From positions 1 through 51,067 of the forward strand of contig JAJDAH010000363.1 of NCBI GenBank assembly GCA_029261965.1: a DNA stretch of 51,067 nt, written 5' to 3'. This document shows, piece after piece, positions 1 through 51,067 of the stretch. The notes below the pieces were generated by a model. That model was given only the letters and a program-made list of their open reading frames with translations. It had not been told where the DNA came from and made no database searches. Source of the DNA: Polyangiaceae bacterium. GTDB taxonomy: Bacteria; Myxococcota_A; Polyangia; Polyangiales; Polyangiaceae. The stretch's first letter is position 1. Each line of letters begins with the position of its first letter. The translations under genes and the position numbers were made by a program.

Positions 1-1173
1 GGGCATCGAGCTCTTCTTGCTGCCCGCGTCCGCGTTTGTCTCGACTCCAGCGGCGGTGCCGACGGGTACCGCCGCCTGTCCGGCGCTGTCGCCGAGCGAG
101 GCAGCCGTCGCGGAGTCGACCTGAGTCGCGGCCGTGACGAACTCGGCATGCTGTGGCTCGATTCCCGACGCGGCGGTTTCGCTCTTCACGTCGCTTGGAG
201 TGCCGGCAGCTTCGGTTGGCGCCGACCCGGAAGAATTGAGATCCGGCGTGCCGTGCGCCGCCGTTGGCGACGCGCCCACCGACATCTCTTCCAGGGCGAG
301 GGTCCCGGCGATGCCCGCTCCTTTTCCCTCGCGAACTTCGGTGAGCGCCGCGGCGAACTCACGCACGGTCCGGAAGCGATCGTCGCGATCTACGGCCATC
401 GCCTTGGCGACGACGGCACCGAGCCCAGGCGGCGCGTCCGGCCGCCTCTGGTCGAGCGGAGGGTACTTGCCCTCGTGAATCAGCACCGCGAGATGCGGCA
501 ACGTGTCGGCGTAGAACGGCTTCGAGCCGGTCAGCGACTCGTACAAGAGCACCCCGAGGGCGTAGACGTCGACCCTCTTGTCGACGTCGGTCGCTCCGCG
601 AACCTGTTCTGGCGGCATGTAGAAAGGCGTGCCGAGCGCGCTACCTTCTTGAGTGAGCGAGCTCGAACCGGTGAGCTCGGGGTCGAACTTCGAAATCCCG
701 AAGTCGAGAATCTTCACGAAGGGCCTGTCCCCCGCAACGATGAACAGATTCTCGGGTTTGAGATCGCGATGAATGATGCCCGAGTCGTGCGCCGCCGCGA
801 TTCCGTCGCAGGCTTGTAAAATGATGTCGAGCGCTTCATCGAAATCGAGTCGCGGCTTTTGCCTGAGCTGCTCGTCCCAGGGTTTACCGTCGAGCAACTC
901 CATGACGATGTAGGGGTCGCCCGTGTCGAGCTCGCCGGCGTCGAAGGTCTCGATGATGTGAGGATTGCCGATGCGGCCGGCCGCCGATGCCTCGTTCAGA
1001 AAACGCTGAACGATGCGCGCGTTGGCGGCGAACTCGCCATGAAGGGTCTTGAGCGCGCGGCGGTGTTTGGTGAACTCGTGCTCGACCTCGTAGACGGCGC
1101 CCATGCCGCCCTCGCCGAGGAGGCGGATGACGCGGAACTTCCCGCTCAGAGTTTTTCCCGGCTCGATGCCCAA
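1..1173 (-). CDS. Ser/Thr protein kinase, C-terminus outside window
   Basis: Hanks-type Ser/Thr kinase read on the minus strand; about 391 residues lie inside the window and the 3' end runs off the left edge. Visible motifs are the Gly loop GEGGMGAVYEV near residue 20, the ATP-anchoring Lys in RRALKTL near 42, HRDLKPENL, DFGIS and the activation segment GTPFYMPPEQ. After the kinase domain the chain becomes an Ala/Ser/Thr/Gly-rich linker, the usual lead-in to a transmembrane helix and a periplasmic sensor in myxobacterial kinases; any such part lies outside. The start is TTG at 1171-1173: an in-frame TAG lies two codons upstream, no ATG or GTG occurs before the Gly loop, and a GGGGAGAGG ribosome site precedes it. 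It is divergent from leuA, with 397 bases between. Confidence 0.9.
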   Translation of the reverse strand, partial: MGIEPGKTLSGKFRVIRLLGEGGMGAVYEVEHEFTKHRRALKTLHGEFAANARIVQRFLNEASAAGRIGNPHIIETFDAGELDTGDPYIVMELLDGKPWDEQLRQKPRLDFDEALDIILQACDGIAAAHDSGIIHRDLKPENLFIVAGDRPFVKILDFGISKFDPELTGSSSLTQEGSALGTPFYMPPEQVRGATDVDKRVDVYALGVLLYESLTGSKPFYADTLPHLAVLIHEGKYPPLDQRRPDAPPGLGAVVAKAMAVDRDDRFRTVREFAAALTEVREGKGAGIAGTLALEEMSVGASPTAAHGTPDLNSSGSAPTEAAGTPSDVKSETAASGIEPQHAEFVTAATQVDSATAASLGDSAGQAAVPVGTAAGVETNADAGSKKSSMP

Positions 1174-1370
1174 AAGCGACTACCTCTCCCCTGTGACCAC
1201 TCCAGTCTGCCAGGGCATCGGTCTGTTTCGACCTGGATTCTCGGTCCACGGCTCGGCGGGCGACGAAGGTTCAGTACGGTCGCGATCGGGTCGTAGAGCC
1301 ATGGAAACCCTCGACTAACACCTGACGGGTGACGCTCTTGTCCGCATTAAATAAGCGATTTCCACTTGTT

Positions 1371-1386
1371 CCGGCCTTTGGGCCGG
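1371..1386 (+). other. Short hairpin in the leuA leader
   Basis: Perfect inverted repeat CCGGCC-TTTG-GGCCGG, a 6-bp GC stem with a 4-base loop, lying between the only AT-rich patch (1346-1354, ATTAAATAA) and the leader ORF. There is no T run after it, so it is not a standard terminator. If transcription starts near the AT-rich patch, it would form early in the leader RNA. Confidence 0.4.
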
Positions 1387-1445
1387 CCCATACTCCCCGT
1401 TCCCGGCGCCGCGCCGGCCCGACGAGCCTCCCCCAAGAGCGAAAG

Positions 1446-1514
1446 ATGAGCAGCCCAGTCGGCCCACTTAGCCTCGCTCTGTCAGGCCACACGCGTCGGC
1501 GAAAAAGAACCTAG
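1446..1514 (+). CDS. Possible leader peptide upstream of leuA
   Basis: A 22-codon ORF starting ATG at 1446 and ending TAG at 1512-1514, 56 bases before leuA. Its product begins MSSPVGPLSLALSG and ends in a basic tail HTRRRKRT. Three Leu codons (CTT, CTC, CTG) sit within five positions, just after the segment that can pair with the downstream hairpin. The ribosome site is weak (AAGAGCGAAAG). Leu-containing leader peptides ahead of leuA are known in other bacteria, but no run of consecutive Leu codons is present here. Its position is suggestive; its coding status is unproven. Confidence 0.35.
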   Translation: MSSPVGPLSLALSGHTRRRKRT

Positions 1515-1538
1515 CCGGCGCCCCAAGTGGGCCGCCGG
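1460..1538 (+). promoter_or_regulatory. Attenuator-like alternative RNA pairing before leuA
   Basis: Two pairings compete for the same bases. Pairing A is a perfect 10-bp match between CGGCCCACTT (1460-1469, inside the leader ORF) and AAGTGGGCCG (1525-1534). Pairing B is a local hairpin directly after the leader stop codon: CCGGCG (1515-1520) with CGCCGG (1533-1538), plus an inner CCC/GGG. They cannot form together. Such an arrangement beside Leu codons recalls translational attenuation. However, hairpin B has no following T run, so the output (Rho, pausing or initiation at leuA) cannot be read from sequence. Confidence 0.35.
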
Positions 1539-1570
1539 CAGAGCGTGGCAGTAGAAAGAGCAGAACGAAA

Positions 1571-3148
1571 ATGGAAAAAGTCCTGATCTTCGACACCACG
1601 CTGCGAGACGGAGAGCAATCTCCGGGCTACGGAATGACGGCCGAGCAGAAGCTCGTGCTTGCCCGGCAGCTCGAAGTGCTCGGCGTCGACATCATCGAAG
1701 CGGGTTTTCCGTCGGCGAGCCCGGAGGACCTCGAGGGTGTGCGGGCGATCGCCCGCACGATCAAACACGCGACCATCGCTGGCCTCGGCCGATGCAACGA
1801 CGTCGACATCGAAGCCTGCGCCCGTGGTCTAGAGCCGGCCGAGAAACCGCGCCTGCACTTGTTTTTCGGCACGAGTCAGCTCCACCTCGACGCCAAGACC
1901 GGGCTCAGCGAGGACGGCGCGCTCGATCTCATCGTGCGCTCGCTTCGCTTCGGCAAGAAGTTTTTCGACGAGATCGAGTTCAGCCCCGAAGATTCGACGC
2001 GCACCAACCCCGATTTTCTCGTACGCACCGTGCAAGCCGCGGTCGACGAGGGCGCAAGGGTGGTCAACATCCCCGACACCGTCGGCTACACGGTGCCCGA
2101 CGAGTATCGCCAGCGCATGCTGATGCTCAAAGAGAAGGTAAAAGGCATCGACGACGTGATCATGTCGACGCACTGTCACAACGATCTCGGGCTCGCCGTG
2201 GCCAATTCGATCGCCGGGGTGCTCGGTGGCGCGCGCCAGATCGAGTGCACGATCAACGGAATCGGAGAGCGCGCCGGCAACGCGTCGCTCGAAGAGATCG
2301 TCACGGCGTTCCGCATTCGAAACGACATCCTGCCGTTCGAAACCAACATCGACTCGTCGAAGATCTACGGGACGAGCCAGCTCTTGAGCGCGCTGACCGG
2401 TGTCGGCGTACAGCCGAACAAGGCCATCGTCGGCAGAAACGCCTTCGCCCACGAGGCCGGCGTGCACCAGCAGGGTTGGCTCAAGGACCGGCGCACCTAC
2501 GAGATCATGACCCCCGAAAGCGTGGGCGCGCCGCCAGCGAAGCTCGTCATGGGCCGTCACTCCGGCCGGCGCGCGCTCGCCGCACGGCTGAACGAGCTCG
2601 GGCACCCGCTCGGCGGGGCGTCGCTCAATCACGTCTACGATCGCTTCCTCAAGGCGTGCGAAAGCGGCCAGGCGCTCGACGACGACGAGCTCATCGCTCT
2701 GGCCCTCGACAACAAGCCGCCGCCGAACCCGCGTTATTCGATCTACATGGTGCAAGCGTCCGCCGGGTCGGTGCACCCAGCGACGGCCACCGTGATGCTT
2801 CAACGCGACGGGAAGACGCACGTGGCGTGCGCGCTCGGCGACGGGCCGGTCGAAGCGGCGTGCACCGCCGTCGACGCGATCACCGGGCACCCAGGACGCG
2901 TCGTGAACTACGAGCTCCGTGCGATCGGCGAAGGACGCGACGCCGAGGGCGAGGTCGCGCTTCGCGTCTCGATGGCAGGCAAGACGTTCTCGGGGCGCGC
3001 GGTGGGTACCGACATCGTCGGCTGCTCGGTGCGCGCGTACGTGTCTGCCATCAACAAGTGCCTCGACGTTCTGGACGAGGTAAAACCGCCGCAAGTACAA
3101 GCCGTCGAGCAACCCGATGACGCGCCGCCCCAGGAGGCGCGCGCGTGA
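1571..3148 (+). CDS. leuA: 2-isopropylmalate synthase
   Basis: Condenses acetyl-CoA with 2-oxoisovalerate to 2-isopropylmalate, the committed step of leucine synthesis, in the cytoplasm. The N-terminal TIM-barrel opens with the family signature [13 protein letters not shown]; the metal-binding [13 protein letters not shown] and the [11 protein letters not shown] segment follow. The last 120 or so residues (from about [10 protein letters not shown]) are the LeuA regulatory domain, the usual site of leucine feedback. At 525 residues it has the length of bacterial LeuA proteins with the regulatory domain. ATG at 1571 puts the signature at residue 8, as in homologues; the ribosome site is weak (AGAAAGAG). 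The stop overlaps the leuB start (GTGA). It is the first gene of leuA-leuB-ilvB-ilvN-ilvC. Confidence 0.96.
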
Positions 3149-4239
3149 GCGGTGAGTCGAAGCCGAACGGACCCGCTAAAATCGTCGCCCTTCCCGGGGA
3201 TGGTGTGGGTCCGGAGATCACCGAGCAAGCGCTCGCGGTGCTCGATCTGTGCTGCGCCGCGGCCGGGCGCAAAATCGAAGTGGTCGAGATGCTCATCGGA
3301 GGAGCGGCGACCGACGCGGGCGAGCCGCCACTTCCCGACAAGACTCGGGACGCTTGCGTAGCAGCCGACGCCGTCCTTCTCGGAGCCGTCGGCGGACCGA
3401 AGTACGACTTGCTCGAGCCCGAGCTTCGCCCAGAGCGAGGGCTGCTCGCGCTCCGTAAAGCGCTCGGTGTCTACACGAACATCCGCCCGGTCAAGACGTT
3501 CGCGCCGCTCGCGGAGTACTCGCCGCTGAAAACCGAGCTGGCCCGCGGAACGGATCTCGTCGTGGTGCGCGAGCTTCTCGGAGGGATCTACTTCGGCATT
3601 CCGAAGGGCATCGACGACAAAGATGGAGTACGTCGGGCCTACAACACGATGGTGTACAGCGAGCCGGAGATCCAACGGGTCGCGCGGGTCGCCTTCGAAA
3701 TCGCCCGCGGCAGAAAAAAGCGGGTGATGAGCGTCGACAAAGCCAACGTGCTCGACGTCTCGCGGTTCTGGCGCGAGGTCGTCACGGATATCCACCAAAA
3801 GGAGTTCTCCGACGTCGCCCTCGATCATCAATACGTCGACTCGGCCGCGATGGATCTCATCCGCCAGCCGAGCAAGTTCGATGTCATCGTGACTGGCAAT
3901 CTCTTCGGGGACATCCTGACCGACGAAGCGGCGGTTCTCGCCGGATCTATCGGACTTCTACCCAGTGCGAGCTTGGGAGACGGCCCGGGGCTTTACGAGC
4001 CGATCCACGGATCGGCCCCGGATATCGCCGGCCAGGGCATCGCGAACCCGCTCGGCACCATCGCGTCGGTCGCCATGATGCTTCGGTCCTCGCTCGCAAT
4101 GCCCGCACAAGCCGACCGGCTCGAACGCGCCATCGAAAGCGTGCTCACCCAAGGCATCCGCACTAAAGATCTCGGAGGCAACGCCTCCACGAAGGAAATG
4201 GGAGCTGAGATATGTCGAGCGCTCGAACCGCAGGCGTGA
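3145..4239 (+). CDS. leuB: 3-isopropylmalate dehydrogenase
   Basis: Oxidises and decarboxylates 3-isopropylmalate with NAD, the third leucine-specific step. Family features in order: IVALPGDGVGPEI at the N-terminus, the substrate-binding arginine region RPVKTF, RELLGGIYFG, the tyrosine segment YNTMVYSEPEI, the catalytic lysine region DKANVLDVSRFW, and metal-binding NLFGDILTDEAA. The C-terminal YEPIHGSAPDIAGQGIANP is typical of decarboxylating dehydrogenases. At 364 residues it has the standard length. It starts GTG, overlapping the leuA stop by four bases, so translational coupling is likely. leuC and leuD, which act between LeuA and LeuB, are not in the window. Confidence 0.96.
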   Translation: MSGESKPNGPAKIVALPGDGVGPEITEQALAVLDLCCAAAGRKIEVVEMLIGGAATDAGEPPLPDKTRDACVAADAVLLGAVGGPKYDLLEPELRPERGLLALRKALGVYTNIRPVKTFAPLAEYSPLKTELARGTDLVVVRELLGGIYFGIPKGIDDKDGVRRAYNTMVYSEPEIQRVARVAFEIARGRKKRVMSVDKANVLDVSRFWREVVTDIHQKEFSDVALDHQYVDSAAMDLIRQPSKFDVIVTGNLFGDILTDEAAVLAGSIGLLPSASLGDGPGLYEPIHGSAPDIAGQGIANPLGTIASVAMMLRSSLAMPAQADRLERAIESVLTQGIRTKDLGGNASTKEMGAEICRALEPQA

Positions 4240-6092
4240 AAACCACGAAAAGTGGTGCCCCGCCGGCCAGCGAACCGCGACGTGCCGACGGCAACGGCGC
4301 GTCGTCTCGCCCTTCTGCGAGAAGTCGCGAACCGCAACCGGCGAAAGCCGTCGCCGGCCCGGTAGGCGAGGTCATGCGCGGCGCGCGCATCGTCTGCGAG
4401 AGCCTTCTCTGCGAAGGCGTCGACGCGCTCTTCGGTTATCCCGGCGGCGCGATCCTCCACGTCTACGACGAGCTGCACAAGCTCGACGGAAAGCTGAACC
4501 ACGTGCTCGTTCGCCACGAACAGGGCGCCATCCACGCCGCCGAGGGCTATGCGCGCTCGACGGGCAAGGTGGGAGTGTGTCTCGTCACGAGCGGACCTGG
4601 GGCCACCAACGTGGTCACGGGTCTCCAAGACGCGATGATGGACTCGATCCCACTCGTGGTGCTCACCGGCCAAGTGCCGACGACGATGATTGGCAACGAT
4701 GCGTTCCAGGAAGCCGACGTGGTCGGGATCACGCGGCCGTGCACGAAGTACAACTACCTGGTCAGGGACGTCAGCGAGCTCGCCTCGGTGATCAAGGAGG
4801 CTTTTTATCTGGCGCGGAGCGGCCGCCCCGGCCCCGTGCTCGTCGATCTGCCCAAGGACGTGACCGCGGCGGAGCACCCGTTTTCGTATCCGGAGAGCGT
4901 CGACCTTCCGAGCTACAAACCGACGGTCACTGGGCATCCGAAGCAAATCAAGAAGGCGATCAAGCTCATCGAGAGCTCGGAACGGACCGTGCTCTACATC
5001 GGCGGCGGCGTCGTCAATGCCAACGCCACCGATGAAATCATCGAGCTCGCCGAGAGGTTGAACCTGCCGGTGACTCCGACGCTCATGGGGCTCGGCGCGT
5101 TCCCCTCCGGACACGACCAGTCCCTCGGCATGCTCGGCATGCACGGGACCTACACGGCGAACATGGCGATGGCCGAAGCCGAGGTCATCGTCAACATCGG
5201 CGCACGCTTCGACGATCGAGTGACTGGGCGACTCGATTGCTTTGCGAAGAAGGCGAAGTTCATCCACGTCGACATCGACCCGACGAGCATCAACAAGAAT
5301 GTGATCGTCGACGTGCCGATCATCGGGGACGCCAAGACGGTCACTCGCCAACTTCTCGACGCGCTTCCCGACGCTCCCCCGCCGGAGCGTAAAGAGTGGT
5401 GGGGGATTCTCCGCGATTGGCAGAAGCGTTTCCCGCTGAGCTTCAAGGACCGGACCGACTGCATTGCTCCTCAGCGCATGATGAAAGAGATCGCCGAAAT
5501 TACGCGGGGCGAGGACATCTGCGCGACGGACGTCGGGCAGCACCAGATGTGGGCAGCGCAGTACTACCCGGTGAAACACGGCCGTTCATGGCTCACCTCC
5601 GGTGGCCTCGGAACGATGGGCTATGGGCTGCCCGCGGCGATGGGCGCTGCCGTCGGCAACCCGGACCGACGAGTGCTCTGCATCACGGGGGACGGGTCAT
5701 TTCAGATGTGTATTCAGGAGCTCGCGACGTGCGTGCACGAAGGACTCGACGTCAAAGTCTTGATCATGAACAACAACTTCCTCGGCATGGTTCGCCAGTG
5801 GCAAGAGTTGTTCTACTCTCGCCGCTACTCCGAAGTCGGGATGAAGTACTTCCCGGACTTCGTGAAGATCGCCGAGGCCTACGGAGCCACGGGGCTACGC
5901 GCCGAAAAACCCGAAGAGCTACACGAGATCCTCGAAAAGGGTCTCAACACGCCGGGCGTCGTGGTCATGGACATCATCGTGACCAAGGAAGCCAACGTCT
6001 ATCCGATGATTCCCGCGGGCGCCGCACACTACGAGCTGGTGCTCGAGCCCGAAGACGACGGCGAAGAACCCGAGCCGCGTGAGCTCGCCTGA
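4212..6092 (+). CDS. ilvB: Acetolactate synthase, large subunit
   Basis: Thiamine-diphosphate enzyme making 2-acetolactate or 2-aceto-2-hydroxybutyrate, the common first step for Val, Leu and Ile. The catalytic glutamate sits in RHEQGAIHAAEGYAR, the FAD/central domain follows, and the C-terminal ThDP-binding motif GDGSFQMCIQEL is followed by NNNFLGMVRQWQ. At 626 residues it exceeds the usual 560-590 because of an N-terminal, low-complexity Ala/Arg/Pro extension of about 55 residues before the conserved MRGARIVCESL. ATG 4212 has a GGGAG ribosome site but overlaps leuB by 28 bases. A start at 4374 (the MRGAR Met) is the alternative. It partners with IlvN encoded next door. Confidence 0.95.
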   Translation: MSSARTAGVKTTKSGAPPASEPRRADGNGASSRPSARSREPQPAKAVAGPVGEVMRGARIVCESLLCEGVDALFGYPGGAILHVYDELHKLDGKLNHVLVRHEQGAIHAAEGYARSTGKVGVCLVTSGPGATNVVTGLQDAMMDSIPLVVLTGQVPTTMIGNDAFQEADVVGITRPCTKYNYLVRDVSELASVIKEAFYLARSGRPGPVLVDLPKDVTAAEHPFSYPESVDLPSYKPTVTGHPKQIKKAIKLIESSERTVLYIGGGVVNANATDEIIELAERLNLPVTPTLMGLGAFPSGHDQSLGMLGMHGTYTANMAMAEAEVIVNIGARFDDRVTGRLDCFAKKAKFIHVDIDPTSINKNVIVDVPIIGDAKTVTRQLLDALPDAPPPERKEWWGILRDWQKRFPLSFKDRTDCIAPQRMMKEIAEITRGEDICATDVGQHQMWAAQYYPVKHGRSWLTSGGLGTMGYGLPAAMGAAVGNPDRRVLCITGDGSFQMCIQELATCVHEGLDVKVLIMNNNFLGMVRQWQELFYSRRYSEVGMKYFPDFVKIAEAYGATGLRAEKPEELHEILEKGLNTPGVVVMDIIVTKEANVYPMIPAGAAHYELVLEPEDDGEEPEPRELA

Positions 6093-6107
6093 GACCGAGG
6101 ACGAATC

Positions 6108-6638
6108 ATGAGCTCAAAAACCAGTCGTCACGTGCTGAGTATCCTGGTCGAAGACCGATTCGGTGAGCTGGCCCGCATCGTCGGGCTGTTTTCCGGACGC
6201 GGTTTCAACATCGACACCATCGCGGTCAACAAAACGCTCGACCCGCGTTTCTCGCGCGCCGTGCTCACCACTCGCGGCGACGATCAGATCATCGAGCAAA
6301 TCATCAAGCAGCTGCACAAGCTCGTCCGGGTGCGCAAAGTCCACCACATGACCGACGAGAAGCACATCGAACGAGAGCTGTGTCTCGTGACGGTGCGCGC
6401 CGCGGCGCCCAAAGCGCGCGAGGACCTCGAACGAATCATCAATCTGGTCGGCGCCCGGGTCATTGCCTATTCCCCAACGGCGTTCACGGTGGAGCTATCG
6501 GCCCCGTCGAAAGAGGTCGAGAATTTTCTCGAACTGCTCCGACCCCTCGGCATAAAAGACTTGTGCCGGTCGGCCACGATCGCCCTCGCCCGCCCCGGCG
6601 ACGACAAAACGAGCAACATCGGGGAAAACGCCGCCTGA
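6108..6638 (+). CDS. ilvN: Acetolactate synthase, regulatory small subunit
   Basis: Small subunit that activates IlvB and carries valine feedback sensitivity. The N-terminal ACT domain is clear: [19 protein letters not shown], then [14 protein letters not shown], and the second half of the fold through [20 protein letters not shown]. The C-terminal domain follows with [18 protein letters not shown]. At 176 residues it matches single-ACT bacterial IlvH/IlvN proteins. Start ATG 6108 lies 15 bases after ilvB with a GAGGACG ribosome site. Gene order ilvB-ilvN-ilvC is widely conserved. Confidence 0.95.
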
Positions 6639-6658
6639 TTCGCGGCCGGAACTCGAGC

Positions 6659-6681
6659 GGGGCGCATCCCTTTTGCGCCCC
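6659..6681 (+). other. Strong hairpin between ilvN and ilvC
   Basis: Perfect 8-bp inverted repeat GGGGCGCA / TGCGCCCC with a 7-base loop (TCCCTTT) in the 80-base ilvN-ilvC gap. No T run follows, so full termination is unlikely. It could be an mRNA processing or stability element letting ilvC be expressed at a different level, or a partial terminator. Confidence 0.5.
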
Positions 6682-6718
6682 TCGGCCATCCTGTAAACCC
6701 ACCTCTCGGAGGAATCAG

Positions 6719-7738
6719 ATGAAAGCGCTGTACGACAAAGACGCGGACCTATCGCTCATCCAAGGCAAAAAGGTCGCCATCATCGGCTACGGGAGCCAGG
6801 GCCATGCCCACGCTCTCAACCTACGTGACAGCGGCGTCGAGGTAGCCGTCGGGCTGCGCAAAGACAGCAAGAGCTGGGCGCGCGCCGAAGCCGAGGGCCT
6901 CAAAGTGACGAGTCCTGCTGAGGCGGCCAAGTGGGGCGACATCATCATGATGCTCGTCCCCGACGAGCTCGCTCCGGAAGTGTTCAAAGACGAGCTCGCC
7001 CCAGGCCTCGAAAAGGGTGACTACTTTGCCGTCGCGCACGGTTTCGGAATCCACTTCAAGAAGATCGCGGTGCCCGAGGGCGTCGGTGTCTTTCTCGTGG
7101 CCCCGAAGGCACCCGGACACACCGTGCGCCGCGAATACGTGAAAGGTCGCGGCGTGCCGATGCTGATCGCGGTCGAAGCCGATCCCGCCGGAAACACGAA
7201 AGCCCTCGCCCTCGCCTACGCCGCCGCAGCAGGAGGTGGCCGGGCCGGAATCCTGGAAACGAGCTTCCGCGAAGAAACCGAGACCGATCTCTTCGGCGAG
7301 CAGTCGGTGCTCTGCGGTGGACTGAGCGCACTCATCACCGCCGGGTTCGAAACGCTCGTCGAGGCCGGCTACTCACCGGAAATGGCCTACTTCGAGTGTT
7401 GCCACGAGCTCAAGCTCATCATCGACCTCATCTACGAAGGCGGCATCGGAAACATGCGCTACTCGGTGAGCAACACGGCCGAATACGGCGACCTCACCCG
7501 AGGCCCACGAATCGTCACCGGCGAGACCAAAGCCACGATGAAAAAGATCCTGTCCGAAATCCAATCGGGCAGCTTCGCCGACGAATGGATGGCCGAGCAC
7601 AAAGCCGGCAAACCCAAGTTCAAGAGTCTCGAAGCCGAGGGCAGCAAGCACCCGATCGAAGAAGTCGGTGAACGCCTCCGCGGAATGATGCCGTGGATGA
7701 AGGACGAGCAGACGGTCAAAGAGCGGTCAGCGTCGTAG
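6719..7738 (+). CDS. ilvC: Ketol-acid reductoisomerase (class I)
   Basis: Isomerises and reduces acetolactate or acetohydroxybutyrate with NAD(P)H and magnesium, the second common Val/Ile step. The Rossmann loop [19 protein letters not shown] begins near residue 21, followed by [14 protein letters not shown] and the acidic metal-binding segment [14 protein letters not shown]; the knotted C-terminal domain carries [19 protein letters not shown]. At 339 residues it is a short-form (class I) enzyme. The reading frame stays open a long way upstream through ilvN, but ATG 6719 is chosen because a strong CGGAGGA site lies six bases before it and the N-terminus [11 protein letters not shown] matches the family. 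Its stop is four bases from the convergent esterase stop. Confidence 0.96.
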
Positions 7739-7742
7739 ACCC

Positions 7743-8795
7743 CTACGGCAGCTCGAACTGCATGAAAAAATCGAGCATCGCGTCGTTCGCGTTGAGATCC
7801 GTGTTCGACGGCAAGAGCGGGCAAAACGCCTTTCCAGGCCAACAGTGATTCATTCCCTGGATCGTACATAGCGTCACGCGCACGCCGCCGGCGCAGTCCG
7901 AAAGCGTCTCACACGTCGCGGCACCCACCTGGTTCGTGACCTCGGGACCACGCTTGCACTGGTTCTTTCCGCCCCAGAGTCCGAACGTATCGGGCACCGA
8001 AGGAAAATTGCCCGCCGTCAGACCGGGGAAGCCGAGCTGCCCGCCGCCGTATGGCACCAAGGCGTCGTTCGTTCCGTGAAAATGAATGACGGGCACAGGT
8101 CTGCCGGGATTGCACTGCTCGAACGGGATGCCGACAACCCCCGCGACTGGCCCGATCGCTGCAAACACATCGGACGCCTCACACGCCAACCGGTGCGACA
8201 TGAACCCCCCGTTGCTCATGCCAGTCGCATAGACCCGTCGCATGTCCACGCAAGCTCGGTTCGCCACGTCATTCACGACCACCCGCGCGAACTCCACGTC
8301 GTCGAGTCCCGCGGTCGCCGCCTGCCCGCAACACGCTCCCCCATTCCAGCTCGTACCAATTCCCTCCGGATACGCGAGCACGAACCCCCGCGCGTCGGAC
8401 GTCTCGTTCATCCCCGAAAAAATGATCTGCTGCCCAGCATTCGACGTGAACCCGTGAAAGTTCAGCACGAGCGGCACCGGCTGGGCGCCATCGTATCCCG
8501 CAGGAACGTGTAGGACGTACGACCGCGGCCCAGGAACTTGCACCGTCGAGTCGCCACCCGACAAAGCCCCGAGCCCACACCCCGGCGAAGGAATGGGACC
8601 GCCCACCGGTCCACCACCTACTCCACCCGCTCCGCCGGATCCCCCGCTTCCGCCACCAACACCTCCGGACCCCGACGCCCCACCCGAACCCGCAGCCCCC
8701 GCGGTCCCCCCGCTTCCCTCCACGAGCGCGCCAGCATCCGCGCCGCCACAGGCGGCAACGAGCATCGCTGCCACGCCGATCCACCCGACCTTCAT
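7743..8795 (-). CDS. Lipoprotein esterase, PHB depolymerase/LpqC family
   Basis: Secreted alpha/beta-hydrolase. The start at 8795 gives a clean lipoprotein signal (MKVGWIGVAAMLVAAC, lipid Cys at 16); the frame is open upstream but would bury the signal. A Gly/Ser-rich linker of about 55 residues follows, then the hydrolase: oxyanion region LVLNFHGFTSN, nucleophile elbow GMSNGGFMSH, an Asp-containing HFHGTNDALVPYGG and a catalytic His in GMNHCWPG. This fits the family of extracellular polyhydroxybutyrate and feruloyl/acetyl esterases; the true substrate cannot be read from sequence. Several Cys pairs suggest disulfides. It lies between ilvC and ilvE on the opposite strand and is unlikely to take part in amino acid synthesis. 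Confidence 0.85.
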   Translation of the reverse strand: MKVGWIGVAAMLVAACGGADAGALVEGSGGTAGAAGSGGASGSGGVGGGSGGSGGAGGVGGGPVGGPIPSPGCGLGALSGGDSTVQVPGPRSYVLHVPAGYDGAQPVPLVLNFHGFTSNAGQQIIFSGMNETSDARGFVLAYPEGIGTSWNGGACCGQAATAGLDDVEFARVVVNDVANRACVDMRRVYATGMSNGGFMSHRLACEASDVFAAIGPVAGVVGIPFEQCNPGRPVPVIHFHGTNDALVPYGGGQLGFPGLTAGNFPSVPDTFGLWGGKNQCKRGPEVTNQVGAATCETLSDCAGGVRVTLCTIQGMNHCWPGKAFCPLLPSNTDLNANDAMLDFFMQFELP

Positions 8796-8947
8796 CGCTT
8801 GCCAGCCTGCCCCGCGCCCGATCGATGGGCAACCCCGCGGCCCCGGCCAAAAGGCCGGCGAGCCTTTCACCCTTCCTCACTGGCGCCGACCTCTCTACCC
8901 TTTGGCTCCTTTCCCCCTGCACGTATTTCCAAGCATCTCGAGGTCCC

Positions 8948-9940
8948 ATGGTTTCGGTAGACGAATGGCCGAGCTTCGCCCGCGTCCCTGAAGAGGACGT
9001 GCTCCCGCTTTCCCGCCCCACGAGCCAAGAGCTCGCCCGCTTCATCTGGTGGGACGGCGAGCTCCGCGACGCCGAGTCGCAAAGCATTCACTATTACTCC
9101 AATGCCCTCCACTACGGCACCGCCGTGTTCGAAGGCATCCGCGTCTACCCCACCGACAAAGGCTCCGCGCTCTTTCGCCTGCGCGACCACGTCGAACGCA
9201 TGCACCGTTCGGCAAAACTCTACGGAATGGAAATCCCCTACGGAGTCGAAACCCTCATCAACGGCTGCCGAGAAGTCGTCCGTAAGAACGGAATCGGCCA
9301 CGGCTACCTCCGTCCGCTCGCCTACTTCGGCCGCGGCCCGATCGCCCTCAAACCCAAGCGCGAGTGCCAAGTGCGCTGCTTCATCGCCATTCGCGAGCTC
9401 GGGACCTTCCTCGGGGAAACAGCGCTGCACAACGGCATCCGCGTCACCATCTCCTCGTGGCGCAAGTTCCACCACACCATGGTCCCCACCATGGCAAAAG
9501 CCAGCGGCCACTACGCCAACAACGTGCTCGCCGCCCACGAAGCGCTCGACCGCGGATACGACGACGCCATTCTCCTCAACCACGACGGCACCGTCGCCAG
9601 CGCGACCGGAGAGAACATCTTCTTCGTCCGCGACGGCACGCTCTACACCAACGACGAGAGCTCCTCGATCGTCCCCGGCATCACCCGCGACTCCCTCCTT
9701 GTCATCGCCAAGGAAATCGACGTGCCCGTCTGCATCAAGTCCTTCACCCGCGAAGAGCTCCTCCGCGCCGACGAAGTTTTCCTCACCGGCACTGCCGCCG
9801 AAGTCACTCCGGTCCGCGAAATCGACGGCGTAGAGTTCAAAACCGGCAAAAAAACCTTCGGAGCGCTATTCCAAAGAGCCTACCTCCGAGCCGCCACGGG
9901 CAAAGACGAAGCCCACCTCCCCTGGCTAACCCCCGCCTAG
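8948..9940 (+). CDS. ilvE: Branched-chain amino acid aminotransferase
   Basis: PLP fold-type IV transaminase performing the last step of Leu, Ile and Val synthesis. Motifs: NALHYGTAVFEGIRVY near the N-terminus, the PLP lysine in MAKASGHYANNVLA, then TVASATGENIFFVRDG and the phosphate-binding segment around FLTGTAAEVTPVREIDG. The 330-residue length and ending fit IlvE. ATG 8948 has a CGAGGT ribosome site six bases upstream; the open frame to 8825 lacks one. It is separated from the leu-ilv operon by the opposite-strand esterase, so it must have its own promoter in the 152-base divergent gap (8796-8947). Confidence 0.94.
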   Translation: MVSVDEWPSFARVPEEDVLPLSRPTSQELARFIWWDGELRDAESQSIHYYSNALHYGTAVFEGIRVYPTDKGSALFRLRDHVERMHRSAKLYGMEIPYGVETLINGCREVVRKNGIGHGYLRPLAYFGRGPIALKPKRECQVRCFIAIRELGTFLGETALHNGIRVTISSWRKFHHTMVPTMAKASGHYANNVLAAHEALDRGYDDAILLNHDGTVASATGENIFFVRDGTLYTNDESSSIVPGITRDSLLVIAKEIDVPVCIKSFTREELLRADEVFLTGTAAEVTPVREIDGVEFKTGKKTFGALFQRAYLRAATGKDEAHLPWLTPA

Positions 9941-9966
9941 CCCCCCAACCCGCGATCGCGGTGCGC

Positions 9967-10022
9967 GATCGATCATCGGTCACGGATGATCGATCATCGA
10001 TCACGGATGATCGATCATCGAT
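9967..10022. repeat. 21-bp tandem repeat with hairpin units
   Basis: Units at 9967-9987 and 9988-10008 (differing at one base) plus a partial third at 10009-10022. Each junction contains an inverted repeat CGATCATC ... GATGATCG with a 7-base centre, so single strands could fold into consecutive hairpins. It lies between the end of ilvE and the GntR-family gene. Possible roles are termination of ilvE or an operator array: 21 bp is two helical turns, placing every unit on one DNA face. A 12-bp palindrome CCGCGATCGCGG lies just upstream (about 9951-9962). Confidence 0.8.
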
Positions 10023-10079
10023 GGTGGGCGCGGGGTGCTTTTTGCGCAACTGGGGGGGTGGGATGGCCGATTGGGGGGG

Positions 10080-10868
10080 ATGACTCGGACTCGGGCGTGT
10101 TTGCGGGAGAAGATTTTTTTGGAGTTGTTGGCGCGTATTCGGCAGGGGCGGTTGGCTCCGGGGGCGCGATTGCGGGTGGTGGACATTGCGCGCGAGTTCG
10201 AGGTGAGTGTTGCGCCGGTGAGGGAGGCACTCCGGGAGTTGGAAGTGCGGCGATTGGTCGTGACGCGGGCGTACGCCGAGTCGCGGGTGAGGCAGTTGAA
10301 TGAGGCAGAGCTTCAGGACACGAATTGGCTGAAGCACACGCTGGAGTCGCAAGCGGTGAGGTTGGGGGCGTGCTGGGGACGGCTGGAGGAGATGCGTCGG
10401 TGGCTCGATAGGATGCTCGAGGCCGCAGAGGTCGGGGATCGGGTGGGGTATTTGGCGATGAAGAACGAGTTTCACCGGTGTTTGGTGGGCTCGGCGTTTA
10501 GCGCAGCCATCGTGACGTATTGGGAACGGGTCGTGGACGAGCTTGGGCCGCTTCCGAAGGATCGGGCATTCGACACGAGGCAGATCCGAGTCGTTTACGG
10601 GCAAATCTGCGATGCCGTTGCGACGCGGCGGCCGGCCGAGCTCCGGCGGTTGCTCGAGGAGTTGCCGTTGTACTTCGAGCTCGCAAAGGCGAGCGAATCA
10701 AGTCGGGTGGCGGGCATGTGGCCACTGCCGACGGCGCAGGACTTGGACGCCCTGACGAAGGAACCGAAGGCGGTCCAAGCGCCGGCCGCAGGCGGGCACG
10801 ACGGCCTTTGGCGAACGGCAACAAAGGAGGATCTCGAGGCGCTGGCAAGGGATCCGCCCGACGATTAG
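10080..10868 (+). CDS. GntR family (FCD/FadR subfamily) transcriptional regulator
   Basis: DNA-binding regulator of about 262 residues. The N-terminal winged helix shows the GntR pattern: LREKIFLELLARIRQGRLAP, then LRVVDIAREFEVSVAPVREA with the recognition helix in SVAPVREALRELE. The rest is an all-helical FCD-type effector domain, with acidic and His residues (MKNEFHRCLVG) in the region that often binds a metal or organic acid. The tail (about the last 50 residues) is Lys/Ala/Gly-rich with repeated ATKEDLEAL-like words, probably disordered. ATG 10080 is preceded by a G run rather than a well-spaced ribosome site; a GTG at 10035 is the alternative. It probably controls the downstream 10913-15478 genes and may bind the repeats just upstream. 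Confidence 0.82.
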   Translation: MTRTRACLREKIFLELLARIRQGRLAPGARLRVVDIAREFEVSVAPVREALRELEVRRLVVTRAYAESRVRQLNEAELQDTNWLKHTLESQAVRLGACWGRLEEMRRWLDRMLEAAEVGDRVGYLAMKNEFHRCLVGSAFSAAIVTYWERVVDELGPLPKDRAFDTRQIRVVYGQICDAVATRRPAELRRLLEELPLYFELAKASESSRVAGMWPLPTAQDLDALTKEPKAVQAPAAGGHDGLWRTATKEDLEALARDPPDD

Positions 10869-10912
10869 CAGGCGGGATCGAGCGCGGCTTGATCTAGAGT
10901 GCGCGGAGGCCG

Positions 10913-11776
10913 ATGGCCCTGTGCAACATCTGCGAGAGAGACGCGCCTGTTCGGGAAAACGCGCGGGTACATTGCAACGTTCGAGCGTTCAAGAACGAGA
11001 CGTTTGGGGTTTGGCGATGTGAGGGGTGCGGAAGCATTCACGCGGAAGAGGACGTCGATCTTCCTCACTACTATGCGAAGTATCCGTTTCATGGGGATGC
11101 GACGCTCGATTGGCGACTGAAAGTCATGTATTCGGGGTTGCTCAAGCGCCTCGAGAAGGGCGGCGTTCGGCGTGAGCACCGCGTTTTGGACTATGGGTGC
11201 GGTGGGGGACACGTTCTCGAATTTTTGGGGGAGCGTGGATACGAGCAGGTCGTGGGGTTCGACGAGTATTCGGAGAAGTTCGGCGACCGGACGGTACTGG
11301 ACCAGCGCTATGATGTGGTGCTGTCGCAAGACGTCATCGAGCACGTGCCCGAGCCCTGGGAGTTGCTCCGACGATTCGACTCGTTGGTGAAGCCGGGGGG
11401 AATTTTGGCGATTGGGACACCCAATGCGACGGCGATCGATCTCGGCGCCGCGGAACGATTTCACCACACGCTGCACCAGCCGTATCACCGTCACATGTTG
11501 TCGGAGAAGGCGCTCTTGGAGAGCGGGAAGAAAATGGGCTGGGAGCTCGTTCGCTACTATCCGACGATGTACATCAACACGCTCTTCCCGTTCGTGAATC
11601 ACCGCTTCGTGGCTCACTATTTTTCGTGTTTCGATGACACGCTCGACATCGGCTTCGAGCCCCCGCGAGTGAACAGCTGGAAGCTCTATTCCCCGATGAC
11701 GCTTTTCTGGGCGTTCTTCGGGTACTTCTTTGCTCCGAAGACCGACGTGATGGCGGTGTTCAGGAAGCCCGCTTGA
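10913..11776 (+). CDS. Class I SAM-dependent methyltransferase with N-terminal Zn-ribbon-like motif
   Basis: 287 residues. Two Cys-x2-Cys pairs (CNIC at 4-7 and CEGC near 38) suggest a small zinc ribbon, as in several sugar or small-molecule methyltransferases. The SAM fold follows: motif I VLDYGCGGGHVLEFLGERG, an acidic loop VVGFDEYSE, motif post-I/II DVVLSQDVIEHVPEPW and LVKPGGILAIGTPN. This is the Methyltransf_23 type. The C-terminal region has hydrophobic aromatic stretches (TLFWAFFGYFFAP). The substrate is unknown. A GGAGG precedes ATG 10913 at short spacing. It sits 44 bases after the GntR gene and 17 before the AtuA-like gene, so it is likely cotranscribed. Confidence 0.82.
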   Translation: MALCNICERDAPVRENARVHCNVRAFKNETFGVWRCEGCGSIHAEEDVDLPHYYAKYPFHGDATLDWRLKVMYSGLLKRLEKGGVRREHRVLDYGCGGGHVLEFLGERGYEQVVGFDEYSEKFGDRTVLDQRYDVVLSQDVIEHVPEPWELLRRFDSLVKPGGILAIGTPNATAIDLGAAERFHHTLHQPYHRHMLSEKALLESGKKMGWELVRYYPTMYINTLFPFVNHRFVAHYFSCFDDTLDIGFEPPRVNSWKLYSPMTLFWAFFGYFFAPKTDVMAVFRKPA

Positions 11777-11793
11777 AGCGGTAGGGTACTCAC

Positions 11794-13158
11794 GTGAAGA
11801 CCGTTCGAATTGCCGGGGCTTCTGGCTTCTGGGGCGACCGCAACGACGCGCTACTGGATCAGGTGACCGCCGGGCCAGTGGACATCGTGATGCTCGATTA
11901 TCTCGCCGAGGTGACGATGGCGATCCTGCGAAAGAAGATGCAGGACCGGCCGAGTTCGGGTTTTGCGACGGACTTCTTGAAAGCGCTCGATCCCGCACTG
12001 GAGTTGATCGTCGATCGCGGCATCCAGATCGTGACGAACGCGGGGGGCATGAATCCGCAAGCGTGTGCGGAGGCGGTTCTGGGAATCGCGGAGCGCAAGG
12101 GGATTCGAGGGCTCAAGGTAGGTTTGGTCACTGGGGACGATGTGTTCGGGAGCATCGACGGATTGCTCGAACGGGGGGTGGGGCTCGAGAACCTGGATAC
12201 GAAGGAACCGTTTTCCAAGATTCAGCCGCGGGTGCTCAGCGCCAACGCGTACTTGGGGTCAGATCCGATTGCCGATGCGCTGAAGCAGGGCGCACAGATC
12301 GTCGTCACTGGGCGATGCACCGACTCAGCGCTCGTGCTTGGTCCTTGCATCGAGAAGTTTGGTTGGAAGCCGGATGATTGGGATCGTCGGGCGGCGGGGG
12401 TCATCGCCGGGCACGTCATCGAATGCGGCGGGCAGGCGAGCGGAGGGAATTTTTCTGGAGGTTGGCAAGACGTTCCGAACCTCGAGAACCTGGGTTATCC
12501 GATCGTCGAGGTGGCCGAGAACGGCGAGTTCGAAGTGCAGAAGCACGAGTCACTGGGCGGGCGCATCACTCCAGCAGTGATTAAGGAGCAACTGATTTAC
12601 GAGATCGGGGATCCGAAATCGTATCTCACCCCGGACGTGACGGCGGACTTCACGAGCATCCAGCTGGAGGACCTGGGCAACAACCGGGTGCGGACCACCG
12701 GTATTCGCGGGCGACCACCGCCCGAACACCTCAAGGTATCGGTGACGTACGCCGACGGCTGGACGAATGTGGTCAGCATGACCTTCGTGTGGCCCCAGGC
12801 CCACGAGCGCGCCGAGCGAACCGTCGAGTTGGTTCTGGCGCGGTGCAAGAAGATGGGCATTCAAATCGACGACTATCATGCGGCCTTGATCGGAGCTTCG
12901 GGCGCCCACGGGCCGATGGCGCCCGCGCGCGATTCCGATGCCCCGGAAGTTCTGTTGCGGTTCGCGATGCGCGCCTCTGACCGCACGAGCGCCAAGCGAT
13001 TCTCTGCTGAGATGGCGCCGATGATGCTTGACGGTGTGCCCGGGGCCTGTCGAGGGCTGACTCCCGGTCGGAGCGAACCGACCCCGATGGTGAACCACTG
13101 GCCCACGCTGATCCCCCGAGATGCCGTCGAGCCGCAAGTAAGCGTGCTCGTTTCCTGA
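11794..13158 (+). CDS. AtuA-family protein, large domain (DUF1446)
   Basis: 454 residues matching the acyclic terpene utilisation AtuA / DUF1446 family. Recognisable segments are the opening VRIAGASGFWGDRNDALLDQ, VDIVMLDYLAEVTMAILRKK, IQIVTNAGGMNPQACAEAVL, VTGRCTDSALVLGPCIEKFGW and GHVIECGGQASGGNFSGGW. Its role in terpenoid (citronellol/geraniol) breakdown in Pseudomonas is genetically linked, but its chemistry is unsettled. In many homologues a ferredoxin-like domain is fused at the C-terminus; here that part is a separate gene two positions downstream (15137-15478). The GTG start follows a weak GGTAGGG site. No biotin carboxylase or other atu partners are in the window, so a terpene substrate should not be assumed. 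Confidence 0.86.
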   Translation: MKTVRIAGASGFWGDRNDALLDQVTAGPVDIVMLDYLAEVTMAILRKKMQDRPSSGFATDFLKALDPALELIVDRGIQIVTNAGGMNPQACAEAVLGIAERKGIRGLKVGLVTGDDVFGSIDGLLERGVGLENLDTKEPFSKIQPRVLSANAYLGSDPIADALKQGAQIVVTGRCTDSALVLGPCIEKFGWKPDDWDRRAAGVIAGHVIECGGQASGGNFSGGWQDVPNLENLGYPIVEVAENGEFEVQKHESLGGRITPAVIKEQLIYEIGDPKSYLTPDVTADFTSIQLEDLGNNRVRTTGIRGRPPPEHLKVSVTYADGWTNVVSMTFVWPQAHERAERTVELVLARCKKMGIQIDDYHAALIGASGAHGPMAPARDSDAPEVLLRFAMRASDRTSAKRFSAEMAPMMLDGVPGACRGLTPGRSEPTPMVNHWPTLIPRDAVEPQVSVLVS

Positions 13159-13166
13159 GGTAATGG

Positions 13167-15140
13167 ATGTCGATCGTAAAAATAGTGAAGATCGATCCCC
13201 TTGAGTTCATCCGCGACTCGAAAAGCATCGGTAGCCTGTGCGCAGACAAGCTCGCGCGGGCGCGCGCAATTCGAGAGGAAATCAAGGCATGCTCGAACGA
13301 AGATGCCCTCAGCTACGAGAAGGTGCTCGGGCGCTTCGACGACATGGTGTTCGAAGTCGGCCTGGCCAGCGGAATGACTGGCCTGATGGCGGTCGCCCAC
13401 GACGACGTCGGTGCTCGCAACACCGCCAAGGACTGCCAAAAGAAAATCGACGAATTCTACACGGACTTGATGCTCGACGCCGAGCTGGCACGGGTGATTT
13501 TTTCGTTCGATGACAGCAAACCGAAGCTCGATTCGACGAGGCAGCGATTGCTCCGTGATCTCGTTCGCGACTTTCGACGAAACGGTCTCGACCTTCCAGC
13601 CGACAAACAGACGCGACTTCGCGCGATCAACCAGCAGCTGACCAAGCTCGAGCTCGACTTCGAGACCAATCTTTCCGAAGCCACGCTAGCGATCGAAGTC
13701 GACGCATCGAAGCTCGGTGGTCTGCCCGAATCCTTTCTCGCATCGCACCCAGCGGGCGACGACGGCAAGGTGCGGATCACCACCGACTATCCCGACTATT
13801 TCCCCGTGGCAACCTACTGCGACGACCGTGACGTCGCGTTCGAGCTCGCCCGACTCTTCAACAATCGAGCCGCGGACGAGAATGTTCCGATTCTCGAAAG
13901 GGTGCTCGTGCTCCGACACGAAAAGGCTCGATTACTCGGGTACGAAACCTGGGCGGACTACGCGGTCGAGCCGCGGATGGCAAAAACACCCAGCGAGGTG
14001 AAAAAGTTCCTCACCGATGCCAGCCAGCGGGTGCGCGAGCCAGCCAAGCGGGAATACGCGGAGTTTGCCGAAGAGCATGCCCGACACGGCGGAGATCCGT
14101 CGAAGCGGCTGCCGCTTCAGGACCGCCTGTACCTGCAGCAACTGCTCGGTAAGCGGAAGTATGGCTTCGACTCGAAAGTGCTATCGGAATACTTCGAAGT
14201 AGAAAGTGTGCTCTCCGGGCTCTTGCAGATCGTGAGCACGCTGTACACGGTCGAGATCCGAACGAACACGACCGCTCCGAATTGGAACGATGACGTGCGA
14301 GTCATCGATCTATTCGAGCACGACAGCTTCGTTGGCCGTGTCTATCTCGACTTGTACCCGCGAGAGGGCAAGTTCAAGCACGCGGCCATGTTCAGCTTGC
14401 GTGCGGGCAAGCGCCTCCCGAATGGGGACTATGTCGAGCCGATCGCAGCGCTCGTGACAAACTTTCCGAAACCCGGGGACACGGCGGCGCTACTCACGCA
14501 CGAACAAGTCACGACGCTCTTCCACGAGTTCGGTCACACGTTGCACCACGTGCTCAGCAAGGAGGAGCTCACGAGCTACTCGGGCACGAGCACCGTGCGG
14601 GACTTCGTCGAAACACCGTCGCAGATGTTCGAAGAGTGGGCCTGGAAGCGTGAGACCCTCGACGTTTTTGCCAAGCATCACGAGACCGGGAAGACGATCC
14701 CCGATGATTTGTTTCGAGCGATGACGGCGGCACGTTCGTTCGGGCGAGCGCTCGGCACCGAGCGGCAGATCGCGCTGAGCCTTCTCGATTTCGAATACCA
14801 CTCGAAAACCCCGCCGATGGACACGGACGCGGTGCTCACCGAAATCATGGAAGCGGCCCAGAGCTTCGCTCCGCTACCGGATACGCACTTCCAGGCCACT
14901 TTCGGTCACTTGATGGGGTACGACGCCGCGTACTACGGCTACCAGTGGGCGTTGGCCATCGCGCGTGACGTGCTCACCCGATTCGAAGCCGAGGGGTACA
15001 TGAACCCAGAGACCGCAGCGAGCTGGCGACAAACGGTGTTGGCCCGGGGCGCTGGCGCCGACGAAAGCGCGCTCGTTCGGGAGTTCCTCGGTCGGGATTG
15101 GAATCTCGACGCTTACTCGGAGTTTCTCGCAGGCCAATGA
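13167..15140 (+). CDS. M3 family zinc oligopeptidase
   Basis: 657-residue metallopeptidase of the thimet oligopeptidase/Dcp type (M3A), predicted cytoplasmic since no signal peptide is seen. The zinc motif HEFGHTLHH is at about residue 453, with the third ligand expected in DFVETPSQMFEEWAW, 25-30 residues on as in the family. Other conserved parts are GRVYLDLYPREGKFKHAA and YDAAYYGYQWALAIARD. It probably trims short peptides. ATG 13167 lies eight bases after the AtuA stop, with GAGG in between. Its stop overlaps the next gene's start (ATGA). Placement between the two parts of an AtuA protein is odd. Confidence 0.92.
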   Translation: MSIVKIVKIDPLEFIRDSKSIGSLCADKLARARAIREEIKACSNEDALSYEKVLGRFDDMVFEVGLASGMTGLMAVAHDDVGARNTAKDCQKKIDEFYTDLMLDAELARVIFSFDDSKPKLDSTRQRLLRDLVRDFRRNGLDLPADKQTRLRAINQQLTKLELDFETNLSEATLAIEVDASKLGGLPESFLASHPAGDDGKVRITTDYPDYFPVATYCDDRDVAFELARLFNNRAADENVPILERVLVLRHEKARLLGYETWADYAVEPRMAKTPSEVKKFLTDASQRVREPAKREYAEFAEEHARHGGDPSKRLPLQDRLYLQQLLGKRKYGFDSKVLSEYFEVESVLSGLLQIVSTLYTVEIRTNTTAPNWNDDVRVIDLFEHDSFVGRVYLDLYPREGKFKHAAMFSLRAGKRLPNGDYVEPIAALVTNFPKPGDTAALLTHEQVTTLFHEFGHTLHHVLSKEELTSYSGTSTVRDFVETPSQMFEEWAWKRETLDVFAKHHETGKTIPDDLFRAMTAARSFGRALGTERQIALSLLDFEYHSKTPPMDTDAVLTEIMEAAQSFAPLPDTHFQATFGHLMGYDAAYYGYQWALAIARDVLTRFEAEGYMNPETAASWRQTVLARGAGADESALVREFLGRDWNLDAYSEFLAGQ

Positions 15141-15478
15141 AAACGAAGCTCTACAATTTGGCCCACAGCCGTGCCGGCGACAAAGGCGACGTCTGCAACA
15201 TCGGACTCATCGCGCGGAAACCAGAGTTCTACCCGTTGCTCGTGAAGGAAGTGACGGCGGAGCGCGTCAAGAATCTTTTCGGGGAGTGGTGTCGAGGCAA
15301 CGTCGAGAGATTCGAGCTTCCGAATCTCGAAGCCATGAACTTTCTGTTGCACGGCGCCCTCGGTGGCGGAGCGCTCGCCTCCCTCCGGCTCGATCCCCAA
15401 GGGAAAACCTACGGCTATGCCCTGCTCCGAATGGAGATCGACGTGCCCGACGACCTCGTATTCGAGCAGCTGGTCTAG
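15137..15478 (+). CDS. AtuA-type ferredoxin-like small domain protein
   Basis: 113 residues. The sequence LYNLAHSRAGDKGDVCNIGLI is the hallmark of the domain normally fused to the C-terminus of AtuA/DUF1446 proteins or encoded just after them; the end LHGALGGGALASLRLD also fits. It likely pairs with the 11794-13158 product as a split enzyme. ATG 15137 overlaps the peptidase stop by four bases (ATGA), implying translational coupling. Its stop abuts, with no gap, the stop of the convergent DyP gene. Confidence 0.82.
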   Translation: MKTKLYNLAHSRAGDKGDVCNIGLIARKPEFYPLLVKEVTAERVKNLFGEWCRGNVERFELPNLEAMNFLLHGALGGGALASLRLDPQGKTYGYALLRMEIDVPDDLVFEQLV

Positions 15479-17539
15479 TCAGAGCCCGAAGCCGCCGACA
15501 CGCTTGTACGCGAGCAGCCGTTCGATTTTGGGGAAGAGATCGCCACGGTAGAAGTCCTTGAGCGTGCGACGGGTGATCGCCGGTTCGTCTTTCCCGTCGA
15601 CGGTGGCCTTCGCGTCGCTGGCCAGGCAGAAAATGAGCTCGGTTTCCCTCTGGGAAAACCAATGCGGCAATCCGCCGGGATTGGGCCGACCTCGGTCGCC
15701 CCCAGCCGTCACGAACGCGTTCATCTCCGGACGGGTGATGACGTCCTCGTCGCTCGGCTCACCCGATGCTCCGGTGGCCGTGGAAAAGAGCTCGTCGAAC
15801 ACCTTTTCGTCGAGCATGCCGTCGTCGTCGAAAATGCCCGTGTCGAAAGCGTGTTTGCCCATCGCGATGTTCTCGACCTTGATTTGCATGAATTTGCCCT
15901 TGGTCTGGAAGAAGAGGGCGAAGTTGATGATCATCGAGAACAATGCGCTGTAGAACTGGCTGATACCGAGACGGCGATGACCGCGGTAGGTGTCGCCGAT
16001 GGAAATGATGCCGTCATTGTCGGTGTCAAAAAACGCCACGTGCTTCTGGAGCGGCGTCATGTCCCGCACCTTGGCGATGTATTCGATCGCCGCGAGACTC
16101 GGCATGAAGAAGTAGGCGCCGCCCTTGGTGGTGACAAAGCGCTGAAGCTCGGTGACCCGACGCCGAACCGGCTGTCCGGGGATCGTGAAATCCCCGCCCT
16201 TCGGGTCGAGCCGCGTCTGCTCCCCGATCAACGGATCCGGGTCGTTGTGCAGCTCGGCGAACTTCGGGCTGTTGCACCAGGTGTGCTGCACGAACTCGAA
16301 CTGACGAGCGATGCTCGCGTTGAAGCAGATGAAGTTGAGCCCCCGGGATGCGCCGTCGGAGCCCTTTTCGATGACCTCTTCCGAGCGGAACTTTTCATCC
16401 ACCGGCAGGCCATAGGGGCGCGCCCGCCGAACCATTCGGTGGCGTTTCGAGAGCTGGATCGCTCGGTCGACGTCCGGCGAGAGGATCGAGTCGCGGGGGT
16501 TCGATCGCCGAATGTGCGACCCGAACGGACACTTCTCGCCGTGCGGGTCCGCCGTCTTCGGATCGCTGATGTAGGAAAAACTGTCGTCGAGCTCCATACC
16601 GGGGGTGTCGTGGTCCGGCGCTTTGACCAGCGGCGCACCACTCGGCCATCGCCCGACCATTTTGGCGGCGACGTAGTCGCGATCCTTCGAGTCTCCCCCG
16701 ACCTTGTCGTGAAGCGCCTTCCAGAACCCGTAGACGTCCTGCTCGAGCTGTCGATAGACGAGGTACGTGCCGTTTTTGCCGAGGTCGAAACCCCCGCGGC
16801 CGTAAGTTTTCTCCGGCAGCGAGCGACTCTCGTCGATGCCTGCCGCGGGGCTCACCGGATAGTGGCCGTATTCGTTCTCGTACCCGAGAAGCAACTCTCC
16901 GGCCTTGATGGTGTTGCCGTGTGCGTCCTCACGCATCGCGCCGCGGCGGTGCGCCAGCTCGTGCGAAGGAACGGCATCCATCCGCGGTTGCGCGACGCCG
17001 TCACGAAAGCCGAAGTGCTCACGATAGCCGATTCCGTCGAAAAGCGTGTGCGTCTCGCGCTCGATCACCACCGAGAGCCCGCCGTCGGTCGCCAGCTTTC
17101 GATGACGCTGGACCAGGGCTTCGAGCTCCGTGGGCCCTTTGCCGTAGAGCATCAAAAGGATGTGCACTGGCTCGTTTTTCGGCCCACCCCACTCCCAGTT
17201 CTCCGGCGCGCTCTCGCGGCTGTCCCCGAGCATGAAGCTCCGGTGGGGCGCCGTCATGCCCTCCTCGAACTCGACCGAAAAACCAGCGCGCGTCTGCCGC
17301 GGGACCCCGAGCTCGACGAGGGCCGCGTAGGTGAACGCGATCTGAACGGCCTCGTCTTCTGGCCGGTGGTGACCGTTGGTGATTTCGGGACGAACGTCCG
17401 CTAGCCACTTTTTCGCGGCCAGTGGCTCATCGATTCGCAGCAAGATAAAGCGCGCGTCGTTGAGCTTGCCGTGGCCACTCAACAGCACGCCCTGGACTTG
17501 GGACGTGTCGATGACTACGGGCTCGTCGCTCTTCTTCAT
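15479..17539 (-). CDS. DyP-type heme peroxidase fused to a caleosin (peroxygenase) domain
   Basis: 686 residues with two heme-enzyme modules. Residues 1-485 are a dye-decolorizing peroxidase: the distal-pocket signature GFRDG (177-181), the proximal histidine in CPFGSHIRRSNPRD (His 342) and the terminal TKGGAYFFMPSL. From about 495 the chain changes to a caleosin: TPLQKHVAFFDTDNDG with His 500 and an EF-hand calcium loop (505-516), a hydrophobic hairpin segment (526-546) and GKHAFDTGIFDDDG with His 563. Its C-terminal half extends to about 678. The two histidines match those reported as essential for heme in plant peroxygenases. ATG 17539 has a GAGGA site; an in-frame ATG at 17569 would overlap the upstream gene. 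No export signal was seen. Confidence 0.88.
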   Translation of the reverse strand: MKKSDEPVVIDTSQVQGVLLSGHGKLNDARFILLRIDEPLAAKKWLADVRPEITNGHHRPEDEAVQIAFTYAALVELGVPRQTRAGFSVEFEEGMTAPHRSFMLGDSRESAPENWEWGGPKNEPVHILLMLYGKGPTELEALVQRHRKLATDGGLSVVIERETHTLFDGIGYREHFGFRDGVAQPRMDAVPSHELAHRRGAMREDAHGNTIKAGELLLGYENEYGHYPVSPAAGIDESRSLPEKTYGRGGFDLGKNGTYLVYRQLEQDVYGFWKALHDKVGGDSKDRDYVAAKMVGRWPSGAPLVKAPDHDTPGMELDDSFSYISDPKTADPHGEKCPFGSHIRRSNPRDSILSPDVDRAIQLSKRHRMVRRARPYGLPVDEKFRSEEVIEKGSDGASRGLNFICFNASIARQFEFVQHTWCNSPKFAELHNDPDPLIGEQTRLDPKGGDFTIPGQPVRRRVTELQRFVTTKGGAYFFMPSLAAIEYIAKVRDMTPLQKHVAFFDTDNDGIISIGDTYRGHRRLGISQFYSALFSMIINFALFFQTKGKFMQIKVENIAMGKHAFDTGIFDDDGMLDEKVFDELFSTATGASGEPSDEDVITRPEMNAFVTAGGDRGRPNPGGLPHWFSQRETELIFCLASDAKATVDGKDEPAITRRTLKDFYRGDLFPKIERLLAYKRVGGFGL

Positions 17540-17550
17540 GCTGTCCTCGG

Positions 17551-18813
17551 TCAGAGAAGACGTTGCCATTTTTCGACGAGATCGGCGTCGAGCTCGTAGA
17601 CACCACGGCGGATGAGCGCGTTCGCGATGACGTTCTGCACCGTGAGATCGGGGTACGCGGCGTACCAGACGTCCGTCCGGATCTGCTGGTCACGAGCCCA
17701 GCGCTTGAATGCTTGCTCGTTCGACGCGCCATCTCGCGTCAGAAAGCGCGTCGGCGGAAAATCCTCGGTGTTGCTCCAAACCGCGGTGAGCCCTGCCGAC
17801 TGCTGGTCGACGAAGTCTCCAAGGTAACTCTCCCAGCTCCCGTCGTAGTTGCTCATGAAGAGCAGTCGTTTGGAGTCGTCGACGGGAACCCACCGGGCAA
17901 AGTGAATCGACGGAATGCCTCCGAGATCCCCCTTGTAGAAAACGAAGTTCGCAGCATCGTCGATGATCTTGAAAACACCGCCGAGAATGACCTGACGAAA
18001 CTTGCCGGGCCTCATGATGCTGAGGTCGGTCAGCGGATTCGCAACGAGGTGAGTTTCTTCTCTGGCGAAGAGGCGCCGACGACCGAGCTCGAGACGGCGG
18101 CGGCGCCAATCGTTCTCGTAGGTCTCTTTTTTTTCGTACTTGCGTTTGTCGCCCCACTCGAGAAAGCGCAGGTACCCGAGACCGAACACGACGAAGGCGC
18201 CAATGAGGCCCCACTTTCGAACGTTCGCCTTCTTCTCCTGTTGGTAGTGCTCTTCGAGCCACTCGGGGCGAGGCGTGGGTGGCGGCTCGTCGACGGCCCA
18301 CTTCAGATCGCCGCGGCTCGCAACGAACTTCCGAACCTCCGCGTGGACGTCGCGGCCTTCCCAGGGCCCGTCTTCGTCGAGGTGCTGCTCGATGGCCGCC
18401 CGGAGATCGCGCTCGCGAAGGATCTCCTGGACCGAATAGAAACGCTTGGCGATATGAAAAGCCCCGTAGGGTTTTGCATTCTTCTCTACGAACCGCTCGA
18501 ACGCCTTCGCGTCCGCCGTGCCCCGACTCGGATAGTCTTCGCAGAACGCCAGCACCGCATCGAGAGCCGCACCGCCTTCTTCACGAAGCTCGGTCAGGTG
18601 CTCGTCACGTGGCAAGTCGAAGTTCGTCGAGAGCACGAGAGAGTCGCGCTCTATTCCCACGTCGGAATCGCCTTGCAAGACGACGAAACGCGCGTAGTGC
18701 ACCGTCGACATCGCACTAAACGGCACAGCCCTCAGTAGCTTCTTTAGCTCGGAGAAACTGTAGCCGTGCTTCAAGCGAGCAACGACCGCGAGGGCGCCTT
18801 GCGTTTCTGCCAT
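17551..18813 (-). CDS. Membrane-anchored protein with two ferredoxin-like halves, DyP partner
   Basis: 420 residues, not matched to a named family. One transmembrane helix lies at about 201-219 (WGLIGAFVVFGLGYLRFLEW) with strongly charged flanks. The parts on either side share a pattern: VHYARFVVLQ ... LVLSTNFDLPRDEHLTEL (38-76) and IHFARWVPVDD ... LLFMSNYDGSWESYL (303-331). That pattern resembles the alpha/beta ferredoxin-like repeats of the DyP/chlorite dismutase/EfeB superfamily, but no heme-ligand signature was found. It ends 11 bases before the DyP-caleosin start on the same strand, so the two are almost surely cotranscribed. It may be a membrane partner or scaffold. Start 18813 is the first Met giving a folded N-terminus; an upstream open frame continues into the divergent gap. 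Confidence 0.68.
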   Translation of the reverse strand: MAETQGALAVVARLKHGYSFSELKKLLRAVPFSAMSTVHYARFVVLQGDSDVGIERDSLVLSTNFDLPRDEHLTELREEGGAALDAVLAFCEDYPSRGTADAKAFERFVEKNAKPYGAFHIAKRFYSVQEILRERDLRAAIEQHLDEDGPWEGRDVHAEVRKFVASRGDLKWAVDEPPPTPRPEWLEEHYQQEKKANVRKWGLIGAFVVFGLGYLRFLEWGDKRKYEKKETYENDWRRRRLELGRRRLFAREETHLVANPLTDLSIMRPGKFRQVILGGVFKIIDDAANFVFYKGDLGGIPSIHFARWVPVDDSKRLLFMSNYDGSWESYLGDFVDQQSAGLTAVWSNTEDFPPTRFLTRDGASNEQAFKRWARDQQIRTDVWYAAYPDLTVQNVIANALIRRGVYELDADLVEKWQRLL

Positions 18814-18947
18814 CCCCGACGCATGTCGAGTAGTCGAGCCAGGCCCGGACGTCCAGTAGACCTTTTTTTCCGGCCGCCCGTCTATTCTCTGTAAGCCGAG
18901 ACGGGGCATCGGCGTTGTGCCAGACGTAGGAAGGTTCGAGGTCGGAC

Positions 18948-20987
18948 ATGTACAAGAATTTCGCTTGGTCGTTGCTCGCCATCGTGGCTTTGGGATGCGG
19001 CGCATCTCCCGCGGGCGACAAAGCCGTCACCGCGGCGAACGGGAAAAAGCAGGCGGGAGAAGCCCCGGCGCACGAGTTCAAGCCCCAGAGCCACCCGGCC
19101 CGCAGCCACCAGCCGCCGCCGCCACCGCCGCCGCTCCGCACCCTTCCAGCGCTCGTCGACAACAGCTCCGAGTGCTTTCCCCAGCTGAGGCACCAGGAGC
19201 GCTGGCGTGGGCCGCCGCCGACCGGCTCGAGCGCATTCGGCCGAGGCGGGGGCTCGGGAGGATCCGCCAGGGGCATGGGCGGCCTCGCACACAAGGAGCG
19301 CCGCCCCATGAAAAAGCCGAAGCCGAGTTCGCCCTCGAGGCCGGCCATGGCGCCGCCACCACCAGCGTCTCCAGCCCCGGCTCCTGCGGCCGAGCCTCCG
19401 GCAGCGGTCGCCCAAAGCAAACGCGATCGGTCGCCGAGTGGCGGCGAAGGCTTCTCGATGGCGGACGAAGACGCCGAGAGCAAAAACGGCGCGGCCGAGA
19501 TCGCCACCGACAGTCCCTCGGACGGCGCCACCGTCGCTCAGGGCGACAGCCAGTTCAACGACTGGGGCGCCGCGACCTACCTCTCGAACGACGACACCAT
19601 GAGCCTGTCGTCCGCCCAGCGCGTCAACTACGCCATCGACAACTTTCTCCCGCTTCCCATCGAGCACGTGCGTCCGCACGAGCTCCTCAACTACTTCTCC
19701 TTCCAAAACAAGACCGTCAACGAGTCGGATGACTTCGCGGTGCTTGGAGGGATCGCCCCCAAAGCGAACGAAAACGGGATTTACACCTTGGCGCTCGGCG
19801 TGAGCGGCTACCCCGTGACCAAGCAGAGTCGCCGCAACGTCAACATCTCGTTTGTCATCGACCGGTCGGGATCCATGCAAGCCGAAGGCCGCATGGAGTA
19901 CCTCAAGCGCGGTCTTTTGCGCATGAGCGACGAGCTCAAGCGCGGCGACATCGTGCACATGACGCTCTTCGACCACCGTGCTTGCTCGGCGCTCGAAAAC
20001 TTCGTCGTCGGGCGGGATCCTCAAGACACGCTGCTGCGCACGATTCGAATGCTGCGCCCCATGGGGTCCACGGATCTGCACGCCGGGCTCACGAAGGGTT
20101 ACGACGTCACGGACAAGGCCTATCAGCCCGCGTACTCCAACCGGGTGGTGATGATCACCGACGCCGAGACCAACACCGGCGTCACCGACTCTCGCCTCAT
20201 CTCGACCATCTCGAAGTTCTACGACAGTCGTCGGATTCGGCTGTCTGGGGTCGGCGTCGGACGAACGTTCAACGATGCGCTGCTGGACCGGCTGACCGAG
20301 CGTGGCAAAGGGGCCTACGTCTTTTTGGGATCCGAAGCTGAGGTCGATGCGGTGTTCGGCTCGCGGTTCGTTTCCTTGGTGGAAACCTCGGCGAACGACG
20401 TGCACTTTCGGTTGCACCTGCCGCCCTCGATGCGACTCAACGTGTTTTACGGAGAAGAGGCCTCGACCGTGAAAGAGGACATTCAGGCGATTCACTACTC
20501 GGCGAATACCTCCCAACTCTTTCTCAGCGACCTGATGGCCAAGGGTGGAAAGATTCGTCCCCAGGACGAGATCATGTTGACCATCGAGTACGAGCACCCG
20601 GAGAGCGGAAAGAAGATGGTCGAGGAGTACGCTTTCAACCTCGGCGACCTGCTCGACAAGCCGGCGAACGTGCAAAAGGGCACTTTCGTGATGCGGTTCA
20701 TCGACGGCCTTGCCGAAATCGCAGCCCGACCGCATCCGTCGCGATTCGGCCGGCGCGCCGGGAGCTGGGACGACTCCGGGGCGTTCGAGCTTTGCGACGC
20801 CGGGCGCACCGACCTCGCCAAGCTGAGCGAAGGCTTGGAGAACGATCCCGAGGTGCGACGCATCACCGGGCTCTGGGAGAAGTACTGCGCCCGCTTCGAG
20901 CGACCGCGCGGAGCGCTCCGTCGTCACGAAACGCCGCCGGCGGACGCATGGCCCGGAGCCACCGACGTCACCAAGCCGCGACGCTGA
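18948..20987 (+). CDS. von Willebrand factor A domain lipoprotein
   Basis: 679 residues. The lipoprotein signal ends at the lipobox LAIVALGC (Cys 17). A Pro/Ala/Gly-rich linker of about 180 residues follows, then a YfbK-like N-terminal module (VNYAIDNFLPLPIEHVRPHE, ELLNYFSF). The vWA domain has a complete MIDAS: VIDRSGSM (about 305), a downstream Thr in MGSTDLHAGL and the Asp in MITDAETNTG. C-terminal beta-rich segments (FRLHLPPSMRLNVFYGEEAS) resemble the rest of YfbK-type proteins. It is probably an outer-membrane or periplasmic metal-dependent adhesion or assembly protein. ATG 18948 has a GAGGTCGG site. It is divergent from the DyP-partner gene, with 134 bases between. Confidence 0.86.
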   Translation: MYKNFAWSLLAIVALGCGASPAGDKAVTAANGKKQAGEAPAHEFKPQSHPARSHQPPPPPPPLRTLPALVDNSSECFPQLRHQERWRGPPPTGSSAFGRGGGSGGSARGMGGLAHKERRPMKKPKPSSPSRPAMAPPPPASPAPAPAAEPPAAVAQSKRDRSPSGGEGFSMADEDAESKNGAAEIATDSPSDGATVAQGDSQFNDWGAATYLSNDDTMSLSSAQRVNYAIDNFLPLPIEHVRPHELLNYFSFQNKTVNESDDFAVLGGIAPKANENGIYTLALGVSGYPVTKQSRRNVNISFVIDRSGSMQAEGRMEYLKRGLLRMSDELKRGDIVHMTLFDHRACSALENFVVGRDPQDTLLRTIRMLRPMGSTDLHAGLTKGYDVTDKAYQPAYSNRVVMITDAETNTGVTDSRLISTISKFYDSRRIRLSGVGVGRTFNDALLDRLTERGKGAYVFLGSEAEVDAVFGSRFVSLVETSANDVHFRLHLPPSMRLNVFYGEEASTVKEDIQAIHYSANTSQLFLSDLMAKGGKIRPQDEIMLTIEYEHPESGKKMVEEYAFNLGDLLDKPANVQKGTFVMRFIDGLAEIAARPHPSRFGRRAGSWDDSGAFELCDAGRTDLAKLSEGLENDPEVRRITGLWEKYCARFERPRGALRRHETPPADAWPGATDVTKPRR

Positions 20988-21124
20988 GCATCCGACTCGG
21001 CACGACAAAAGCAGCTGAAAATCCCCGGGGTTCGTGCTCCTCGCGCACCGGATTTATGGGCGACAACCAAGAGGGTTCACCCGTACACTAGCCGTTCCCC
21101 GTCGACCCCGAAGCGAGACGCGCC

Positions 21125-23395
21125 ATGCCGCCGCCCGAGTCCACCGCCAGCCTGCAGGCAGCCTTCTCCGACCTGGATTCACCACGCGAGCGGTTCCTCG
21201 CCCGCATCGTTTCGCGCGCCCTCGGCGGCGGATGGAGGATCTCGGAAGACTTCCTCGAGTACTTCCCCCCCAAAGCCATCGTGCACGCCCTGGCGCACGA
21301 GACGGACGTCCGGGTGCGGCTGCTCGTCGAGACAGTCGGCATTCATCCGAAGATCGCGGAGATGCTCTCTCCAGAAGGCGCCGCAGAGGACCTGACGCTC
21401 GCGGTGGAAACGGGCATTGCCGACGCCAGAACCGTGCTCGGGCTCGTTCCGCTGTCGAAACGCATTCAACACCTCGACCACGGCAAGCTCTGGAGCTTTG
21501 CCGTCGATGGTGACTGGCTCGAAGCGGCCGACTCCGATCCCCAACAACGACACCGTGCTGTCGATCGAGTCGAGTTCATCATCCAGAGCGCTATCGCCGA
21601 GGAGCTGATTTCCTTCCGAGAGGTGACCAAGACCCTCGGGGCGGAAAAGATTGCCGACCGCATGAGCTCCGAGCAGCTGCGCTCGGCGTTCGCGCACGCC
21701 CTCGAATGCGCCCGACGCGGCACGCCGCCCGACGAAGAGCGACTTCTTGGTTCCTCCGAAGTGATTTCGCTCATCGAGCACGCTCCGCTCAGCGAGGTGT
21801 GGAACGACGTCGTGCTCGAGACCATCGCGAAACCGCAGGGCCTGCTCGACGATTCGAGTTCGTACGAATTCAGCTCGCCTCCGGTTCGACGGTTTTCATC
21901 CGCGCCTCCCCCACCTCCCGCGAGAGCCGCCGAACCGCGAGAGGCGACGCCGCCCGAAACGCCGCCGCCAGAACCGCCTTCGCCCGAGCCACCGTCGGTA
22001 GAGCCGGCGCGCGCTGTTCCGCGTTCGCCAGAACCGCGTTCGCCCGAGCCACCGTCGGTGGAGCCAACCCCCCCGGAACCGCCCACCGCCAATCCGTCAG
22101 CGTCGCCCGGGCCGGCCGCGCCAGATCTCTCGAGGTTTAGTCCCATCGGCGACGACATCGTGGGCGAGCACACGGTGCCGGATGGCCGACTGCTCGAAGC
22201 GCGCCCTCCGTCAGTGCCCCCGCCCCCGCGAGACCGCCCGGGCGAGCCGAACGAAGACACGACCACCATGCCGCGTCCCGAAACGGCGGACGACGACGGC
22301 TGGGAACGCACGCGAGAACGCAACGAGCGCCCGGTTCGCTCGCCACGCCCCAGTCCGAGCGCGCCACCACCGGCCCCGGTCGCCAGCCGACCACGCACCG
22401 TTCCGCCACCGCCCGAACGACCGAGCGCGGCAGCCCCGTCGGCTGTATCGGCGTTGCGTTCGGTGCCAGTTCCTCCGGGACCGCCGCAAAGAAGCTCGGT
22501 GTCCCAGCCTCCACCGAAGAGCCCGCAGGCGGTCGCCCGACCGCTGACCGCACCGCCCGCTCGACGGCCGACGCAGCCACCCGCACCGCAGCCGCCTTTG
22601 CACGCGTCGCAGCCGCCGATACGCCCCTCGCAACCGCCCCTGCGCTCGTCGCAACCGCCCACGCATCCGTCTCGGCCACCGGCACGTCCGTCGCAGCCTC
22701 CGATGCGTCCACATTCACCGGCCCCGCGCGCACTGCCACCCCCGCCGGCACGCACCTCACCCATGTTCGATCCCCCGACCAGTCCGCGACGCGCTTCGAT
22801 CCCGTCGTTGACCGAGGAAGCCGAGCTCGAGCTGTCGGACTCGGAGATCCTTCTCGAAGACGCCACTCGACCCAGGGCGCCGATGCCCGCCCCGCCCGCG
22901 CAGTCTCAACCCAGCCACGCGCCGTTCCCACTCTCCGCGTCGCGCCCGCCCTTGCACGACGAGGTCGCTCCTGCGCAAGGGCGTACCGAGGCGGATCGAC
23001 GACAGGAGGTGTCGACGCAACTTCGGGCGATCGACCGACTGCCGCCGAACAGCGACTATCTTTCGTTGGCGATCCTACGCGCCATCTCGCGCATGTACGA
23101 CGAGCTCCCCGCGAGCAAAGGCAAAGCGGGGCGCGCGCAGTGCGTGCGGGAATGTTTCGCCAACGAGTCGCATTTACGCGCGGGCATGCTCGCGTTGCTC
23201 GACTTGCTCAACTCCAATCTCGCTCGCGACAGTCCCGGTTTTCACAACAAGGACAACGCCGCCTTGGTCGATCTTTTCCTCGAGCAGGAGCGCGCGGTCT
23301 GGGAGCACGCACGCCAAGGCACGGCTGCACCGAATCAAGACAGCCGCCGTGCGGTCCACGTCGGGCCGAGACGACCGCCGCGCCCGCTGCACTGA
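21125..23395 (+). CDS. Long proline-rich protein of unknown function
   Basis: 756 residues; family not recognised. Residues 1-250 are helical and ordered-looking (SPRERFLARIVSRALGGGW, HETDVRVRLLVETVG, LSKRIQHLDHGKLWSFAVDG). Residues about 255-600 are a disordered region dominated by Pro, Ser, Arg and Ala, with PPEPPSPEPPSVEP-type and SQPPIRPSQPPLR-type repeats. The C-terminal 160 residues again look folded (LSLAILRAISRMYDELPASK, FLEQERAVWEHARQ). A conserved-looking acidic word ELELSDSEILLEDA precedes that part. The layout suggests a cytoplasmic hub or scaffold linking two domains; no enzyme motif is seen. The stop codon lies inside a tandem repeat (23391-23462). Confidence 0.72.
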   Translation: MPPPESTASLQAAFSDLDSPRERFLARIVSRALGGGWRISEDFLEYFPPKAIVHALAHETDVRVRLLVETVGIHPKIAEMLSPEGAAEDLTLAVETGIADARTVLGLVPLSKRIQHLDHGKLWSFAVDGDWLEAADSDPQQRHRAVDRVEFIIQSAIAEELISFREVTKTLGAEKIADRMSSEQLRSAFAHALECARRGTPPDEERLLGSSEVISLIEHAPLSEVWNDVVLETIAKPQGLLDDSSSYEFSSPPVRRFSSAPPPPPARAAEPREATPPETPPPEPPSPEPPSVEPARAVPRSPEPRSPEPPSVEPTPPEPPTANPSASPGPAAPDLSRFSPIGDDIVGEHTVPDGRLLEARPPSVPPPPRDRPGEPNEDTTTMPRPETADDDGWERTRERNERPVRSPRPSPSAPPPAPVASRPRTVPPPPERPSAAAPSAVSALRSVPVPPGPPQRSSVSQPPPKSPQAVARPLTAPPARRPTQPPAPQPPLHASQPPIRPSQPPLRSSQPPTHPSRPPARPSQPPMRPHSPAPRALPPPPARTSPMFDPPTSPRRASIPSLTEEAELELSDSEILLEDATRPRAPMPAPPAQSQPSHAPFPLSASRPPLHDEVAPAQGRTEADRRQEVSTQLRAIDRLPPNSDYLSLAILRAISRMYDELPASKGKAGRAQCVRECFANESHLRAGMLALLDLLNSNLARDSPGFHNKDNAALVDLFLEQERAVWEHARQGTAAPNQDSRRAVHVGPRRPPRPLH
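21967..22065. repeat. 39-bp direct repeat within the proline-rich gene
   Basis: 21967-22005 and 22027-22065 are near-identical 39-bp copies, differing at two bases, 60 bp from start to start. Both encode Pro-Glu-Pro-rich repeats, so the spacing keeps the reading frame. Recent internal duplication by slippage is the simplest explanation. Confidence 0.8.
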
Positions 23396-23462
23396 CCGAT
23401 CGCGCGGCACTGACCGATCGCGCAGCCTGACGGATCGAACTCCGTGACGGATCGAACGTTCG
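23391..23462. repeat. 17-18-bp degenerate tandem repeat between convergent genes
   Basis: Four units: ACTGACCGATCGCGCGGC (23391-23408), ACTGACCGATCGCGCAGC (23409-23426), CTGACGGATCGAACTCC (23427-23443) and GTGACGGATCGAACG (23444-23458), ending in the palindrome CGAACGTTCG (23453-23462). The TGA stop of the proline-rich gene lies in the first unit, and the Rid-family gene ends one base after the array. It shares GATC-rich words with the array at 9967-10022, though with a different period. Confidence 0.7.
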
Positions 23463-23942
23463 TCAGGGCAGGACGGCGGTCGCTTCGATCTCCACTTTGG
23501 CCCGGGGATCGAGCAGCGACTTGACCTCGACGAGGGACATCGCCGGATAGTGCTTGCCTAGCACTTCTCGGTACTGCCTTCCGACGGCTTTGGTGTCCGC
23601 GAGGTACTCGGCCTTCGACGTCACGAAGATCAGAAGCCGTGCAACGTGCTCCGCCTTTCCGCCGGCCGCTTCGACTACGGTGAGCACGTTCGCGAGGGCT
23701 CGGCCGAACTGTTCGGCGAAATCGTCGCTCACGATCTCCTGATCGGGGCCCCAGGCGATCTGCCCGGCCACGAACAATTGGTGCCCCGGTGCCGCGAGCA
23801 TTCCGTTCGAATAGCCCCACGGTTTTCCGAGCGCTTCGGGATTGAAAGGGGTGAGGGTCACGTTCGCCTGCCTTTTCTGGAGGGCCTTTTGGGCCGTGGC
23901 GTCCGGGCGCCCGCCCGCGCCGGGGAAGCGATATGATGGCAC
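23463..23942 (-). CDS. Rid (YjgF/YER057c/UK114) family protein
   Basis: Up to 159 residues of the Rid fold: TPFNPEALGKPWGYSNGMLA, VAGQIAWGPDQEIVSDDFAEQ and the C-terminal strand VEVKSLLDPRAKVEIEATAV. In RidA deaminases an arginine in the EVARLP motif binds the imine substrate's carboxylate; here the aligned position reads Ser (EVKSLLDP), so classical imine deaminase activity is doubtful and another Rid subfamily is likely. The annotated start (ATG 23942) adds about 28 unusual residues; a GTG at 23861 would give a family-typical start (V/M-TLTPFNPEA) after an AGGCAG site. It is divergent from the kinase at 23964. Confidence 0.82.
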   Translation of the reverse strand: MPSYRFPGAGGRPDATAQKALQKRQANVTLTPFNPEALGKPWGYSNGMLAAPGHQLFVAGQIAWGPDQEIVSDDFAEQFGRALANVLTVVEAAGGKAEHVARLLIFVTSKAEYLADTKAVGRQYREVLGKHYPAMSLVEVKSLLDPRAKVEIEATAVLP

Positions 23943-23963
23943 ACCTTTCGAGACGAGGAAGCG

Positions 23964-24854
23964 TTGGACGACCCCAACTCCAGACGTGCGGCCGCGCGAG
24001 TCGGCCAGGTGCTGAACCAGAAGTACGAGTTGCGCGCACTATTGGGCTCGGGCGCCATGGGCGCCGTCTACCGCGCATGGCACCCGTTCCTCGAGCGCGA
24101 GGTGGCGATAAAAATCCTTCATGCCGATCTTTTGGGCTCGAAGGAGCACATGTCGCGATTTCACCGAGAATCTCGGATGGCCTCGGCTCTCAACCATCCG
24201 AACATCGTGTCGGTGTTCGACGGCGGACACGCCGACGACGGAGCGCCCTACCTCGTGCAAGAGCTCCTCGATGGCGAAGACCTGTCCAAGATGATGGATC
24301 GAGGACGACTCGGCATGTCCGACGCATTCGACATCACGCTCCAGCTACTCGACGCCCTGGCCGCGGCGCACAAAGCCGACATCGTGCACCGAGACGTCAA
24401 ACCCGAAAACGTCTTTCTCGTGCAAGACGAACGCGGCAAGCGCACGGTCAAGCTCGTGGACTTCGGGATCGGAAAACGCAACTCGGCGAGCGACGCTTCT
24501 TTCATGACGGACCCGGGCGTCGCGCTCGGAACGCCGCATTACATGAGTCCGGAACAGGTGCTGGCCCACAACCTCGACGCTCGCTCGGACATCTACGCCG
24601 TCGGGGCCCTGCTCTACCACGCTCTCGCCGGCGAGCCAGTGGTGAACGCAGAAACCATCGACGAGCTCCTCGTGAAGATCGTGCGCGACGACGCGCCTTC
24701 GCTCGCCACGAAACGAAGCGACCTTCCAGAGTGGCTCGTTCTCGTGGTCGACAAGGCGCTGCGGCGCGATCCAGAGCTCCGGTTCAGCCACGCGACCGAA
24801 ATGGCCGACGCGATCCAAAACCGCGGCGAGCCGACGAGCATTCAGATCCCGTGA
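23964..24854 (+). CDS. Ser/Thr protein kinase, catalytic domain only
   Basis: 296 residues, essentially a bare Hanks-type kinase domain with no transmembrane or sensor extension, hence likely cytoplasmic. Motifs: Gly loop GSGAMGAVYRA (28-38), Lys 50 in VAIKILHA, HRDVKPEN (142-149), DFG (166-168), GTPHYMSPEQ and DARSDIYAVGALLYH. The start is TTG at 23964 with a GAGGAAG ribosome site three bases upstream. The short length distinguishes it from the 25063-26799 kinase, to which it is convergent; both ends lie within about 200 bases of a perfect palindrome. Confidence 0.9.
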   Translation: MDDPNSRRAAARVGQVLNQKYELRALLGSGAMGAVYRAWHPFLEREVAIKILHADLLGSKEHMSRFHRESRMASALNHPNIVSVFDGGHADDGAPYLVQELLDGEDLSKMMDRGRLGMSDAFDITLQLLDALAAAHKADIVHRDVKPENVFLVQDERGKRTVKLVDFGIGKRNSASDASFMTDPGVALGTPHYMSPEQVLAHNLDARSDIYAVGALLYHALAGEPVVNAETIDELLVKIVRDDAPSLATKRSDLPEWLVLVVDKALRRDPELRFSHATEMADAIQNRGEPTSIQIP

Positions 24855-24924
24855 AATCGCGCCTCGAAGTAGGCACGCGGGCGCACGGCACCGAGCGCTA
24901 AGCAGTGTCTCTGAGGTGGGCTCT

Positions 24925-24940
24925 GCTCCCACGTGGGAGC
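24925..24940. other. 16-bp perfect palindrome between convergent kinase genes
   Basis: GCTCCCACGTGGGAGC is fully self-complementary with no loop. It lies in the 208-base space between two convergent kinase genes. It could be part of a bidirectional terminator or a protein-binding site; nothing else coding was seen in 24855-25062. Confidence 0.45.
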
Positions 24941-25040
24941 GCACGACATCGAGCACGGCGCGGGACGCCCCATCGTCCGTCGTCCACCGCGCGGTTGCGA
25001 GTACCGTTCTCGCCGCCCAGCACTTGCCGCGTTCCGTGCA

Positions 25041-25061
25041 CTCCGCCGGACACTGGCGGAG
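25041..25061 (-). terminator. Hairpin directly after a kinase stop codon
   Basis: Inverted repeat CTCCGCC / GGCGGAG with a 7-base loop begins one base past the TGA of the minus-strand kinase. It is GC-rich with no T run, so it may be an imperfect intrinsic terminator or a 3'-end-stabilising structure. Confidence 0.4.
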
Positions 25062-25062
25062 C

Positions 25063-26799
25063 TCACCTGCCGACGGCGAATTCCTTCGACAGGCTCGGTC
25101 CGCTGCCGAAGTAGGGCCCGATGTTCGTTCTCATGAAGTGACCGCGGATGCAGGTGGCGATGGGAGTGCCGGAAAATTGGCTCAGGCCGACGCTCCGAGC
25201 GGCTCCTGTCTTGCCGGTCCACGACACGGTCGCGCGAACCGTCGTCGACGGCGCGGGGCATTGGCTCGCGGCCGCTGCGGCGCGATCGAGCGCGGCGCGC
25301 GCCTCCGCCCGGGGGAACGGGCGCTTCGAGGAAGGGGGAGGGCTCGCGGGGTCGACCCCTGGTTTGCTCGGCGGCGCGTGCGTGGTGCTCGGCGGGGCAT
25401 CTTTGGGCTTGGCGACTGGGCGGCCGAGCGACTTGCGAACCGGATCCGGAATCTTCTCGGGTTCGTCGGGTTTCGGCGTCGTCACTGGGGGCTCGTTCGA
25501 GGTCGGAACGGCGGCGGCGGTCGGGAGCGCGGTCGCGGTCGCGGAAATCGGACCTGTGGGCTCGCTCGTCCGGTCACTCGAGGGCCCGAGCGCTCCTTGC
25601 CCGAGGTCGCTATCCAAGAAGATGGTGACTGCGACGATCGCGATGATTCCGCCGAGCAGGAGCACGAGACTTCCCCCCGCCACGAGCCACATCGCCGGTG
25701 AACGTTGGGGTGGCGCGGAGAAGCGAGTCGTCCCGCTCCAATGCTGGCCCGTGGTCGTCGTGAGCGGCTGAGCGCCCGGCGTGGACAAACCCGCCACGGC
25801 AGCGTTGGTGGATCCGGCCGCGATCGGAGCGATGTCGTCGACAGTCGGGGCGGGAACGGGTGAGTGGCGCGCCGCTTGCTGGATCGCGCCGCTCGCCGCA
25901 GTCTCTGCAAACGGAAGGATGTCGTCGACGAGTAGGGGCTCGAGAGCGGAAATGGCGATCGCGGCGTTCTGGTAGCGACTTGCAGGCTCGCGGCTCACGC
26001 ATCGGTCGAACCACGTATCGAACCCCTCCGGGAGCAGGCGGGCGACGCCGAGCTCCCGAGCCCGCTCGGAGGCCGGAACGAGAGCATCGAGCACGAGCTC
26101 GCGCATCAGTGCTGCGACGCCGCTGCCGGGCGAGTGTGCCGTCTTCCAATACGCCTTGCCGGTCAGCAGCCAGAACGAGAGGAGACCGATGGCCCAAACG
26201 TCGGTGGCCGGTGAAACGCCAGTGGACTCCGTTTGTTCCGGGGCCATCCACAGCGGCGTACCTACGGCGTCGGTGAGCGACGTCGAGGCTTCGGCGACGA
26301 TCTTCGCGATGCCGAAGTCCAGCACTTTGACGGTGGAGCTCTCGTCCAAGCGGTGGGTCCTGGCCAGAAAGACGTTTTCCGGTTTGAGATCCCGGTGCAC
26401 GATTCCTCTTGCGTGCGCGGCGCCTACCGCGTGGCAGATCTGACGCAAGATCGACGCGGCTTCGCGCGGCGGAACCGGTCCCCGCCGCTTTACCGCCGCC
26501 GCCAGATCCTCGCCTTCGAGGAGCTCCATGGCGAGCCAAGGGGATCGAGAAGGCCCGTCGACGCCCGCGCCGATGACCTTGACCACGTAGTCACTCGCGA
26601 TTTGAGCACCGACGCGGGCCTCCTGCTCGAAGCGCTCGCGCGCTTTCTCGCCGCCCACGAGGTCCGGGTGCATGACCTTGAGCGCACGATGCACTCCGGT
26701 GCTCTTTTGTTGGGCGACGTAAACCGCACCCATGCCCCCAGCGCCCAAACTACGCAGGATGACGAACTCGCCGCCGATGACCGTGCCCGGGCTCTTCAT
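25063..26799 (-). CDS. Transmembrane Ser/Thr protein kinase with periplasmic tail
   Basis: 578 residues. The N-terminal kinase has Gly loop GAGGMGAVYVA, Lys in HRALKVMHPD, HRDLKPEN (135-142), DFGIAK and GTPLWMAPEQ. An Ala/Thr/Ser-rich linker leads to one transmembrane helix (about 370-395, WLVAGGSLVLLLGGIIAIVA). The outer part is Pro/Thr-rich, then a small folded domain with two Cys (AAAASQCPAPSTTVRATVSW ... SGTPIATCIRGHFMRTNI). That ending resembles the AgmX/TonB-C-like module seen on many myxobacterial proteins, including the one at 37507-38031. ATG 26799 is chosen over an in-frame ATG at 26823 because it places the kinase near the N-terminus. Confidence 0.9.
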   Translation of the reverse strand: MKSPGTVIGGEFVILRSLGAGGMGAVYVAQQKSTGVHRALKVMHPDLVGGEKARERFEQEARVGAQIASDYVVKVIGAGVDGPSRSPWLAMELLEGEDLAAAVKRRGPVPPREAASILRQICHAVGAAHARGIVHRDLKPENVFLARTHRLDESSTVKVLDFGIAKIVAEASTSLTDAVGTPLWMAPEQTESTGVSPATDVWAIGLLSFWLLTGKAYWKTAHSPGSGVAALMRELVLDALVPASERARELGVARLLPEGFDTWFDRCVSREPASRYQNAAIAISALEPLLVDDILPFAETAASGAIQQAARHSPVPAPTVDDIAPIAAGSTNAAVAGLSTPGAQPLTTTTGQHWSGTTRFSAPPQRSPAMWLVAGGSLVLLLGGIIAIVAVTIFLDSDLGQGALGPSSDRTSEPTGPISATATALPTAAAVPTSNEPPVTTPKPDEPEKIPDPVRKSLGRPVAKPKDAPPSTTHAPPSKPGVDPASPPPSSKRPFPRAEARAALDRAAAAASQCPAPSTTVRATVSWTGKTGAARSVGLSQFSGTPIATCIRGHFMRTNIGPYFGSGPSLSKEFAVGR

Positions 26800-26972
26800 G
26801 GGCCCCGAGCGACACCCTAACACTCTAGACGGAGAGGTGTGGCGCTGTCGTGAGCGCGCCGCGCTCTACGGTGAAAGGCTACGGGTGGCGACCGGCCAGA
26901 CTGACAGAACGAGATCGAATTTCGGGAAGACCAGCTGCGTGTCACCAGGGCCCCGCCGCAAACGAGCGCAAC

Positions 26973-27638
26973 TCACTTCGACTTTTTGCCGATGCTCTGG
27001 ATGGCGGCGATGGCCTCGTCCTTGCGCTCGGGTGGGGCTTCCTTGGTGAGAGCGGCTACGGCGATGAAGTCTTCGGTTTTGGTGAGCTCGACTCGTGCGT
27101 AGAGGAAATCCGCGTCCCTCTTTTTGAACGTACCGGTGCCCGAGCCAAAGTGGGCGTCGATCTGGTCGGCGCCGAATTTGCCGGGGGCGTCGTCGTCGGC
27201 CCACTCGATTTTTGCTTTGTTCCTGAAGCCGTTGCGCGACCAAAACTTGACGTTCTTTACCGAGCTGCCGGTGTAGTCGTGCATGAACAGCATGGCGTCG
27301 CCGCTCTCCGACTCGAGCGCGACCATACCGCTGTACTGTTCCGTATCGGCCGTCCATCCCTTTGGCACGCTGATCCAAAACTTCGTGCCGGGATAAGAGG
27401 GCGTGACGCGTTTTTCCAGCTCGACGCCCTTTGGCGACCCCGCGAACCGCTCTCTGAGTGGCTTTTCTTTTGGCGGGGCTTCGGGGGCGGCGCTCGGGGG
27501 CGCGGAGGACGCCGCCGGTGTGCTCGGTGTTGCTGCCGGGCTCGCGACCGGCTCGGCGACGGTTTTCGTTTCGTGCTTGTCGTTCTTGCAGGCGAGGAGC
27601 GCCAGCAACACACACGTTGTCGCAGCGGTTCTGGTCAT
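26973..27638 (-). CDS. Lipoprotein of unknown function
   Basis: 221 residues. Signal ATTCVLLALLAC carries a lipobox (Cys about 17). A Pro/Ala/Ser linker of about 45 residues follows, then a folded beta-rich part (YPGTKFWISVPKGWTADTEQ, SGDAMLFMHDYTGSSVKNVK, KKRDADFLYARVELTKTEDF). No known domain was recognised, though short periplasmic beta-sandwich proteins with PsbP-like wording look similar. It lies between a kinase and a DUF3592 gene on the same strand, but wide gaps argue against a single operon. Confidence 0.7.
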   Translation of the reverse strand: MTRTAATTCVLLALLACKNDKHETKTVAEPVASPAATPSTPAASSAPPSAAPEAPPKEKPLRERFAGSPKGVELEKRVTPSYPGTKFWISVPKGWTADTEQYSGMVALESESGDAMLFMHDYTGSSVKNVKFWSRNGFRNKAKIEWADDDAPGKFGADQIDAHFGSGTGTFKKRDADFLYARVELTKTEDFIAVAALTKEAPPERKDEAIAAIQSIGKKSK

Positions 27639-27768
27639 GTCTCGACGTTACACGATTCAGTCCGACCGCAAAGCGCGACGCGTGCCGGCCGCGGATCATT
27701 TGTGATCTCGACGAGCCATGCGGAGGTCACGCCAACGAGTGACCTCTCGTCCAGCCGCGGGCCCGGAA

Positions 27769-28386
27769 TCACCGCCCGGAGCGGTCCAGCAGCTTTCTTC
27801 TCATCTCGGCACGTTTTCTTCCGTCGTCCGCCGCGCCGGTTGACGCCGCCAAGGACCGCTTTGCGCTTCGCCACCAGACGAACGCAAACGGAAGCGCGAA
27901 AGCGAGGAAAATCCCGGGCAGAAAGAAAAGATCGCTCAACGCACCGCGGTGCGCGACGAGGGTCGAGTCCGCATGGTCCGACGGGGCGTAGTTGACGGTG
28001 ACCATCTTGCCGATGGCGTACTTCTCGTCGAGCTCTTTTTGAGCCTGATCGCGATTACCCCAGCCCGAGGTGACGAAGCCGTCGACGTGCTCCACGTCAT
28101 CGACCGTGTAGCCGTATCCGATGACCCCGCGGTACTTCGTCGACGTGGAACGCGTTCGGTTGCGGTGCGCCGCTCCGGGCACTGCACCTCCACCGGTTGT
28201 CTCCGTGTACTTCTCGATTTTCGTTTCGACGATGCGTCCGTCGACCTGCCTCCACTCGCGCGACCAGTTGTACACGAGCGCCCCAACCAACACGACCGCC
28301 AGAAGTAGGCCGCCGAGGGCGATCAGTTTCGCCTCCCGAACCCTCTTGCGGTAGTCGTCGTGCGCCTGCTGTACGTGCGGATCCAT
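27769..28386 (-). CDS. DUF3592-type membrane protein
   Basis: 205 residues with two transmembrane helices: near the N-terminus (IALGGLLLAVVLVGALVYNW) and near the C-terminus (LFFLPGIFLAFALPFAFVWW). Between them is a beta-rich loop containing VDGRIVETKIEKYTE, RGVIGYGYTVDDVEHVDGFV and IGKMVTVNYAPSDHADSTLV, which is the DUF3592 pattern. The cytoplasmic tail is basic (GRKRAEMRRKLL). ATG 28386 gives MDPHVQQAHDDYRKRV; an upstream ATG at 28425 is less likely. Function is unknown for the family. Confidence 0.78.
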   Translation of the reverse strand: MDPHVQQAHDDYRKRVREAKLIALGGLLLAVVLVGALVYNWSREWRQVDGRIVETKIEKYTETTGGGAVPGAAHRNRTRSTSTKYRGVIGYGYTVDDVEHVDGFVTSGWGNRDQAQKELDEKYAIGKMVTVNYAPSDHADSTLVAHRGALSDLFFLPGIFLAFALPFAFVWWRSAKRSLAASTGAADDGRKRAEMRRKLLDRSGR

Positions 28387-28618
28387 CGCGCGGCCGCTTG
28401 TACGTCGGCGGGTTCCAATCTTCAATGCGTTGCGGACGACAAGTACCGGTTCACGGGTCTCGCCGCGTGACGGCGGGCGTAGATGCGCGACAACCGTTGC
28501 TGCCTCCGCCCCTGCGCGTTAGCCCACGAAGGCACCGTCTACATTTTTGCGCTACCTCTTCCCTACCTTCGAGGAGACGCGCCCGTTTCCCCTCTGTGGG
28601 CCCTTCCCCTCGAGGCTT

Positions 28619-28732
28619 GGCGGAAAACATGTGCCGCCAAATCCAACTGAGCGTTGGATTTTGGGGGGCTTGGAGGCCCATGTGGGTCGAAATCCAACGC
28701 TCAGTTGGATTTTGCCCGACGTGTTTTCCGCC
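28619..28732. repeat. REPIN-like pair of inverted palindromes
   Basis: Left arm: GGCGGAAAACA (28619-28629), a short variable stretch, then a 23-bp palindrome AAATCCAAC-TGAGC-GTTGGATTT (28639-28661). Right arm: the exact reverse complement of that palindrome (28690-28712), a variable stretch, then TGTTTTCCGCC (28722-28732), the reverse complement of the left end. The spacer is 28 bp. Paired inverted REP sequences of this form (REPINs) are mobilised by RAYT transposases in other bacteria; no such gene is in the window. The surrounding 28387-28838 holds no plausible gene. Confidence 0.8.
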
Positions 28733-28765
28733 CCGCCCCGCCCCGCCCCGCCCCGCCCCGCCCCG
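28731..28765. repeat. CCCCG pentanucleotide microsatellite
   Basis: Seven exact CCCCG units, starting within the last two bases of the REPIN-like right arm, then an imperfect unit CCCGG. It is non-coding, 74 bases past the stop of the GMC oxidoreductase gene (28839-30437, minus). Copy number is likely unstable, but no obvious gene would be switched by it. Confidence 0.85.
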
Positions 28766-28838
28766 CCCGGCGTGCGACCCACCACCCACCACCACTACCC
28801 ACCGGCCGCAACGCACGCGCCGTGGGTGTCTGCTCTCA

Positions 28839-30437
28839 TCATCGCCGCGCTTGCTGAACGAGCCTTGCCGCGCGGGCGCCGATCAACATGCTTGGTGCGT
28901 TCATCGCCGAAACGGGAGTGACTGGGACGACGGAGGCGTCCGCCACGCGAATCGCGTCGAGACCGCGAACGCGCAGCTCGCTATCGACGACGGCGCTCGG
29001 ATCGTCGCCCATGCGGCACGTGCCGGCGTAGTGGTAGGTGGTCATCGCGTTGTGCTGTATCCACTTTCTGAGCGCGCGCTCGTCGGACATCTTGCCGGGT
29101 AAAAGCGGGCGACTGCCCCACGTGGTGAGTGAGGGCGCGCCGGCGATGCGTTCGGCCAATCGAAACGCGTGCACCATGGTGTCTAGATCTTCCGGATGGG
29201 CGAAGTAAGCCGGGTCGAGTTGCGCCGGCGCCCGCGGATCTGCCGAGGTGAGGCGGAGCGTGCCTCGACTCCGCGGTTTGCCGAGGATGACCACGATGCC
29301 CCAGGTCCGCGCGATGAACCGGCGGACGAAACCGAAAAAGAACACGACGGCGATGAGCGCGCGCACCACGGCCTTGATGAATCGGCCGTACAGGAAGGCG
29401 GGAACCATGGTCGGCACCAAGCGCATGGCCGCTTCCCGGAGCGACGACCGGGCGGGGTAGGCCACGTAGCAAGTGTCGGCCTGTTCTTTCGGCAGCGAAG
29501 TGTCGGGATTGGCGCGGTGGAACCCGTAGAGCTGGGGGTGGTTGCTGTCGACTTCGGTATTGCCGACGAAAAACAATGTGACGTTTGGGTGGTCATGCAG
29601 ATTCTCGCCGACACCGGGGGAGTCGAGGACCACGTCGATGCCGTGCTTTCGCAAGTGTTCGGCAGGGCCGACGCCGGACAGCATGAGGATCTTGGGGCTC
29701 TCGAGCGCGCCGGCGCAGAGGATCACTTCGGAGCGCGCTTCGGCCTCCCGAGTCTCGGCGCCGAGCACGAATCTGACCCCCGTGGCTCGGGTGCCGGCGA
29801 ACAGCACTCGCTCGGCGCGGGCACCGGTTTCGATGCGCAGATTTTTTCGTTCCCGCGCTTCGCGGAGGAAGGCGACGTAGGAGCTCCGCCGCTCTTGTTC
29901 CTCGTAGTTCATGTGCTCGTAGCCGATCGCGCCCGACAGGTTTCCGGAGTTCAGGTTCTGTTCGCGATGAAAGCCGGCTTGCTCGGCCGACTCGATGAAC
30001 GCTTCGTTGAAGCGAGTTTGCGGTCGCGGACGCGGGCGAAGCGCTGCTTCCACTCGTTCGAAGTCGGCTTCCACGTCGCTCCAGTTCCAACCTTCTGGCC
30101 ATTCGGCGAAGTCTTCGCGGGCGCCGCGGGTGTAGACCATTCCGTTGACCGAGCCGCTGCCGCCCACGCCTCGACCTGATCCCATGAAGAGGCGCTGATT
30201 GCCGCAACTCGGCTGCCGAACCGAAAACCGTTCCCAGATCAGCCGGTCGTTGATGAATGCGTTTTTGTATCCGTCCGCCCGCAGCGTTTCGGGGTTCTTT
30301 TCGGCCGGGTCGCCGCATTCGAGGAGCAAGACGGTGGTTTTGCCGTCTCGGCTGAGCTCGGCAGCGACGATGCATCCCGCCGATCCCCCGCCGACGACGA
30401 CGTAGTCGAAGCTTTCCAATCCCGCGGCTCCAGTCAC
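28839..30437 (-). CDS. GMC family FAD-dependent oxidoreductase
   Basis: 532 residues of the glucose-methanol-choline family. The FAD-binding Rossmann motif is VVVGGGSAGCIVAAELS near residue 12, with the ADP-binding Glu in LLLECGDPAEKN. The GMC signatures follow: GSGRGVGGSGSVNGMVYTRG and ILCAGALESPKILMLSGVGP. Active-site His is expected in TTYHYAGTCRMG and the second residue is Asn (SAMNAPSM), as in choline-oxidase-like enzymes. An unusual hydrophobic insertion (about 355-395, VVRALIAVVFFFGFVRRF) could associate with the membrane. The substrate is an unidentified alcohol. GTG start, seven bases after the stop of the upstream polytopic membrane protein, suggests one transcript. Confidence 0.88.
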   Translation of the reverse strand: MTGAAGLESFDYVVVGGGSAGCIVAAELSRDGKTTVLLLECGDPAEKNPETLRADGYKNAFINDRLIWERFSVRQPSCGNQRLFMGSGRGVGGSGSVNGMVYTRGAREDFAEWPEGWNWSDVEADFERVEAALRPRPRPQTRFNEAFIESAEQAGFHREQNLNSGNLSGAIGYEHMNYEEQERRSSYVAFLREARERKNLRIETGARAERVLFAGTRATGVRFVLGAETREAEARSEVILCAGALESPKILMLSGVGPAEHLRKHGIDVVLDSPGVGENLHDHPNVTLFFVGNTEVDSNHPQLYGFHRANPDTSLPKEQADTCYVAYPARSSLREAAMRLVPTMVPAFLYGRFIKAVVRALIAVVFFFGFVRRFIARTWGIVVILGKPRSRGTLRLTSADPRAPAQLDPAYFAHPEDLDTMVHAFRLAERIAGAPSLTTWGSRPLLPGKMSDERALRKWIQHNAMTTYHYAGTCRMGDDPSAVVDSELRVRGLDAIRVADASVVPVTPVSAMNAPSMLIGARAARLVQQARR

Positions 30438-30444
30438 ACGCGAG

Positions 30445-32904
30445 TCACGACTCGTCGTCCGTCTCGTCTTTCTCGTCTTCGGATTGCTCGGAGTCGCCGG
30501 ATGCTTCGCCAGATCCGGAGTCTTCGGGACCCTCCTCGTTCACGTCGCTCGACGTGGACGCGGCGGCTTCCTCCTCGGCTTTCGACGATGGCGCTTCTGC
30601 GGGTGCCGCGCCGCCGTCTGCCATGGCCAGCTCCCAAATCCTCGTCACTCGCTCTCGCAAAAGGACGGCAAACAGGATCGACGTCACCGCGGCGAACAGC
30701 AACGTGCTGGACATGTAGAAGTGGATGCCCTTTTCGCGCACGAGGACGGTGAAGTATTGCGCCGCGCACATGATCGTGAGCGTGCCGAGAATCCACACGT
30801 CGGTCGGCCCGAGCGGCGGCCGATCGCCCTTGCCCGAAGTTTCCACGACGAGGAGCGGCAACAAGAAGACGAAGTGGATGTAGTAGTTGGCCGGGTAGAA
30901 GAAAACGGGGATCAGCACCAGGCTCAGAATCGCGGCTTGCTCGGGTCGACAGCGCCGGGCGCCGGCAATCACCATCACGACGAAAAACGCGACGGCAACG
31001 ATGAAGAGCGGTCGCCTCGCCGCGAGCACCTTCCATTGGTCCCCTTCCCAGCCGGCGATGAACGATCGCAGACTGATGTGGTTGGCATGCGGATCGCCAC
31101 TGAGTTGGCCGACCTTGCTGAGCCAATCCACCCAAGTCTCGGGAGGAAACAGAATCGTCGTGAGCAGGAAGAATCCGATGATCGTGCCGCCGGCGCCGAT
31201 GAGGATTCTTTCGACGGGTTTATGCTCTTTTCGAATCAGACCGAGACCCGGAAACTTCTTCTCGCGCCTGCGAAACTCGTAGATCCACCAACCCATGGGA
31301 AACGTGACACCCACGATCGCCAGCGCTGGAAACGCTCGGATCATGGTGGAGAGGCCGAAGAGCACACCTCCGAGCACCCACTTCTCTCGCTTGATCGCGC
31401 ACGCCCCGAGGCCGAGATACGCCATCCAATCGTGTCTCAGGGTCGCCCCACCCCAGTTGGTGCCGTACATGATGAAATCGTTGGCACCGAAGACGACCAT
31501 GCAGACGAGCATCGTCCGGAAGCCGAAGGTGAAACCGATGGCGATGAACGCCGCGAGCAAGAGCAGCGGGTCGAGCAGCCCGGTGTAGAGGAAAACCGAG
31601 TCGCTCAGGTCGAGCGTGTTGAACAGGACGTGGGCGATGCTGATCCATACTGGCGTCGCGTTCCCACCCATGTCGTGCATGGTTTCGAGGAACGCGTTTT
31701 TTCCCATCGCCTCCCGGAAGTAAGCGCTGTCCTTCTTGAACTCCTCCCAACGCTCCGGAGTGAAGCCGTCCTTGACGCGCTCGATGTCCATTCGGCGCTC
31801 CGCGACATTGCTCATTTGCAAGTTGCGGAGATTTCTCATGGGTAGCCGCTCGATGTTGTCGAGAGTGACGTTCGGGTCGTCCTCGATGTAGGCGGCCACG
31901 TCCGCGTTGTAGATGTCCCGGTACCCAATCTCCGGGAAGTACTTCGCGGTCGTGTAGTACTGGCGAAGGTCCCAGTAGTGAACGAAGGTCGGTTTCGATT
32001 CCTTCTGATGATAGAACTGCGGCTGGCCGAGGTTGTAGAACGCCAAAAACGCCGTAACGGCGCAAACACCCAGCGTCGTGAAGACCACGGGGCGGCTCGC
32101 CGCGAATCGCGTCCGCAAGAGGAACTCTCTCAGGATGGCGACCCCCGCCACCGATACGACGGTGGCGCGCACGAGCGAGACCTCGCGAGAACCCGGAGGC
32201 CACGCGTCACCGAGAGCCGTGACGAGATCGTAGGTCGTGTACAACGGAGCCAGCGCGGTGAGCGCCACCCACCACCAACGGGCACGCCGAAACGTCAGTG
32301 CCAGCCACGCAATGAGCGCGAGACCAAACAGCAGCGTCTTGGTGCGCACGTTCTGGTCGAGGCGATAGCCGAAGACCCGGGGGATCTCCGGCGGGAACGC
32401 GGCCGGCGCCTCCTCGAAGAGTTGGAGCTCGGTCAGCGCGTAGGACCCGTCACCGCCCGAAGCCCAGACTCGGATGAAGCGTCCCTCCGCTTCGATCTTG
32501 TTCGAAAACCGCTGGCGAAGGCCGCTGCCCCGCGTCTTGTCGGCCCGCCACGCGAGCTTGAACTCCTTGCCATCCTCGGAGACCTGAACGTGATAGCCGT
32601 CGTTGTTGTCCCCTTGAAGCCATGCGGCCCGAATCGCCCGGGTTTTTCCCAAGTCGTAGACGACGTAGGCGTCACGACCGACGAAACGAGTTGCGAGGGT
32701 CGTTTTCCAGAAAGAGCCTTCTCGCGCGGCGACGCCGTCGGTGAGGCAATCCACACAGCGAACACCGTCGTGGTCGACGGGGGAGAGCCCCGCGAGAAGG
32801 TTGCCGCCTTCGGCTCGAGCGGGAGCCGCGAAGCACACGACAGCGAGCAGCAACGGAAAAACCGTCGCCCAGACTCGCGCTGGTAATCGTCGTGCGGTGC
32901 TCAT
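30445..32904 (-). CDS. Polytopic membrane protein with discoidin domain, GT-C-like
   Basis: 819 residues. A Sec signal (VWATVFPLLLAVVCFAAPARA) is followed by an F5/8 type C/discoidin-like beta-sandwich (about 35-165: DAYVVYDLGKTRAIRAAWLQ, GRFIRVWASGGDGSYALTEL) facing the periplasm. Ten or more transmembrane helices follow, with a large loop containing YWDLRQYYTTAKYFPEIGYR. That word is typical of GT-C glycosyltransferase-like (PMT/DUF2029) proteins using lipid-linked sugars. The tail is extremely acidic and Ser-rich (SEDEKDETDDES). It may transfer or flip a sugar; the exact reaction is unknown. It is encoded upstream of the GMC oxidoreductase on the same strand. Confidence 0.72.
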   Translation of the reverse strand: MSTARRLPARVWATVFPLLLAVVCFAAPARAEGGNLLAGLSPVDHDGVRCVDCLTDGVAAREGSFWKTTLATRFVGRDAYVVYDLGKTRAIRAAWLQGDNNDGYHVQVSEDGKEFKLAWRADKTRGSGLRQRFSNKIEAEGRFIRVWASGGDGSYALTELQLFEEAPAAFPPEIPRVFGYRLDQNVRTKTLLFGLALIAWLALTFRRARWWWVALTALAPLYTTYDLVTALGDAWPPGSREVSLVRATVVSVAGVAILREFLLRTRFAASRPVVFTTLGVCAVTAFLAFYNLGQPQFYHQKESKPTFVHYWDLRQYYTTAKYFPEIGYRDIYNADVAAYIEDDPNVTLDNIERLPMRNLRNLQMSNVAERRMDIERVKDGFTPERWEEFKKDSAYFREAMGKNAFLETMHDMGGNATPVWISIAHVLFNTLDLSDSVFLYTGLLDPLLLLAAFIAIGFTFGFRTMLVCMVVFGANDFIMYGTNWGGATLRHDWMAYLGLGACAIKREKWVLGGVLFGLSTMIRAFPALAIVGVTFPMGWWIYEFRRREKKFPGLGLIRKEHKPVERILIGAGGTIIGFFLLTTILFPPETWVDWLSKVGQLSGDPHANHISLRSFIAGWEGDQWKVLAARRPLFIVAVAFFVVMVIAGARRCRPEQAAILSLVLIPVFFYPANYYIHFVFLLPLLVVETSGKGDRPPLGPTDVWILGTLTIMCAAQYFTVLVREKGIHFYMSSTLLFAAVTSILFAVLLRERVTRIWELAMADGGAAPAEAPSSKAEEEAAASTSSDVNEEGPEDSGSGEASGDSEQSEDEKDETDDES

Positions 32905-33032
32905 GAATGCGGGTCCGTCGATGGCGCGGGATCCTCGCGCCGCGCGGTCGGTTTGCCAAGGCCTGCGATGTCAGGGCTCGGGAGCCTTGATATCGGCTCG
33001 TTCGTCGCTGAAAACGGGCGACGCGGGGAAGC

Positions 33033-34178
33033 TCAGGGCACGCCGCAGTCCCGTGCGGTCACGTACGGGACGAGCTCCGCGCAGAGGGCAGTGCCTGGAT
33101 TGCACACGAGTGACGAGCACTCATTTCCCTCGTTGCACGCCGAGCCCCCCGGCTGGCCAGCGGCGCAAACGGGCGACGGAGTCGCCGCGACGTCGCAGTA
33201 CGCCCCGATGCCGCACTGGATGTCGAACCCGCCGACCAAGGCGCAAGAATCGCCAACGGGCGCTGCGGGCTGGCAGATGCCTTGAAACGGCGGCGTTCCG
33301 ACACCGATGTCAGCGGTGACGTCGCACCAGAGACCGGGCTCGCACAGAACCAGAGCGTCCGCGCCGGCGCCAACCTCGCAGGCGCCGCCCTCAGCGCGAA
33401 CGGTCGCCCGCCGGCAGGTGCCGAGCCCGATGAACTGCAGCAGTCCGCCGCAGGTGAACGACACGGTCGGATCCGTCGACTGGCGACAATCGGAATCCCG
33501 AGCGCAGGTTTGCCCTTGAGTCTTCTGCCCCTGGAAAATGAGACCGCACGCTCGCAGCGCGGCGAACTCTTCGAGTGTTTCCGCCGCGGTGGGCGTACAC
33601 GTCGAGAAGATCCGCTCGAGCCCGTCTTTGCACTCGTCGATGTGGGTCGGGTCGAAGGTTTTTTGCGTCGCGATGACGTCGGCGATGTCCATCGCGCAGT
33701 CGTCCAGGTAGTTCTGCCGGCAATCCGCCGGGATGAAACCGTGCGACGAGAGACAGCAGTCCTGGCGCGCGTCACACAAGAGATCCGCCGTCACGGCGCA
33801 GAAGTTGGTCAGGTCGAGCGTGCTGCCGAGGCCACCCATACCGCCCATGCCCGCCGACCCGGAGCTGCCAGCGCTGCCGCCCGCCCCGCCGCCGGTGCCG
33901 CCCGAGCCCGCAGCACCCGCTGAGCCACCGGACCCGCCGGACCCACCACCGGTGCCGCCGATGCCTGCGGACCCGCCGCCTGTACCGGAAGTGCCACCCG
34001 AACCGGAGCTGCCGCCCGTGGCGGACCCACCGCTGCCGCTCGCGCCGGCGGAGGCGTTTCCCGCTTGGCCGCCCGTTCCATCACCGTTGAACTCACTCCC
34101 ACTGCAGCCGACAGCGGCACCGAAAGCCGGTACCGCGAGCGCGAGCAGGGCGCGAGCAAGAAACCGAAGTTGCCCCAT
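33033..34178 (-). CDS. Gly-rich, Cys-rich lipoprotein
   Basis: 381 residues. Signal with lipid Cys in FGAAVGCSG, then a Gly/Ser/Thr linker of about 85 residues (GGSGGTSGTGG words). The C-terminal 270 residues carry about 24 Cys in motifs such as LLCDARQDCC, GQTCARDSDC, CEPGLWCD and ECSSLVCNP, resembling the Dickkopf-like or EB-type disulfide modules common on myxobacterial surface proteins. Function is unknown; a surface-exposed, disulfide-rich binding role is likely. ATG 34178 is chosen because it starts the signal peptide; the open frame upstream to 34385 has no signal and would overlap the neighbour. Confidence 0.78.
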   Translation of the reverse strand: MGQLRFLARALLALAVPAFGAAVGCSGSEFNGDGTGGQAGNASAGASGSGGSATGGSSGSGGTSGTGGGSAGIGGTGGGSGGSGGSAGAAGSGGTGGGAGGSAGSSGSAGMGGMGGLGSTLDLTNFCAVTADLLCDARQDCCLSSHGFIPADCRQNYLDDCAMDIADVIATQKTFDPTHIDECKDGLERIFSTCTPTAAETLEEFAALRACGLIFQGQKTQGQTCARDSDCRQSTDPTVSFTCGGLLQFIGLGTCRRATVRAEGGACEVGAGADALVLCEPGLWCDVTADIGVGTPPFQGICQPAAPVGDSCALVGGFDIQCGIGAYCDVAATPSPVCAAGQPGGSACNEGNECSSLVCNPGTALCAELVPYVTARDCGVP

Positions 34179-34344
34179 GGGGTCAAAGATTAACAGGAAA
34201 CCCCAGCGGAGGCCGCCTTCGGCAAGTGACCGAAAATCGGGCCGTTTCGCTAGGGCCGCCGGGCCGACCGCGAACCGCACCGTCCCCGATGTTCGCGGAC
34301 GCCGAGCGTGAAAGTGAGCGTGAGCCTGAGCGTTTCGGGACGGC

Positions 34345-35568
34345 TCAGAAGCCGAGAGCGCAGGTGATCCCGATGCCCGAGCCACCGACCGTGTAGTAGG
34401 TGCCCGAGAAGATGCACATCTCGTTGATCATGGCGGAGTCGCCAAAGGTCAGCCGGTTGTTGCTGAAGTTGTTGTACTGGCAGGCATAGTCGATCCGCGT
34501 TCCCGCTGGCATGAACAGCGGCGGATCGTACGGACGCGGCAGGGGCTCGTTCCACTCGGTGGTTTCGTAGAGGTGATCGCCCGTGGTCGCGGTCGCGACG
34601 AAGTGCGTTCCGTACTGATGCATGTGACTCACCCCACCGAGCAGATACGCATCGAACGGGATCGTGCAAGTGCCGCCGGCGTTGCCAGGAGAACGCGGCG
34701 CGATGTTGATCGACGGCTGGTTCGCGAACACCGAACCGGCCACGCCGGTGATCGTACCGGCCGGCACGTAGTCGAAGCTCACGGTGATGTCGACGTTGAT
34801 CGGAGCCGGCGTCGTGTTCAAGAAGTGCACGAGGATCCGGAGCCCCTGGTTGCCGCTCATTCGACGACCGACATCCGGCGGGTACTCGATTAGCTGCTGC
34901 GGCCGCGACGCGCCGTGAATCGTCGAAGCGAACTCGAGTCCGCTGCAATCCTCGGTACCGCCGTCGAAGTTGCCGTCGTGATAGAAAACGAACATGTGAT
35001 GCGAGCCGCCAGTCATGAACGACTCGCTGCGGATGACCTCGACGTCGGCGTTGCCGAACGGATTGGCGAAGTTCTGGCACTTGAAGACCTCGCCGCCGGG
35101 CTGAACCGGAACGGTGTTGAACGTGATCTGCGTGCTCTGAACGTTGGAGGGCGGCGGCATCATCGCGCCACCGGTCCCCATGTCCCCACCGACACCACCA
35201 GTGCCGATGTCTCCACCGGTTCCCGCTGTGCCTCCACCTGCGCCGCCAGCCGACGCGCCACCAGCTGATGCGCCGCCGGTTGCCGGGGCCGCGCCAGTGC
35301 CCGACGCGCCGCCGGTGTTCGAGCCACCGCCCGAGCCGCCGGTCTTGCACGCCTGCACACATGCGGTGACATCACCGGTGCCGCACACGCACTTGTCGAA
35401 GCAGTCGACGCAGCCCCCACACTGGGGAGCGGTCGAACAACCGGCCGGTGCCGTCGTCGAGCCCGTGGGCTCGCCTTGGTTCGTGTCCGGCGTAGTGCCG
35501 CCGCACGCCATGAGCAGCAGCGCGGAAAGAGAGAGAGTGGCCTTGGTGATCAGAGTCTGCAATTGCAT
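34345..35568 (-). CDS. Copper type II monooxygenase-like (PHM-like) lipoprotein
   Basis: 407 residues. Lipobox LLMAC (Cys 22), a small Cys cluster (CGGCVDCFDKCVCG, 50-63), a Gly/Thr-rich linker to about 135, then two jelly-roll halves of the peptidylglycine/dopamine monooxygenase fold. The copper ligands are all present: His-His 190-191 (GGSHHMFVF) and His 248 (ILVHFLN) for one copper, His 315 and 317 (SHMHQYGTHF) plus Met 384 (NEMCIF) for the other. It likely hydroxylates an unknown C-H substrate, or serves copper handling, at the cell surface. ATG 35568 begins the signal; the open frame to 35727 does not. It precedes the Cys-rich lipoprotein on the same strand. Confidence 0.82.
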   Translation of the reverse strand: MQLQTLITKATLSLSALLLMACGGTTPDTNQGEPTGSTTAPAGCSTAPQCGGCVDCFDKCVCGTGDVTACVQACKTGGSGGGSNTGGASGTGAAPATGGASAGGASAGGAGGGTAGTGGDIGTGGVGGDMGTGGAMMPPPSNVQSTQITFNTVPVQPGGEVFKCQNFANPFGNADVEVIRSESFMTGGSHHMFVFYHDGNFDGGTEDCSGLEFASTIHGASRPQQLIEYPPDVGRRMSGNQGLRILVHFLNTTPAPINVDITVSFDYVPAGTITGVAGSVFANQPSINIAPRSPGNAGGTCTIPFDAYLLGGVSHMHQYGTHFVATATTGDHLYETTEWNEPLPRPYDPPLFMPAGTRIDYACQYNNFSNNRLTFGDSAMINEMCIFSGTYYTVGGSGIGITCALGF

Positions 35569-35805
35569 CGAGATGTGCCTCCGCTTGAGGACTCCATGGT
35601 GGTCGCCCGGGCTCCCGCGCGGAACGTGAGAGCGGGTTTTTCTGGTGCGGTTTCGTCCTGGGCGAAATCTTCGATCGCGAGTGATACGGACGTGTTCGTC
35701 GCCGAATCGCCCCCTCGGACGCCGCATTCGGCGGTTTTCCTGCTACTCCGTGCGCACTTCGCGGATACGCTCGGTCTCGTTACACCATCTGGTGTCATTC
35801 ACCGG

Positions 35806-36408
35806 ATGGCTGAGCCGATGACTTGGACGCCGACACTCTTCCCCCTCGTCGCCGCGATGGCGATTTCTTGCGCGCCGTGTCCACGGAGCGCAGCACCCCC
35901 CGGACCGGCGCCATCCCGCGACGCCGCGATGCTACCGGCGGAGGTTCCGGACGAAGCCGCGGTGGCCGCCGTGCTCGACGACTGGCACGACGCTGCCGCG
36001 AGGGCGGACGAGACACGCTACTTCGATCACTTCACCGCCGACGCCGTGTTCCTCGGGACCGACGCCACCGAACGATGGAGCGTCGAGGCGTTCCGGAAGT
36101 ACGCGCACCCGCACTTTGCCAAGGGCAAGGCTTGGTCGTTTCGCGCCGCTAGGCGCACGATCGCGTTTTCTGCCCGGGGTGACTTGGCGTGGTTCGACGA
36201 AGATCTCGAGACGCCCAACCTCGGCCCGGCACGTGGCAGCGGGGTATTGCGGCGGGGCGACGATGGTCGCTGGAGGATCGCCCACTACAACTTGACGATC
36301 ACCGTGCCGAACGAAAAAATGGACGCCGTGAAGACGCTGCTCGAGGCGCCGACCGCACCGAGTGCAGCCGCACCAATAGCGGACGACCCCATCAAAGGTC
36401 GTCGCTGA
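35806..36408 (+). CDS. SnoaL-like (NTF2 fold) lipoprotein
   Basis: 200 residues. The signal ends in a lipobox (AMAISC). The folded part is the DUF4440/SnoaL-like NTF2 domain: VLDDWHDAAARADETRYFDH, FTADAVFLGTDATERWSVEA, FRKYAHPHF, and the ending GVLRRGDDGRWRIAHYNLTI. The family includes small-molecule binding proteins and some isomerases; catalytic residues cannot be assigned here. An ATG at 35818 is an alternative start. The space 35569-35805 upstream is divergent to the copper monooxygenase gene and holds no other gene. Confidence 0.82.
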   Translation: MAEPMTWTPTLFPLVAAMAISCAPCPRSAAPPGPAPSRDAAMLPAEVPDEAAVAAVLDDWHDAAARADETRYFDHFTADAVFLGTDATERWSVEAFRKYAHPHFAKGKAWSFRAARRTIAFSARGDLAWFDEDLETPNLGPARGSGVLRRGDDGRWRIAHYNLTITVPNEKMDAVKTLLEAPTAPSAAAPIADDPIKGRR

Positions 36409-36601
36409 GCCACGGCGACCGCGAGTGTTGGCTGGAGACGACGGCTGGACGTCGCTTCGGAACGACGGAAACGACCCGTGGCGCGCCGGAAACGTCAGAG
36501 TTCCAAGGCGATTTCGAACTTGCTAGTTGCGGCCCGCGGCTTGCACTCGAGGGGTGCACTTGGAGCGAGCGGACTAGCGATTCGCACGCCCTCTCCCCGC
36601 C

Positions 36602-37411
36602 ATGCAAAAGCACACCGTCCCGTCCCAGCAGCGTTTTTGGCTCGTCTCCCCCCGTTCCGTCATCCCAATGAACCGGACGCAGGTTCTGATCGGTCGATCC
36701 CCCGATTGTCAGATCATCGCCGATGACGAGCTCATCTCGCGCCACCACGCACGGGTGACCGTCGGTTTTCGCTCGCTGACCATCGAAGATCTCGCAAGCT
36801 CGAACGGAACCTTCGTCGACGGCGTCGCCGTCACCGAGCCTCGGGAGCTCCGCGGCGGCGAGCTCGTGGCGGTCGGCAGCCAGCTGTACAAGGTGTTCAC
36901 GGGAACGACCGCGCCACGTTTGGCGGCGCAGACCACGCAGGATCTCCCATCCTACCGGCGCCCTCTCTTGAAGGGCGATCGGGCGGAAATGCCAACACGA
37001 TCCGACGAATCGTCGCCGGCCACGGTGGCCAAGAACCCGGGCTCGTTGATCCCCATCATGGAGACACTGCACGAAGAAGCCGTGCTCTACGGAAACGTCG
37101 ATCTCCACCTCGCCCGCGGTGCGGCGCTCCAAGCGCTCGAGTGGGCGATCGCCGAACGGTCGAGCAAGTGGATCGACTACGTGGTTCGTCTGTACCGGGC
37201 GATCGCGCAACCGATGCCTTCGCGCGTGCTCGACGGACTCGAGGTTGCACACTGGCAACTCGGCATCGACGGAAGCGAGCTGCTGCGCGAGTATGCGGAC
37301 ACCCTCCGGAAAACCCGAGGCACATCAACCGAAGCAAAGGCCGCGTACCGACGTGTGGCTTCGTTGCTCGGTGGCAACCAAGCCGTGGACGTTCTGCTCG
37401 CCGGCGAGTGA
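36602..37411 (+). CDS. FHA domain protein
   Basis: 269 residues. The forkhead-associated domain (about 25-100) has the phosphothreonine-binding signature LIGRSPDCQIIADDE, ISRHHARVTV, SSNGTFVDG. A low-complexity linker follows, then a helical C-terminal region (LHEEAVLYGNVDLHLARGAA, WIDYVVRLYRAIAQ) of unknown fold. It should bind threonine-phosphorylated partners and so could read the output of the Ser/Thr kinases in this region; no direct link can be seen. No clear ribosome site precedes ATG 36602; ATG 36668 (MNRTQVLIGRS) is an alternative. The 193 bases upstream hold nothing recognisable. Confidence 0.86.
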   Translation: MQKHTVPSQQRFWLVSPRSVIPMNRTQVLIGRSPDCQIIADDELISRHHARVTVGFRSLTIEDLASSNGTFVDGVAVTEPRELRGGELVAVGSQLYKVFTGTTAPRLAAQTTQDLPSYRRPLLKGDRAEMPTRSDESSPATVAKNPGSLIPIMETLHEEAVLYGNVDLHLARGAALQALEWAIAERSSKWIDYVVRLYRAIAQPMPSRVLDGLEVAHWQLGIDGSELLREYADTLRKTRGTSTEAKAAYRRVASLLGGNQAVDVLLAGE

Positions 37412-37506
37412 GCGCGTGCAGACTCGATGCGCCGGCGCGCTCACCGGCCGTCGTCACCACGGCTTTGCGCTACCGGTCCGTCGCGCGATATGCCACGGTC
37501 GTCGGC

Positions 37507-38031
37507 ATGCGCTCCGTCAAGCGACTCGCGCTCGCGCTCGCCTTCGGGGCGGTGGCGGTTGCCTGTATCGAAGATGCGGCACCGGTACGCTATCCACCGC
37601 CGCCGCCACCCCAGCCGATGCCGCCGCCGCCACAAGCTCCGCCCCCGGCGGGCCCGGTGGCGCCCGCACCGCCGCCACAAGCCGGGCGAGTCGAGCTCAG
37701 CCCGGCGATGCTGGTCGGCGGCAAGGGGCTGAACGACGCCGCGCTCGACCAGGCGACGGACGCGTTCATTGCCTCGTTCAACGCCGGCGTCGGTCTCTTC
37801 CGTGAGTGTTACGCGCCAGCACTCGCCAAGAACCCGGCGCTGGCTGGAAACTTCACCGCGAAGGTGATCATCGGCGCCGACGCGCGGGTCATCGACGTGC
37901 AACTTCAGAAGGTGGAGATCGCCGACCCACAGCTGGTCAACTGCAGCGTCGCAGTCTTGCACCGGCTCTCCTACGCGCGCCCGGGGGGCGAAATGTTCGG
38001 CGCCGATGCCATCGTCGTGTTCAAGCCGTAG
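37507..38031 (+). CDS. Lipoprotein with AgmX/PglI-like C-terminal module
   Basis: 174 residues. Lipobox FGAVAVAC, then a Pro-rich linker (PPPPPPQPMPPPPQ). The C-terminal 110 residues carry the myxobacterial AgmX/TonB-C-like pattern: a helix with Cys (FRECYAPALAKNPALAGNFT), a strand AKVIIGADARVIDVQLQ and a second Cys in QLVNCSVAVLHRL. AgmX relatives are linked to gliding motility and periplasmic scaffolds in Myxococcus; that role is not shown here. Its stop is 11 bases before the next lipoprotein start, so the two are likely cotranscribed. The longer open frame upstream (from 37141) lacks a signal and was not used. Confidence 0.78.
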   Translation: MRSVKRLALALAFGAVAVACIEDAAPVRYPPPPPPQPMPPPPQAPPPAGPVAPAPPPQAGRVELSPAMLVGGKGLNDAALDQATDAFIASFNAGVGLFRECYAPALAKNPALAGNFTAKVIIGADARVIDVQLQKVEIADPQLVNCSVAVLHRLSYARPGGEMFGADAIVVFKP

Positions 38032-38042
38032 ACTGGGACCCG

Positions 38043-38576
38043 ATGATCGACCTGAAGCCCGCGCTCGTTCTTTTCGCCACGACTGGTCTCCTAGCCTCCA
38101 GCGCGTGCCAGCTCGTGACCGTGCCCCCGGCCCCGGCTCCTGGCGCTAGCGCCGCCCCGGCAGGCACCTCGGCGCCAGCGTCGGGTTCCGGCGCATCGGC
38201 ACCAACAGAAACGGCATCGGCAAGCGACTCGCCTACCCCGCAAGACAACTTGCCGACGAGCCAAGGGGTTGACCCGCATCCGCCGCCCGCCACCGCCGCC
38301 GCCGCCGGATCGAGCTCCGGGAAGGTGACCTCGGACTGCAAGCTCGGCGGCAAGCAGCTGTGGGGAAATATTCAAATTGTCGACGCCTTCCCCGACATCA
38401 AAGTTCAGGTGGTCAGCGCATTCCCGGACATCAAAGTCAAAAAGGTGACCGCGTTCCCGGACTCGTGTGGAAAGTGGAAGTTCGTCGACGCCTTTCCCGA
38501 CCTGAAGATCAAGTATGTCGGCGCCTTCCCCGATCTGAAGGTGAAGTACGTCGATGCTTTCCCCGGCTTGCCCTGA
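38043..38576 (+). CDS. Lipoprotein with six AFPD/AFPG repeats, possible 7(1) septoil knot domain
   Basis: 177 residues. Signal with lipid Cys 22 (ASSACQL), then an Ala/Pro/Ser linker to about 95. Residues 99-177 are a strikingly regular domain: six copies of V-x-AFP[DG] at 115, 126, 137, 150, 161 and 172. Spacing is 11 residues within each triplet and 13 between triplets, and the strands between copies alternate Lys and hydrophobic residues (IKVQVVSAFPD, LKIKYVGAFPD). Cys 99 and Cys 142 could form a disulfide. From memory this pattern fits the 7(1) septoil knot (Septknot) family, a deeply knotted beta domain of unknown function; that assignment needs a profile search. The start ATG 38043 follows the preceding lipoprotein gene by 11 bases. 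Confidence 0.75.
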   Translation: MIDLKPALVLFATTGLLASSACQLVTVPPAPAPGASAAPAGTSAPASGSGASAPTETASASDSPTPQDNLPTSQGVDPHPPPATAAAAGSSSGKVTSDCKLGGKQLWGNIQIVDAFPDIKVQVVSAFPDIKVKKVTAFPDSCGKWKFVDAFPDLKIKYVGAFPDLKVKYVDAFPGLP

Positions 38577-38601
38577 GCCAGCCGGTACCTAGACATCGTC
38601 G

Positions 38602-39555
38602 ATGACGGCAGACGCTCGAGGCGTGCTCGCCGCGGCAGCCACGGCCTTCTGCTGGGCTCTGACCGCCTTCTACTTCAGTCGCGCGGCGCGACGAATCGGG
38701 CACCTGCACGTCAACCAGATCCGCTTGCTGATCGCGTGTGGCCTGTTGCTGGTCGGGTGCGCGGCGTTCGGCGCTTTCGGCCCCGCGTCTTGGCCGCAGC
38801 TAGGGCTGCTCGGTCTTTCAGGCCTCATCGGTCTGACCCTGGGCGACACTGCGCTCTTTTGGGCGCTACGAATCATCGGACCGCGGCGTGGCAGCTTGCT
38901 CATGGCGCTCGCGCCGGGGTTCGCCGCGGTCCTCATGGTCCCGCTGTTGAGCGAGTCGCTGAGCATCGCGGGTGTCGCCGGCATGGGGCTCACCCTCGGC
39001 GGCGTCGCGTGGGTCATCCGGGAGCGTGCTCAACCCGGAGAGGTGCAAGGCAACGCGAGCCTGGGCGTGGTGCTCGGCGTGCTCGCAGCGATCGGGCAAG
39101 CTGCGGGGCTAGTGCTCGCCAAAGCCGGTCTCGGTGCTGCGCCGAGCGGATCGTGGCTGGCCGAGTCGGTGGGTGACTCCGAGCTCATGCACCCGCTGTA
39201 CGGCACGCTCGTCCGGATGGTCGTCGCTGCCGCCGTGTTGTCGACCTACGGCGTGCTCAGCGGCTCGATCCGAGACACGGTTCGGGCGCTTCGGGATCGC
39301 GACGGCATGCGCTGGACCATACGTGGCGCGATCTTCGGGCCCGTGCTGGGAGTGTCGCTCAGCTTGGCGGCGGTCAGCTGGACGAACACCGCCGTCGCCG
39401 CCACCATCATGGCAACGTCCCCGGTCGTGGTCATCCCGGTCATCTGGTTGGCCGACAGGCAAAGAGCGAGCGCGCGCGCCATCGCCGGTTCACTCGTGGC
39501 CATCGCGGGCGTCGCGGTGCTCACCTGGCGAGATCGCATCGCCGCGCTCTTTTGA
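38602..39555 (+). CDS. EamA/DMT family transporter
   Basis: 317 residues with about ten hydrophobic helices in two EamA repeats, the layout of drug/metabolite transporters. Family words: TAFCWALTAFYFSRAARRIG at the N-terminus, GLTLGDTALFWALRIIGPRR in the first repeat, and ATIMATSPVVVIPVIWLADR with VAIAGVAVLTWRDR at the end of the second. Such proteins export amino acids, nucleotide sugars or other small molecules; the substrate is not predictable. It starts 25 bases after the knot-like lipoprotein gene. Its stop opens an 11-bp tandem duplication (39554-39575) in the 42-base convergent gap. Confidence 0.88.
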   Translation: MTADARGVLAAAATAFCWALTAFYFSRAARRIGHLHVNQIRLLIACGLLLVGCAAFGAFGPASWPQLGLLGLSGLIGLTLGDTALFWALRIIGPRRGSLLMALAPGFAAVLMVPLLSESLSIAGVAGMGLTLGGVAWVIRERAQPGEVQGNASLGVVLGVLAAIGQAAGLVLAKAGLGAAPSGSWLAESVGDSELMHPLYGTLVRMVVAAAVLSTYGVLSGSIRDTVRALRDRDGMRWTIRGAIFGPVLGVSLSLAAVSWTNTAVAATIMATSPVVVIPVIWLADRQRASARAIAGSLVAIAGVAVLTWRDRIAALF

Positions 39556-39597
39556 CAGCCGAAGGACAGCCGAAGCTTTGACCGCCGGAGCGCCCTC

Positions 39598-42500
39598 TCA
39601 GGGGAGGCCTACGACCGGTACCGGCGCCGTCCTCATTGTGCTCGTTCCGTCGCCGAGCTTGCCAAACGTGTTCAAACCCCAGCAGTAGACCGTGCCCGAA
39701 CGAGTCGTGGCGCACGTGTGCTCGTGACCGGCACCCACCCGCACCGCGTTGGCGACCGTGCTGACCGCCACAGGCGTCGGCGAAGTTCCGCTCGTGCTGC
39801 CGCCGTTGCCGACGCGGCCGAGGCTCCGGTCGCCCCAACAGACCACGCCGCCGGTCGCCCGGACAGCGCACGAATGCACCAGTCCCGCTGAGATCCAGGT
39901 GGCGTCGCTCAGGCCACTCACCTGCGTCGGCACCGCTTGCACGCCCGAGGCCGAACCGCCGTCGCCGAGACGACTCTGGGTGCGGTGGCCCCAACACCAC
40001 GCGGTGCCGTTCTGCAGAACCGCACAGCTGTGCTCGAAGCCGGCGGAAACCTGCTTGGCATTCGTCAGGTTCATCACCGGCACAGGCACGTTCGACTCCC
40101 CCGAGGTGTCGTTGTCTCCGAGCCGCCCGAGGTTTTGGTCACCCCAGCACATGATCTGCCCGTTGGCCCTCACGGCGCACGTGTGCGTGAAGCCTGCCGA
40201 AACTTGAACGCCGTCGGTGATGCCGGACACGGTGACCGGCACGTTCGAGCTTCCCGACGATGAAGCATCCCCGAGCCGACCCTGGCTGCGCGTTCCCCAA
40301 CACACGATCGTTCCACCCTGCCGAACCGCGCAGGCGTGGGTGTTGCCGGCAGAAACCTGCACCGCGTCGGTCAGTCCACTGACCACGACGGGGGTCGAGC
40401 TGCTGCCCGACGTGCTGCCTCCGTCACCCAGTTGCCCGGAGATCCGGTGACCCCAACAGGACACCGTGCCTCCGAGATGCACACCACAGCTGAAGGCGAG
40501 GTCGTCGTTGCCGTGGCAGCCCATTTCGATGACGTCGTTGGTCGCGACGATCGACTGAACGGGCGTGGAGCTCGAGGTTCCCGTGCCGTTTCCGAGCCGA
40601 CCGAACAAGTTGTAGCCCCAGCAATACGCGTTGCCCCCCGACTGAGAATGGCACGAGTGGAACAGGCCCGCCGAAACGGTCGGCGGTCGCACGCAAGTGC
40701 CACCGTTGCAGATCGACGTCACGCCGGAGCAAACGTTCGAGCAGCTGCCGCATCGCGCGTCGTCGATGTCGGTGTTGGCCTCGCAACCGTTGTTGGGGTT
40801 GCCGTCGCAATCCATCCAACCCGGGTCACAAACGGGCACGCACGTGGCACCGGCGCACGACGTCGTACCGTGAGCGTTCGTGCAACCCGCACCGCAAGTC
40901 CCGCAATTGTCGACGTCGGTATCGAGATCGACTTCGCAGCCGTTGCTCGCCGTCGTATCGCAATCTTCGAAGTTACCGTTGCACGAGAAGCCGCACATCG
41001 CGCCCGCACAGAAGCGCGTGGCGTTCGCGCGAGTCGGACAGCCGTTGTTGCAGGCACCACAGTTGTCGGGGTCCACCGAATTGTCGACGCAGGCGCCGTT
41101 GCACTGCGCCAGCCCTGGATTGCACAACACGCCGCACTGGCTGCCTTGGCACGTGCGCGTACCCCCTGGGGGGCTCGGACATTGGGTGTCGCAGGCGCCG
41201 CAGTTGTCGAGATCCGTGGCGGTGTCCACACAGGTCGACCCGCACTTGGTGAGACCAGGATCGCACATGAATCCGCACATGGATCCCGAGCACGTCGCCG
41301 TGGAGTTGGCCGGTGGTGTGCACGCGACGCCGCACATGCCGCAGTGCGCCGGATCACTCGTGGTGTCCACGCAGGAGCCACTGCAGTTCGTCTCGGCCCC
41401 GGTGCACGAGACGGCGCAGGTGCCGTTGGAACAGACTTCGGCGCCCATGCAAGCATTCGAGCACGAACCGCAATTGGCGAGATCTGTCTGCACGTCCACG
41501 CACGCCCCGCCGCACTCGGTGAATCCCGAGCTGCACAGGATGCCGCAGCTGCCGTTGTTGCACGTGGCAAAACCCGCCGTCGGAGCGGGACACGCGTTGC
41601 CGCAGCTGCCGCAGTTCTGAACGTCGCTCGTCGTGTTCTCGCAGACTCCGCTGCAGTCTTCGAACCCCGTGTCACACGCGATACCGCAGCTACTGGCGGC
41701 GCACGTGGCGGCACCGCTGGTCGGGGAGCTGCACGCCATGGCGCACGCCCCGCAGTGAGCGGGGTCCGTAACCGTGTCGACGCACGCGCCGCTGCAGTTC
41801 TCGAGCCCCGCGCCGCACATCGCCCCGCACGACCCGAGGGCGCAAACCTCTCCCGCGCTGCATGCGTCCCCGCAGCCACCGCAATGCATCGGATTCGACG
41901 ACAAACTGACGCATTCCTGCCCGCACTTCACGAAACCCGGGTCGCAGGTGACGTCGCACATCGAGTCGTCGCAGACGGCGTTGCCGTTCGCTGGTGCGTC
42001 GCACGTGTTGTCGCAGCCGCCGCAGTTCTGCGGACTCGACGTCGTGTCGACGCAAGCGCTACCGCAAATCGTGAACCCTTGGTCGCAGGCTACGCTGCAC
42101 GTGCTGGACGTGCACACGGCCTGACCGTTAGTAGGAGCCGCACAGGCGTTTCCACACACACCGCAGTGGTCGACGGTTCGAGTGACGTCGACGCAGGACG
42201 CGGCACAATTCGTCAGGCCGGCGGGGCAAGCATCCAAGCAGCTGCCGAGCCCGCAGACTTTGGTCGGGGCACACGCGTTGCCACATACGCCGCAGTTGTC
42301 GGGATCCGCTTGAAGATCGGCGCAGCGCGCCAGACATTCGTCGAACCCGGAGTCGCAAACGACCCCGCACCCTCCACCAGCGCAAGCTGGCGCGCCGTTT
42401 GCGACAGGCGGGCATTGGTTCGCACATCCGCCGCAGTTACCGGGATCGATCTGAGAGTCCAAACACTCCTGACCGCACCGCTGGAACGCTCCGCAAACGA

Positions 42501-42936
42501 AGTCGCACATCGACGCGACGCAGACGGCGGTGCCGTCTCGAGGAGCCGTGCACGCCGCATCACATGCCCCGCAGTGCTCGACGCTCGCCGACAGGTCGAC
42601 GCAGCCCGCACCGCAATTCGTTTCACCGAGCCCACACGCGACAGGCCCATCACTCATGCCGGCGTCGGTTCCCGCCGTTCCCGCCGGACCGCCGCCGGTA
42701 CCCGCGCCACCTCCGCTTGCGCCGACGCCCGCACCGCCGTCTTGGGACGTCGCCCCCGCCCCAGCCGCGCCGCCCGCATCGTCGCCACCGGACAAAGCAT
42801 CGAGATCGGAAACGACGGAACAGCTCGACGCCACGAGCATCATCGCGACAAGGACGATGCGAGGGCCACTCGGCCCATCAGCCCCCGTCCGCTGCTTCCG
42901 GTTTCCGGCGGTCCCGCGACCGATCGGTTTTTTCAA
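39598..42936 (-). CDS. Large lipoprotein: 14 Cys-rich repeats plus seven-bladed RCC1 propeller
   Basis: 1112 residues. The signal ends at a lipobox (MLVASSC, Cys 39), then a Gly/Ala-rich linker to about 95. Fourteen tandem units of about 43-50 residues follow, each with the pattern C-x-G-x-CVD-x-NCG-x-CGNxC and seven or eight Cys. The C-terminal 360 residues are seven RCC1 repeats (VSAGFTHTCAVRANGQIMCW, LGRLGD), enough for one closed beta-propeller. Units 3, 6 and 9 of the Cys array are shorter than the rest. It is probably a disulfide-hardened stalk presenting a propeller at the cell surface. The long opposite-strand frames here are artefacts. Confidence 0.88.
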   Translation of the reverse strand: MKKPIGRGTAGNRKQRTGADGPSGPRIVLVAMMLVASSCSVVSDLDALSGGDDAGGAAGAGATSQDGGAGVGASGGGAGTGGGPAGTAGTDAGMSDGPVACGLGETNCGAGCVDLSASVEHCGACDAACTAPRDGTAVCVASMCDFVCGAFQRCGQECLDSQIDPGNCGGCANQCPPVANGAPACAGGGCGVVCDSGFDECLARCADLQADPDNCGVCGNACAPTKVCGLGSCLDACPAGLTNCAASCVDVTRTVDHCGVCGNACAAPTNGQAVCTSSTCSVACDQGFTICGSACVDTTSSPQNCGGCDNTCDAPANGNAVCDDSMCDVTCDPGFVKCGQECVSLSSNPMHCGGCGDACSAGEVCALGSCGAMCGAGLENCSGACVDTVTDPAHCGACAMACSSPTSGAATCAASSCGIACDTGFEDCSGVCENTTSDVQNCGSCGNACPAPTAGFATCNNGSCGILCSSGFTECGGACVDVQTDLANCGSCSNACMGAEVCSNGTCAVSCTGAETNCSGSCVDTTSDPAHCGMCGVACTPPANSTATCSGSMCGFMCDPGLTKCGSTCVDTATDLDNCGACDTQCPSPPGGTRTCQGSQCGVLCNPGLAQCNGACVDNSVDPDNCGACNNGCPTRANATRFCAGAMCGFSCNGNFEDCDTTASNGCEVDLDTDVDNCGTCGAGCTNAHGTTSCAGATCVPVCDPGWMDCDGNPNNGCEANTDIDDARCGSCSNVCSGVTSICNGGTCVRPPTVSAGLFHSCHSQSGGNAYCWGYNLFGRLGNGTGTSSSTPVQSIVATNDVIEMGCHGNDDLAFSCGVHLGGTVSCWGHRISGQLGDGGSTSGSSSTPVVVSGLTDAVQVSAGNTHACAVRQGGTIVCWGTRSQGRLGDASSSGSSNVPVTVSGITDGVQVSAGFTHTCAVRANGQIMCWGDQNLGRLGDNDTSGESNVPVPVMNLTNAKQVSAGFEHSCAVLQNGTAWCWGHRTQSRLGDGGSASGVQAVPTQVSGLSDATWISAGLVHSCAVRATGGVVCWGDRSLGRVGNGGSTSGTSPTPVAVSTVANAVRVGAGHEHTCATTRSGTVYCWGLNTFGKLGDGTSTMRTAPVPVVGLP

Positions 42937-43029
42937 GACTCGACTCTCTTGAGCAAGCGCCTGGAAATCATGGTGACACGGTTAGTGAGTGACGACTACC
43001 CAACCGAGTGAGTCGACGCCAAAACCAGT

Positions 43030-43035
43030 GATAAT
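43030..43035 (+). promoter_or_regulatory. Possible -10 element upstream of the crotonase gene
   Basis: GATAAT preceded by TG (AGTGATAATC) lies 30 bases before the GTG start at 43065, in the divergent gap to the RCC1 gene. No convincing -35 hexamer is seen, so this is a weak, position-based call. Confidence 0.25.
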
Positions 43036-43064
43036 CTCGGTCTCCGAAAATCGAGGAGTCACCC

Positions 43065-43883
43065 GTGTACGAAGAAATCATCTACGAGGTCAGCGACCCC
43101 GTCGCCGTCATCACCCTCAATCGACCCGCCAAGCTCAATGCCTGGACCCAGCGAATGGGCGACGAGGTCCGGCACGCCATGACCACCGCGGAAGCAGACG
43201 AACACGTCGTCGGCATCGTCTTGACCGGCAAGGGTCGCGGCTTTTGCGCTGGCGCCGACATGAGCGCGCTCGACGATCTCGCCAAAGGCGAAGCGAAGTG
43301 GCAGGCGGGCGGAGACCTCGCATCGAGCCCGGGCGATCCCGCCATGAAGGCTTTCCGCGGAACCTACACCTACCCCATGTCGATGAAAAAACCGGTCATC
43401 GCGGCGATCAATGGAGCGTGCGCCGGCATGGCGGTGCCCATCGCGTTGGCCTGCGACTTGAGGTTCGCGTCGACGGACGCGTCTTTCATCACGGCGTTCT
43501 CTCGACGGGGACTCGTCGCGGAGTGGGGCATCAGCTGGCTCCTGCCCCGACTCGTTGGTCCGGCAGTGGCGCTCGACTTGTTGTTCTCTTCCCGAAAAGT
43601 GGGCGGCGAGGAGGCATGCCGAATCGGCCTCGTCAACCGCGTCCTCGCTGCCGACGAGCTATTGCCGGCCGCACGCGGCTACATCGAAGAGCTTGCGGAG
43701 AAGTGCTCCCCCGAGTCGATGAGGATCATGAAAGGGCAGGTATACCGACATCTGGCCGCCGCGCTCGACGAGGCTGAAAACGAAACTCTCGAGCTCATGG
43801 CGAGCAGCTTCAGTCGCCCGGATTTCGCCGAAGGCGTGAGCTCTTTCCTGCAAAAGCGCTCGCCGAAATTCCAGCGGCTCTGA
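43065..43883 (+). CDS. Crotonase superfamily protein (enoyl-CoA hydratase/isomerase)
   Basis: 272 residues. The crotonase oxyanion-hole words are present: GFCAGADMSALDD and INGACAGMAVPIALACDLRF. Comparing with rat enoyl-CoA hydratase, both catalytic glutamates appear replaced (Pro in the VPIALACD position and Phe in ITAFSRRG). A Glu does occur in GLVAEWGISWLLPRLVG, where PaaG-type isomerases carry their catalytic acid. An enoyl-CoA isomerase-like or other reaction is therefore more likely than simple hydration. GTG start with a GAGGAG ribosome site. It could act in fatty acid breakdown together with the FadL-like porin encoded next. Confidence 0.85.
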   Translation: MYEEIIYEVSDPVAVITLNRPAKLNAWTQRMGDEVRHAMTTAEADEHVVGIVLTGKGRGFCAGADMSALDDLAKGEAKWQAGGDLASSPGDPAMKAFRGTYTYPMSMKKPVIAAINGACAGMAVPIALACDLRFASTDASFITAFSRRGLVAEWGISWLLPRLVGPAVALDLLFSSRKVGGEEACRIGLVNRVLAADELLPAARGYIEELAEKCSPESMRIMKGQVYRHLAAALDEAENETLELMASSFSRPDFAEGVSSFLQKRSPKFQRL

Positions 43884-44003
43884 GTGTCACTGCTCGGGAT
43901 CCATTCTGACCCAGCGGAGATCCCGCGGGTTCCCAGCCGCGAGCGCGCGATCCGTACGTTTTCGCTTGGTCGCGCGGCTCGCCTCGCCGATGGTGTTCGT
44001 GTG

Positions 44004-45320
44004 ATGCCGGGCGCTCGCGGGCTGACTCGACTGCTGGCGGCGCTGGGCTCGCTGGCGATCGCGAGCACGGTGGCGAGTGATGCCGCTGCGAGCGGGATTT
44101 CTCTCGGGAAGTTCGGCGGCATCTACGGCCACGCCAACGCCGAAGGCGGACTCGGGCTGTATTGGAACCCCGCACGCCTTTCGATCAAACCGGGTTTGTG
44201 GGGCACCATCGACGCCTCGCCGGTGCATCGCCGCGCGGCGTACACGCGCGAGATCGACACGACTAACGCGAGCCGCGACGAGATCCTCGTCAACTCGGGC
44301 CGGGCGAGCGTCAACACCTACGCCGTGCTGCCGTATCTCGCCCTCGGCTACACGCACGACTTCGACAGCGTCAATCTCGGTCTCGCGCTCGGGGCTTTTC
44401 CGACCTTCGGCGGAAGCGCCAAGTGGGACCGCAACAACGAAGCACCCCCGGAGTTTCCGGGCGCCGTGGATGGCCCACAACGCTGGGCGACGATCGCCTC
44501 GATCCTCACCGTCATCCACTACACGGCAGCGCTCGCAGTCACTTTCGAAGACATCGGATTGAGTCTCGGAGCAACCGGGGCCTACGTCGACACGACCCTC
44601 GACACCATCAAGGCGAGGAATCTGAACACGACCGACTCGCTCGTCGATTCCCGAGGCGTCATCCAGGAGGGGCGCGCGCACTTCATGGGCGACGCGCAGA
44701 AGCTCGTTTTCACGTTCGGCATCGCCTACGAGGACAAAAACGTGAAGGCCGGCATCAACGTACGGCCGAAGTTCGACTTGAAGTTGATCGGGCCGATTCG
44801 TCAGGCCTACGCGACCAACCCGCCGACGACTGAGGAAGGTCAGGTGGACTTCCCCTTGCCGTCGATCGTCAACTACGCCGTCACTCCACGATTCGGGAAA
44901 TTCGAGCTCACCCTCGCGGGCGAGATCGCCACGTGGTCACGAATCAAAACCCACGACGTCTTCGCCACGGACACCGGAACACAGATCCTCGAAATCCCGA
45001 GAGGACTGGAGGACACCATCACCGCGCGGCTCGTGCCTGGCTGGCACTTCACCGACCGCTGGCTCGGTTCGATGCTGATCGGTGGAGAATCTTCCTCGGT
45101 CCCCGAAGCCACCGTCGAAGCCGGATTTCTCGACGCCCCCAAGGTATTCTTCGGTTTCGGTGGGCGCTACGAACGAAAGAAATGGAGCATCGCCGCGTCC
45201 TGGCACCGCGAGCGCTTTCTCCAGGTGGACGTCGACAACAGCATCGTCCGACCGACCGCCAACGGCCGCTACAACGACCAGCGAGACTTCTTCAACGTGA
45301 CGCTGGAGGGCAGACTTTGA
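44004..45320 (+). CDS. FadL-like outer membrane protein
   Basis: 438 residues. A Sec signal (LTRLLAALGSLAIASTVAS) ends near SDAAASG. The mature N-terminus GKFGGIYGHANAEGGLGLYW is the FadL/OmpP1/TodX pattern, and the rest alternates as in a beta-barrel with an aromatic C-terminal region and a final residue Leu. FadL proteins admit long-chain fatty acids or other hydrophobic compounds. ATG 44004 starts the signal; the frame is open back to 43884 immediately after the crotonase stop, but that stretch is not signal-like. It is encoded after the crotonase and coupled to the next lipoprotein by a TTGA overlap. Confidence 0.82.
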   Translation: MPGARGLTRLLAALGSLAIASTVASDAAASGISLGKFGGIYGHANAEGGLGLYWNPARLSIKPGLWGTIDASPVHRRAAYTREIDTTNASRDEILVNSGRASVNTYAVLPYLALGYTHDFDSVNLGLALGAFPTFGGSAKWDRNNEAPPEFPGAVDGPQRWATIASILTVIHYTAALAVTFEDIGLSLGATGAYVDTTLDTIKARNLNTTDSLVDSRGVIQEGRAHFMGDAQKLVFTFGIAYEDKNVKAGINVRPKFDLKLIGPIRQAYATNPPTTEEGQVDFPLPSIVNYAVTPRFGKFELTLAGEIATWSRIKTHDVFATDTGTQILEIPRGLEDTITARLVPGWHFTDRWLGSMLIGGESSSVPEATVEAGFLDAPKVFFGFGGRYERKKWSIAASWHRERFLQVDVDNSIVRPTANGRYNDQRDFFNVTLEGRL

Positions 45321-45961
45321 GGTTCGAGAAAGCCCTGAAGCGCGCGCTGGCCGGCCTCGTGTTGTTCGCTCTGGCCTGCTCGGTGGACCCGGGGGAGAAG
45401 TACGACAACTTCCTCGAACGCGCCGATCGCACCCCGCCGGCAATCGCGGACGCTTCGGTCACCGGAGCGTTCGTCGATTTGGCGGGCAAAGACTTCTTGA
45501 TGAACATCGCGCTCAACCCGCTGGGCGATCTGGCCCTGAGGCTCCGGCTCTTGTTCACGCGCTTCGACGTCAATGCCGACATGACCGAAGCCGGCGTGTC
45601 GGGGGAATTTCGCTTCGAAGACGAAACGAACGACGACGCCCCCATCGCGAGCTTCGACACCGTGCTCGACGAAAACGGGCGAATGATCGTGTCGACGGGC
45701 GTCGTGTTCGTTCCAGCCGACCGTTCCCCGGTCATGGATACGGCGGTGGAAGCCGAGCTCAACTTCGTGCTCTTCGTCTTGGACGAAGAGACGCTGTGTG
45801 GCCAGATCGAGGATGACGCGAGCCAGGTCCTTCAACCGATCACCTTGAGTCTCAAGGGCACGACCTTCGGCGCCAAGCTCATCGGCCCGAACGGTGAGCT
45901 GCCGATGACCATCCTCGACGTCTGCCCGATGGAAGCCGCCGACGCAGGCGACGCCGGCTGA
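45317..45961 (+). CDS. Lipoprotein of unknown function, coupled to FadL-like gene
   Basis: 214 residues. TTG start overlapping the porin stop by four bases (TTGA), with a strong GGAGGG site ahead. The signal RFEKALKRALAGLVLFALAC carries a lipobox. The mature protein is beta-rich (TGAFVDLAGKDFLMNIALNP, AGVSGEFRFEDETNDD, PITLSLKGTTFGAKLIGPNG) with two later Cys that may pair. No family was recognised. Coupling implies the lipoprotein and the porin work together, perhaps in lipid handling at the outer membrane; this is inference. Confidence 0.74.
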   Translation: MRFEKALKRALAGLVLFALACSVDPGEKYDNFLERADRTPPAIADASVTGAFVDLAGKDFLMNIALNPLGDLALRLRLLFTRFDVNADMTEAGVSGEFRFEDETNDDAPIASFDTVLDENGRMIVSTGVVFVPADRSPVMDTAVEAELNFVLFVLDEETLCGQIEDDASQVLQPITLSLKGTTFGAKLIGPNGELPMTILDVCPMEAADAGDAG

Positions 45962-45984
45962 AACGGCACCGCACGGATAGTCAC

Positions 45985-47166
45985 GTGCACATCGCCTACC
46001 TTCTCGATCATCCGTTGCCGTCGACGGCAACGGACACGGAGCAGGCCGTGCGCACGGTCGCTGCGCTCAGCCGCCAAGGCCACACGGTAACGCTCGTCGT
46101 GCCAACGCCCCACGACGCCCCAGCGCCCTCGCCCGAGCAAATCCGCACGTACTACCAAACTCGAGGTGACTTCGACGTCGAAGCCATGCCGACGATTTTC
46201 GCTCGCTTCATGGGAGCACGAAAGCCGATTCATGGGCTGCGTTCCGTGCGCTCCAGGTCCGCGACGGACGCGGACGTGCTGTACACGCGAAACATCCCGA
46301 GCCTGCTCACCGCTGCGATGAGTGGACGGCCGTTCGTCTACGAAACCTATCGCCCGTGGGCCGACGAACGCTCATTTCTGGGACCTGTCTTTCGCCGCGT
46401 GATGGCAAAACCCGCCTTTGTGGGCGCCATCCTCCACTCGAATCTCGCGCGATCGCGGTACTGCGCACTCGGCATCGACTCCGAAAAGCTCGAAGTCGTG
46501 CACAACGCACACGAACCCTCTCACTTCGAGCCGCGCCTCGAGAGAGACGAAGCTCGCCGGCGACTTGGAATCGACCTGAAACAGCCGCTCGTCGTCTACG
46601 CCGGCCGCGTGTCGCCCAAAAAGGGGCTCGACACGGTGCTGGCGATGGCGAGCCGATGCGAAGAGGCGACCTTCCTGCTCGTCGGCTCGGAAGGCCTCGG
46701 TCCAATAGAGCGCGCCGCGCGCGAGCAGAAGAACGTCATCGTCTCGCCGTGGGTGCGCGTGGACAGAATGGTCGAGTACCTGTTCGCAGCGGATGTGCTC
46801 GTTCAACCACCGAGCAGCGCTCCGCTCGAAGTCGCGAAGAATACCGTGTTGCCCATGAAACTTTTTCACTACCTGGCCGCTGGGCGACCGATCGTCGCCC
46901 CTTCCACGGCCGACGTGACCGAGTTGCTCGAGCACGACGTCAACGCCGCGCTCGTGGAACCGGGCGACATCGACGCCGCTGTCCGCGCCGTGCGGCGCTT
47001 GCTGGCGAACGCCGCCTTTGCGAAAAAGCTCGCGCGAGGCGGCCTCGAAACGGCAAAGGGGGCGTCGTGGGACGCGCGGGCCGACCGCATTCAACGATTC
47101 GTGACCCAGCGCATGGCTGCGGCGAAACAAGAGACCGTCGAGACCGCCCTTTTGCGAGCGCGCTGA
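45985..47166 (+). CDS. Glycosyltransferase family 4
   Basis: 393 residues of the GT-B fold. The C-terminal nucleotide-sugar domain shows PLVVYAGRVSPKKGLDTVLA, ATFLLVGSEGLGPIERAAR, VRVDRMVEYLFAADVLVQPP and KLFHYLAAGRPIVAPSTADV, the usual GT4 words (E-x7-E region replaced by LEVAKNTVLPMKLFHYLAAG). The N-terminal acceptor domain starts MHIAYLLDHPLPSTATDTEQ. GTG start, 23 bases after the preceding lipoprotein. It likely adds a sugar in capsule, O-antigen or exopolysaccharide synthesis, consistent with the export operon that converges on it 13 bases later. Confidence 0.87.
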   Translation: MHIAYLLDHPLPSTATDTEQAVRTVAALSRQGHTVTLVVPTPHDAPAPSPEQIRTYYQTRGDFDVEAMPTIFARFMGARKPIHGLRSVRSRSATDADVLYTRNIPSLLTAAMSGRPFVYETYRPWADERSFLGPVFRRVMAKPAFVGAILHSNLARSRYCALGIDSEKLEVVHNAHEPSHFEPRLERDEARRRLGIDLKQPLVVYAGRVSPKKGLDTVLAMASRCEEATFLLVGSEGLGPIERAAREQKNVIVSPWVRVDRMVEYLFAADVLVQPPSSAPLEVAKNTVLPMKLFHYLAAGRPIVAPSTADVTELLEHDVNAALVEPGDIDAAVRAVRRLLANAAFAKKLARGGLETAKGASWDARADRIQRFVTQRMAAAKQETVETALLRAR

Positions 47167-47179
47167 CAATCCGCGCCGG

Positions 47180-47983
47180 TCAGAGCGACGACAATGGCGA
47201 ATACCGCTCGGACCCACGGATCCGTTTTTCGGTCGCTTCTTGCTCGCCTCGACGACTCTTGAAGATCGTGCCGTCGTGGAAGTTGTACACGTAGTTGATT
47301 CGGTCGAGGTGACGAGCGCGAGGGCCACATAGCTCGAGCATCGGAAAGTAGTGGCTCATGTCGACCGACGAGCGCCAGGGCTCACCCGTCTCGGGGTCGA
47401 GCAAGCTCTCGTCACAAACGTGGGAAAAAAGCTCCGCACGAAAGGAATGCAAGTGCGACATGACCCACGAGTGATCGCGGAAACTGTTGCTCGAAACGAT
47501 GTGCTCTGGAATGCGCCGACAGCTCCCCCGGGCGCCGTCGGCGCTAACCCAGCTGTTGTAAGTCATCCACGTCTCCGGATCGGCGTACACCCGGTTCAGG
47601 TAGTCGAGCACGCGCGGATCCGGCAGCCAGTCGTCGCCGTCGAGCTGAACGACGATGCTGCCGGGCGGAGCCGCACGGAACCCTCGCGTCAGATTCGCGC
47701 ACCCGCCGAGGTTTCGTTCGTTCTTGGCGAGTTCCACGCGCTGACGAGGCTCCGCTTGCTCTCGGTGGCGTTCGATTTTGTCGACGGTGTCGTCGCTGGA
47801 AGCATCGTCGAAAATCAAATGCGTGATGCGTGTCTTGTCGTAGCGCAGCTTCTCGACCGAGCGGAGGTGCCGGTCGATGTACGCAGAGGCGTCGTGGGCG
47901 GCGGTGACGATGACAAAATCGTGGTGTTTCGTCGGTCGACTCAGCCGGAAACGGAGCTCATCGAAGACGCTGCCGAGCTTCAC
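47180..47983 (-). CDS. Glycosyltransferase family 2
   Basis: 267 residues of the GT-A fold. Nucleotide-sugar binding FVIVTAAHDASAYIDRHLRS, ITHLIFDDASSDDTVDKIER and the metal-binding acidic motif QLDGDDWLPDPR are clear. GTG start overlapping the Wzt stop by four bases (GTGA); an upstream open frame to 48073 would overlap the ATPase further and was not used. It is the last gene of the Wzm-Wzt-GT2 set and probably builds or caps the exported polysaccharide. Confidence 0.86.
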   Translation of the reverse strand: MKLGSVFDELRFRLSRPTKHHDFVIVTAAHDASAYIDRHLRSVEKLRYDKTRITHLIFDDASSDDTVDKIERHREQAEPRQRVELAKNERNLGGCANLTRGFRAAPPGSIVVQLDGDDWLPDPRVLDYLNRVYADPETWMTYNSWVSADGARGSCRRIPEHIVSSNSFRDHSWVMSHLHSFRAELFSHVCDESLLDPETGEPWRSSVDMSHYFPMLELCGPRARHLDRINYVYNFHDGTIFKSRRGEQEATEKRIRGSERYSPLSSL

Positions 47984-49179
47984 TCCGCCGCCTTCACCCG
48001 GAAGCTCGTCGGCACCAAGTTTTTGCCGGCGGCGTGCGGCGCCTCCAATAACTCGAGAGGAATGCGCCACCAAAAGATGCTTTCTTTCCTGCCGCGCGTC
48101 CAGATGGCCACGGCGACTTTGGCGAAGCTACCGTGGAGCTGGAACGGCCCGATCTCCACTTCCAGCGAGCTTTTTCCCGCGGGCAGATCGACGCGTTGAC
48201 CGAAGGCCGAGTTGGTCGCTTGGTGATAAAGATCCGGATCTCTCGTGTCGTAGATCGCGATGTCGACTTCAACGTCCTCGAGGGCTTCGCGGGACTCGCA
48301 CGACATCGACAGCGAAAACGAGCCGCCGGGTTTCAACTTTTGGCTGGAAACCGTCACGTCTCGGAACTCGACTCCCTGGCCGCCACTCGTGAGCTTCTCG
48401 ATGGTCTCGTCTCCGTCCCCGAGAAACAGTCGGGAGTAGCTCTGGACACCATCGAACACGTTGTCGAAGCGCTCGAGCTTCCCGTCGTGCAATAGCGCCA
48501 CCCAGTCCACGAAGCCGGCGACCGTATGCATGTTGTGAGACACCACGACGAAGGTGGTGCCCGCCTCGCGCAGCTCCCCCATTCGCTTGAAGCACTTCAC
48601 CTGAAACCCTCGGTCTCCGACCGCGAGCACCTCGTCCACGAGCATGATGTCCGGCTCCGAGTACGCCGCGACCGCGAAACCGAGGCGCACGTACATCCCG
48701 CTCGAGTAGTGCTTGACCGGCGTGTCCAGGAAGTCGCCAATGTCCGCGAACTCGACGATGGCGTCGAAGTTTCGGTCGACATCGGATCGGCTCATCCCCA
48801 AGATCGCAGCGTTGATGTAGATGTTCTCCCGCCCCGTGAGCAGTGGATGAAACCCCGCGCCGACCGCGATGAGGGCGCCGACGCGGCCCCGAACCTGAAT
48901 CTCCCCGCGATCCGGCCAGAAAATCCCGTTGAGCATCCGGAGGAGAGTGGTTTTTCCCGAGCCGTTCGGTCCGATGAGGCCGACGGTTTCGCCGCGCTCG
49001 ATTTCGAGCGACACGTCGTCCACCGCCCAAAATTCTTCCGGGCGAAGCACCTCGGAGCGCGAGCGAATGCCGAATGCGTTTCGCGTCACGTCGCCGAGCC
49101 CGTAGATCATCGAGCGGCGCAAAGATCGGCAGAACTTCTTCGAAACTCGCTCGATGCTGATGGCTCGACCGTCGCGCAC
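47980..49179 (-). CDS. Polysaccharide export ABC transporter ATPase (Wzt-like)
   Basis: 399 residues. The ATPase domain has Walker A GPNGSGKTT, the signature YSSGMYVRLGFAVAAY, Walker B IMLVDEVLAVGD and switch His in VVVSHNMH; the LRPEEFWAVDDVSLEIERGE opening is typical of O-antigen exporters. The C-terminal 130 residues (from about VEFRDVTVSSQKL) form a Wzt_C-type beta-sandwich, which in O9a-type Wzt recognises the modified end of the glycan before export. GTG 49179 sits two bases after the permease stop and has a GGAGAGGG site; the much longer open frame (to 50004) is an artefact over the permease. Confidence 0.9.
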   Translation of the reverse strand: MRDGRAISIERVSKKFCRSLRRSMIYGLGDVTRNAFGIRSRSEVLRPEEFWAVDDVSLEIERGETVGLIGPNGSGKTTLLRMLNGIFWPDRGEIQVRGRVGALIAVGAGFHPLLTGRENIYINAAILGMSRSDVDRNFDAIVEFADIGDFLDTPVKHYSSGMYVRLGFAVAAYSEPDIMLVDEVLAVGDRGFQVKCFKRMGELREAGTTFVVVSHNMHTVAGFVDWVALLHDGKLERFDNVFDGVQSYSRLFLGDGDETIEKLTSGGQGVEFRDVTVSSQKLKPGGSFSLSMSCESREALEDVEVDIAIYDTRDPDLYHQATNSAFGQRVDLPAGKSSLEVEIGPFQLHGSFAKVAVAIWTRGRKESIFWWRIPLELLEAPHAAGKNLVPTSFRVKAAE

Positions 49180-49181
49180 GG

Positions 49182-50090
49182 TCAGACCCTCTCCGCGATG
49201 CGGGTTTCCGTCAGGTGGAAACCGAAAATGGCCACCAGAAACACTCCGAGACTGAAGCCGCTCGCAATGAGGTAACCCCCGACGTCGGCCACCTGGCCCG
49301 ACAGGACGAGCTCCCTCGGGGCGGACACCAGATAGTAGAGCGGGTTGTACTCGGTGATCGCCGAGAGCGCGCTGGCAATGCCGCCGGCGTCGTTCGAAAC
49401 CACTGGCCGCTCGTAGAGCACAGGAGTGAGCAGCATCAAGAACGTGACGAGCACCGACAGCATTGTCGCGATGTCTCGGACGATGCTGTTGAGCAGTGCG
49501 AGGTAGAACGCCAGCCCGAGGGTCAGAAGCAACAGCGGGATCAGCGAAAGCGGCGCGAGCGCGAGCCCCAGCGTAGGAGTGTAGTCGTAGCCGCGGAAAC
49601 CGTAAAAAACGAAGCAGGCGGCGACGAGCACGACGAGCACGGCAAACGAGACGATCGTTCGCCCCATCGCGGCGATGACGAGTGACTTCTTCGAGAAGTT
49701 GATTCGCGTGAGCATGTCCCCACCCATCGCGAGCGAGCTCGCCCCGGCCACGAGCCCCTGGGCGAACAGCTGCCACACCGCGACGCCGAGCACGGCGAAG
49801 ATCGGGTACGGTGCCGACATCGTTCCGACGGCAACCACCCCCGAGCTTCTCAAGAGCACGAAGGTGCCCACGGTTATCAGCGGAATGAGGACGACCCATA
49901 CGATGCCGAGCAGAGATTGTTTGTAGAAGGCACCGACGTCTCGCTTGACGAGCTGAACCGTGAGCCACCGATTTCGCACGAGCTCGCGAACGATGTCCCC
50001 CCACAACGAGAAGTACCCGCGCCGGAGCGAATTGTCGGGTCGATAGACCACGACCTCCGCTGACTGCCGGGATTCGTCCGAGGGGGGCAT
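49182..50090 (-). CDS. Polysaccharide export ABC-2 permease (Wzm-like)
   Basis: 302 residues with about six transmembrane helices, the ABC-2 permease pattern for polysaccharide export. Key words: LRRGYFSLWGDIVRELVRNR, the amphipathic KRDVGAFYKQSLLGIVWVVL and the late ITEYNPLYYLVSAPRELVLS characteristic of Wzm/KpsM-like permeases. It pairs with the Wzt-like ATPase two bases downstream to export capsule or O-antigen-type glycan across the inner membrane. ATG 50090 starts 70 bases past the stop of the Cys-rich lipoprotein. Confidence 0.89.
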   Translation of the reverse strand: MPPSDESRQSAEVVVYRPDNSLRRGYFSLWGDIVRELVRNRWLTVQLVKRDVGAFYKQSLLGIVWVVLIPLITVGTFVLLRSSGVVAVGTMSAPYPIFAVLGVAVWQLFAQGLVAGASSLAMGGDMLTRINFSKKSLVIAAMGRTIVSFAVLVVLVAACFVFYGFRGYDYTPTLGLALAPLSLIPLLLLTLGLAFYLALLNSIVRDIATMLSVLVTFLMLLTPVLYERPVVSNDAGGIASALSAITEYNPLYYLVSAPRELVLSGQVADVGGYLIASGFSLGVFLVAIFGFHLTETRIAERV

Positions 50091-50160
50091 GCGCCCCCGA
50101 GGCTCCTATTTACGGGGCGTCGCGTCCAAGAATCCGCCGAGACGCGGTTGATCGCGGCCG

Positions 50161-50961
50161 CTAACGCGCCGCGGGTCGGCACTCCGCGTCATCGCGGTTA
50201 CCCGGGGTGATGTTGAGCTTGAGCCGGCACTCGGTATCGGTCTCGCAGCCCACGTCGACGCACAGGTCTTTCACGCACGCCATGAAGTTGAAGGACTCGG
50301 GGTCCCCGCACTCGAGATCGCTCTTGCAGGGCACCTTGCACTCGGTGTCCTCACAAAACGCCCGGGACTTGCCGGTGAACGCCACGCACTCGCGGTCGGT
50401 CATGCAGCCGACCTCGACGCAGATCGCATTCTGGCACTGATGGAAGAACGGACAATCGATGTCCTCGGTGCAGCCCTCCTCGCACTCGTTGTCGACACAC
50501 TGGTCGTCCCCGAAGCAGTCGTCGTCGGTTTCACACCCGACGCACCGGCCACCAACGCACGTTCCGTTCGCGCAATCGAAGTCCTCTTCGCAGATGTTGA
50601 CGCATTCTTCCTCGATGCAAGCAACGCCACAGTTGCAGGAAGCGTCGAACTGGTCGCAGGAAAGCTGGTCGCCGTTCGCGCAGTCCTCTTGAAGTTGCTC
50701 GCAGAAGCTGTCGAGCTGACAGCAATCTTCCGTGGTCCGGCACTCGATCCGCACGCACTCGTTGCCCGTCGGCTTGAGCTCGAACTGACTGACGCCGCAC
50801 ACGAGATTCACGCAGGCGAGCCCCTTGGCGCAGTCGCCGCTCGCTTTGCAGGATTCACCGCGCTGACCGTTCTTGGCGCCACTGCAACCCACGCCCACCG
50901 CAGCCAGACCAGCAAAGAGAAGCATTGCTGTGCGCGCTGCGCGCCAAACCGCCCCGCTCAT
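50161..50961 (-). CDS. Cys-rich lipoprotein
   Basis: 266 residues. The signal (AMLLFAGLAAVGVGCSG) ends at a lipid Cys. The mature protein has about 30 Cys in repeated modules: GESCKASGDCAKGLACVN, DDDCFGDDQCVDNECEEGC, DIDCPFFHQCQNAICVEVGC, with many acidic residues. These are the EGF- or Dickkopf-like disulfide modules frequent in Deltaproteobacteria. ATG 50961 has a GGAGGT site and overlaps the upstream gene's stop (ATGA), so it is translationally coupled to another Cys-rich protein. Function is unknown. Confidence 0.8.
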   Translation of the reverse strand: MSGAVWRAARTAMLLFAGLAAVGVGCSGAKNGQRGESCKASGDCAKGLACVNLVCGVSQFELKPTGNECVRIECRTTEDCCQLDSFCEQLQEDCANGDQLSCDQFDASCNCGVACIEEECVNICEEDFDCANGTCVGGRCVGCETDDDCFGDDQCVDNECEEGCTEDIDCPFFHQCQNAICVEVGCMTDRECVAFTGKSRAFCEDTECKVPCKSDLECGDPESFNFMACVKDLCVDVGCETDTECRLKLNITPGNRDDAECRPAAR

Positions 50962-51067
50962 GACGGACCTCCGCAATCCGTGCAATCCGTGCCGACCGAA
51001 CAGAAGCTCGGAACGTCGCACAAGCTGTCGTTACTGAACGTGCAACTGTCGTCGCAGAGCGTTCCGC
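50958..51067 (-). CDS. C-terminal end of a Cys-rich protein, 5' part outside window
   Basis: Minus-strand frame entering from the right edge and ending TGA at 50958-50960. The visible C-terminus has Cys in the pattern GTLCDDSC ... DSLCDVPSFC ... GTDCTDCGGPS, matching the style of the lipoprotein encoded next, with which it overlaps by four bases. Too little is present to assign a family. Confidence 0.6.
   Translation of the reverse strand, partial: GTLCDDSCTFSNDSLCDVPSFCSVGTDCTDCGGPS

Follow-up and report, generated by a model that had tools for sequence, protein, structure and literature searches.

What would a bacterial protein that joins a dye-decolorizing peroxidase (DyP) to a caleosin do, and is such a protein real? 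The question is posed by a 51,067-nucleotide contig of a Polyangiaceae bacterium (JAJDAH010000363.1 of assembly GCA_029261965.1), the whole of which we call the window. An initial annotation, made from the sequence alone, had placed both domains in one chain at positions 15479-17539. The coordinates turned out to be correct, and the gene (P0001; 15479..17539, minus strand) is a single open frame of 686 aa with no internal stops. It encodes a complete DyP peroxidase (aa ~10-489) followed almost at once by a complete caleosin (aa 493-686), both of which retain their catalytic residues, and the proposed arrangement is borne out by the profiles and motifs of both families. A chance origin of these predicted domain matches is ruled out by the profile E-values.

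The DyP domain (16073..17512, minus strand) is matched by TIGR01413 with an E-value of 2.3e-28 (99.5 bits, about 1 bit below the cut-off of 100.5), by PF20628 with 21.9 bits, which passes the cut-off of 20, and by PF21105 with 18.6 bits, which is under the cut-off of 27.5. The nearest solved structures, 8re3 and 8re2, both named Deinococcus radiodurans DyP, also align to P0001 (8re3_A over aa 14-491, E 1.8e-46). The likeness lies in the near full-length alignment and the catalytic residues, whereas P0001 differs from both in having an additional C-terminal domain and a partner protein, F2, described below. Aligned with other DyP domains (51 in all), the P0001 domain keeps Asp180 in GFRDG (17000..17002, minus strand), His342 in GSHIRRSNPRD (16514..16516, minus strand; kept in 50 of the 51) and Arg371/372 in HRMVRRARPYG, which we take to be the distal Asp, the proximal heme His and the distal Arg, respectively. 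Residue numbers in P0001 were counted by hand, except for the EF loop and His500 of the caleosin, which were printed in the output. The two DyP motifs singled out in the annotation, GFRDG and the His of HIRRSNPRD, are thereby confirmed. In the same alignment, the proximal His is a gap in locus L089, where the region is absent; L092, L108, L109 and L132 carry changes in GxxDG. At L089 itself (5739-7541; genome G164), shortened F2 and DyP genes adjoin a catalase-like gene.

The caleosin domain (15482..16063, minus strand) is matched by PF05042 at 89.1 bits (cut-off 27; E 4.1e-25, aa 493-645, profile positions 2-150 of 170), so the C-terminal ~190 residues do belong to this family. According to excerpts of PMC6309107 and PMC5808235, caleosins are heme peroxygenases that require conserved His residues, whose heme-ligand roles come from plant and fungal proteins; the first of these excerpts also describes heme-dependent lipid peroxygenase activity in plant and fungal caleosins. 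Both residues, His500 in LQKH (16040..16042, minus strand) and His563 in KHAFDTG (15851..15853, minus strand), are present in P0001 and in 23/23 bacterial caleosins compared, a set that did not include the G446 caleosin (L036). The EF-hand loop (aa 505-516; 15992..16027, minus strand), DTDNDGIISIGD, has residues at the canonical positions, with Asp replacing Glu at position 12, and is a predicted calcium site. Downstream of it lies a hydrophobic segment with a mean Kyte-Doolittle value of 1.57 over 19 aa. All four caleosin features listed in the annotation (the LQKH His, the EF hand, the hydrophobic segment and the His in KHAFDTG) were therefore found, and the EF hand, hydrophobic segment and two invariant His are what P0001 shares with the caleosin/peroxygenases of plants, algae and fungi. 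Unlike them it is bacterial and fused to a DyP, and a proline-rich knot is not evident by eye in the caleosin alignments. A canonical EF loop occurs in nine of the 23 bacterial caleosins.

The predicted structure of the fusion supports the two halves unequally. The caleosin is mostly modeled with confidence (10-aa blocks at pLDDT 78-96, falling to 64-70 at aa 611-630), but the DyP half is poor, much of it under pLDDT 50. The two best DyP matches of the model in Foldseek have TM-scores of 0.14-0.22 and were set aside as evidence of fold.

The annotation had described caleosins as known mainly from plants, algae and fungi, a view that needs widening. PF05042 matches are present in 17 of the 183 genomes of the order, the window's own included, and caleosins also occur in 11 named loci, five of which coincide with contigs of the 17-genome set. 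The caleosin-bearing named contigs include Labilithrix, Anaeromyxobacter, Elusimicrobia, and gammaproteobacterial and Kofleriaceae MAGs. Caleosin domains are also mentioned for some Legionella in an excerpt of PMC7542358. Since caleosins are found in several bacterial groups, a bacterial caleosin by itself is not new. In two Elusimicrobia MAG loci (L042, 4870-5802; L044, 9560-10525), the caleosin has a long N-terminal extension with what looks by eye like a signal-peptide start.

What does appear unusual is the fusion. No other DyP-caleosin fusion was found among the 17 PF05042-positive genomes of the order or in the 11 named caleosin loci. The same was true of the two genomes, one of them the window's own, that matched profile A1 in a draw of 377 genomes from the phylum; this draw overlaps the order, omits most of its caleosin genomes, and was searched with at most eight first-look candidates scored per genome. 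In its own genome, P0001 is the sole PF05042 match at E <= 0.001, and the whole protein used as a query matches only itself at that threshold. The survey of architectures suggested in the annotation thus returned the fusion in the window and no second example among the genomes searched, and at the level of sequence it is well supported that the architecture is real and unusual, known from one genome. The annotation named no described example, and in line with this, no DyP-caleosin, DyP-P450 or DyP-catalase-like fusion is named in titles or abstract openings among the matches listed from the open-licence PMC literature. The wider F2-DyP pattern described below is likewise absent from those matches. 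The only match for the whole words 'DyP' and 'caleosin' together there was PMC5117620, a Neurospora heat-shock study in the part available.

Immediately upstream of the fusion gene, 11 nt away and on the same strand, is F2 (17551..18813, minus strand; 420 aa, start codon chosen by the gene finder). It appears to comprise an N-terminal ferredoxin-like domain, a hydrophobic stretch recognized by eye and a conserved C-terminal domain. F2 had no match in Pfam, NCBIfam or PADLOC, and comparison with PDB sequences gave chance-level matches only (E 0.58 and 1.4). The structural model is poor overall (pLDDT 48.8), although its first ~120 aa appear to resemble ferredoxin-like/antibiotic-monooxygenase folds (best Foldseek E 5.6e-3). 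Comparison with 9lmn_A gave a VIA Z of 9.4 over 137 aa at 5.0 Å rmsd, with other structures at Z <=8.5. Together, these model comparisons hint at a ferredoxin-like fold.

F2 was detected in 34/183 genomes of the order, with at most nine candidates scored per genome, and in 24/377 of the overlapping phylum draw, with at most four. We analyzed 52 F2 loci (54 rows minus the duplicates L090 and L091), of which eight entered through caleosin, one is the window itself and 43 entered through F2; nine F2 places were left out (G133:C263, G135:C853, G116:C23, G147:C186, G148:C1, G149:C37, G060:C755, G060:C1039 and G362:C1). The pairing with DyP is constant: in 52/52 loci a DyP lies beside F2 on the same strand, with a gap of at most 385 nt in all but one case (L144, 1049 nt).

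Is the caleosin also linked to this F2-DyP core? F2 is present in 14 of the 17 caleosin genomes and in 20 of the 166 others; the Fisher p of 2e-9 treats genomes as independent, and kinship makes this value too small. Among the 14 genomes carrying both, caleosin and F2-DyP share one locus in nine, lie on different contigs in four (G089, G090, G120 and G143) and are more than 9 Mb apart in G164. A separate caleosin gene is found 33-4025 nt from F2-DyP in eight loci (L019, L020, L022-L025, L027 and L030), all eight of which also contain a kinase-AAA gene (two separate frames in L025). In G120 and G143 (L021 and L029), the caleosin adjoins a kinase-AAA gene, and DyP is absent from the stretch examined. 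As separate DyP and caleosin genes lie within ~4 kb of each other in eight related loci, the fusion joins a pre-existing partnership.

The caleosin is one of several enzymes that accompany F2-DyP. A third heme enzyme is fused to or near the pair in 35/52 loci, as judged by profiles that we built ourselves from part of these same loci: caleosin in nine (one fused, in the window), a catalase-like protein in eight (five fused) and a P450 in 18 (nine fused). The other 17 loci, some of which lie on short contigs, have none of these enzymes nearby. The catalase-like protein is in frame with F2-DyP in L085, L105, L106 and L128, in frame with F2 in L127 and encoded nearby in L087-L089. The best solved relatives of this family are 3e4w, an uncharacterized protein (8e-18), and coral allene oxide synthase 1u5u (1.2e-5), with the best true catalase narrowly behind the latter (8e-5). 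The catalase family PF00199 passes its cut-off in L127, fails it in L085 and has no match in L087, L089 and L105.

P450s are fused in L107, L111, L112, L113, L136, L140, L142, L145 and L146 and lie nearby in L080, L081, L110, L132, L134, L137, L138 (weak), L139 and L141. Some of these nine nearby P450s may be chance neighbors; the fusions are independent of this. Pfam supports the P450 assignment in nine loci (L080, L110, L112, L081, L132, L134, L137, L139 and L141) in a scan that did not include L138, L145 and L146. In the fused regions of L107, L111, L113, L136, L140 and L142, there was no Pfam P450 match, and these regions were recognized solely by the self-built profile. Searching with a profile of four other P450s detected L107, L111 and L113 at 8.5e-24, 1.1e-12 and 1.1e-11, respectively. 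By our own reading of the alignment, the acid-alcohol pair is kept in just two of ten aligned P450s.

How the partners are distributed can be seen on a tree of 50 DyP domains, from which L089, L141 and the duplicates were omitted. The four labels (caleosin, catalase-like, P450 and none) need 15 changes on this tree against a mean of 26.0 for shuffled labels, so that the partner labels also cluster. At the same time, its starred branches force at least three changes for caleosin, four for P450 and three for the catalase-like protein, which means that partners were gained, lost or exchanged repeatedly. Gene loss, or genes that escaped detection, may account for some of the changes.

The surroundings of several loci point to lipids. 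In L087, an animal-peroxidase neighbor matches 4kvj, 'fatty acid alpha-oxidase' (4.5e-111), and 4hhr, 'alpha-dioxygenase' (1.1e-106), and homologs of this alpha-dioxygenase-like protein are present in L086 and L088. Patatin genes adjoin and precede F2 in L112 and L146. In L107 (2751-7406, minus strand), a single 1552-aa chain comprises patatin, F2 (a partial match), DyP and a P450-like region, and perhaps represents a whole lipid-oxidation pathway in one polypeptide. A short-chain dehydrogenase is encoded within 40 nt of DyP in L025, L027, L092, L108 and L109 (checked with Pfam in L025). The remaining neighbors scanned were either non-lipid (DUF4331, eCIS core, radical SAM, sulfatase, histidine kinase) or unmatched.

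Other neighbors are signaling proteins. A cyclase-AAA-TPR gene adjoins the P450-type loci L136 and L140, and the F2-DyP module is therefore able to stand next to such proteins. In both loci, an adenylate/guanylate cyclase-AAA_16-TPR gene (L136, 10000-13095; L140, 9180-12197) is found beside F2-DyP-P450; caleosin-type loci have a Ser/Thr kinase-AAA_16. The L020 kinase matches PADLOC over its kinase part only (best mad6 and PD-T4-6), and the L136 cyclase protein matches it over the cyclase part (PycC). A defense system was considered and set aside for P0001 and F2, neither of which had a PADLOC match. In L132, a gene with an eCIS core domain (4195-5850) lies immediately upstream of F2-DyP.

Which function would fit these observations? 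DyPs have mostly been studied as dye or lignin peroxidases, and their natural substrate is unclear. Caleosins, catalase-like proteins and P450s are heme folds known for conversions of fatty-acid hydroperoxides; on this basis we place the F2-DyP pair either at the start of a lipid hydroperoxide pathway or within one. Because F2-DyP is tied by its surroundings to fatty-acid hydroperoxide enzymes, its DyP more likely belongs to the same lipid pathway. What the sequences themselves show is the architecture, conservation of the catalytic residues, an F2-DyP pairing that holds throughout, a third enzyme that varies and, in some loci, neighbors of the alpha-dioxygenase and patatin types. On balance, and with moderate confidence, we favor P0001 as a two-heme lipid-oxidizing enzyme that works with F2, its caleosin being the hydroperoxide-using end of an F2-DyP oxylipin-type module. 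F2, probably membrane-associated, and DyP would form a core acting on a fatty acid or other lipid at the hydroperoxide level. The caleosin domain would take a lipid hydroperoxide as oxygen donor and hydroxylate or epoxidize an unsaturated fatty acid, like the plant and fungal caleosins, while fusion would confine the reactive peroxide to the space between the hemes. In the relatives, a catalase-like protein or P450 joined to the same core would lead to other products of a like intermediate. All of this chemistry, together with heme binding, membrane association and channelling, we infer. If the module is real, DyP is the center of a myxobacterial lipid-oxidation pathway whose ends can be exchanged, which would offer a natural substrate class for such DyPs and would suggest what bacterial caleosins and F2 do.

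The DyP itself may form, reduce or activate the hydroperoxide. The absence of a recognized dioxygenase in L107 favors formation, whereas the alpha-dioxygenase in L087 and L088 favors a later step. Neither a fatty-acid dioxygenase nor a lipoxygenase domain was recognized in P0001, in which Pfam matched the DyP and caleosin families only; the hydroperoxide-converting heme domain is by profile the caleosin, its activity being predicted. No lipoxygenase match was found in the window's own genome, with the search control equally silent. More speculatively, F2-DyP could be a lipoxygenase-independent fatty-acid oxygenase, in which F2 presents membrane lipid and DyP makes the hydroperoxide and passes it to an exchangeable caleosin, catalase-like protein or P450. 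We regard this extension as tentative and rather unlikely; if true, it would represent a new enzyme class heading bacterial oxylipin synthesis, and the 1552-aa patatin-F2-DyP-P450 chain of L107 would take membrane lipid all the way to oxylipin within a single polypeptide.

Oxylipins in plants, fungi and corals are made by fused or coupled heme enzymes; to our knowledge, few bacterial routes have been described. Multi-heme oxylipin enzymes pair a hydroperoxide former with a converter, as excerpts describe for fungal DOX-P450 (PMC13049297) and for catalase-like/lipoxygenase proteins, including cyanobacterial catalase-LOX fusions (PMC11719350). The coral and cyanobacterial fusions resemble the loci studied here in that a hydroperoxide-converting heme enzyme is fused to a partner, and the catalase-like family of the window's relatives is akin to coral allene oxide synthase 1u5u/3dy5. 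They differ in that here there is no lipoxygenase domain, the partner is F2-DyP, and the hydroperoxide-using domain in the window is a caleosin. In fungal linoleate diol synthase, DOX-AOS and DOX-EAS, according to the part of PMC13049297 available, the second heme domain is a P450 that isomerizes the hydroperoxide of the first; an excerpt of PMC5919972 describes oomycete CYP5619, a P450 fused to a peroxidase/dioxygenase. Two heme domains per chain are common to these proteins and ours, and the window's relatives include DyP-P450 fusions, but the position held in the fungal proteins by a cyclooxygenase-type heme dioxygenase is taken here by a DyP together with F2. The fusion and the enzyme pairings of its relatives thus hint at an undescribed bacterial route to oxidized fats.

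Could P0001 instead be a detoxification enzyme made of two independent antioxidant modules, with DyP removing H2O2 and the caleosin removing lipid hydroperoxides? The canonical DyP peroxidase residues and the lipid peroxygenase activity of plant and fungal caleosins (PMC6309107, in the excerpt available) would agree with this. Yet it leaves unexplained the constant F2 partner, the P450 and catalase-like domains in the place of the caleosin, and the alpha-dioxygenase and patatin neighbors, and we consider it unlikely. For the related proposal of the annotation, that one module reduces H2O2 and the other separately oxygenates lipids, the surroundings likewise suggest that it is not the best fit.

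It is still less probable that the caleosin serves mainly as a membrane or lipid-droplet anchor for DyP and has no working peroxygenase. The hydrophobic segment is there, and the EF loop is degenerate in all eight separate caleosins near F2-DyP (canonical in 0/8), yet canonical in the fusion; both heme-ligand His, moreover, are kept in all of the bacterial caleosins compared, and what replaces the caleosin elsewhere, a catalase-like protein or a P450, looks like an enzyme rather than an anchor.

The last alternative, raised in the annotation as a sequencing error that had joined two genes, concerns the gene itself. At the junction (16058..16072, minus strand), DyP homology ends at about aa 489 and is followed by KVRD and an internal ATG (aa 494, ATGA), which matches the start of stand-alone caleosins (MTPLQ). 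The junction sequence is CGGGACATGACG, and in the +1 frame TGA falls precisely there, so that with one G less in the run there would be two coupled genes. In L022-L024 the gene order is F2, DyP, a large kinase-AAA gene (F1) and caleosin, with a 4-nt overlap of the caleosin start and the kinase stop. That P0001 is really two genes, a DyP and a caleosin translationally coupled through an ATGA overlap, with an extra assembly base or a real one-base indel joining the frames, is quite improbable: although the +1-frame TGA sits at the exact spot, the separate caleosins of L021-L024 start with ATGA or GTGA overlapping the upstream kinase gene, and the order, the phylum draw and the named loci yielded no other genome with the fusion, the assembled frame is uninterrupted, homology to DyP continues in that frame to ~aa 489 with the caleosin immediately after, third-position GC is continuous through the junction, errors are not known to be common in runs of three G, and the ATGA motif is weak evidence because every Met-Thr start gives ATGA.

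For a genuine fusion, a simple history would be that the kinase was lost from between the two genes and DyP was then fused to the caleosin start. The best F1 match in the window's own genome is on a separate contig (C111) and is 47% identical. In the window, an M3 peptidase gene lies between the genes for AtuA (11794-13158) and an AtuA-ferredoxin-like protein (15137-15478), which are acyclic terpene utilization families. These two genes run toward the fusion gene.
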